Below, one piece after another: positions 1-36,984 of a stretch of DNA of 36,984 nt. Under the pieces are notes generated by a model. The model was not told where the DNA came from and made no database searches. It saw only the letters and a program-made list of their open reading frames with translations. Each line of letters opens with the position of its first letter. Position 1 is the first letter of the stretch. The stretch is from contig MENI01000103.1 in NCBI GenBank assembly GCA_001768195.1, positions 1 through 36,984 of the forward strand, written 5' to 3'. The stretch comes from Bacteroidetes bacterium GWA2_40_15 (lineage in GTDB: Bacteria; Bacteroidota; Bacteroidia; Bacteroidales; VadinHA17). The translations under genes and the position numbers were made by a program.

Positions 1-38
1 TAAAAAAACAAATAAATCATAAAAAAACAAATAAATCA
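1..38. repeat. 19-bp tandem direct repeat
   Basis: Two identical, directly adjacent copies of a 19-base A-rich unit (TAAAAAAACAAATAAATCA) occupy bases 1-19 and 20-38. They lie beyond the 3' end of hydF. No function can be assigned, and the array may continue outside the window. Confidence 0.8.
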
Positions 39-43
39 ACCAC

Positions 44-185
44 CCCGGCCGGGAAATGGATCTTGTAAATATCAGATAATCAATCGTCCCGGCCACCCCT
101 CCTTCAAAAGGAGGGGAAACTTTTTCAAGTCTCCTCATTTATAAATATACCCTTAGGTTGACGGCTATGGGCTTTAGGGGTGGAT
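44..185. repeat. Hairpin/REP-like intergenic element downstream of hydF
   Basis: This holds a 10-base palindrome (CCCGGCCGGG, 44-53) and a strong hairpin with a 9-bp stem and 3-base loop (CCCCTCCTT at 96-104, AAGGAGGGG at 108-116). The motif CCACCCC occurs near the left side, and its complement GGGGTGG occurs near 177-183. The hairpin could end hydF transcription, but on the minus strand no T-run follows it. The GC-rich stems in AT-rich surroundings look more like a dispersed REP-like element than a simple terminator. Confidence 0.45.
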
Positions 186-217
186 TTAAGTAAAGAGACT
201 TTTAAGACAGCCCCTAT

Positions 218-1447
218 TTATAAGTAATCAATTGTGTTTGACCGGTTTTTAACAAAGGGAGCAACAGCCCGGTTGAAAATGCCCTGCACATAGGCAATAG
301 CCATACCATAGTTAGTAACAGGGACTCCGGCTTTTATTGCAGAATGGAGCCGGTTATGAAGCTGTCTTCTTGTTATCATGCATCCCCCGCATTGAATAAT
401 GAGTGAATAATCAGTAACCGGTCGGGGTAACTTATCAAGCCCTGCAACAACATCATATTCAATAGTTTTGCCTGTGAAATTTGAGATCCACCTTGGTATT
501 TTCACCCTTCCGATGTCATCGCACGCAACATGATGAGAGCAGGATTCAAGAAGGAGCACCCTGTCGCCATCCTTCAGGCCGGATATTTTTGTGGTTCCCT
601 TAAGATAGCTTTCAAAATCACCTTTAAAGCGTGCCAGCATTATGCTGAAACTGGTCAGAGGTATGTCGCGCGGAACGGAGGCATCGGCTTTATTAAAGAC
701 CTGTGAATCGGTTACTGCAAGAGCAGGCCTGATTCCGGTTTTTTTCAAAAAAGCATCGACCTCAGTCTCCTTGATAACAATTGCCACTGCATCATTGTCG
801 AGGATATCCCTTATTGCCTGCACCTGGGGTAGTATGAGCCTGCCTGCCGGTGCCTCAATATCGATTGGTGTTATCAGCAATACAATATCACCATAGCTTA
901 TAAGATCTCCAAGAAGGGCAGGGGTCTTATAAGAATGTTCAGGGATTGTGCTTCCAATAAGAGAAATAAGCTCTTCGTAATTACGTTTATCGGTTGATGA
1001 AAACTCAAACAGGGTGGATCCTGTGGATGCGAAAACTGCATTTCTAAACTCATCAGTTGGTTCTTCGATATCTGATTTGCTGTGTATTATAATATAGGTA
1101 AGATCATAATCATTGAACTTACCGACAAGATCATTCTCAAATCCGCCCCAGGAATTATTTGTCACTATCAGCAGGGCAAGGTCGATAATTTCAAGAGTCC
1201 TCAATGTTCTTTCGATCCTCTTCTCTCCAAGCTCACCTGAGTCATCAATACCTGCCGTATCTACAAGAATAACAGGTCCGAAACCGGTTATTTCAAATGA
1301 TTTCTTAACAGGATCGGTTGTTGTTCCTGCATGATCAGACACTATGGCAATATCCTGTCCCGCCAGGCAGTTTATCAGGCTGCTTTTGCCATTGTTCCGG
1401 CGACCATAAATACCAATATGTGGTTTTGACTCTCTCCCTTTGGACAT
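218..1447 (-). CDS. hydF: [FeFe]-hydrogenase maturation GTPase HydF
   Basis: This is a 409-residue TrmE/Era-type GTPase with a C-terminal iron-sulfur region. Visible motifs are the P-loop GRRNNGKS (residues 15-22), the G2 threonines TTTDP (42-46), G3 DTAG (63-66), and a G4 site reading SKSD instead of NKxD. The C-terminal third has CSHH and, about 50 residues later, CGGC, which fits the HydF [4Fe-4S] ligand set and excludes ordinary Era/Der GTPases. HydF is the scaffold on which the 2Fe subcluster, made with HydE and HydG, is assembled before transfer to the hydrogenase. Neither HydE, HydG nor a hydrogenase gene is in the window; they may lie just beyond base 1 or elsewhere. aspA is immediately upstream on the same strand, 137 bases away, and that gap contains a degenerate palindrome. 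Confidence 0.93.
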   Translation of the reverse strand: MSKGRESKPHIGIYGRRNNGKSSLINCLAGQDIAIVSDHAGTTTDPVKKSFEITGFGPVILVDTAGIDDSGELGEKRIERTLRTLEIIDLALLIVTNNSWGGFENDLVGKFNDYDLTYIIIHSKSDIEEPTDEFRNAVFASTGSTLFEFSSTDKRNYEELISLIGSTIPEHSYKTPALLGDLISYGDIVLLITPIDIEAPAGRLILPQVQAIRDILDNDAVAIVIKETEVDAFLKKTGIRPALAVTDSQVFNKADASVPRDIPLTSFSIMLARFKGDFESYLKGTTKISGLKDGDRVLLLESCSHHVACDDIGRVKIPRWISNFTGKTIEYDVVAGLDKLPRPVTDYSLIIQCGGCMITRRQLHNRLHSAIKAGVPVTNYGMAIAYVQGIFNRAVAPFVKNRSNTIDYL

Positions 1448-1495
1448 TCTGAAATAATTATTGTATAAAAATAGGAAATTTTATCCATTGATTAT

Positions 1496-1573
1496 TCTGC
1501 GAAAATCTGCGGGATCTGCGGGAAAAATGCACACTTCATTTTCAGCTGGTACCGCTGATAGACACAGATTTAA
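1496..1573. repeat. Degenerate palindromic word repeat between aspA and hydF
   Basis: The left arm (1496-1523) repeats the word ATCTGCGGG. The right arm (1552-1573) carries an approximate complement (CACAGATTTAA, read inverted as TTAAATCTGTG). The arms are imperfect and about 28 bases apart. The build is like the elements at 4243-4328, 8623-8768 and 32096-32204. Confidence 0.4.
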
Positions 1574-1584
1574 CTTAATAATAG

Positions 1585-3024
1585 TTAAGCGAGATCTTCT
1601 ATAGAGAAGCCCATTTTCAGAAGATTGGCTGGCTGAAGGATCCTACGGAGTTTCTCGTTTTCTATTGATTGAAGGAGTGAATTGGCTTCATAGATATCTA
1701 TGCTTTTATCTTTCATGATCTTAGCCAGTTCTGCTGCCTTGTGATAACCTATGTGCGGTACAAGTGCTGTTGTGACTGATGGACTGAATACCATAGCTTT
1801 ATATCCTGCAGGCTCATTAATCACAAGTTCTTCAAAAAGGTTTTGCAGTATTGTGATATTGCATGAAATCAAAAGGTTAAGACTTTCAATCAGAGCGCAA
1901 CCAATTGAAGGAAGATATGCGTTCAGTTCGAGAGTGCCTTGTCCGCTGAGTGAGCTTACAAGCATATCGTTAGCATACACCCTGTGAGCGGATGAGATAA
2001 CAAATTCAGAAATAACCGGATTTATCTTGCCGGGCATAATTGAACTGCCGACCTGACGTGATGGTATGGATATGGTTTTTTCTCCTGCAATGTCTGAAGC
2101 CAGGAGCCGGATATCGGAAGAGATTTTTTCGAGATTCACTGCATGAGCCTTTAATGTGGCATGGATCTCAACCCACTTATCCTGGTTTGAAGTGGCATCC
2201 GGCATGTTTTCGGCATGTGCCAGCGGCAAACCTGTAAGCTTCCTGAGTTCCGGGACCACCTCCATAATAAAGAATCCTGGTATTGATAAGCCTGTCCCGA
2301 TGGCACCCCCGCCAAGGTTTACCATTTTAATCCGTTCGTTGCATTTTGAAACTCTCCACCAGTCCCTCGACAGTGCATTATTGTATGTGCTGAACAGAAT
2401 TCCAAATGAGGAAGGAACTGCTTCCTGCATCTGTGTATATCCGGGACGCATCTTATCTCTTGATGTTTTTTCAAGGTTCTCTACCTTCTGACGGAGCAAA
2501 TTGATCTTGTTTTCAAGTTCGGTAAGAAGCCTCATTACAGCAACAGTGAGGGCTGTCGGAATAACATCGTTTGTCGACTGGTAAATATTGGCATGCTCCG
2601 TAGGGTCAATATAAGTGTATTTTCCACACTTATTCCCGGTTGCCAGAAGAGCAAGGTTTGTTATTATCTCGTTGACATTCATATTGATGCTTGTTCCCGC
2701 ACCTCCCTGAACTGCAGGAACTATGAAACTTTTGAAATGGCTGCCCTCTGCAATCTCTTCTGCAGCTGCACATAATGCATCAAGTATTTTATCATCAATA
2801 ATCTTTAATGATCCTGTTCTTCCAGGTTTTTCTGCTGAAGCATCTCTGAATTTCCTGAAGGTGTTATAGCAGGCCAGTTTAACTGAGCCTGTGGCTTTAT
2901 ACCATTCAACCGGAAAGTGGGTGTTGCCGGGAAAGTTACCGGCAGCCCTCACGGAATGAATTCCGTAAAGCGCATCTGACGGGATCTCTATCCGGCCAAG
3001 GCTGTCATTTTCTGTGCGGTACAT
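1585..3024 (-). CDS. aspA: Aspartate ammonia-lyase
   Basis: This 479-residue member of the aspartase/fumarase superfamily would convert L-aspartate to fumarate and ammonium in the cytoplasm. The signature loop GSSIMPGKINPV is intact. The N-terminal YGIHSVRA, the central QSTND and the INMNVNE block resemble aspartases more than class II fumarases. The length matches the family. The ATG lies 5 bases after the stop of the sigma-54 regulator, so the two are probably co-transcribed, and hydF follows. From memory, aspA occurs inside [FeFe]-hydrogenase maturation clusters of several anaerobes. It could supply ammonium for the azadithiolate bridge, or simply feed fumarate to respiration; the sequence does not decide. 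Confidence 0.87.
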   Translation of the reverse strand: MYRTENDSLGRIEIPSDALYGIHSVRAAGNFPGNTHFPVEWYKATGSVKLACYNTFRKFRDASAEKPGRTGSLKIIDDKILDALCAAAEEIAEGSHFKSFIVPAVQGGAGTSINMNVNEIITNLALLATGNKCGKYTYIDPTEHANIYQSTNDVIPTALTVAVMRLLTELENKINLLRQKVENLEKTSRDKMRPGYTQMQEAVPSSFGILFSTYNNALSRDWWRVSKCNERIKMVNLGGGAIGTGLSIPGFFIMEVVPELRKLTGLPLAHAENMPDATSNQDKWVEIHATLKAHAVNLEKISSDIRLLASDIAGEKTISIPSRQVGSSIMPGKINPVISEFVISSAHRVYANDMLVSSLSGQGTLELNAYLPSIGCALIESLNLLISCNITILQNLFEELVINEPAGYKAMVFSPSVTTALVPHIGYHKAAELAKIMKDKSIDIYEANSLLQSIENEKLRRILQPANLLKMGFSIEDLA

Positions 3025-3029
3025 CTGTT

Positions 3030-4205
3030 TCAGTTATTATTCCCTGATACAGGAAGGGCATAGGCAGCAACATCATTACCTTTGATCTCGTCGGGGCAAA
3101 GGATGATGAGCCTTTCAAGTACATTCCTGAATTCCCTGATATTCCCGGTCCACTCGATTTTCTGAAGTTCTTTGATAGCATCCTTCCTGATTACCTTTTT
3201 ACTCATTCCGTACTCATTGCAGATGAGAGTATTAAAATGGTCGGCAAGCAGGGGTATGTCATCACTTCTCTCATTCAGAGAGGGAACATGTATAAGAATG
3301 ACGCTAAGTCTGTGATACAGATCCTCGCGGAAGCCATTATTCTCGATCTCTTTTTTAATATTCTTATTCGTGGCTGTAATTACTCTTACGTTAACATGTA
3401 TATCCTTCTCGGATCCAACCCTTGTTATCTTGTTTTCCTGAAGGGCTCTGAGCACCTTTGCCTGGGCTGAAAGGCTCATATCTCCTATTTCATCGAGGAA
3501 AAGGGTTCCTCCGTTAGCCTGCTCAAATTTGCCTATCCTCTGTTTTATGGCGGATGTGAAGGAGCCTTTTTCGTGTCCGAATAATTCACTTTCAATAAGT
3601 TCAGACGGGATGGCCGCACAGTTCACCTCGACAAAGGGACCCTTAGCCCGGTGGCTTTTTTCATGAATCTGGTGTGCAACGAGTTCCTTGCCTGTCCCAT
3701 TCGCTCCGGTTATCAGCACTCTTGCCTCAGTAGGGGCAATCCGGTCAATCATCTTCTTTACATTTTCAATTGCCTCGGACTCCCCTACAATTTCATACAT
3801 TTTACTCACTTTGCTTTTCAGCACGTGTGTCTGTGTGATAAGCGAAGACTTATCCATAGCATTCCTGATTGTTATCAGAAGCCGGTTGAGGTCAAGAGGC
3901 TTTTCAAGGAAATCGTATGCCCCTTTTTTGATCGCTTCAACAGCAGTATCTATATTTCCATGTCCTGATATCATAACTACAGGAATATCGGTTGACTGCT
4001 CTGTTATCTTAGCGAGAACCTCTATGCCATCCATCTTTGCCATCTTAATGTCGCAGAGGACAATATCATAGCTGTTTGCAGAAAACATCTCAAGACCTTG
4101 TGGTCCGTCTTCTGCAAGATCAACCTCATGCTTTTCGTATTCCAGAACCTCTTTCAGAGTGTTCCTTATGGCTCTTTCGTCGTCTATTACCAGTATCTTA
4201 GACAT
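3030..4205 (-). CDS. NtrC-type sigma-54 response regulator lacking a DNA-binding domain
   Basis: The 391 residues comprise a receiver domain (about 1-120, acidic pocket DDE at 8-10, phospho-acceptor D52, K102) and a sigma-54 AAA+ domain (about 140-375; Walker A GANGTGKE at 167-174, Walker B GGTLFLDE at 232-239). The sigma-54 contact loop reads GSFTSA (214-219) instead of GAFTGA, keeping the Phe-Thr core. The protein ends just after the AAA+ lid, without the Fis-type HTH usually found in this family. aspA starts 5 bases later, so the HTH is not simply lost to a frameshift downstream. It may act from solution, as FlgR of Helicobacter does. No sensor kinase is in the window. Its position after the ABC exporter is reminiscent of a conserved Bacteroidales arrangement. 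Confidence 0.88.
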   Translation of the reverse strand: MSKILVIDDERAIRNTLKEVLEYEKHEVDLAEDGPQGLEMFSANSYDIVLCDIKMAKMDGIEVLAKITEQSTDIPVVMISGHGNIDTAVEAIKKGAYDFLEKPLDLNRLLITIRNAMDKSSLITQTHVLKSKVSKMYEIVGESEAIENVKKMIDRIAPTEARVLITGANGTGKELVAHQIHEKSHRAKGPFVEVNCAAIPSELIESELFGHEKGSFTSAIKQRIGKFEQANGGTLFLDEIGDMSLSAQAKVLRALQENKITRVGSEKDIHVNVRVITATNKNIKKEIENNGFREDLYHRLSVILIHVPSLNERSDDIPLLADHFNTLICNEYGMSKKVIRKDAIKELQKIEWTGNIREFRNVLERLIILCPDEIKGNDVAAYALPVSGNNN

Positions 4206-4242
4206 ATATCTGCTTGATAATTATAATTTTCATTAAGAAACT

Positions 4243-4328
4243 GGCTGAAGGCATATGGCTTAAGGCAAAAGGGATCAAATGAATCGGACTCTGTACTTCC
4301 TTACGCCTTACGCCCTTAGCCCTTCGCC
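4243..4328. repeat. Degenerate palindromic word repeat
   Basis: The left arm (4243-4273) is built of AAGGC-type words. The right arm (4299-4328) holds CCTTACG/CCTTAGC words that are its approximate reverse complement. The right arm touches the stop codon of the ABC permease. It lies between the permease gene and the sigma-54 regulator gene. Confidence 0.45.
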
Positions 4329-5686
4329 TATCCACTATATCTTAACCATTTCCACATCTCTTTCCATGAGGTCTTTTTGCCATACATCAGAATGCCCGTG
4401 CGGTAGATCTTTGCAGCCATCCATACAAAACCTATGAATGTCACCACCATCAGAAGCATTGATATTCCTATCTGCCAGAAAGGTACTCCGAATGGAATAC
4501 GGGCCATCATAACAATCGGAGAAGTCAGCGGGATCATTGAACACCAGAATGCAACAGGGCTATCCGGATTCTGCATGGTTCCCATGGCTACCATAAGGCC
4601 TATTATTATAGGAACAGTTACCGGCAGCATGAATTGTTGTGTTTCGGTTTCATTATCGACTGCTGAACCTATAGCTGCAAATACTGACGCATAGAGAAGG
4701 TAACCGGTAATAAAATAAAAGATAAAACAGAATATTATGAGCAACCATGGCTGGTTCATAGCACTGTCAAAAAGTCTCGAAAATTCACTGAGCTCCGGCG
4801 ACATATTATCTGTCCTGACATTGTCAGCAACAACCTGATTCCCTTCCATAAGATTCTGAGGAATTGTCTGTGTCATCTTTGTGATTCCTGACTTATCAGA
4901 GATAACAGATTTTACGCTTGTAGTTATTGCAGCAGTAAGAATTACCCATATAAGAAACTGGGTAAGTCCTACCAGGGCAATTCCGATAATTTTACCCATC
5001 ATTAGCTGAATGGGTTTAACAGATGAAATAATTACCTCGACCACCCGGCTTGTTTTTTCCTCAATCACACCGCGCATTACCTGGGTACCGAATATAAAGA
5101 CCAGCATATACATAAGAAATCCGAAGATATATGCCAGCGCCATTGATATACCGGTGCTGGTCTTTTTTACAGTTCCGGTTTCATCCAGCTTTTTTGTCTG
5201 CACCGAAACGTTAGTCTGGATGGTTTTCATGATTTCATCCAGGTTCCCCAGGTTATATGCAGCCAGCTTTTGTTTTTCAATATCTTTTTCAAGTGATCGT
5301 TCGATATGTTCCAGGAGACCAATAGGAGGTTGTTTTTTGGAAATAAGATCGATGGCATTAGGTGTATTTATTATCTCCGGATAAATAATCAGGACTCCAT
5401 AGTAGCCAGCCGCCTCAAATTTACTTGTAAGATCTTCAGTACTGGTGTTCTCAAGGTAAACAAACTCAGCCTCCTTTGTATTTTTAATAACACCCTTAAA
5501 AAGATCTGATTTTTCCTCAATGACAGCAATCTTTTTTAAGTCGCCCTTGTCGTTCATCATAAGGACGGTTGGAACAATAATTATTGCAGCCATCAAAAGC
5601 GGTGCAAGAATTGTCATAATGATGAATGACTTCTTCCTGACCCTTGTGACATATTCTCTTTTGATTATTACGGATATCTTATTCAT
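4328..5686 (-). CDS. ABC-2 type exporter permease (NatB-like)
   Basis: About 452 residues. A cytoplasmic basic N-terminus (KREYVTRVRKKS) leads into a first membrane segment (about residues 20-42), then a large extracytoplasmic region of roughly 130 residues. A cluster of about five further membrane segments occupies the C-terminal half. This is the layout of NatB/YhaP-type ABC-2 permeases that pair with a separate ATPase. The frame stays open upstream to a TTG at 5737, but that overlaps the ATPase gene. The ATG at 5686, followed by the basic stretch, is the better start and leaves 31 bases after the ATPase stop. The substrate is unknown (sodium, drugs or peptides are possibilities in this family). 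Confidence 0.85.
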   Translation of the reverse strand: MNKISVIIKREYVTRVRKKSFIIMTILAPLLMAAIIIVPTVLMMNDKGDLKKIAVIEEKSDLFKGVIKNTKEAEFVYLENTSTEDLTSKFEAAGYYGVLIIYPEIINTPNAIDLISKKQPPIGLLEHIERSLEKDIEKQKLAAYNLGNLDEIMKTIQTNVSVQTKKLDETGTVKKTSTGISMALAYIFGFLMYMLVFIFGTQVMRGVIEEKTSRVVEVIISSVKPIQLMMGKIIGIALVGLTQFLIWVILTAAITTSVKSVISDKSGITKMTQTIPQNLMEGNQVVADNVRTDNMSPELSEFSRLFDSAMNQPWLLIIFCFIFYFITGYLLYASVFAAIGSAVDNETETQQFMLPVTVPIIIGLMVAMGTMQNPDSPVAFWCSMIPLTSPIVMMARIPFGVPFWQIGISMLLMVVTFIGFVWMAAKIYRTGILMYGKKTSWKEMWKWLRYSG

Positions 5687-5717
5687 AGCGTGATAATTAC
5701 AGATATAGCATAAGGCG

Positions 5718-6626
5718 TTAATTACTGGCTCCGACAACCCTGATGAAGATCTCGTTCATCGATGGAAGGGCAGGATTGAAAGAGACGACATTTCCTGATT
5801 TCATTGCAGTCAGAAGAATGTCATTGGTTTTTATGTCACCAGTGGTCTTCAGCCTGATTGTGCTTTTGTTATTTTCAAATTTGCTGTTGAGTATGTTATA
5901 GTGGCCATTACCGTCTATTTTCACCTCTCCTTTAAAAACCAGGTCGTATTCATTGGCAGCCCATTTATTACGAATCTCATCAACACTTCCCTCGAGAATG
6001 GTTTTGGCTTTGTCGATGAGAGTTATGTTGTCGCACAGCTCTTCAACAGATTCCATGTTATGAGTCGAGAAAATTATTGTAGCTCCCTTTTTACGCAGGA
6101 AGAGGATTTCATTTTTTATTATCTTGGTATTTACCGGGTCGAATCCGGTAAATGGTTCATCAAATATCAGGAGTTTTGGTTCATGAAGTACAGTTATGAT
6201 AAACTGAACTTTTTGCGCCATGCCCTTTGATAATTCTTCAACTTTCTTGCCCCACCAGTCGGTTATCTCAAGTTTATTAAACCAGTACTTAAGTCTTTTC
6301 ATTGCCTCAGTCCTGGTCAGACCTTTCAGCTGCGCAAAGTAGAGAGCCTGTTCTCCCACCTTCATCTTCTTATACAGACCTCTCTCCTCGGGGAGATAAC
6401 CTATCAGCAGGACATCTTCAGGTTTCAGTTTTTTCCCGTTGAGGAACAATTCCCCTGAATCGGGACCTGTTATCTGGTTAATGATTCTGATAAGAGTTGT
6501 TTTTCCTGCACCGTTAGGGCCAAGCAGTCCGTAGATGCTTTGTTCCGGTACGGCTATGCTGACATTATCCAGAGCCAGCTGATCACCATACTGTTTGGAT
6601 ACATTCTTTGCTTCAAAAAGAGCCAT
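5718..6626 (-). CDS. ABC exporter ATP-binding protein (NatA-like)
   Basis: A 302-residue ATPase with Walker A GPNGAGKTT (36-44), signature LSKGMAQK, Walker B LLIFDEP and an H-loop STHNM. The last 80 or so residues are a C-terminal extension like DUF4162, typical of NatA-type subunits. It would energise the permease encoded directly downstream. It sits 67 bases after dnaJ on the same strand and may be read with the chaperone genes. Confidence 0.9.
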   Translation of the reverse strand: MALFEAKNVSKQYGDQLALDNVSIAVPEQSIYGLLGPNGAGKTTLIRIINQITGPDSGELFLNGKKLKPEDVLLIGYLPEERGLYKKMKVGEQALYFAQLKGLTRTEAMKRLKYWFNKLEITDWWGKKVEELSKGMAQKVQFIITVLHEPKLLIFDEPFTGFDPVNTKIIKNEILFLRKKGATIIFSTHNMESVEELCDNITLIDKAKTILEGSVDEIRNKWAANEYDLVFKGEVKIDGNGHYNILNSKFENNKSTIRLKTTGDIKTNDILLTAMKSGNVVSFNPALPSMNEIFIRVVGASN

Positions 6627-6693
6627 TGTAGGTTGATATTATTGCGACTTTAAACTATATTGTAAATATAGAAAAAGTATGTGATTGACAGCA

Positions 6694-7845
6694 TCACTGC
6701 TCAAAGTATCCCCTCATTCTTTCAAAAAATCCTTTGTCATTCTTATCCGGATCAGGTACAAATGACTTCGATTCCCTGAATTTCTCAAATATCTTTAGCT
6801 CATCTTTGTTAACGCTTTTTGGTATCCATACGTTAACATTGACAAGCAGGTCGCCTCTGCCATAACCGTTTACTTCGGGAAGTCCCTTTCCTCTCAGGCG
6901 AAGTATTCTGCCAGGCTGTGTGCCAGGTTCTATTTTTATTTTAACATTATTATCAACCGTAGGGATCTCTACGTGTGTACCGAGGACTGCATCAGGAATG
7001 CTGATGAACAAATTATAAATCAGGTCATTGCCTTCCCTTATCAGGTCAGTGTGTTCTTCTTCGTCTATTACTACAAGCAGATCACCGCTAATGCCTCCCC
7101 TTCTTGGTGCATTACCTTTTCCGCTCACGGTCATCTGCATCCCTTTTCCAACTCCGGCAGGGATATTGATTTTAATTATTTCTTCCTTCTGTATAATCCC
7201 TTCACCATAACATGAGTCACATTTTTTGGTGATTGTTTTACCTTCCCCGCCACACGATGGGCAGACTGCAGTGGTCTGCATCTGGCCGAGCATTGTATTG
7301 GTCACCCTTGTAACATGCCCCGATCCGTGACACGTTGAACAGTTAGACAGGCTTGATGAATCTGCAGCTCCTGTTCCACCGCATGTGTCGCATGTATTAT
7401 ACTTGTTTACCTTGATCTTTTTTTCTATCCCTGTTGCAATCTCATGCAGATTTAGTTTGACCTTAACCCTCAGGTTTGTGCCTTTATTGACTCTTCTTCC
7501 TCTTCGTCCTCCACCACCAAAGGCACCAAATCCTCCGAATGCATCACCAAAAATATCTCCAAATGATGAGAAGATATCATCCATTGTCATTGTCTGACCT
7601 CCGAAACCGCTTCCTGAATTGCCCATGCCTGCATGACCAAATCTGTCATACCTCGACTTTTTCTCATCATTACTCAATACTTCGTAAGCTTCAGCAGCCT
7701 CTTTGAAATGCTCTTCAGATTTTTTGTCTCCGGGGTTTTTATCGGGATGATATTTAAGAGCCTGTTTCCGATAGGCTTTCTTAATCTCTTCCTTAGTGGC
7801 CTCTTTTGATACACCCAGTACTTCATAGTAATCTCTTTTTCCCAT
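6694..7845 (-). CDS. dnaJ: Chaperone protein DnaJ
   Basis: Full-length type I J-protein of 383 residues. The J domain carries YHPDKNPGD (HPD motif), followed by a Gly/Phe-rich linker (about 75-115). The zinc-binding region has all four repeats ([32 protein letters not shown]), and the C-terminal peptide-binding domains follow. It delivers substrates to DnaK and stimulates its ATPase. It lies 56 bases after grpE. dnaK is not in the window, as is common in this phylum. Confidence 0.97.
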
Positions 7846-7901
7846 CCTGTCAGTTTTTATTCATTAGCCACCCAGATACTACATGTAAATCAAGTTTTAT
7901 T

Positions 7902-8549
7902 CTATTCTCCCACTACCACCTTTGAAAACCTCAGTACCTTGTCCTGAAGATAGTAGCCTTTCAGTACAACATCTACAACTTTGCCTTTCATATCATCTTC
8001 GTTAACAGGTATCTTGGCAACTGCCTCGTGTATATCGACATTGAAACTGCTATTAAGAGCTTCAATTGCTTTTACTCCATTTTGTTTGAGGAATTCATTG
8101 AATTTGTTGTAAATAAGATCAATGCCGCTTTTCATTGCTGCACAATCCTTTGCTTCATCCATGTGCAGTATTGCCCTCTCAAAATCATCCATCAGAGGAA
8201 TTATGTTCAGAAGCAGGGTTTCTCCTGCATATTTTGATAAGTCGATTTTTTCCCGCAGTGTTCTTTTCCTGTAATTGTCAAATTCTGCAGAAAGACGGAT
8301 ATACCTATCCTGCATTTCTGCCAGTTTTGCCACTGTTTCTTTAAGTTCTTTTTCTACTTTGTCAGTTACCTGAGCTTCTTCGGTTTTTACCTCAGAGTCT
8401 GGCTGCTGCGACATGTATGATTCCGATTCTTCAGATTTATTCGCACCGTGATCATTATTCGGTAATGTATTATCCTTATTATCAGTTATATCTGTACCCG
8501 GGTTCTCTGTTTCCTCATCCCGGGTCTTTGTCTTTTTCTTCATCATCAT
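7902..8549 (-). CDS. grpE: Nucleotide exchange factor GrpE
   Basis: The 215 residues start with a long charged, low-complexity tail (about 1-65, rich in Lys, Asp, Glu, Thr), then a coiled-coil helix. The conserved C-terminal beta domain includes DIHEAV and VLKGYYLQDKVLR. GrpE releases ADP from DnaK. Three ATG codons in tandem open the frame, so the start is uncertain by one or two residues. It is the first gene of grpE-dnaJ. Confidence 0.95.
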   Translation of the reverse strand: MMMKKKTKTRDEETENPGTDITDNKDNTLPNNDHGANKSEESESYMSQQPDSEVKTEEAQVTDKVEKELKETVAKLAEMQDRYIRLSAEFDNYRKRTLREKIDLSKYAGETLLLNIIPLMDDFERAILHMDEAKDCAAMKSGIDLIYNKFNEFLKQNGVKAIEALNSSFNVDIHEAVAKIPVNEDDMKGKVVDVVLKGYYLQDKVLRFSKVVVGE

Positions 8550-8622
8550 AGCTAAGTTTCAAAATTACATTTCATTGTTATCAAAATATCTGCCAATGAG
8601 CCGGAGTTGACAAATTGACAGT

Positions 8623-8768
8623 AACGGCGCAACGGCACAACGGCACAACGGCGTAACGGCGCAACGGCGCAAGGGCACAACGGTGCAATGGCATATCAGC
8701 CTGAAAAAGATAGGATTAGAAGATTGGATTTGCCTTTAAGCCTTTGCGCCCTTGTGCCTTTGCGCCAT
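8623..8768. repeat. Tandem-word palindromic element upstream of grpE
   Basis: The left arm (8623-8692) is a run of about eight degenerate copies of an 8-9 base word (AACGGCGC, AACGGCAC and similar). The right arm (8733-8768) consists of TTTGCGCC/CTTGTGCC words, which are the reverse complement of the same type of word. The spacer is about 40 bases. The element fills most of the gap between grpE and the DUF4290 gene and ends 5 bases before the DUF4290 stop codon. Copy lengths vary, and there are no unique spacers. Confidence 0.6.
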
Positions 8769-8773
8769 ATTTA

Positions 8774-9421
8774 TTAATGCCTGCTGAATCCTTTTTTCTT
8801 GATGTATTGTTTATTCTGAGGTTTCCCATGGGGTTTCCCCTGAGGCTTCTTTCTTACCTGTGGTAAAAGCTCCCTTACTTCCAGGATTCTTACACCATCT
8901 GTCATTTTTAGTTTTCCCTTTGAAAGTACCTTCATATCGTTGATAATCACCTCATCGGCTACCTGGCTTCGGTTCCAGGTGACGTATGATTTTTTCATCT
9001 GATTTACAATGAGCGTAGTCAGGTACTCTTTTTCTTCACCCTCTTCCAGTTCAGTAGCAGCTTCGATCATCATGGCAATTATCCGGCCATAATGCAGAAA
9101 TCTGATATTTCCCTGCATATATGGAATCTGATTTGGTTTTTCAATAAGTTTTGATACCTCCGGTACAGGGTATGGTGAATCTATGTCAAGTTCAAAATCG
9201 GCAATTATTGCCAGGTGATCCCAGAGCTTATGCTTGAAATCACCGATATCACGAAGATGAGGATTCAGGTTACCCATGATCTGGATAATTGTCTTGGCGG
9301 CACGGTTTCTCTCATCCCTGTCCTTGATTGTCCTGATATGGTCAACCATCTTCTGGACATTTCTGCCATATTCAGGCAGCGCCATTCTCTTTCTCTGGGT
9401 ATTGTAATCGTAGTTCATCAT
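8774..9421 (-). CDS. DUF4290 family protein
   Basis: A 215-residue soluble protein resembling the Bacteroidota-restricted DUF4290 family, recognised from the N-terminal MNYDYNTQRKRMALPEYGRN-like block and the central LWDHLAIIADFELD region. The last 30 residues are basic and rich in Lys, Gln and Gly, which suggests nucleic-acid or ribosome contact, but no function is established. In other Bacteroidota this family is, from memory, often next to murA; here the only murA is 11 kb away and looks foreign. Two adjacent ATGs make the start ambiguous by one codon. Confidence 0.8.
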   Translation of the reverse strand: MMNYDYNTQRKRMALPEYGRNVQKMVDHIRTIKDRDERNRAAKTIIQIMGNLNPHLRDIGDFKHKLWDHLAIIADFELDIDSPYPVPEVSKLIEKPNQIPYMQGNIRFLHYGRIIAMMIEAATELEEGEEKEYLTTLIVNQMKKSYVTWNRSQVADEVIINDMKVLSKGKLKMTDGVRILEVRELLPQVRKKPQGKPHGKPQNKQYIKKKGFSRH

Positions 9422-9437
9422 GATAAAAAAATATTTG

Positions 9438-9469
9438 CAAAGCTAATAATTAAAAGTCATTAAAGGAAA
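9438..9469 (-). promoter_or_regulatory. Putative Bacteroidetes-type promoter for DUF4290 gene
   Basis: On the minus strand, TAGCTTTG (9438-9445) matches the -7 consensus TAnnTTTG. TTTC (9466-9469), 20 bases upstream, matches three of four bases of the -33 TTTG box. Transcription would start about 10 bases before the ATG. Confidence 0.35.
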
Positions 9470-9505
9470 GACATCTTTCCATTGGTTGATAGTATCAGAT
9501 AAACA

Positions 9506-10798
9506 TTAACCGATAACCTTAAACAGGAGAGTTGCAAGAAAACCTGCAAGAGCTGAAAGCCCTGTTACTGAACCACCGATATGGAAAGCCTCGGGCAGCA
9601 TTGTTTCCGCAATCATGGTTAGCATAGCACCTGCTGCCATCCCATCGACCAGCGCAAACACATGAGGTTCTACATTTTCAAAGAAGATATTGCCGCCAAA
9701 TGCTCCAATCCCCGTTACAATCATAATGGAAAACCACATTGTCAGTATTTTCAGATTTGACATTTTTTGCTTTCTCATACCAACTGAACTGGATAAAGCC
9801 TCGGGAAAGTTCGAGAGAAAGAGTCCGGCCAGAAGTGACATGCTCATTGTAGGATGAAGAAGAAGGCTTGACCCTATTACAATTGATTCCGGAATGCCAT
9901 CGAGCATGATTCCCATCCAGATAGCCATTGAAGCATTACCATGTTCTGTTACTTCTTCGTAGATGTCTGATTGTGTTATAGCGGACTTTTTCTCATCGAA
10001 ATGCTTCATTGCATCATTATACCATAAAGCCGTCTTGTCAGAGGGAAGAGTGTGATTCTTCTCAAGGAGATGGATCTTCTCAGAAACAAGTGTTTTAATT
10101 TCAGCAGCGAGTGATGGATTCAGATTTATTATACGGTCGAATGATTCCTTATTTATGATCCATACATGCATGTCGCTCTTTACTACAACATTGAAGTTAT
10201 GGGTGATACCCGTCATTAATTCAACTATACCATAAGTATCGTCAGTTCTTAAGATATTAATGACCGAATTTGTACTGTCATCCATAACAATTGCTTCCCC
10301 GCTTTCGATGATGAAGAAATTATCCCCAGGATCACCCTCATGAACCATTATTTTGCCCTGCCTGTATCGATATCTGTGGAGATATGGAATCAGAGTCTGA
10401 GCTTTTGAGGGAGTAAGATTGTGAAAGAAAGCCACCTTGCTGAGTCTTTGGTAAAGCTTCTTCTGGCGGGTTGAATGTTTTTGGGTGATATGAGTGATAA
10501 TAGTTGCTGTTTTTCGAAGGAAACCACCTCTGCTGTTGACTATTTTATTTAGCAAGACAAAAAAGAGACCACCGATTACCATCCCGGTTGCGAGAGGGTA
10601 GAAATGGCCTTTATCAACTGCAACTGCAACAAGGTCAATCGTCAGTGCTGCGAGGAGTGCACCGGCGCCTATTGCCATCATTGAAGCAAGTACTTTGGGT
10701 TTAGGTGTCCATTTAAGCGCAAGCACTGCCCCCAGTGGGAGTGAAACAGCACTTATCAGCCCAAAAAGGAATGCATCGAGTTCAATTATCCCGGTCAT
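9506..10798 (-). CDS. ZIP-family metal transporter with inserted cyclic-nucleotide-binding domain
   Basis: The 430 residues form three parts. Residues about 1-105 hold three membrane segments. About 120-245 is a cNMP-binding/CRP-like beta-roll domain (core GDPGDNFFIIESGEA). About 285-430 holds the remaining ZIP-like segments, with DGIPESI and NFPEALS at the positions of the ZIP HNxPEG and HExPEG metal-site motifs, both lacking the His. The insertion sits in the variable cytoplasmic loop between TM3 and TM4. The cNMP phosphate-binding cassette reads GIVELMTGITHNFNVVV. It keeps a Glu but not the usual PRAA arginine, so ligand binding is doubtful. It starts 16 bases after a NiCoT/RcnA-like gene. 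Divalent metal transport is inferred; direction and ion are unknown. Confidence 0.8.
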   Translation of the reverse strand: MTGIIELDAFLFGLISAVSLPLGAVLALKWTPKPKVLASMMAIGAGALLAALTIDLVAVAVDKGHFYPLATGMVIGGLFFVLLNKIVNSRGGFLRKTATIITHITQKHSTRQKKLYQRLSKVAFFHNLTPSKAQTLIPYLHRYRYRQGKIMVHEGDPGDNFFIIESGEAIVMDDSTNSVINILRTDDTYGIVELMTGITHNFNVVVKSDMHVWIINKESFDRIINLNPSLAAEIKTLVSEKIHLLEKNHTLPSDKTALWYNDAMKHFDEKKSAITQSDIYEEVTEHGNASMAIWMGIMLDGIPESIVIGSSLLLHPTMSMSLLAGLFLSNFPEALSSSVGMRKQKMSNLKILTMWFSIMIVTGIGAFGGNIFFENVEPHVFALVDGMAAGAMLTMIAETMLPEAFHIGGSVTGLSALAGFLATLLFKVIG

Positions 10799-10814
10799 GT
10801 TCTAATAAAAGTAG

Positions 10815-11525
10815 TTATAAGCCAAGGAACTGTATTGCAATTCCGGAAAAGAAGATCATAGCTCCTGCAATAAGATGGCTGTATTTTTCAATCGGTTTCA
10901 GGTCGATCTTGTTAAGTCCCAGTTTGAATACCAGAACAATTGACATCATGGTAGCGATTGTAACGACTGAAAAAAGTACCGATACCAGTACCGAACCTGC
11001 AATATTGCTTTTAGCGGCAGGATACATAAGTATCGGGATCAGAGGTTCGCAGGGGCCGAATACAAAAATAAGAAAGAGTATCCAGGGAGTAGTTTTAACA
11101 ACATCGTTCTGGTGAAAATGTGCATGATCTTTATGATGATCGTGTTCGTGGTAATGATTTTCACTGCTTAAATGATGGTGAGAATGGCTGTGTGTTCTTT
11201 GTTTGAGAAGTTTCCTGACACTGATTATCATATATACAAGGCCGAAGGCAATAAAGAGCCATGCTGCAATATTGCCCCGGAATGATTCCACATGGACAAG
11301 TTTTGTTACGGATATTCCAATAGCAATTCCCACAAGCCCAAGTACTACAGAGCTCAGTACATGTCCCAGTCCGCATAGGAATGTTATCCACATTGTTTTC
11401 CTGAGTGACCATTTTTTTGCCTGGCTGATGACAATAAATGGCAGGTAATGATCAGGACCCAGGAGGGTATGAAAGAATGCAAGGGATACAGCTGTAACTG
11501 ACAGTAAAGCAATGGAATTATCCAT
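10815..11525 (-). CDS. NiCoT/RcnA/UreH-like metal transporter
   Basis: A 236-residue membrane protein with about six segments. TM1 carries HTLLGPDH, close to the HX4-5DH metal motif of nickel/cobalt transporters and RcnA/UreH-type proteins. Between TM3 and TM4 is a loop (about 112-140) very rich in His, Asp and Glu (HSHSHHH, HEHDHHKDHAHFH), a probable metal sponge. FGPCEPL near residue 157 opens the second half. It could export or import nickel, cobalt or another divalent ion. It is the first gene of a two-gene operon with the ZIP-cNMP fusion. Confidence 0.78.
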   Translation of the reverse strand: MDNSIALLSVTAVSLAFFHTLLGPDHYLPFIVISQAKKWSLRKTMWITFLCGLGHVLSSVVLGLVGIAIGISVTKLVHVESFRGNIAAWLFIAFGLVYMIISVRKLLKQRTHSHSHHHLSSENHYHEHDHHKDHAHFHQNDVVKTTPWILFLIFVFGPCEPLIPILMYPAAKSNIAGSVLVSVLFSVVTIATMMSIVLVFKLGLNKIDLKPIEKYSHLIAGAMIFFSGIAIQFLGL

Positions 11526-11587
11526 GAATCAGCTTTTTATTGTGACATCAATATTTTAATAATACAATGATATTTATAAAATTTGAA

Positions 11588-11611
11588 TTTACAGGTCTGA
11601 CAGCCTGTAAA
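11588..11611 (-). terminator. Hairpin downstream of capA-like gene
   Basis: An 8-bp stem (TTTACAGG at 11588-11595, CCTGTAAA at 11604-11611) closes an 8-base loop. A separate 16-base palindrome (11618-11633) lies between it and the gene end. The T-run after the stem on the minus strand is weak, so termination is only plausible. Confidence 0.35.
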
Positions 11612-11646
11612 AAAGCTTAAAAACATGTTTTTATCCTTTTTTTGAT

Positions 11647-11664
11647 GTGTTAAAAATTTAACAG
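11647..11664. promoter_or_regulatory. Weak Rex-like dyad
   Basis: GTGTTAA-AAAT-TTAACAG matches the clostridial Rex consensus TTGTTAAnnnnTTAACAA except at its two outermost bases. It overlaps the end of the capA-like gene and lies about 120 bases upstream of the NiCoT-like gene. It may be chance in AT-rich DNA. Confidence 0.25.
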
Positions 11665-12807
11665 CCATGAAGAGCCGTTATAGATCAGTTCATAGAAATT
11701 AATATTCTGCTTGTAAAGAAGTGAACGCGATTCACTCATAAACCTCTTCATCCGGAGATGGTAGCCTTGATCAGAAAAGAACTCTGGTTTGTTTTCGTAC
11801 TCTGAGCAGGGGAGAATATAAAATTTCTTCCTGTATTTTTCCCTGGGAGAGTAAACCCAGGTAAGATAGTAATCTGCATCTGAGATGTAATATGATTCGT
11901 TTTCTCTTGTAATTTCAATCCTGGCCATTGCACCACCCCCAGTTTTGGGCTTTCGCTGGTCCGAAACAAAGTTCCCGAGAGAGTATACAGCCACACGACC
12001 TTTTGCTGCTTCCTGATTTTTTTTTATCCACACCATCTTTTGAAGTACATGAGGGTGCGATCCGATTACAATGTCGGCTCCTTCTTCAAAGATAAATTCT
12101 GAAAGATCATATTGAGTCTGCATGGGAGTATTACTGTATTCTTTGCCCCAGTGAAGGAACACAATGATTATCCCGGGATTTTTGCTCCTGGCTTTTGCTA
12201 TATCTTCTGCAATGATCTCTTTATCGATTGTATTCACGATTACAGGCTTTTTAACTTCGACCCCGTTAGTACCATATGTATAGTTGAGAAGGGCAATTGA
12301 CAATCCGTTCTTCTTAATGATAAGAGGGTAGAGGCTGTCTCTTTCCCCGGAACTCAGGAATGTACCTGTATGTGCAATCCGAAGGCTGTCGAGCCTGTTA
12401 ATTGTACCCTTTATACCTTTTGTGCTGCGGTCTGCTGAATGATTATTTGCAGTTACCAGGCAGTCGATACCTGCATTTTTACAGGCAAGGGCAAGAGCCG
12501 CGGGAGAGTTGAACACCGGATATCCTGAGTAAGGCGGACCGGCCAGGATAACTTCAAAATTGGCAATTGCAATATCAGCCTCTGATATTGCCGGTTTGAT
12601 GTATGTGAAAACAGAATCATAATTATATGTCCGGCTGATCCTGTCCTCCGCTGACCATATCTGCTGCTCATGACCCATAATGTCGCCAATAAAAAGCAGG
12701 GTGAGTTTTTCTGAAGATTTCGTCTGGGCATTACAGTAATTGTTTAAACTACTGATAATAAGCGTTATTACCAGGATCAGCCTTCTGCCGGTATCAAATA
12801 GGTGCAT
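11650..12807 (-). CDS. CapA-like metallophosphatase-fold protein (PGA_cap)
   Basis: 385 residues with a signal peptide (about 1-27, ending near CNAQ), so probably periplasmic. The CapA/PgsA-type calcineurin-like fold is shown by FIGDIMG, ANFEV, TANNHSADR, FLHWGKEY and GSHPHVLQ, which supply the Asp, Asn and His metal ligands. CapA of Bacillus takes part in poly-gamma-glutamate export. In Bacteroidota such proteins are common, and their substrate is usually unknown. No capB/capC partners are nearby. The frame opens with GTG at 12810 followed at once by ATG (12807), which I take as start. It is divergent from the DUF3810 gene. Confidence 0.85.
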   Translation of the reverse strand: MHLFDTGRRLILVITLIISSLNNYCNAQTKSSEKLTLLFIGDIMGHEQQIWSAEDRISRTYNYDSVFTYIKPAISEADIAIANFEVILAGPPYSGYPVFNSPAALALACKNAGIDCLVTANNHSADRSTKGIKGTINRLDSLRIAHTGTFLSSGERDSLYPLIIKKNGLSIALLNYTYGTNGVEVKKPVIVNTIDKEIIAEDIAKARSKNPGIIIVFLHWGKEYSNTPMQTQYDLSEFIFEEGADIVIGSHPHVLQKMVWIKKNQEAAKGRVAVYSLGNFVSDQRKPKTGGGAMARIEITRENESYYISDADYYLTWVYSPREKYRKKFYILPCSEYENKPEFFSDQGYHLRMKRFMSESRSLLYKQNINFYELIYNGSSWLLNF

Positions 12808-12891
12808 CACCTTCCGGTATTAATTATCTGCAAACTAAATCTGATGATAATAGTAAAGATACATTTATTTACATTTGCGGTCTCAAACATC

Positions 12892-13959
12892 ATGGAAAAG
12901 GGCAGGATAAAAAGGATATTACTGGCTGTATGGCCCATGGTTATTGCAATACTGGTCTTTTTTCTCGTCAGAATTGCAGTAAATAACCCGGATCTGACCG
13001 AAAAGTATTACTCAGATGGTTTTTATCCCGTTATTGCCAGTACCTTCTCCTCCGTAAGCAGAATTTCCCCTTTTTCCCTATGGGATGTATTCTGGTTTGT
13101 ATCAATACTGATTTTCCTGGCCGGAGTGGTGATCGTAATTCTGAGGCGAATGAAATTCCGGATCTTCTGTCTGAAAGTTGCCAGGATCATAGCACTTATG
13201 TATGCATTTTTCTATTTATCATGGGGATTCAATTATTTCCGTCCGGATATCGGGAAACGAATAGGACTTGATATCATGAAGGTTGATGAAAAACTTTTCA
13301 GATCGATGCTTGATTCCGTCATAATACTTACAAATCATAATTATGTAACTGTAGCGGCGACTGATTATTCTGAGATTAACCATAAGGTTGAAGAATCATA
13401 TTCTGCTAATGCCGGAATGCTGGATATCAACTATCCGAATGGATACAGGAGACCGAAGAGCATGCTTTTCAGTAACCTTATAGCCAAGTTCGGAATAAGC
13501 GGTTATTTTGGACCATTCTTCAATGAGATAAATCTCAACAGCCGTTTGCTGCCAATGGAATACCCTTTTCTCCTGGCGCACGAGAAGGCCCATCAGTTTG
13601 GAATTTCCGGTGAAGCTGATGCCAACCTTGTTGCTTTCATAATATGCACATCATCAGATGATCGCAGACTTAAGTATTCAGGATACCTGGCCCTCCTGCT
13701 CTATTTTCTGGAAGATGCTCAGTATTTCAGGGATTACAGGGAATTTCTTGGTAAGCTTGATAAACCCGTAATTGATGAATTGAGGTTCAGGCAGCAGTAT
13801 TATTTCGGTTTGCAGAATGAAGCAATGGGAAAAGCACATGAAACTGTATATGATGCATATCTTAAGTCCAATCATGTACCGCATGGTGTTGAAAACTACA
13901 ACCAGGTGGTTGAACTGGCTATAAGCTGGATCACGAATGAGTCGAAATTAACAGAGTAA
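12892..13959 (+). CDS. DUF3810 membrane protein with HExxH motif
   Basis: About 355 residues. Three membrane segments lie within the first 120 residues (near 5-25, 65-90 and 97-115), followed by an extracytoplasmic domain. HEKAH at residues 230-234, then GEADAN about ten residues on, looks like a zinc metalloprotease site with a downstream acidic ligand. The protein resembles DUF3810 of Bacteroidota and Firmicutes. The reading frame extends upstream to a GTG at 12802, but that would overlap the divergent capA-like gene. The ATG at 12892 directly before the basic KGRIKR and first membrane helix is preferred. A TACATTTG box (12870-12877) lies just upstream. Enzymatic activity is inference. Confidence 0.78.
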   Translation: MEKGRIKRILLAVWPMVIAILVFFLVRIAVNNPDLTEKYYSDGFYPVIASTFSSVSRISPFSLWDVFWFVSILIFLAGVVIVILRRMKFRIFCLKVARIIALMYAFFYLSWGFNYFRPDIGKRIGLDIMKVDEKLFRSMLDSVIILTNHNYVTVAATDYSEINHKVEESYSANAGMLDINYPNGYRRPKSMLFSNLIAKFGISGYFGPFFNEINLNSRLLPMEYPFLLAHEKAHQFGISGEADANLVAFIICTSSDDRRLKYSGYLALLLYFLEDAQYFRDYREFLGKLDKPVIDELRFRQQYYFGLQNEAMGKAHETVYDAYLKSNHVPHGVENYNQVVELAISWITNESKLTE

Positions 13960-13961
13960 AC

Positions 13962-13993
13962 TTTATACGGATCGCTTTTTATTGCTATCTTTG
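13962..13993 (+). promoter_or_regulatory. Putative Bacteroidetes-type promoter for kup
   Basis: TATCTTTG (13986-13993) matches TAnnTTTG. TTTA (13962-13965), 20 bases upstream, is one base off the -33 TTTG. This predicts a leader of about 45 bases before the kup ATG. Confidence 0.4.
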
Positions 13994-14044
13994 GCCGTTT
14001 TTGTTCAATTTTTTAAGGTTGGCAGGAACAGTAAATAAAGGATC

Positions 14045-15991
14045 ATGGAAGGGACTGAAAAACACCTGGATATAAGGAAGCTGTCTTTTGCAGGTGTGCT
14101 GGTTACTCTGGGAATTGTTTTCGGTGACCTCGGAACAAGCCCCCTGTATGTAATGAAAGCAATTGTGAACAGAGGAAGTGTGTTCAATGATCTTCTGATA
14201 TATGGATCTCTCTCCTGTATCTTCTGGACTCTGACCCTGCAGACCACCACCAAATACATAATCATTGCCCTGCGTGTCGATAATAAGGGGGAGGGTGGCA
14301 TCCTGTCGCTCTTTGCATTGATGAGGCGTAAAACATCATGGGCGGCTCTTCTCACCATGCTCGGAGGGGCAGCTTTACTGGCGGATGGAGTTATTACACC
14401 TGCAATTACAGTTACCTCTTCGATGGAAGGATTGAAGTTGTTGAATCCTGATATTCCGATAGTTCCGATTGTTCTTTTTGTTTTTGGCATTCTGTTCTTT
14501 ATCCAGCAATTCGGGTCTTTAAAAATCGGATCTTCATTTGGTCCCATGATGGTAATATGGTTTTCATTCCTGGCTATAATTGGGTTTTCGCATCTGATTT
14601 ATCAGCCGGAGATTCTCAAAGCAGTAAACCCTGTATATGCTGCCAGGCTACTGGGCGAATATCCTGGCGGATTTGTTCTGCTCGGAGCTGTTTTCCTGTG
14701 TACAACAGGTGCAGAGGCTTTATATGCAGACCTGGGTCACTGCGGCAGATCAAATATTCAGGTTGCCTGGTTATTTGTTAAGGTAGCCTTACTGTTAAAC
14801 TATTTCGGGCAGGGAGCCTGGCTTTTAGCAAATGGTGCTCCGGAACCCGGAGTAAATCCATTCTTTGCAATTATACCAGGATGGTTTCTGATCCCTGGAA
14901 TCATAATTGCTACTTCGGCTGCGATTATTGCCAGCCAGGCAATTATCAGCGGTTCATTTACAATTGTCAAGGAAGCTGTTTCCCTGAATTTGTGGCCTAA
15001 AGTAAGGGTTTTAAATCCCACGCAGGTAAGAGGGCAGGTATATGTTCCGTTTGTTAACTGGTACCTGTGGGCCGCATGCAGCCTGGTTGTCATTTTCTTC
15101 AGGGCTTCATCAAATATGGAGGCTGCGTACGGACTTGCCATCACAATTACTGAGATGATGACTACATTTCTGCTTACATATTATCTGTACCAGAAAGGAG
15201 TGAATCACAGGCTTGTACTGATGATCTTTATGTTATTTCTTACTATTGAGAGCAGTTTTCTTATTGCAAACCTTCATAAATTCAATGATGGCGGGTGGTT
15301 TACCCTTTTACTTGCATCACTCTTCTTTGCAATTATGTATGGATGGTATTTTGGAAGAAAGCTGAAAAACAGGTATGTAACCTTTACCAGCCTTGACAAG
15401 TATATCGAACCACTCAAAGATCTTTCTAAAGATACCTCAGTTCCCAGAACCTCAACGAACCTGGTTTATATCATCAAGGCAAACCGGACTGACCAGGTTG
15501 AATCAAAAGTAATATATTCTATTTTCCACAAACAACCTAAACGAGCCGATACTTACTGGTTTCTTCATGTGAATATTGTTGATGATCCTAACCGGTTTGA
15601 ATACCAGGTTACACAGATCATTCCGGGAATACTGATAAGGATTGATTTTAACATTGGTTTTAAGGTAGAACCAAAAATTAATCTCTATTTCAGGGAGGTC
15701 CTCGACGATCTCGTTAATTCAGGAGAAATAAAACTGAACAGCAGTTATGATTCACTCAGGAAGCATGAACTTCCAGCCGATTTCAAGTTTGTTCTGATTG
15801 ACAGGGTAATGCCCCGCGATTATACACTTTCCAACAGCGAGAATCTGACACTTACACTGCACAGCATATCAAGACTCTTTTGTATTTCAGATATTAAAGC
15901 TCTCCATCTTGATTCCTGCAATACGATAGAAGAACAGGTGCCTATAACTATCAATCAGCCTATCAGCCAGAGAATAAGACGGGTAAAATAG
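14045..15991 (+). CDS. kup: Kup-family potassium uptake protein
   Basis: 648 residues, the usual Kup/HAK length. The first membrane segment contains the family signature GDLGTSPLY (about 27-35), and GEGGILSL follows in the first cytoplasmic loop. About twelve membrane segments span to residue 440, then a hydrophilic C-terminal domain of about 200 residues faces the cytoplasm. Kup imports K+ together with H+ and works when osmotic or pH conditions disable other systems. The ATG at 14045 follows a plausible promoter. It converges with the FAD oxidoreductase gene, 46 bases between stops. Confidence 0.94.
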   Translation: MEGTEKHLDIRKLSFAGVLVTLGIVFGDLGTSPLYVMKAIVNRGSVFNDLLIYGSLSCIFWTLTLQTTTKYIIIALRVDNKGEGGILSLFALMRRKTSWAALLTMLGGAALLADGVITPAITVTSSMEGLKLLNPDIPIVPIVLFVFGILFFIQQFGSLKIGSSFGPMMVIWFSFLAIIGFSHLIYQPEILKAVNPVYAARLLGEYPGGFVLLGAVFLCTTGAEALYADLGHCGRSNIQVAWLFVKVALLLNYFGQGAWLLANGAPEPGVNPFFAIIPGWFLIPGIIIATSAAIIASQAIISGSFTIVKEAVSLNLWPKVRVLNPTQVRGQVYVPFVNWYLWAACSLVVIFFRASSNMEAAYGLAITITEMMTTFLLTYYLYQKGVNHRLVLMIFMLFLTIESSFLIANLHKFNDGGWFTLLLASLFFAIMYGWYFGRKLKNRYVTFTSLDKYIEPLKDLSKDTSVPRTSTNLVYIIKANRTDQVESKVIYSIFHKQPKRADTYWFLHVNIVDDPNRFEYQVTQIIPGILIRIDFNIGFKVEPKINLYFREVLDDLVNSGEIKLNSSYDSLRKHELPADFKFVLIDRVMPRDYTLSNSENLTLTLHSISRLFCISDIKALHLDSCNTIEEQVPITINQPISQRIRRVK

Positions 15992-16037
15992 AGTCCGGGA
16001 ATTTCGTGACTATTTTAACAGGGTATATTTGTTTCTC

Positions 16038-17480
16038 TTAGTTCTTTTTTCTCAGAATATTATATGCACATAAAAAACCACCGTAAATGGCTCCTGAAAA
16101 TCCTCCTCCTGTCTTTCCCCATGCCGATGCGAAATGCAGATTGTCGGGTAGCCGTTTGATGTCAATCGATGGCTTGCCAGGTGTCTGGGCAAATCCGTAT
16201 ACAGCTCCTTCCGGATTGAGTGTATACCGTCTGACTGTCGTAGGAGTGCCCACTTCATAATACTCAATCTCATCAGCGATTCCTGGGACAAGTTTCTCCA
16301 GTCTGCTGATAAAGACTTTTGCAACCTCTTCCTTTTTCGACAGATAATCATTGCGTGAAAGATTTTCCCATCCCGAAGTATAGTCGATGCAACATATAGC
16401 ACCTACACTCTTCCCCCCGGGTGCAAGACCTGAATCAATCTGCCCATAATCAATAAATGTAAAGCTCCTGGTGCTGAAATCACTGCAATTATTGTTGAAA
16501 ATACCGGCCTGGGATTTTATCGAATTGTCAAAGTAAAAAGTCGAGTAATGATTATGGCCGATAGTCATAAGATTATGCCTGAATCCGAAATATATTGACA
16601 GGAGGGAAGCTCCCGGTTTCTGATTGCTTATCTCTTCTTTTAGTCTTATTGCAATATCTTCAGGAAGCATCTCAGCTATTGATGGCATAGCAGCATTGGC
16701 AATTATATCGCCGGCATATGCTTTCTGAATTGTTGAAATATCTCTTCTGGTTTCCCGGTATGTTACCCCTGCCAGTTTTCCATTCTCTTTAATGAAACCG
16801 GTAACAAGATGATTAAGAACGACTTTGCCTCCATGTTTCCGGATGTACCCAGCAAGGTGATCCGATAATTTCTGTGAACCTCCTTTTATGTAACTTGCCC
16901 CCCCGTTAAAATAGCTTCCCTGGGCAACTGAATAATATGCCAGAGAGATTGAATACGGGTCATCATGGAAATAACCCAGGTTTCCAAGAAGTACAAGCTT
17001 GAGATCTTCATCTTTTATTATGGAGTCAAGGAATTCACCAACACTCTGGTCTTTATATGTTTCACCGGCCGCCGGTATTCTTTTAGGATTAAGTATCCGG
17101 TAAAAGAAAGCATCAATTCCATTAACCTCGGCCGGAAATTTATCCTTAAGAATTGCAGCTGCTGCAGCAGGATCATGAGGAATTGTAATTTCAATCCTTT
17201 CGCTCACAAAGTGGTAGAATTCAGGTACTTTCACAAATTCAACATTGTCAAACACTTCAAGTTCGGTAAAGATCCTGTTCTTCATATCCCGGGGATAAGG
17301 TCCATCCATTTCATGAAGGCCAACTTCAAGAGTAAAATCATGCCTCCTGAAAGTCGTTGCGCATCCTCCGGGTTTTGAGTGCTGTTCAATAAGCAAAACG
17401 GATTTACCCTCTTTGGCAAGTTTTGCCCCGGCAGTCAGCCCGCCCAATCCGGCACCAATTATAATTATATCGTATATCAT
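16038..17480 (-). CDS. CrtI/RetSat-like FAD-dependent oxidoreductase
   Basis: 480 residues. The N-terminus is a dinucleotide-binding fold with GAGLGGLTAG, followed by the Glu of the ribose-binding strand (LLIEQH) and the PGGCATTF block typical of phytoene desaturase, carotenoid isomerase and retinol saturase relatives. The C-terminus has GGGFSGAIYGG, the usual FAD-contact end of this family. The substrate is probably a long hydrophobic chain. No crtB or other carotenoid gene is nearby, and the partners are an acyl-CoA ligase and a GNAT-like protein, so a lipid role is more likely than carotenoids. A GTG at 17498 overlaps the upstream stop. The ATG at 17480, 10 bases after it, is preferred and puts the FAD motif at its normal place. 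Confidence 0.82.
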   Translation of the reverse strand: MIYDIIIIGAGLGGLTAGAKLAKEGKSVLLIEQHSKPGGCATTFRRHDFTLEVGLHEMDGPYPRDMKNRIFTELEVFDNVEFVKVPEFYHFVSERIEITIPHDPAAAAAILKDKFPAEVNGIDAFFYRILNPKRIPAAGETYKDQSVGEFLDSIIKDEDLKLVLLGNLGYFHDDPYSISLAYYSVAQGSYFNGGASYIKGGSQKLSDHLAGYIRKHGGKVVLNHLVTGFIKENGKLAGVTYRETRRDISTIQKAYAGDIIANAAMPSIAEMLPEDIAIRLKEEISNQKPGASLLSIYFGFRHNLMTIGHNHYSTFYFDNSIKSQAGIFNNNCSDFSTRSFTFIDYGQIDSGLAPGGKSVGAICCIDYTSGWENLSRNDYLSKKEEVAKVFISRLEKLVPGIADEIEYYEVGTPTTVRRYTLNPEGAVYGFAQTPGKPSIDIKRLPDNLHFASAWGKTGGGFSGAIYGGFLCAYNILRKKN

Positions 17481-17490
17481 GTTTAGTATT

Positions 17491-18681
17491 TTAGGCACTT
17501 CGAACTCCAGGCACTTCCACCTCAGGTATAGGATACCTTTTAAATTCTTTGGTCCTGTCGAAAAGATACCTGCAGGTTATATATTTTTTTACAGGGACAC
17601 TGCCTACTGAAATAAAGATCTTTCTCATTTTGGGGTTAAAGTCTGCTACCCATGAAAACTCAACTTCGCTGTAATGAGGTTTTCTCTTAATAACTTCACG
17701 CACTTTAAGAATGAAGACCGATTCTATTCCATGATTCTGGAACTTTGGAATGACACCCATCAGAAGTCCTTTTGCCCTTGTCATGGTATTTCTTCTTTTC
17801 AGGTAAAGGAATTTTATCATGCTTATCAGGTTAAGTTTGCCATTAAGGTGTCTTAGTATCTGGTTGAGATCAGGGAACATAAGATAAATAGCGATTGGCT
17901 TGCCTTCAAAATATGCTATCCAGATAAATTCCTCATCTATAATGATCCTGGCTTTTTTGAGCACACTTTTTATATATGCTGCTTCAAGAGGTTTAAAATT
18001 CTTTTTGAATGAAGCCCAGGCCTCATTGAATACAGAAGCAAAATCATCTGTGAATTTATCCTGATCTTTCCAGTTGAAATGCCGGAATTCATACCCCGGT
18101 TTTTTTGATACCCATTCTGCAATCCTGATGAATCTGTCCGATAAGGGTTGCGTTAAGTCAAGATGAAATCCCTCCATTTTATAGTATGTCCGGAATCCAT
18201 ATGATTCAAATAACTCCTTGTAATACTTATGATTATAGGGGACCTCAAATGAGGGGTGTGTGAATCCGTCAACCAGCAATCCCCAGTATTTATCTGTTTC
18301 TCCGAAGTTTATGGGACCATCCATTGCTTCCATCCCTCTCATTACAAGCCATTCCTTTGCAATATCGAAAAGCATGAATGCCGCCTCTTTATCATTGATG
18401 CATTCAAAAAAACCCATGCCACCGGTTGGTTGTTCATACGTCAGAGCCAGGTTTTTGTCTATGAAAGCAGCAATTCTTCCTGCAAGGTTATTATTATCAT
18501 CTGACAGTATCCATCGTTCAACTTCTCCATGATTATGGTAAGGGTTTTTTCGTGGATCGAAAATTGCCTCTATCTCATTGTCGAAAGGACACACCCAAAC
18601 GGGATCATTTTTATAAATGACTCTTGCCACATCGAGAAATTTCTTTCCTGTGTTTCTGTCTGTTACCCTTATTAACTTCAT
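17491..18681 (-). CDS. GNAT-fold protein (YghO-like), putative acyltransferase
   Basis: 396 residues without signal peptide or membrane segments. The overall pattern (N-terminal VYKNDPVWVxPF-like region, MDGPINFGETDKYWG, a C-terminal GNAT-like segment with GLLMGVIPKFQNHGIE) resembles the roughly 390-residue YghO/GNAT-like family common in Bacteroidota. MDGPINF is the most conserved-looking block. Transfer of an acyl or aminoacyl group is inferred from the fold only. It is the middle gene of a tight operon: 15 bases after the acyl-CoA ligase stop and 10 bases before the oxidoreductase ATG. I know of no assigned substrate. Confidence 0.68.
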   Translation of the reverse strand: MKLIRVTDRNTGKKFLDVARVIYKNDPVWVCPFDNEIEAIFDPRKNPYHNHGEVERWILSDDNNNLAGRIAAFIDKNLALTYEQPTGGMGFFECINDKEAAFMLFDIAKEWLVMRGMEAMDGPINFGETDKYWGLLVDGFTHPSFEVPYNHKYYKELFESYGFRTYYKMEGFHLDLTQPLSDRFIRIAEWVSKKPGYEFRHFNWKDQDKFTDDFASVFNEAWASFKKNFKPLEAAYIKSVLKKARIIIDEEFIWIAYFEGKPIAIYLMFPDLNQILRHLNGKLNLISMIKFLYLKRRNTMTRAKGLLMGVIPKFQNHGIESVFILKVREVIKRKPHYSEVEFSWVADFNPKMRKIFISVGSVPVKKYITCRYLFDRTKEFKRYPIPEVEVPGVRSA

Positions 18682-18696
18682 ATTGATACCGGCAGT

Positions 18697-20469
18697 CTAT
18701 TTCATGTAAACCTGGTCGAGGAGCTTCTGGTATTTTTCGGCGATGAATCTGCGCCTGAGTTTCAGGGTTGGCGATAATTCTCCGGTAGCAGGAGTCCATT
18801 CATCAGGTACAAGCCTGAACCGGTTTATCCGTTCGGCAGGATTAAGCCTTTTGTTTATCTTTTTAATCTCTGAATTAAAGTAAGTCTGTATTTCAGGCTG
18901 ACGGATCAGTTCGTCAGAGCCTGAGAAATCGATCTTACCTGATGATTTCAAGTCATCAAAGTATTTAAAGTTGGGAGAAATAAGGGCACTTGCAAATTTT
19001 TCATGTTCGCCCACCACCATAATCTGGTCGATGAGGGTTGATTCCCTGAAAATATTTTCAATAAGCTGAGGTGCAATGAATATTCCATTCGACAACTTGA
19101 AGATCTCCTTCTTCCGGTCTGCGACCATAAGGAATTTCTCATCTACCAGGCAGCCAATATCACCTGTATGAAACCATCCTTCGTTGTCAATAGCTGAATT
19201 AGTCAATTCAGGATCATTATAGTAGCCAAGCATCACATTAGGCCCTTTGCATAATATTTCTCCGTCTTCTGCGATCCTTACCTCAACACCTTCAATCACA
19301 AATCCTACCGATCCCAGCTTAGCACCTCCGTTATAGGTCCTGTTAATTGTTATTATTGGCGAGGTTTCGGTAAGACCGTACATATTTATGATTTTGATCC
19401 CCGCAGCCCAGAAGATCCTTTCAAGATGGGGAGGAAGGCTTGCCCCGCCGCAACCGACTATCCTTACGTTTCCACCCAGGGCAGCTCTCCATTTGCTGAA
19501 AATAAGCTTATCGGCAAGTTTTAATTTCTTTTCATACAGCCAGCCGTTGCCGCCGAAAGGTTTATATCTCAATCCGAGTTTTACAGCCCTGAAAAACAGT
19601 ATCTTCTTAATCCCTGTCAGCTTTTTGCCTTTGGATATTATAACATCGTAGAATTTTTCCAGAACACGCGGCACTGCATCAAATCCGTCGGGTTTAATTT
19701 CCTGCATGTTAACAGCGATAGTCCCCATACTTTCAGCATAATATATGCTGGCTCCGCTGTATTGTGTCTGATAGTTTCCCATCCGTCCGCCTACATGGCA
19801 CAACGGCAGAATGCTAAGGTACTTATCTGTCTGATTCAGATTAAAAACTGAAGCTGCAGAGACAAAGTTTGTTACAAGGTTTTTATGCGATAACATTACA
19901 CCCTTGGGTTTACCTGTTGTACCTGAGGTGTAGATAAGTGTAGCAAAAGTATCCCGGTCAATTTCAGATTTTATTTTTTCGATCTCTTTCCTGGTCTCAG
20001 CAGAAGATGATTTACCCTTTTCAACTATTTCCATCCAGTTTTTCACTCCACCGACTTCATCAAAGGTGTAAACCATGGATGAAAAGTCCTCATATTCAAA
20101 TGCCGGACTGACACACTTGTAAAGCTTCGGATCAGACACCAGGATCATCTTTGCACCGGAATTTCGGATAATATACTGATATTCAGATGTATTAAGAGAG
20201 GCAAAAACCGGAACATGAACAACCCCGATCATTGACATTCCCATATCTGCAAAGTTCCATTCAGGGCGGTTTGATGAAATAGTAATTATTTTATCCCCTT
20301 TTCTGAATCCCAGTTCATACAGCCCGCAGCAGAAGTTGTTTGAATAATCAACATATTCATTCGTGCTGAACTTTTTCCATGCGCCATTATGCTTGAAGCA
20401 AAGAGCATCCTCTTTCGGAAATTTCTCTGCATATCTTTCCAGCAGGTCGAAAGTTCTCAATACATCCAT
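18697..20469 (-). CDS. Long-chain acyl-CoA ligase (AMP-forming)
   Basis: About 590 residues of the ANL superfamily. The AMP-binding P-loop reads YTSGTTGKPKGVMLSH; the motif YGLTETSP, the adenylate-binding GWFHTGDIG and the hinge DRKKEIFK are present. The C-terminal catalytic lysine region has changed context but is there (NPAERINRF onwards). It resembles FAA1/FadD15-like long-chain ligases, which activate free fatty acids to acyl-CoA. The frame continues upstream to a TTG at 20505, but the ATG at 20469 (MDVLRTFDLLERY) fits the family start better. It is the first gene of a three-gene operon with the GNAT-like and CrtI-like genes and is divergent from murA. Confidence 0.88.
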   Translation of the reverse strand: MDVLRTFDLLERYAEKFPKEDALCFKHNGAWKKFSTNEYVDYSNNFCCGLYELGFRKGDKIITISSNRPEWNFADMGMSMIGVVHVPVFASLNTSEYQYIIRNSGAKMILVSDPKLYKCVSPAFEYEDFSSMVYTFDEVGGVKNWMEIVEKGKSSSAETRKEIEKIKSEIDRDTFATLIYTSGTTGKPKGVMLSHKNLVTNFVSAASVFNLNQTDKYLSILPLCHVGGRMGNYQTQYSGASIYYAESMGTIAVNMQEIKPDGFDAVPRVLEKFYDVIISKGKKLTGIKKILFFRAVKLGLRYKPFGGNGWLYEKKLKLADKLIFSKWRAALGGNVRIVGCGGASLPPHLERIFWAAGIKIINMYGLTETSPIITINRTYNGGAKLGSVGFVIEGVEVRIAEDGEILCKGPNVMLGYYNDPELTNSAIDNEGWFHTGDIGCLVDEKFLMVADRKKEIFKLSNGIFIAPQLIENIFRESTLIDQIMVVGEHEKFASALISPNFKYFDDLKSSGKIDFSGSDELIRQPEIQTYFNSEIKKINKRLNPAERINRFRLVPDEWTPATGELSPTLKLRRRFIAEKYQKLLDQVYMK

Positions 20470-20596
20470 CTCTGTAAGGTTTTCATGGTTTTGCAATATA
20501 TGCAATTTAGTAAATATCCGGGAAAATGTACTGTGCTATTATTTTCAGCTCGAATTAGCTTGCAGATATATAGTTTTTCTAATCTCACCAATCAAT

Positions 20597-20627
20597 TTTG
20601 ATCTTTTCCACACATTGCCTAACTTTG
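20597..20627 (+). promoter_or_regulatory. Bacteroidetes-type promoter for murA
   Basis: TTTG at 20597-20600 and TAACTTTG at 20620-20627 match the -33 TTTG and -7 TAnnTTTG boxes with a 19-base spacer, a perfect consensus arrangement. Transcription would begin near 20633, about 25 bases before the ATG at 20658. This argues against translation from the in-frame TTG at 20598, which would lie inside the -33 box. Confidence 0.6.
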
Positions 20628-20657
20628 TCCGTTTGCAGAATCACACATGATTTGGGA

Positions 20658-21941
20658 ATGGATCGATTTGTCATTAAAGGCGGCCACCGGCTCAACGGGA
20701 CGGTCAAAATTCAAGGCAACAAAAATGAAGCACTTCCTGCAATAGCAGCGTGTTTGTTAACGGATGAGCCGGTTATTCTCCGCAATGTTCCACGCATTGG
20801 CGATGTGCTAGGTATGCTCGATATTCTCCGTCGTATGGGTGCAACAGTCAGAGAGTTTTCAAATAATGATTTTGAAATATGCTGCCAGGGTGTGCATGCT
20901 TCAGAGATCGACGTTGATAAAGCAAAGTCGTTACGTGCGGCAATTCTGTTTGCCGGACCGATGATCACGCGTTTCGATCACGTCATTCTCCCGCCTCCCG
21001 GTGGCGATGTCATAGGACGTCGTCGCCTCGACGATCACTTTTTGGCTTTTACATCTATGGGAGCAAAAGTGGAACAGGTTGATCGCAAATATTCTATTAG
21101 AAAAAGTAAACTCATTGGTGCGGATATTTTTCTCGAAGAGAAATCAGTAACGGCCACGGAAAATGCACTTATGGCCGCTGTTCTGGCCAGAGGACACACA
21201 ACCATCCGCAACGCAGCATGTGAACCTCATGTGGTTGGATTGACCAACATGCTCAACTCGATGGGTGCATGTATCTCCGGCGTTGGCTCCAATATTTTGG
21301 AAATTAACGGTGTCGACAATCTCGGAGGCACTATCCATACTATCGGTTCAGACCTGCTGGAAATTGGTGGTTATATTGTTCTGGCGGCAGTAACAAAATC
21401 TGCCATTACTGTTGATGGTGTCAATCCCGATGAAATTCGCGTCATTCGTTCAACCTACAACAAACTCGGCATCGATTTTGAATTGCATGGTGATAAACTT
21501 GTTGTACCGGCAAATCAAAAGATGATAATCCAGCCGGATTATAACGGCAATATCCCAAAGATTGATGATGGAACCTGGCCGGCGTTTCCGACCGACCTGA
21601 TGAGCATCGTCATCGTTGCTGCCACTCAGGCAAACGGCACTGTGCTGTTTTTTGAAAAAATGTACGACGGCCGTATGTTTTTTGTCGACCACCTCATTGG
21701 CATGGGCGCACAAATTGTCTTATGCGATCCGCATCGGGTTGTCGTTGTCGGTTCGTCGAAACTCTATGGTACTCAAGTCACCAGCCCGGATATCCGTGCC
21801 GGCATGGCATTAGTTATTGCGGCGTTATGCGCTGAGGGCGAAAGCGTGATATATAATGTGCGGCAGATTGACCGCGGTTACGAAAATCTTGAAGAGAAGC
21901 TCAAAAGTCTTGGTGCACACATTGAACGACTTTCAGATTAA
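20658..21941 (+). CDS. murA: UDP-N-acetylglucosamine 1-carboxyvinyltransferase, Asp-type (Cys115 replaced)
   Basis: 427 residues, full length. MurA transfers enolpyruvate from PEP to UDP-GlcNAc, the first committed step of peptidoglycan synthesis, in the cytoplasm. The catalytic pair K22 N23 (GNKNEALP) is present, as are the FPTD block, the substrate-loop arginine (YDGRMFF) and the C-terminal DIRAG and IDRGYE blocks. The mobile-loop cysteine is replaced: PGGDVIG has Asp117 where E. coli has Cys115. That change is known to abolish fosfomycin alkylation while keeping activity, as in mycobacteria. Arginine codons are mostly CGT/CGC, unlike the AGA/AGG of the neighbours, and C-ending codons are commoner, so the gene looks acquired. 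The ATG at 20658 fits the promoter. murB follows after 72 bases. Confidence 0.93.
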   Translation: MDRFVIKGGHRLNGTVKIQGNKNEALPAIAACLLTDEPVILRNVPRIGDVLGMLDILRRMGATVREFSNNDFEICCQGVHASEIDVDKAKSLRAAILFAGPMITRFDHVILPPPGGDVIGRRRLDDHFLAFTSMGAKVEQVDRKYSIRKSKLIGADIFLEEKSVTATENALMAAVLARGHTTIRNAACEPHVVGLTNMLNSMGACISGVGSNILEINGVDNLGGTIHTIGSDLLEIGGYIVLAAVTKSAITVDGVNPDEIRVIRSTYNKLGIDFELHGDKLVVPANQKMIIQPDYNGNIPKIDDGTWPAFPTDLMSIVIVAATQANGTVLFFEKMYDGRMFFVDHLIGMGAQIVLCDPHRVVVVGSSKLYGTQVTSPDIRAGMALVIAALCAEGESVIYNVRQIDRGYENLEEKLKSLGAHIERLSD

Positions 21942-22013
21942 ACCGGGCAAAACTGTCGAAGGGTCAGAGAAACTGATCAACCCTGATGGTACTGACACTA
22001 TTTCACGAATTAA

Positions 22014-22931
22014 ATGAATCGGGCCATGAGTACCATAATTGATTTTCCGCCACAACTCGATATACAACAAAATGTTCCACTGTCCCATTTTACAAACATC
22101 AAGATCGGTGGCCCTGCGGATTATCTATCCGTCATAAAAGATCAAAATATTTACATTGAATTATTCCGCTTTTGCCGAGAGATTGGGCTACCGTTTTTGG
22201 CGCTTGGTGACGGAACCAATGTGTTCTTTCCCGAAACCGGATACCACGGTATAGTCGCCATTATCAAGTTTGACAGTGTGGGTCTGATGTCGAAAAATAC
22301 AATTGTTGCCGAGGCTGGCACATCGCTTAATAAGATTCGCGAGTTGTGCATCGAAACAGGCTTGACCGGATTCGAATTTGCATCCGGTATTCCAGGCAGC
22401 ATTGGTGGCGCCATTTATGGCAACGCCGGCGCCTACGGCAGCAATGTCGGCGAGATTTTAACCCGAGCCAAAGTGCTGACGCCTGACGGTCAGATCAGAT
22501 TCGTCAAAAACGATTTTTTTAAATTCTCCTACCGGCACTCGGATTTGAAAATCAATCCTGCCATCGTTTTGCAGGCTGAATTTCAATTGAAAAAGGGCGA
22601 TCCCGCAGCGATAAAATCACGATGCGATGAGATCATCAACATCCGTACAAAAAAATTACCACCGTCAGACACGCTCACCGCAGGCTCCTGGTTCAAAAAC
22701 ATCAAAGACGAACAGGGAAACTCCACAGCTGCGGCGCAATATCTCGAAGCCGTCGGTTCCAGGCAGACGAGTGTCGGCGATGCGGCAGTACACATCAGAC
22801 ACGCCAATATTTTTTATAACAAGGGCAAAGCCACAGCAACGGACATGCTGAAACTAGAGGACATTTTGCAGAAGAGAGTTTATAAAAAATTCGGTATTCG
22901 GCTGGAACGGGAAGTAATGTATTTGGATTGA
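22014..22931 (+). CDS. murB: UDP-N-acetylenolpyruvoylglucosamine reductase
   Basis: 305 residues. MurB reduces the enolpyruvyl product of MurA with NADPH and FAD to give UDP-MurNAc. FAD-binding blocks are visible: TNIKIGGPAD, LGDGTNVFF, FASGIPGSIGGAIYGNAGAYG. The catalytic Ser lies in GSWFKN and the catalytic Glu in LEREV at the C-terminus. SYRHSDL holds the arginine. HANIFYNKGKATATD and the absence of the type I insertion place it with type II MurB. Codon use is the same foreign type as murA. The start is ATG 22014 or, five codons later, 22026. Having murA and murB alone as a pair, outside a dcw cluster, is unusual. Confidence 0.93.
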   Translation: MNRAMSTIIDFPPQLDIQQNVPLSHFTNIKIGGPADYLSVIKDQNIYIELFRFCREIGLPFLALGDGTNVFFPETGYHGIVAIIKFDSVGLMSKNTIVAEAGTSLNKIRELCIETGLTGFEFASGIPGSIGGAIYGNAGAYGSNVGEILTRAKVLTPDGQIRFVKNDFFKFSYRHSDLKINPAIVLQAEFQLKKGDPAAIKSRCDEIINIRTKKLPPSDTLTAGSWFKNIKDEQGNSTAAAQYLEAVGSRQTSVGDAAVHIRHANIFYNKGKATATDMLKLEDILQKRVYKKFGIRLEREVMYLD

Positions 22932-22959
22932 ACAAACATTAAATCGCTCACACAGAACT

Positions 22960-23019
22960 CAGGGGTATGAGAAAATTTATTACACAGGACGTTGCCCGGC
23001 ATAAAATCTTATACCCCTG
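22960..23019. repeat. Inverted repeat downstream of murB
   Basis: CAGGGGTATGAG (22960-22971) and CTTATACCCCTG (23008-23019) are inverted copies with one mismatch, 36 bases apart. They begin 28 bases after the murB stop. They may mark the edge of the foreign segment or act as a weak terminator. Confidence 0.4.
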
Positions 23020-23138
23020 CCGGGGCTGTTTCATGCACAGAATAAAAAAAGTATAAAGAAAGCAGTTCATTCCGGATCCTGATATCAGGAAATTTATTTT
23101 CGCTTATAAGTTCACTATTCATTTGTATTTAAAAACAT

Positions 23139-24104
23139 TTATTTATTTCTTAACCATTTTTCATACTCCTGTTTGATATCTTCATTATTAATAAAAGGTT
23201 TGTAAACCATTCTTGCCTTGAAGCTGTATTCCTTACCAGTTTTTGGATCGGGAATTAAATACTGGAAATCCCAGGCAGGATTAGTACTACCTCCGCCTGT
23301 CGGGGATTGGGTTAACCTGATAACTTCAGATGATTCAAAGAAGTATGCCAATGCCATATTATGAAAACGGCCAAAATAAAATGGAAGTGAATAACGGTAA
23401 TCAGAATAATTATTTGCCAGACTTGCCTTAAAGTCCCGGGCAAAGAAAAAATCAAAATTATCATTCATTCCCCTGTGTGTACTTTTCAGGCCATGCTTTT
23501 CGGAAAAAGCAGAGATCCAGTTTTCAACTGACTGACCTTCAGGTACGCCCAGGAAATAAATATTCCTGTCAGGTGGTTTATTAATGTAACTGGCCCAGAA
23601 AAAGCCAGCATAACCATGCCTGAAATGTTTTTTATCATGCAATATGCAGCGGAAAGTTATGTCAATATAATAAGGAGCAACAAGCTTAAATTCAGTCAGG
23701 CTCTCTGCTCCGGAGATTGGTGTCGTTTTCTGGTAAAGGAGAACCTCCGTTTCACTTTTTTTGTATAAGGTCATAGGATTAACCCGCGGTTCAAAAAGCT
23801 GTGCCAGGCTGTCGCCGCTGAAAACATGTTCAAGGTTGAATCCGGCATACGCCCGTACAAATACCGTTGAATCCTGATCAGAGTGATATAGTTCTGCGAT
23901 ACCGTTATAACCGGCTCTGTGATCGGGCGGCAAGTCGGTGTTGTCAATAAAGACCGCTTTCAGGTTTCTATTTTCAATAACTAGAGTCTTCACTGGTTCA
24001 TAATCAGCAGATTCCAGTGTAATGACCTTCTTTTCTGAACATGAGACTACAACCAAAAGTGAAAGAAAAATGGGAAATAACCGTAATCTTTTACATGAAT
24101 CCAT
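23139..24104 (-). CDS. Lipoprotein of unknown function
   Basis: 321 residues. A signal peptide with lipobox VVVSC (Cys22) predicts a lipid-anchored protein in the cell envelope. The mature part is rich in aromatic residues and alternating strands with no motif I can assign (FWASYINKP, YFGRFHNMALAYFFES are the most distinctive stretches). The beta-rich pattern could be a galactose-mutarotase-like or carbohydrate-recognition fold, as in uncharacterised proteins of sugar-degrading bacteria, but this is a guess. It is converging with murB, 207 bases away, and its codon use is that of the host. Confidence 0.7.
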   Translation of the reverse strand: MDSCKRLRLFPIFLSLLVVVSCSEKKVITLESADYEPVKTLVIENRNLKAVFIDNTDLPPDHRAGYNGIAELYHSDQDSTVFVRAYAGFNLEHVFSGDSLAQLFEPRVNPMTLYKKSETEVLLYQKTTPISGAESLTEFKLVAPYYIDITFRCILHDKKHFRHGYAGFFWASYINKPPDRNIYFLGVPEGQSVENWISAFSEKHGLKSTHRGMNDNFDFFFARDFKASLANNYSDYRYSLPFYFGRFHNMALAYFFESSEVIRLTQSPTGGGSTNPAWDFQYLIPDPKTGKEYSFKARMVYKPFINNEDIKQEYEKWLRNK

Positions 24105-24242
24105 TTAAGTAGTTTCCAAGTGATTTAAACTTTCATATTTCTTCGTTATCCAGCAGGTATCTGACGCAGGGCTTTTATTCAGGTTTTCCTTCACCTTAAG
24201 ATCCTTCCTGATAATAGCTATGATCAATATTTCAAAGATACT

Positions 24243-24258
24243 CCCGATGGTTATCGGG
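24243..24258 (-). terminator. Hairpin downstream of hicB
   Basis: CCCGAT at 24243-24248 and ATCGGG at 24253-24258 form a perfect 6-bp stem with a 4-base loop, 17 bases beyond the hicB stop. No T-run follows on the minus strand, so termination is only likely, not certain. Confidence 0.4.
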
Positions 24259-24275
24259 TCTGAAAGCAATTCACA

Positions 24276-24614
24276 TTAATTATCGACCCTCAGTTCCTTT
24301 TCAACAGCTTTTTTAATAAATCCATTCAATGTGGTGCCACTTTTAATAGCCTCAATTGCAGCCTTTTTGTGTATTTCCGGTGTAAGACGAACATTAAAAA
24401 CTCCGGTATATGTTTTATATGGTTTTATGCCTTTTGCCCTGCAGAGTTCCAGGTAATCGGATATGGCTTCCCTGAAAGCCTCTTTTAACTTTTTTACTGA
24501 CTCCCCTTCAAAAGTTACAAGTGCATTTATCCCCTCAATCTTTCCGAAGAAAACTCCATCCTCCTCACTGAAATTAACACTGCCGATAAAATCCTTATAC
24601 TTTAATGTATTCAT
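24276..24614 (-). CDS. hicB: HicB-family antitoxin
   Basis: 112 residues. The N-terminal half (about 1-70) is the degenerate RNase H-like HicB fold (VSxEDGVFFGKIEGI-type strand pattern, then a helix with EAFREAISDYLELC). The C-terminal part (about 75-112) is a ribbon-helix-helix segment (FNVRLTPEIHKKAAIEAIK) that binds the operator. It neutralises HicA and represses the operon. The ATG is 13 bases after the hicA stop, so the two are co-transcribed in the usual toxin-first order. Confidence 0.87.
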   Translation of the reverse strand: MNTLKYKDFIGSVNFSEEDGVFFGKIEGINALVTFEGESVKKLKEAFREAISDYLELCRAKGIKPYKTYTGVFNVRLTPEIHKKAAIEAIKSGTTLNGFIKKAVEKELRVDN

Positions 24615-24627
24615 GGATCATCTTTTA

Positions 24628-24897
24628 TTAGTTCTCTTTTTTTATAAATCCTAGTGTTTCGAGTTCCTGCAAAACATTTTTCATTGCATAGGCTTTCATA
24701 ATGTTCCCGGGGTGAGGTTTATGAAGCATAATAGAATGCCTCTTCTCCCTGTTATAGAAAATCACCCTTGATCCTGAAGTCTTTCCTTTATTCTCCGCAA
24801 TATATCCAAAACCATTCAGGAGCCTTGTTAATTCCCTATATGTAAAATCTTTAGGCTGCCTTAGAAACCGCTCAATGAGTTTTTCTTGTGTACTCAT
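24628..24897 (-). CDS. hicA: HicA-family toxin, variant active site
   Basis: 89 residues with a double-stranded RNA-binding-like HicA fold. HicA toxins cleave mRNA using a His in a GSH motif. Here the strand reads TSGSRVIFY with Arg44 at that place, while HSIMLHKPHPGN further on keeps the conserved HKPHPG block. Members of this longer HicA group often show the same change, so the protein may use another His (54, 59 or 62) or be a weak or inactive nuclease. An operator-like dyad lies directly upstream. Confidence 0.8.
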   Translation of the reverse strand: MSTQEKLIERFLRQPKDFTYRELTRLLNGFGYIAENKGKTSGSRVIFYNREKRHSIMLHKPHPGNIMKAYAMKNVLQELETLGFIKKEN

Positions 24898-24916
24898 GAA
24901 TCAATTAATAAACAAA

Positions 24917-24937
24917 TGTAACTAAAAAACAGTTACA
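24917..24937. promoter_or_regulatory. Operator-like dyad upstream of hicAB
   Basis: TGTAACT (24917-24923) and AGTTACA (24931-24937) are perfect inverted 7-base arms with a 7-base spacer, 20 bases before the hicA ATG. On the minus strand the dyad overlaps TACATTTG (24913-24920), a match to the -7 box TAnnTTTG. This is where an autorepressing HicB ribbon-helix-helix dimer would be expected to sit. Confidence 0.5.
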
Positions 24938-24990
24938 AGTAATAAAATATGTTTAATAATTTATTCAATTTTGATGTTTTCCGGTGAAAA

Positions 24991-26127
24991 TCAATGTTTT
25001 CTGGCATTAGAATCATCCTTATCATCCATATTGGCAACATATCCCTCCGGAGCAGTGCAGGCATGAAAAGGTTTTGCAGGGTTGCCATAACCATCTCCGT
25101 CTTCATCCTTAAAGAATGCTGTAACTGTACAGTCTCCTGCCTTAATTGTCTGATCCATAGCCCTCAGCAGAGAGAGGTCCCCTTTAGTGTCACATGGGAT
25201 CTCCCAGATCATTACCCCACCGAGGGTTTTCTTTGCCAGTTCTGTCTTTTTCACGATCATAGGGATGCCATTATAGTACCTCATTCCGGCAGAATCAACA
25301 TAGGCAAGTGAAATATCATTTGCAATAATTTCACTGTAATCGATATATCTTGCCGGGGGTGTGAAATCAAATCCATAGAATGGAACACCCAGTGTTATTC
25401 TTTCGGCAGGGATCTTCAGATCGACAGTCCAGTATTTTATTGCATCCTCTGCATATGACCATGGTGAATGAGGACCAATTATATTCGGTCTCCATACTCC
25501 GGTCTTGTCATAAACCATAACATTAATGAAGTCGTAGGCTTCAAGAGCTTCCTGGTGAACATTATGATGAAAACGGGTGGCACCGAGCGCTGCAGTAATT
25601 GCTTTTCCTTTTGAATGGAGGGCTTCTCTCAGCTCCACAACAAACGGATTGTAATTCACACCGACGTATGGCAGAAGGTTACCTTCGATATCCACATCTA
25701 CACCATCAAGGTTATTTTCTTCCACATACTTCAGTATGTTTCCAATGAACCTTGTCCTGTTTTCGGGCAGCAGCAGATTTTTCCAGATTATAGTATCGGG
25801 TCTGCCACCTCCTGCAAGTGAAATAAAGACTTTCAGACCTGCATCATGGCCCTTTTTTATTACTGGCTTTACATCAAAACCGCCATCGCAAACCAGATTC
25901 CCATCTTTATCAGGATTGGCAAAAGCCAGGTTCAGGTAGGTCAGTTTTTCAATCTCAAGTGAATCTATCCTGTCAAAACTCCATCCTGAGATGTATCCCA
26001 CTACCTTGAAGGTTGTGTCAGGTTTATAAATATCAGGTCCCCAGTTGTGATTTTCGGTTTTGCAGGATGTAATCAACAAAAAGCTGATAATCGCAAACAT
26101 TAATGATTCCAATTCAGATGTTTTCAT
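24991..26127 (-). CDS. GH18-family chitinase-like lipoprotein with metal-binding tail
   Basis: 378 residues. Signal peptide with lipobox ITSC (Cys22), so probably surface or periplasmic. The glycoside hydrolase family 18 barrel has the catalytic DGVDVDIE (141-148, Glu148 as acid), SLAGGG before it, and MVYD and GVMIWEI in the later strands. Likely substrates are chitin, chitobiose-containing glycans or peptidoglycan-like beta-1,4-GlcNAc. After the barrel, the last 40 residues (FKDEDGDGYGNP, then ACTAPEGYV, then DDKDDSN) match the Asp/Gly-rich putative metal-binding motif seen in MopE-like and Bacteroidota surface proteins. It is divergent from ndh; a Rex-like site lies in the shared intergenic region. 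Confidence 0.84.
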   Translation of the reverse strand: MKTSELESLMFAIISFLLITSCKTENHNWGPDIYKPDTTFKVVGYISGWSFDRIDSLEIEKLTYLNLAFANPDKDGNLVCDGGFDVKPVIKKGHDAGLKVFISLAGGGRPDTIIWKNLLLPENRTRFIGNILKYVEENNLDGVDVDIEGNLLPYVGVNYNPFVVELREALHSKGKAITAALGATRFHHNVHQEALEAYDFINVMVYDKTGVWRPNIIGPHSPWSYAEDAIKYWTVDLKIPAERITLGVPFYGFDFTPPARYIDYSEIIANDISLAYVDSAGMRYYNGIPMIVKKTELAKKTLGGVMIWEIPCDTKGDLSLLRAMDQTIKAGDCTVTAFFKDEDGDGYGNPAKPFHACTAPEGYVANMDDKDDSNARKH

Positions 26128-26232
26128 GAAGAAGTAAATTAAAGTTATATGTCAGTTTCAGGTATACTACTCTCAAAGATATTCATTTGATAAAATTATT
26201 TTGATACAGGTATGAACTTTCTTGAAATTTCA

Positions 26233-26250
26233 TTGTTAATTAATTAACAA
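26233..26250. promoter_or_regulatory. Rex-type operator between GH18 gene and ndh
   Basis: TTGTTAA-TTAA-TTAACAA is a perfect match to the Rex consensus TTGTTAAnnnnTTAACAA and sits in a 20-base perfect palindrome (26232-26251). It lies 90 bases upstream of the ndh ATG and 106 bases upstream of the GH18 ATG. Rex is the NADH/NAD+-sensing repressor that controls NADH-oxidising genes in many bacteria. No rex gene is in the window. A TAATTTTG box (26307-26314) upstream of ndh and TATCTTTG (26174-26181, minus strand) upstream of the GH18 gene could be the -7 boxes of the two promoters. Confidence 0.5.
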
Positions 26251-26340
26251 TACTGACCGGTTTGGTTTTAAAGTCAGGAGATGAGCCTAAAAACTTAATT
26301 TTTAATTAATTTTGTTAGCGGCAATATTAATGATCCCAAA

Positions 26341-27615
26341 ATGTTGAATATCCCGGATACAGGCAAGAAGAGAATTGTTATTGTTGGTTGTGGTTTCGCA
26401 GGACTTACTGTGGCAAGAAAACTAAAGAATTCTGGCTACCAGGTGGTAATAATTGACAAGCATAATTATCATCAGTTTCCTCCATTATTCTACCAGGTGG
26501 CATCTGCAGGACTTGATGAAAGCTCAATTCTATTCCCTTTAAGGAAAATATTTCAGAATTACAGCGACTATTACATAAGGAAAGCTGAGGTTAAGTCAAT
26601 AGATCCTCTCTGTAAAAAACTGGTTACATCAGGAGGGACAATCCGTTTTGACTTTCTGCTGTTAGCTCATGGTGCAACAAACTCCTTTTTTGGTTCAATC
26701 CAGATGCAGCAACATTCAAAGGCGATGAAGACAATCGCTGAGGTCATTGATCTGAGAAATAGTCTCCTGATGAATTTCGAGAATGCCCTTATTATAAGTG
26801 ATGAATCGGAGAGAGAAAGCTACCTGAATATTGTTATTATCGGTGGTGGTCCTTCGGGTGTTGAAATTGCCGGTGCGCTTGCAGAGATGAATAAACATAT
26901 AATCCCCAAAGACTACCCGGAACTAAGAACAAACGGACCCAGAATATTTCTTATTGAAGCAGCAGACAGGTTGCTTAATATGATGTCAGCAAAATCATCT
27001 GCAAAGGCTCAGGAATTTCTTGAGAATTCAGGCGTAAAAGTCATGACCACGACAAAGGCTGTTGGATGCGATGATGATACAGTTTATATAGATTCAGGAA
27101 ATAACATTAAAACCAAAATGATAATCTGGACTGCGGGTATTAAAGGAAACATAATTGATGGACTTAATAATGAGGTTTATACAAGAAGCGGGAGGATTAT
27201 CGTAGACAGAAAAAACCAGATAAAGGGTTACGAAGATATTTTCGCTATCGGAGATATTGCCTGGATGGCTGAAAATAAATACCCTAAAGGACATCCCCAG
27301 GTAGCACAGGTTGCAATTCAGCAGGCTAAACTTCTGGCGGAAAATTTGAAGTGCAGAATATCAGGCAGGTCTGAGAAAGAATTTCATTACAGGGATCTGG
27401 GAACTATGGCAACAATAGGTAGGCATCTTGCAGTAGTGGAGTTGCCATTTGTTAATTTTCAGGGGATATTTGCATGGTACGTCTGGATGTTCATTCACCT
27501 TATGAGTATAGTCGGTGTAAGGAATAAGCTGATAGTATTCTTCAACTGGGCCTGGAAGTATCTTACTTATGATCAGTCAACAAGGCTTATATTAAGGCCC
27601 AAGGGATATTCCTGA
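26341..27615 (+). CDS. ndh: Type II NADH:quinone oxidoreductase (NDH-2)
   Basis: 424 residues with two Rossmann folds. The first (GCGFAGLTVA near residue 18) binds FAD. The second (IGGGPSGVEIAG near residue 168) binds NADH. FPPLFYQVASAGL and the AIGDIAW block are typical of NDH-2. The C-terminal segment (AWYVWMFIHLMSIVG, then FFNWAWKYLTYD) forms the hydrophobic membrane anchor. It passes electrons from NADH to quinone without pumping ions, so it disposes of NADH. The ATG at 26341 gives the normal N-terminus, and the dedA-family gene follows after about 100 bases. Confidence 0.93.
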   Translation: MLNIPDTGKKRIVIVGCGFAGLTVARKLKNSGYQVVIIDKHNYHQFPPLFYQVASAGLDESSILFPLRKIFQNYSDYYIRKAEVKSIDPLCKKLVTSGGTIRFDFLLLAHGATNSFFGSIQMQQHSKAMKTIAEVIDLRNSLLMNFENALIISDESERESYLNIVIIGGGPSGVEIAGALAEMNKHIIPKDYPELRTNGPRIFLIEAADRLLNMMSAKSSAKAQEFLENSGVKVMTTTKAVGCDDDTVYIDSGNNIKTKMIIWTAGIKGNIIDGLNNEVYTRSGRIIVDRKNQIKGYEDIFAIGDIAWMAENKYPKGHPQVAQVAIQQAKLLAENLKCRISGRSEKEFHYRDLGTMATIGRHLAVVELPFVNFQGIFAWYVWMFIHLMSIVGVRNKLIVFFNWAWKYLTYDQSTRLILRPKGYS

Positions 27616-27712
27616 CCTCAGTGTATGAAAGAATTGCCGGTAACATTAAAAAAGGTTAACATTGCGTCCTGTCCGTCAGGAATAGAACTTTAGTGACTTA
27701 AAATATTATTAT

Positions 27713-28330
27713 ATGATAGAGATTATAGAAACGGTTTTTGAATGGTATATGGGGCATCTCAATTATTTTACAATTGGCTTTCTGATGGCCATTGAAAGTT
27801 CTTTTATTCCCTTCCCCTCCGAGGTAGTTATCCCTTTTGCTGCCTATAAGGCTGCTCAGGGTGATCTTAACATCTTTCTTGTAGTTATAGCAGGCACAAT
27901 AGGAGCACTTATCGGGGCAATGGTTAATTATGCCATTGGATATTATCTTGGCCGTCCATTAATACATAAACTTGCCGATTCGAAATTTGGAAGGCTCATG
28001 CTTCTGTCTGAAGAAAAAGTGATCCATGCAGAAGAGTATTTTGTAAAAAACGGTAAGAGTTCCACCCTGATCGGACGTCTGGTACCGGGGATCAGACAGC
28101 TTATTTCAATTCCTGCGGGACTTGCAAAAATGAATATGAAAGACTTTATTGTCTACACATTGATAGGCGCCGGAGCCTGGAATATTATACTTGCAGTAAT
28201 AGGGTATTTTTTATATGAGATAAGGGATCAGATATATCCTCATATAGGTCATATAATGCTGGTACTGGGTGCTGTATTTGTCGTTTATCTTGTGGTAAAA
28301 GCAAGGAAGAACAATAAAAGAAAGGTGTAG
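27713..28330 (+). CDS. DedA-family membrane protein
   Basis: 205 residues with about five hydrophobic segments. The family blocks are present: ESSFIPFPSEVVIP near residue 28, YYLGRPL, then GRLVPGIRQLISIPAG with the conserved Arg residues and Gly/Pro turn. DedA proteins act as flippases or scavengers of undecaprenyl phosphate and related phospholipids and affect membrane potential and envelope integrity. The short hydrophilic C-terminus is lysine-rich. It converges with the porin gene, 16 bases between stops. Confidence 0.9.
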   Translation: MIEIIETVFEWYMGHLNYFTIGFLMAIESSFIPFPSEVVIPFAAYKAAQGDLNIFLVVIAGTIGALIGAMVNYAIGYYLGRPLIHKLADSKFGRLMLLSEEKVIHAEEYFVKNGKSSTLIGRLVPGIRQLISIPAGLAKMNMKDFIVYTLIGAGAWNIILAVIGYFLYEIRDQIYPHIGHIMLVLGAVFVVYLVVKARKNNKRKV

Positions 28331-28346
28331 ATTGATTTAAAGCCTG

Positions 28347-29357
28347 TCAGAACTTTACAACGAATTCCAGTGTGATCTTGTCGGTGTGGATGGGCAGGTT
28401 ACCGCAGAAGTAATTTTCGTAATTCACTCTTATTTCGGCAAGGAAAGGTTTCGGCTCAAATCCTGCATTCACTCCCAGAGTGATCCTGTTAGCATCTGTC
28501 TCTCCTTTGAAAATGTCGTCTCCCATAAAATCCCATCTGGCAGTCGGATAGATCATTTTCATTATTTTATTGTTAAGCCTGAAGATATAATAAGAATGAA
28601 TATAAAGGCCGTCTTCATTGATCCTCACAGAAGCAGTGTCAGTATAATTTTGTTTGATATATTCAGATTCAATTAAAAGTGAACCTTTTGTAAACCTTAT
28701 CTCTCCACCATACATTGAAAGATTATCTCTTAAAGAGGCTTTTCCATTATAATAGTTTCCTGCAATTCTGATCCCTTGCTCAGGCCCAATTAATAATCTT
28801 CCTACAAAATTTGGTTTTTCCACCCATTGAGGATTATTATTCCCGGTTCCGTTTACAACTCCAAGGATAATTTCAGCAGGGATGCTGCCACTCTTTTTAT
28901 AGCTTGTGTAAAACCCTATATCCCTCATTCCTTCGTTCATGTATTTAGCTGTAAATGATCTGTTTGCAAAGAAAAGATCAGCAGGGCTGCGAAGGTGATC
29001 CGTACTGAATTGTATTTTTCTCTGACCCATCACAAAGTCGAGATTCTTTACGGGAGTAAATCTTACAAATGCCTCAAGCACTTTGAAACGGCCCTCATCA
29101 TTCAAATCGAGCTCAGTTCTGTAGGAAAAGAATGGATTGATTTTACCTTTAGCCCCGAAACGTGCATTTCTGACATCAAACCTCATCAGGTTATTGTCGA
29201 AGTCATACTCATACTTAGCTTTGATAACACCGTCAAGATCAGGCAGAAATTCATTATCGGTTTTTCTTTCTTCCTGGGCGAATATATCCGAAAAAGAGAC
29301 CAGCAGTATTATTACACAATATGAAAAAGACCTTTGGAACTGCAAATAGGAAATCAT
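28347..29357 (-). CDS. OprO/OprP-like outer-membrane porin
   Basis: 336 residues. Signal peptide (about 1-28, cleavage near DIFAQ). The mature protein is a run of amphipathic beta strands ending in VVKF, with the C-terminal Phe of outer-membrane barrels. MGQRKIQFSTDHL, then DLFFANRSF and the RDIGFYTS region match phosphate-selective porin O/P relatives. These form anion channels, but without alignment the selectivity cannot be stated. The frame begins with GTG at 29366; ATG at 29357 gives a better signal peptide. No pst or phosphatase gene accompanies it. Confidence 0.8.
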   Translation of the reverse strand: MISYLQFQRSFSYCVIILLVSFSDIFAQEERKTDNEFLPDLDGVIKAKYEYDFDNNLMRFDVRNARFGAKGKINPFFSYRTELDLNDEGRFKVLEAFVRFTPVKNLDFVMGQRKIQFSTDHLRSPADLFFANRSFTAKYMNEGMRDIGFYTSYKKSGSIPAEIILGVVNGTGNNNPQWVEKPNFVGRLLIGPEQGIRIAGNYYNGKASLRDNLSMYGGEIRFTKGSLLIESEYIKQNYTDTASVRINEDGLYIHSYYIFRLNNKIMKMIYPTARWDFMGDDIFKGETDANRITLGVNAGFEPKPFLAEIRVNYENYFCGNLPIHTDKITLEFVVKF

Positions 29358-29415
29358 CTTGAACACTTAATTGCCAGTGGTTTAGTGAAGTAAATCATAA
29401 AAAGTGTGTGAAAAA

Positions 29416-30303
29416 TTAATCCTCAAGATAGCCAAATTCTCCATTGTAGTAATCGTCATAAGCTTTTTTAATTTCGTCCTGAGTATTCATTACGAACGGA
29501 CCGTAAGGTGCAATAGGTTCATTCAATGGTTCCCCGCTCATTACCAGGAGAATACTATCTTTTGTTGCTTCGGCAATAATTTCTTCACCACTGTGACCAA
29601 AATGGATGAACTGGTTTTCAGAAATTTTTTTTGACCGGTTTATCATAACTTCACCTTCGACTAAAAGTATCCCCGAATTATAAGATTCCGGGAAGGAAAA
29701 GTCTGTAGCGGAACCTGATGCCAGCTTAATATTGAAGAGATTCACAGGTGAGAATGTCATGGCAGGTCCCTTAATCCCTTTATACTCTCCGGCAATAATA
29801 TCTGCTTTACATTTCTGGTCATCGGAAACATATTTCCCCATCATCTGGTTCTCAATTGCCTGGTATCCGGCTTGTGTCATTTTGAATTTTGCAGGCAGGT
29901 TTACCCATAACTGTACCATCTGAAACAGGCCTCCTTTTTTGCTGAATTCCTTCTCGTGGTACTCTTTATGGAGGACAGCACCTCCGGCAGTCATCCATTG
30001 TACATCACCTTCCCCTATAACTCCGCTTTTCCCGGTACTGTCGTGGTGAGCAACTTTACCATGATATGCCAGGGTAACAGTTTCAATTCCCCTGTGAGGA
30101 TGAACTCCCACACCTCTGGGTTTATCCGATGGAGGAACAACCCATTTGGCTCCATAATCCATAAGGAAAAAAGGACTCATTCCCTGTAATCCGATCTGAG
30201 GTTGCGAAGGGAAAAAATTATGTACCCTGAATCCGTCGCCAACCCAGTGGTAAGGTGGCGGATCCATTATTTCCACAATACTTTTTAACGGTTTCTCCAT
30301 CAT
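29416..30303 (-). CDS. Pirin-family cupin
   Basis: 295 residues, two cupin domains. The N-terminal cupin has the metal motif HPHRGIETVTL, then YHGKVAHHDSTG, GDVQWMTAGGAVLHKE, which supply the three His and one Glu for iron. The C-terminal cupin lacks such a site (IHFGHSGEE). Bacterial pirins include quercetin dioxygenases and regulators of pyruvate metabolism, but the substrate here is unknown. The gene ends 50 bases from the start of the divergent-strand porin region and is 59 bases downstream of a glycosidase gene on the same strand. Confidence 0.88.
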   Translation of the reverse strand: MMEKPLKSIVEIMDPPPYHWVGDGFRVHNFFPSQPQIGLQGMSPFFLMDYGAKWVVPPSDKPRGVGVHPHRGIETVTLAYHGKVAHHDSTGKSGVIGEGDVQWMTAGGAVLHKEYHEKEFSKKGGLFQMVQLWVNLPAKFKMTQAGYQAIENQMMGKYVSDDQKCKADIIAGEYKGIKGPAMTFSPVNLFNIKLASGSATDFSFPESYNSGILLVEGEVMINRSKKISENQFIHFGHSGEEIIAEATKDSILLVMSGEPLNEPIAPYGPFVMNTQDEIKKAYDDYYNGEFGYLED

Positions 30304-30339
30304 ACTGTTTAATTAGAATTATTAATGTCTTAACTCACT

Positions 30340-30367
30340 CCTCACACCTCATTCCTCACACCTCATC
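30340..30367. repeat. 14-bp tandem duplication at glycosidase gene end
   Basis: CCTCACACCTCATT (30340-30353) is followed directly by CCTCACACCTCATC (30354-30367). The second copy covers the stop codon of the glycosidase gene (30363-30365). Confidence 0.6.
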
Positions 30368-32012
30368 TGCCTGCATTTCCCGACTGGTCAACGGCAACGA
30401 CTTTATAATAATATTGCGGCATATTGTGTACAGAAATATCTTTGAATGAATTACTTATTGTTGAAGCAATCTGTTTTCTCCCGGATATTTCGACGTCAGG
30501 TTTTTCAGATCTGTAAATTCGGTAATAGCAGAAGTCTTTTTCACTGTTTGCTTCCCATGTCAGGAATGCCCTGTCGCGGCCTTCATCTTTTTTATTTTCA
30601 ACCTGCAATCCTTTGACATTTGAAGGAGGGTCTTCATCATAGCATGTTGTGTATACAACCAATGACTGGGCCGGTATAACATCATTCAGTTTATTGTTTC
30701 TCAGAGATATTTTCCCGCTTGGCCCCTGCAGATCACCGAAATAGTTGAATGGTACATTCTCAGGATCATAAAGGTATTTCCTGAATGATTTATCACCTGT
30801 AAGCGCTCCCATATTTATACTGACTTTTGTCGGAAGGTTATTTCTGTTGATAACAGCCACTGAGATTGATCCGTTCTCTTTATTTTTCAAAGCTGTAAAC
30901 CTGAGGAGTGAATCAGATGAGACTACTTCATAGGCTTCTGAAGGACCTCTGAAAAACTTTGTAAGCAGGCCAAGGCAGTAATAACTTGGTTTGGTCGTAT
31001 AATTGTCGATTTCCCAGTGGTAGAGTCCCCACTTATTTGTACGATGGCTGGTGGTTGGAAACGGGAAATCACTGAAGGTCCAGTATCCGCATGCATAAAC
31101 TCCTGAATTGATAATAGCAAGAATAGCTTCCGACACCTGTATTCCCATGTATTTCTCAAGAGGAACATGGTTGTACATGTTTGCATCGTGCATTACTGAA
31201 TCGATAATGTTGCTGTTCTGTTTTGCACCGAATTCACCCATGATGAATCTCTTGTTTTTGCTTTTTGACAGGTCAGCACCCCATTTTAGCTTATCATAGA
31301 AGTATTTATAGAAAGTGTTGTCAAAGATATCATAGTTGTTTATGTAGTGATGGCCGCCATAAATTCCTGTTATGCTGTCCATATTGTTTGCGGCCCATTC
31401 AATTGTATGCCAGTATTCGAAAGGAGATGCGTCAGATGCCAGAAGCTCAATATCCAGACCTCTGGATTTAAGTTCATTATAGAAAAGGCCATGAACCATT
31501 TTGAAAAAATCCAGGTCTTTTACCATTGATGCCCATTGGCCCAGGGATAATTCATTAGCCATGCAGTAGTAAGTTATTCTGTCAAATCCCTTTACCTTTT
31601 TAAGATATTCCAGGTTGTCTACTTCATGTTTTACATATTCTATTTCATTTTTGCCCTTAATCAGGCAATTATTACTGAAGGTGGTTACGTAGATCTCTGT
31701 ATTTGTCTCTTTCAGTACATCAAGAAACCAGGAAACCTCATCGATCTGTTTGAAATCCCATTTGCAGTGATCCGGAACTCTGGCAAAGGAAGGATTCAGC
31801 TCACGCCATCTCTTGGCAAATACCTGCTCATAATTCCAGCGCGATGCTTTATGCATATGGTCGAAAACATCAAATCCGACTCCCCCGAAGTTTTCATTTA
31901 CAACAGTGGTTTTGATCTCTGCATCAACCTTATCCGGATTGATTTTAAGGCTTTCATTCTGGGTGCAACCGAATAATAGAACAATTAATGGAAGAAGACG
32001 AATTGTTTTCAT
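30363..32012 (-). CDS. Clan GH-A glycoside hydrolase lipoprotein with FN3 domain
   Basis: 549 residues. Lipobox LFGC (Cys16), so lipid-anchored. The barrel has the acid/base motif MANELS and the nucleophile motif IMGEFG, the Asn-Glu/Glu arrangement of clan GH-A (families GH39, GH5 and GH30 are similar). The region after the barrel (about 380-460) is a beta-sandwich often found with these barrels. The last 85 residues are a fibronectin III domain (LTWEANSEKDFCYYRIYRS, ending AVDQSGNAGR). A short tandem duplication covers its stop codon, so the natural C-terminus may have been altered. The substrate is not predictable; xylosides, glucans and uronides are all possible. Confidence 0.76.
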   Translation of the reverse strand: MKTIRLLPLIVLLFGCTQNESLKINPDKVDAEIKTTVVNENFGGVGFDVFDHMHKASRWNYEQVFAKRWRELNPSFARVPDHCKWDFKQIDEVSWFLDVLKETNTEIYVTTFSNNCLIKGKNEIEYVKHEVDNLEYLKKVKGFDRITYYCMANELSLGQWASMVKDLDFFKMVHGLFYNELKSRGLDIELLASDASPFEYWHTIEWAANNMDSITGIYGGHHYINNYDIFDNTFYKYFYDKLKWGADLSKSKNKRFIMGEFGAKQNSNIIDSVMHDANMYNHVPLEKYMGIQVSEAILAIINSGVYACGYWTFSDFPFPTTSHRTNKWGLYHWEIDNYTTKPSYYCLGLLTKFFRGPSEAYEVVSSDSLLRFTALKNKENGSISVAVINRNNLPTKVSINMGALTGDKSFRKYLYDPENVPFNYFGDLQGPSGKISLRNNKLNDVIPAQSLVVYTTCYDEDPPSNVKGLQVENKKDEGRDRAFLTWEANSEKDFCYYRIYRSEKPDVEISGRKQIASTISNSFKDISVHNMPQYYYKVVAVDQSGNAGR

Positions 32013-32095
32013 TTTATTAAGATTTAATTAATATTCCATTACCTGTTATAAAATTATTAAATTCAATGAGCAAAGCCAATTAAGTGTTGGTTTTT

Positions 32096-32204
32096 TTAAC
32101 CACGAAGGCAACAAAGGATTACACAAAGTAACTCAAAGGGAATTGAGTAAATGTTTTTCTCTTCGCGTTCCTTTGTGATTTCCTTGGAGTGCCTTTGTGG
32201 TTAA
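32096..32204. repeat. 109-bp imperfect inverted-repeat element
   Basis: The ends TTAACCACGAAGGCA (32096-32110) and TGCCTTTGTGGTTAA (32190-32204) are inverted copies with one mismatch. The inside repeats words such as CAAAGGA, CACAAAG and TTTGTG on both arms. It lies between the glycosidase gene start and the end of a tocopherol-cyclase-like gene. It resembles a short MITE or palindromic unit; no transposase or clear target duplication is seen. Confidence 0.6.
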
Positions 32205-32244
32205 ATATTTTTTAACTCTTCTTAATTCACTTGAGTAATTGTTA

Positions 32245-32679
32245 TTAAACCTGTATAGGAATCTTTACGTCCAGATATTCGAATATTTTTTCGATGATCT
32301 CAAGCCCTGCTCTCCTGGCCAGGTCATTGTACACCATGTTATTATCTTTGTCAAACAGGCTTATGGTTACCACTGAATCGATGCTTTCCTTGATCTTCCT
32401 CGACATTTTGCCTGATTCCGGGGCTCTCAGTTCTCCTGAACTGTTTTTAATCGCTGTAACCTTCAGTGTGAATTCTTTATTGTTCAGTGTGAAACCAATA
32501 GTCCTGCCATCGTAGGCGATATGGGATAAAATGGAATTGTTATGGGTGCTGAAAAGGTGGAATTGTTTATTGAAATGCAGAAATGATATGAAGCCTACAG
32601 AATACCTGCCAAGCCAGAGGATTTTGGCTACGGAAAAAGTAAAAGATGTTTCAGGATTAAAAAGCCTTAACATCATTTT
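32245..32679 (-). CDS. Tocopherol cyclase-like C-terminal domain protein
   Basis: About 144 residues from the ATG at 32679 (an in-frame TTG at 32715 is also possible). LRAPESGKMSRKIKESIDSVVTISL followed by RRAGLEII resembles the end of tocopherol cyclase-like proteins, where a beta-sandwich closes with conserved APT, resldg and AGLE-like features. I see no other family. Full tocopherol cyclases have about 350 or more residues, so only the C-terminal third is here. A TGA lies upstream, and then the divergent aldo/keto reductase. It is a truncated gene or a stand-alone lipocalin-like domain. There is no sign of tocopherol or plastoquinone synthesis nearby. Confidence 0.45.
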   Translation of the reverse strand, partial: KMMLRLFNPETSFTFSVAKILWLGRYSVGFISFLHFNKQFHLFSTHNNSILSHIAYDGRTIGFTLNNKEFTLKVTAIKNSSGELRAPESGKMSRKIKESIDSVVTISLFDKDNNMVYNDLARRAGLEIIEKIFEYLDVKIPIQV

Positions 32680-32776
32680 TGGATTTAAGAGATAATCAGT
32701 TGTTGGTAGCGCCAATATAGTTCATTTTATATTCAAAAAATTGATATCTTGTAGGCATATATTAAAAACAGGAAAA

Positions 32777-33730
32777 ATGAAAACTCCATTTACAAGGCGC
32801 AGATTTCTTCAGACAGCAGCTATCTCATCTGCAGCTGCAATGATACCATCTCTTGCAGGTAACGCAGCTGCTAAAAAAACTGAATATATACTTCCAGAGG
32901 GCCAGCTGCCTCAGCGCAGACTTGGCAGAACCAACAAAATGGTTTCGTGCCTGGGTTTTGGCGGAGGATCACAGTGGTGTAACTGGCCCGCAAAGGATGA
33001 GATGCTTCAGAAACATATTGATCATGCCATAAATCTGGGGATCACATATTTCGATACTGCCCGGTCATATGGCAACGGATTGTCAGAGGAGCGTTATGGC
33101 AAATTCCTGACTCCGAAATACCGCAACCGTATTTTTCTTAATTCCAAGTCGGGCGAAAGAACTTACGATGGAGTAATGAAGGACATTGAGACCACTCTTG
33201 GTCTGCTTAAGACTGATCATCTCGATCTTTACTGCATGCATGCAATAGATAAAATCGAAGATGTTGATAAATTGCTGGGAACAGAAGGAGGATATAAGGC
33301 ATTTCTGAAGCTGAGGGATGAAGGTGTGGTCAAAAATATCGGGTTTTCCTACCACAAATGGAATGATGCTTCACAGAAATCATTCAAAGAATTTGATGTT
33401 GATGTGGTAATGTGCCCTATAAATGCTGCCAGGTCAAACGGGAATGAAGATAATCTCATCCCCCTTGCACAAAAGAGGGACCTCGGTATAATAGCGATAA
33501 AGGTTATGGGCCAGAATGCACTGATAGGAAGTGTGTCGGGAGACGACCTTTTAAGGTACGCGTTGACACTGCCGGTATCTGTTCTGAATGTTGGTATGGA
33601 TAATTTTGCAGCACTGGAGTCATGTACGGAGGTTACCAGGCAGCCTGTAATATCGGAAACCGATGCCAAAAAGATCCTGCAGAAACTGAATTTCGACCCG
33701 GCAATTACCAAATTGCCTTATTTTTCATGA
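32777..33730 (+). CDS. Tat-exported aldo/keto reductase
   Basis: 317 residues. The N-terminus has a twin-arginine signal (TRRRFLQ, residues 6-12, then a hydrophobic stretch), so it is folded with cofactor and exported, or lipid-free in the periplasm. The AKR catalytic tetrad is visible: Asp93 (FDTARSYGNG), Tyr98, Lys124 (LNSKSG) and His155 (MHAID). LGRTNKMVSCLGFG is the usual N-terminal block. The ATG at 32777 is preceded by AGGAAAA, while the upstream in-frame TTG at 32741 would delay the Tat motif. It is followed by a degraded rhamnosidase gene. The substrate is unknown, perhaps an oxidised sugar. Confidence 0.88.
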   Translation: MKTPFTRRRFLQTAAISSAAAMIPSLAGNAAAKKTEYILPEGQLPQRRLGRTNKMVSCLGFGGGSQWCNWPAKDEMLQKHIDHAINLGITYFDTARSYGNGLSEERYGKFLTPKYRNRIFLNSKSGERTYDGVMKDIETTLGLLKTDHLDLYCMHAIDKIEDVDKLLGTEGGYKAFLKLRDEGVVKNIGFSYHKWNDASQKSFKEFDVDVVMCPINAARSNGNEDNLIPLAQKRDLGIIAIKVMGQNALIGSVSGDDLLRYALTLPVSVLNVGMDNFAALESCTEVTRQPVISETDAKKILQKLNFDPAITKLPYFS

Positions 33731-33839
33731 TAAGGTAACATTCTTACACATAATTTAAAGGAACCAGGACAGGCCCGGTAAAATAATAATTCATTTATTC
33801 CGAAATAGAGTTATAATTTCGGAAAATGGTTATTGTTCA

Positions 33840-34422
33840 ATGAGAAATCTATTGATTTTCATCTGCTTTACATCTTCCATGTCGCTCTCATGTGAGACCA
33901 GGAAAGGTGATATGACAGAGCCTCTGGAATTAAAATGTGAGTACAGCGCTTTTCCTCTTGCAGTAGAAACCATAAATCCACGTCTAAGCTGGATCCTTGT
34001 ATCAGACAGGCACAATCAGAAACAGAGCGCATACAGGATTATAGTGGCAGCCAGTAAAGAAATCCTGGATAAAAATATTGGAGATCTGTGGGATAGTCAG
34101 AAAGTGCTCTCTGATGAATCAGTTCACAAGGATGGTATGATTGACCCGGCAAGTACCGGAGTGTATGCCACCAATGGCTCACGTAAAAGGGGAGGGAACA
34201 GAAGCACTGAATTATTACCTGATGGCAAAAGACATTCGAAGATCCTTTAATGAAAAATTTTATAGTGAAGCGGAAAAAACTTATGGCTGCCAGGAAATGA
34301 ATACTCTTGCACTTGCGTTTGGAATGGTGCCGGCAATTGATGAGGCGGCTGTAGTGGAAAATGGAAGAGCATTATTTGAACTGGGATCCGGAGATTATGA
34401 ATTTGTAGTTAATCTCGACTGA
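33840..34422 (+). pseudogene. Alpha-L-rhamnosidase remnant (N- and C-terminal ends joined, frameshifted)
   Basis: The first frame (33840 to about 34135) encodes the start of a family-78-type rhamnosidase: signal peptide, then KCEYSAFPLAVETINPRLSW and GDLWDSQKV. The second frame (up to 34422) encodes sequence typical of the far C-terminal part: IRRSFNEKFY, LALAFGMVP, ELGSGDYEFVV. Between them the whole catalytic barrel, normally about 600-800 residues, is missing, and the joined parts are in different frames. The second piece also jumps from AFGMVPAID to the GSGDYEF end, suggesting a further deletion. It cannot be an active enzyme. The deletion point is roughly 34135-34185. Confidence 0.78.
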
Positions 34423-34513
34423 AATATTCGATTATTAATAGCCGGAATTTAACTAAATTGTGATCATTATCTCAAATTGACCAGTTATTAAACTGTTAAA
34501 AAAAGACCCGGAG

Positions 34514-35932
34514 ATGCTACAAATTCTGTCCGAAAATGAAAAGGCAGTTATTCACAAAACGGCCATGTCGATTCTGAATGACACCGGAGTACGGGTGCGG
34601 AATAAGACAATTTATGATATGCTGCTTGCAGAAGGAGGAGTTCCTGATAAAACAGATAATCTCAGGGTTTACCTGAATGAGCAATTGGTTAGCAGGTTTA
34701 TGGCGCTCTGCCCCAGGCAATTCACTATCAGGGACCGGATGGGGCATGAGAATCTGATAAAAAGTAATGGTAAGTCATTGTATTACACGGCAAATGCCAC
34801 ACAATATTTAAGAGGTACTGGTAAAAAGGCAGTAGAAGTTGGTGTCAATGAATTTACCGACTTTGTGAGGGTTGCCGACAAGCTCGAAAATGTTCATGGA
34901 ATTGTCGGGACAAGCCTGAAGGAATACCCTCCTAACTGCAGGGATTTTGCAGGATTCAGGATAGCGGCACAGCACTCATACAAACACCTGCGTCCATGTA
35001 TCTATACCCCATCAGGAGCAGAGGCCATCATAGAGATGTCAGATGTGATTCTCGATGGAAAACCTTTGAAAGACAATATGTTTTTCACCCTGGGCTATAG
35101 TATCGTTTCTCCCCTGACCTGGACGGAAACAGCCCTGGAGCTCTTTTACAGGACAAGGGGATATGGTATCCCTGTTATGATAAATTCTGAGCCTCTTGCG
35201 GGTGGAACTTCTCCGGTGACACTTGCCGGTTGTATCGCCCTTGCTGATGCCGAGGTGATAAGCGGTATTGTAATCAACCAGATAATTGAACCAGGTCGTC
35301 CGTGTATTTATAATTCGGGCTTTGCACATGTATTTGATATGATGACAACTCTTGTGCTTACCGGCTCTCCTGAAAATGCCCTGCTTCAGGCTGCAGGCGC
35401 TGAGATGGCTCAGTATCACGGGCTTCCATCTGCTTCATGGACTCTGAGTGATTCTTCAATGCTCGATTCGCAAGCCTCATTTGAAAAAATGCTTACCACT
35501 TTTGTACATACACTGAGCAATATCTCCATTGTCTGGGGAATAGGAAATATTGAGACCTCTAAAACAATATCACCTGAAATCGCGGTTATCGATAATGAGA
35601 TAATCGGAAATTGCGTAAGATTTTCCGACAGGTTTAAAGTTGATGAAGAGCACCTGGCTTTGGATTTAATAAAAGAAGTTTCATTCAACGGGTCATTTCT
35701 TGAATCTGCACATACACTCGAACATTTCAGGGAGGAGATAAGGTATTCAGGATTGCTGAATCGCTCAAACCGGGGTATGTGGGAGCATGATGGATCCTTT
35801 TCAATTGAAGAAAAGGCTGAGAAATATGTGAATGAGATATTAAAAAAGACACCTGAATTCTATCTTGCAGGATCGCAGATTGAAAAGCTGGAATCAATCC
35901 GGAATAAATGGATAAAGAGATTAAATGGCTGA
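34514..35932 (+). CDS. MttB-family corrinoid methyltransferase without pyrrolysine
   Basis: 472 residues, the length of the trimethylamine methyltransferase (MttB/COG5598) superfamily. The frame has no in-frame TAG, so this is a non-pyrrolysine member like MtgB (glycine betaine), MtcB (carnitine) or MtpB (proline betaine). Blocks seen: TGVRVRN near residue 25, YTPSGAEA, EPLAGGTSPVTLAG, and PSASWTLSDSSMLDSQASFEK in the C-terminal part. Members demethylate quaternary amines and hand the methyl group to a corrinoid protein. No corrinoid protein or activator is in the window. It is followed by a carbon-nitrogen hydrolase gene after 47 bases, probably the same operon. The real substrate cannot be told from sequence. 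Confidence 0.88.
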   Translation: MLQILSENEKAVIHKTAMSILNDTGVRVRNKTIYDMLLAEGGVPDKTDNLRVYLNEQLVSRFMALCPRQFTIRDRMGHENLIKSNGKSLYYTANATQYLRGTGKKAVEVGVNEFTDFVRVADKLENVHGIVGTSLKEYPPNCRDFAGFRIAAQHSYKHLRPCIYTPSGAEAIIEMSDVILDGKPLKDNMFFTLGYSIVSPLTWTETALELFYRTRGYGIPVMINSEPLAGGTSPVTLAGCIALADAEVISGIVINQIIEPGRPCIYNSGFAHVFDMMTTLVLTGSPENALLQAAGAEMAQYHGLPSASWTLSDSSMLDSQASFEKMLTTFVHTLSNISIVWGIGNIETSKTISPEIAVIDNEIIGNCVRFSDRFKVDEEHLALDLIKEVSFNGSFLESAHTLEHFREEIRYSGLLNRSNRGMWEHDGSFSIEEKAEKYVNEILKKTPEFYLAGSQIEKLESIRNKWIKRLNG

Positions 35933-35979
35933 TTATCAGATATTTATAATGATTGTAATATGTTTATTATCAAGTAATT

Positions 35980-36984
35980 ATGAAAAACAAGAATGGGTTT
36001 TCCAGAAGAAATTTCATCAGACAGACCTCACTCGGGTTAGGTGCCGGGATAGCCGGGGTAACGATCCCGTCCTGCGACACAGCTGTTCAAAATGAGAACA
36101 GCAGGCTTCCGCGTGAAGTTACTGTTGCCGGCATCGATCTCAGAGGATTATGGCCCGACACCACAAGGGAGTCACGCATAAAAAGGATCCTCCAGCGGAT
36201 GGAACTTGTTACAGGGATTAAACCTGATATTATATGTCTGCCCGAACTATTTGATACCATCTGGGTATCAGAACAATATAAAATAAGTGAAGTTGCGGAG
36301 AGTGAGGAGATACCGGGGCCGGTTGCCCAAAGGATTGGAGAATTTGCCGGTAAGAATAATTGTTATGTTGTTTGTCCTGTCTATACAAAAAAAGGTGGAT
36401 ATTATTTCAACAGCAGCCTGTTAATTGACAGGAAAGGCAAAATTGCAGGTGCTTACAATAAGATCCATCCTGTAAAGACGGAAATTATTCCCTCAGGCCC
36501 TACTGATGATGTTGGCATCACTCCCGGAGCATTGGATCAACCGGCTATAGAGACCGATTTCGGAAAGGTGGGAATGCAGATCTGTTATGATGCTAACTGG
36601 ATTGATGGCTGGGAAAACTGTAAGAATAAGGGAGCTGAGATAATTCTTTTCCCGTCAGCTTTCCCTGGTGGCAGGATACTGAATCATTATGCCGAAAGGT
36701 TTGGCTGTTATATAATTTCAAGCACGGGGCAGGATGCAAGGATCATCGATATGTCGGGAAATGATATAGATTCAAGCAGCACTTTCGTGAGGTATTCATG
36801 GGCGAAGATCAGTCTTGAAAAGGTCAATACGTGTACATGGCCGACGAATGAAAAGATCCCAGAAATATTCAGAAAGTATGGCTCAAGGCTTGAAATAAAG
36901 GTTAGGGATAATACAAGTATAATTACAATTGCGAGCCTTGATAGCGGAATAAAGGTAAAGGATATTGTCAGCGAGTTCGGTCTT
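35980..36984 (+). CDS. Tat-type carbon-nitrogen hydrolase (nitrilase superfamily), 3' end outside window
   Basis: Starts with ATG at 35980 and stays open for 335 codons to the window end, so it is partial. The N-terminus has the twin-arginine motif SRRNFIR (8-14), then a hydrophobic run and PSC (Cys32), so it is exported and perhaps lipid-anchored. The nitrilase triad is complete: Glu89 (LPELFD), Lys162 (YNKIHP) and Cys203 (QICYD). It should cleave an amide or nitrile carbon-nitrogen bond. An exported amidase next to an MttB-family methyltransferase suggests it frees a quaternary-amine substrate, which is inference. Confidence 0.85.
   Translation, partial: MKNKNGFSRRNFIRQTSLGLGAGIAGVTIPSCDTAVQNENSRLPREVTVAGIDLRGLWPDTTRESRIKRILQRMELVTGIKPDIICLPELFDTIWVSEQYKISEVAESEEIPGPVAQRIGEFAGKNNCYVVCPVYTKKGGYYFNSSLLIDRKGKIAGAYNKIHPVKTEIIPSGPTDDVGITPGALDQPAIETDFGKVGMQICYDANWIDGWENCKNKGAEIILFPSAFPGGRILNHYAERFGCYIISSTGQDARIIDMSGNDIDSSSTFVRYSWAKISLEKVNTCTWPTNEKIPEIFRKYGSRLEIKVRDNTSIITIASLDSGIKVKDIVSEFGL

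Follow-up and report, generated by a model that had tools for sequence, protein, structure and literature searches.

A KSB1-like murA-murB pair in a Bacteroidales genome with an emptied native murA site, and joint absence of both genes in other members of its genus

The genome of Bacteroidetes bacterium GWA2_40_15 carries, as its only detected MurA and MurB genes, an adjacent pair whose closest relatives were found in candidate division KSB1, while the site occupied by murA in related genomes is empty. Both the pair and the emptied site lie on the 36,984-bp contig analysed here (the window). DUF4290, DUF3810 and Porin_O_P genes, which are markers of Bacteroidota, point to that phylum. MurA and MurB are commonly regarded as essential enzymes, and MurA serves as a target for drugs. 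The reading we favour, with a probability of roughly 0.78, is that a KSB1-like murA-murB pair was acquired and the native genes were lost, in a genus that tolerates such loss over a background of N-acetylmuramic acid (MurNAc) salvage. The original prediction for this DNA concerned an aspartate in the catalytic loop of MurA; foreign affinity and native gene loss, which are the notable features, were absent from that first reading.

The murA-murB pair and the emptied native site

The features used below are, in the order of the window:
7902..8549, minus strand: grpE, which follows native murA in genus genomes (PF01025, 140.3 bits; synteny)
8550..8773, unstranded: site from which native murA is missing, the DUF4290 gene and grpE being 224 bp apart here (genus spacing comparison)
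8774..9421, minus strand: DUF4290 gene, which precedes native murA in genus genomes (PF14123, 245.6 bits; present in 59/59 genus genomes)
18697..20505, minus strand: acyl-CoA ligase gene, genus-like left flank of the pair (80% to locus L174 of genome G015)
20658..21941, plus strand: KSB1-like murA; no other MurA was detected in the genome (TIGR01072, 474 bits; 77% to KSB1; tree support 100/99)
21006..21008, plus strand: GAT codon of Asp117, at the position of E. coli Cys115 (translation, alignment, codon)
22014..22931, plus strand: KSB1-like murB adjoining murA; no other MurB was detected in the genome (NCBIfam TIGR00179, 175.9 bits, cut-off 144.5; tree support 100/99)

Window MurA was 46-50% identical to the MurA sampled from its genus and order, as compared with a mutual identity of 75-96% among 12 genus MurA. 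The best public matches were three candidate division KSB1 metagenome-assembled genomes (MAGs; 77, 77 and 67%), followed by Bradymonadales (58%) and Deltaproteobacteria (54%). For murB, identities to the same KSB1 loci were 73, 72 and 52% (72-73% to L082 and L083), and in these loci murA and murB are adjacent as well. The KSB1 pairs (L082, L083, L084) were thus the closest for both genes and share gene order, orientation and the Asp loop with the window pair; they differ from it in sequence (67-77% identity for MurA, 52-73% for MurB) and in the higher GC content of their murA (0.51-0.58 versus 0.472). In a tree of window MurA and 54 hand-picked loci, the window sequence grouped with KSB1 (100/99), separate from the native clade of the class (100/100). 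The MurB tree, built on 43 rows of which 42 were distinct, gave the same picture (100/99 and 100/100), with long branches meeting elsewhere in it flagged. Base composition pointed to murB more than to murA: GC was 0.472 for murA and 0.462 for murB versus 0.367-0.440 for the other listed window ORFs, and third-position GC was 0.513 for murB and only mildly raised for murA (0.449), against a mean of 0.409 (sd 0.030, n = 26).

In both gene trees the pair falls among sequences of another phylum, apart from its own clade, and native counterparts are absent (the murA site is empty; no native-type murB was found, and its old site was not located), the pattern of a xenologous pair. As the native clade lies elsewhere in the trees, we infer from these sequences that transfer went from a KSB1-like donor into the genus. 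The donor comparison covers three KSB1 MAGs, and the pair may really have come from a relative that this sample does not include.

A single MurA match was detected in the window genome, which is 99.98% complete with 1.06% contamination. Two of its proteins matched PF00275, namely window MurA and AroA (TIGR01356, 375 bits, cut-off 287), and a search across the genome for a second MurA, including one of the Cys type, found none. The suggestion that the gene might supply a second peptidoglycan entry, for which such a search had been proposed as a check, could thus not be upheld, and no further MurA was present beside which it would be a paralogue of the MurA2 type. Likewise, the gene adjoining murA was the only MurB and the sole MurB_C match. 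The foreign pair (20658-22931) would have come from a KSB1-like bacterium and would now perform the enolpyruvyl transfer and the reduction that convert UDP-GlcNAc to UDP-MurNAc, no other route for this having been detected.

In the genus, murA stands in the arrangement DUF4290-murA-grpE, its start abutting the DUF4290 stop. At this site in the window the murA ORF is missing and its downstream spacer is still recognisable, and no remnant of native murA was found between 8550 and 8773. The DUF4290-grpE spacing, measurable in 55 of the 59 genus genomes, is bimodal, with 1354-1766 bp in 48 genomes and 172-271 bp in seven: G000 (the window genome), G002, G007, G009, G012, G224 and G228. Deletion scars differ between genomes, and G228 retains approximately the first 38 murA codons. 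The native murA thus appears to have been deleted from its conserved place in the window genome. Intergenic repeats of the type GGCACAAGGGCGCAAAGGC and its complement were observed at the emptied site (8560-8773); similar repeats follow murA in G015.

Joint absence of murA and murB and the history of the pair

Native-type murB was absent from all seven of the 59 genus genomes with an emptied murA site, and six of these seven contained no credible MurA or MurB, yet Mur ligases were present. In G002, G009, G012, G224 and G228 the single PF00275 match was AroA-sized (309-330 bits), AroA identity having been assigned by family scan for the window genome and by size for the others. MurB_C was missing in nine of 59 genomes, i.e. 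G002, G007, G009, G012, G224 and G228 together with G006, G208 and G212, the last three of which retain murA; as all are drafts of 75-100% completeness, an individual absence may be a gap. With the window genome counted as lacking native-type murB, co-loss was seen in 7/7 genomes with an emptied site versus 3/52 of the remainder (p = 3.5e-7) and, among 35 better genomes, in 5/5 versus 1/30 (p = 1.8e-5), in Fisher tests that ignore relatedness. When relatedness was taken into account, about five of five independent pairs agreed (sign test, p = 0.0625), too few for significance.

A species tree was built from 65 gathered rows, of which 10 with fewer than 350 aligned residues (G002, G003, G004, G031 and six outgroup genomes) were dropped, leaving 55 genomes, all of the genus. 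On this tree, which does not include G002, the emptied state needs five changes. The sister of G000 is G015, in which native murA and a native-type murB are retained, and a single clade of G000 and G009 was rejected (p-AU = 9.6e-8). Nested among the murA-less genomes is G014, which keeps murA and murB (L079, G014:C11; L205, G014:C36), its MurB being long-branched. G014 may be a sole survivor or represent a regain within the genus, and since it keeps both genes, one or more losses may have taken place around it.

An extra Cys-type MurA in G007 (L062, G007:C85, 1-3089) was considered as a replacement and rejected, because it groups with Bacillota and has SpoIID and DUF1779 genes as neighbours on its 3.1-kb contig, which is probably a Bacillota contaminant. 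The wider order was surveyed in 296 genomes of 95% completeness or better, three of them genus members; G052, G339, G341, G435 and G494 (5/293 outside the genus) had no MurA match at 1e-10, and these may be possible further losses or gaps.

The foreign pair would either have displaced native genes that were still present or have restored a pathway already lost. We hold the chances to be about even that the foreign pair came first and that native murA and murB became redundant and were then lost, with salvage playing no part in this species. Such a sequence of events fits a window genome from which both native genes are absent and in which a complete foreign pair is present, and it fits sister genome G015, whose native genes indicate that both were present in the shared ancestor. 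However, other genus genomes have lost both genes with no replacement found, so that loss needs no prior gain, and the native genes of G015 do not decide between the two histories. We regard more tentatively, though as a serious possibility, a history in which an ancestor of the window species was a MurNAc auxotroph devoid of murA and murB, and an independent supply was regained through the two-gene murA-murB operon of another phylum; the genus would then switch repeatedly between producing its own MurNAc and obtaining it from neighbours.

The surroundings of the pair bear on whether the arrangement might be an artefact. The acyl-CoA ligase gene of G015 that matches the left flank of the window pair is followed by a CstA gene. 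To the right of the pair, genes at 26341-28330 have genus matches, and genes at 23139-26127 have none in the loci compared. A HicB-HicA toxin-antitoxin pair (PF05534, PF07927; 24276-24897) lies near the foreign pair and was likewise unmatched in the genus loci compared. No convincing flanking repeats were found as signs of a mobile element at the pair, an Rfam scan of the window gave no match, no tRNA was found in the window, and promoter matches were near the shuffle mean.

A chimeric contig or mixed MAG, with the native genes residing in unassembled DNA, is in our view improbable. All genomes used are drafts, that of the window consisting of 127 contigs, and contaminant contigs do exist in relatives, as in G007. 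Nevertheless, one contig holds the genus block with the emptied site as well as the genus-like left flank, and the right-hand genes also match the genus; these flanks argue against a contaminant contig, while a chimera is still conceivable. Moreover, contiguous emptied sites combined with joint absence of MurB in six other genomes are unlike gaps, and outside the genus only 5/293 sampled order genomes of at least 95% completeness lacked a MurA match.

The loop aspartate of MurA and fosfomycin

Window MurA is an intact protein of 427 amino acids that scored 474 bits against NCBIfam TIGR01072 (cut-off 392.7) and was matched by solved MurA structures over its full length. Its predicted model (AlphaFold; pLDDT 91.4, pTM 0.90) reached TM values of approximately 0.9 or more against MurA structures in the PDB, including C115D and C116D mutants. 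The original prediction had placed Asp at the position of E. coli Cys115 in an otherwise complete MurA, and this was borne out: in a phmmer alignment with 5bq2, Asp117, encoded by GAT at 21006-21008, lies under the Cys of the PGGC loop. Model residues 118-121 fall below a pLDDT of 50, so that the shape of the loop is poorly resolved there. The Lys, Asn, Asp and Arg residues said to be kept were found intact as well, K22, N23, R122, D313 and R406 being invariant in an alignment of 16 sequences; we take them to be E. coli K22, N23, R120, D305 and R397, and we presume the corresponding residue roles. A family score above the curated cut-off, the MurA fold and these conserved residues all assign the protein to MurA, and it is predicted to be active.

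Asp occupied the loop site in all 53 readable genus MurA, that of the window included (six of the 59 genomes offered no MurA loop residue to read), in 31/32 MurA examined from the same order outside the genus, and in 35/35 from other orders of the class; a separate search of relatives gave Asp in 29/29 loci. Cys was found in 14/14 MurA from other classes of the phylum, a sample chosen from a larger match set, and in 73 of the 80 public loci retained, the other seven (L082-L087, L154) having Asp. Asp thus appears from these samples to be the rule in the organism's class, and hence ordinary where it stands.

Two MurA sequences depart from their surroundings. The exception within the order, in G051 (L073, G051:C3, 6001-7257, minus strand), has a loop Cys (PPGGCVIGKRGLDIH), branches basally among the Asp-type sequences in the tree and adjoins a murB with 26% identity to window murB; it is another odd MurA, possibly acquired too. 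L154, from Candidatus Uhrbacteria, is a distantly related MurA with Asp in its loop (VGGDAIGPRPVNFH); it falls on the side of the tree formed by Cys-type sequences, and its Asp apparently arose independently.

In the available part of one review, Cys115Asp MurA is reported as active and fosfomycin-insensitive in E. coli, and natural Asp enzymes are reported from three intrinsically resistant pathogens (PMC4790336). Window MurA resembles these in that Asp replaces the catalytic Cys and the enzyme is otherwise an ordinary MurA, and insensitivity is on this basis a reasonable prediction. It differs in that Asp is here the rule of the whole class sampled, so that any insensitivity would be a class trait, and in that this copy would have arrived by transfer and taken the place of an enzyme that also had Asp. 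The Cys-to-Asp reading of the original prediction is therefore retained as far as the reported activity and insensitivity go, and its extension to a special resistance determinant is not supported. Even with insensitivity reported for Asp at this site, it is very unlikely that the enzyme was acquired as a fosfomycin-resistance determinant, as native MurA of genus and class already carries Asp and leaves no special resistance to be gained, no change from a sensitive native state was found, and murA was accompanied by murB, on which fosfomycin does not act.

A salvage background for the loss of both genes

Mur ligase domains were detected in 59/59 genus genomes, indicating that precursors are probably still assembled, and six of the 59 draft genomes combined absence of MurA and MurB with presence of the later Mur steps. 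The likely reason why the genus would tolerate an emptied site with no credible MurA or MurB in these six is a conserved cluster of NagX-like, AmgK-like and MurU-like genes, which may turn salvaged MurNAc into UDP-MurNAc. The cluster was found in the window genome (L314) and in murA-less G009 (L302). AmgK-like matches occurred in 55/59 genus genomes (absent from G031, G208, G211 and G224) and, with scores below curated cut-offs, in five of the six murA-less genomes (missing in G224); among 30 retained AmgK-like loci, a MurU-like gene was adjacent in all 30 and a NagX-like membrane gene in 28. Scores lay far below the curated cut-offs (AmgK, 46-50 of 550; MurU, 125 of 250; NagX, 157 of 480), and the genes are therefore treated as homologues of putative function. 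The AmgK and MurU candidates sit on a contig other than the window's. Two window genes that immediately precede the native murA site had been considered as MurU and AmgK and were rejected, their Pfam assignments being DsbD_2 and PGA_cap. Another conserved APH-family gene beside a NagP-like transporter (L298 scanned) gave no NCBIfam match at 1e-5.

According to the available parts of two papers, Tannerella forsythia has neither murA nor murB and relies on MurNAc from outside; AmgK and MurU are proposed to supply its UDP-MurNAc (PMC7670621; PMC5790795). Several members of the present genus resemble it in lacking both genes, and AmgK and MurU are here too proposed to feed UDP-MurNAc. The two cases differ in several respects: glmS and glmU are also absent from T. 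forsythia, as far as the available text goes, and its MurNAc dependence is reported, that of the genus members being a prediction from gene content; here, several apparently separate losses fall within one genus, known from assemblies alone; and one genus member has a foreign murA-murB. In the literature listings searched, no murA-murB transfer or loss was recognised beyond T. forsythia, and titles and abstract openings on MurNAc auxotrophs gave only T. forsythia and a review of the oral microbiota.

In Caulobacter, loss of amgK is reported, in the available part of the source, to raise fosfomycin sensitivity (PMC13046382), which fits a salvage route feeding the same pool. The AmgK-MurU recycling of Pseudomonas and Caulobacter described there shares with the present cluster kinase-like and uridylyltransferase-like genes side by side; here these genes score below cut-offs and are joined by a NagX-like gene, and the route may be the sole one in some species.

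The best reading of these genomes would seem to be that de novo synthesis of UDP-MurNAc was lost repeatedly against a background of salvage. If true, the genus would serve as a natural experiment: with both steps lost several times and one species carrying a transferred pair, it would show how bacteria become dependent on their neighbours for a sugar of the cell wall, and how such dependence can be reversed.
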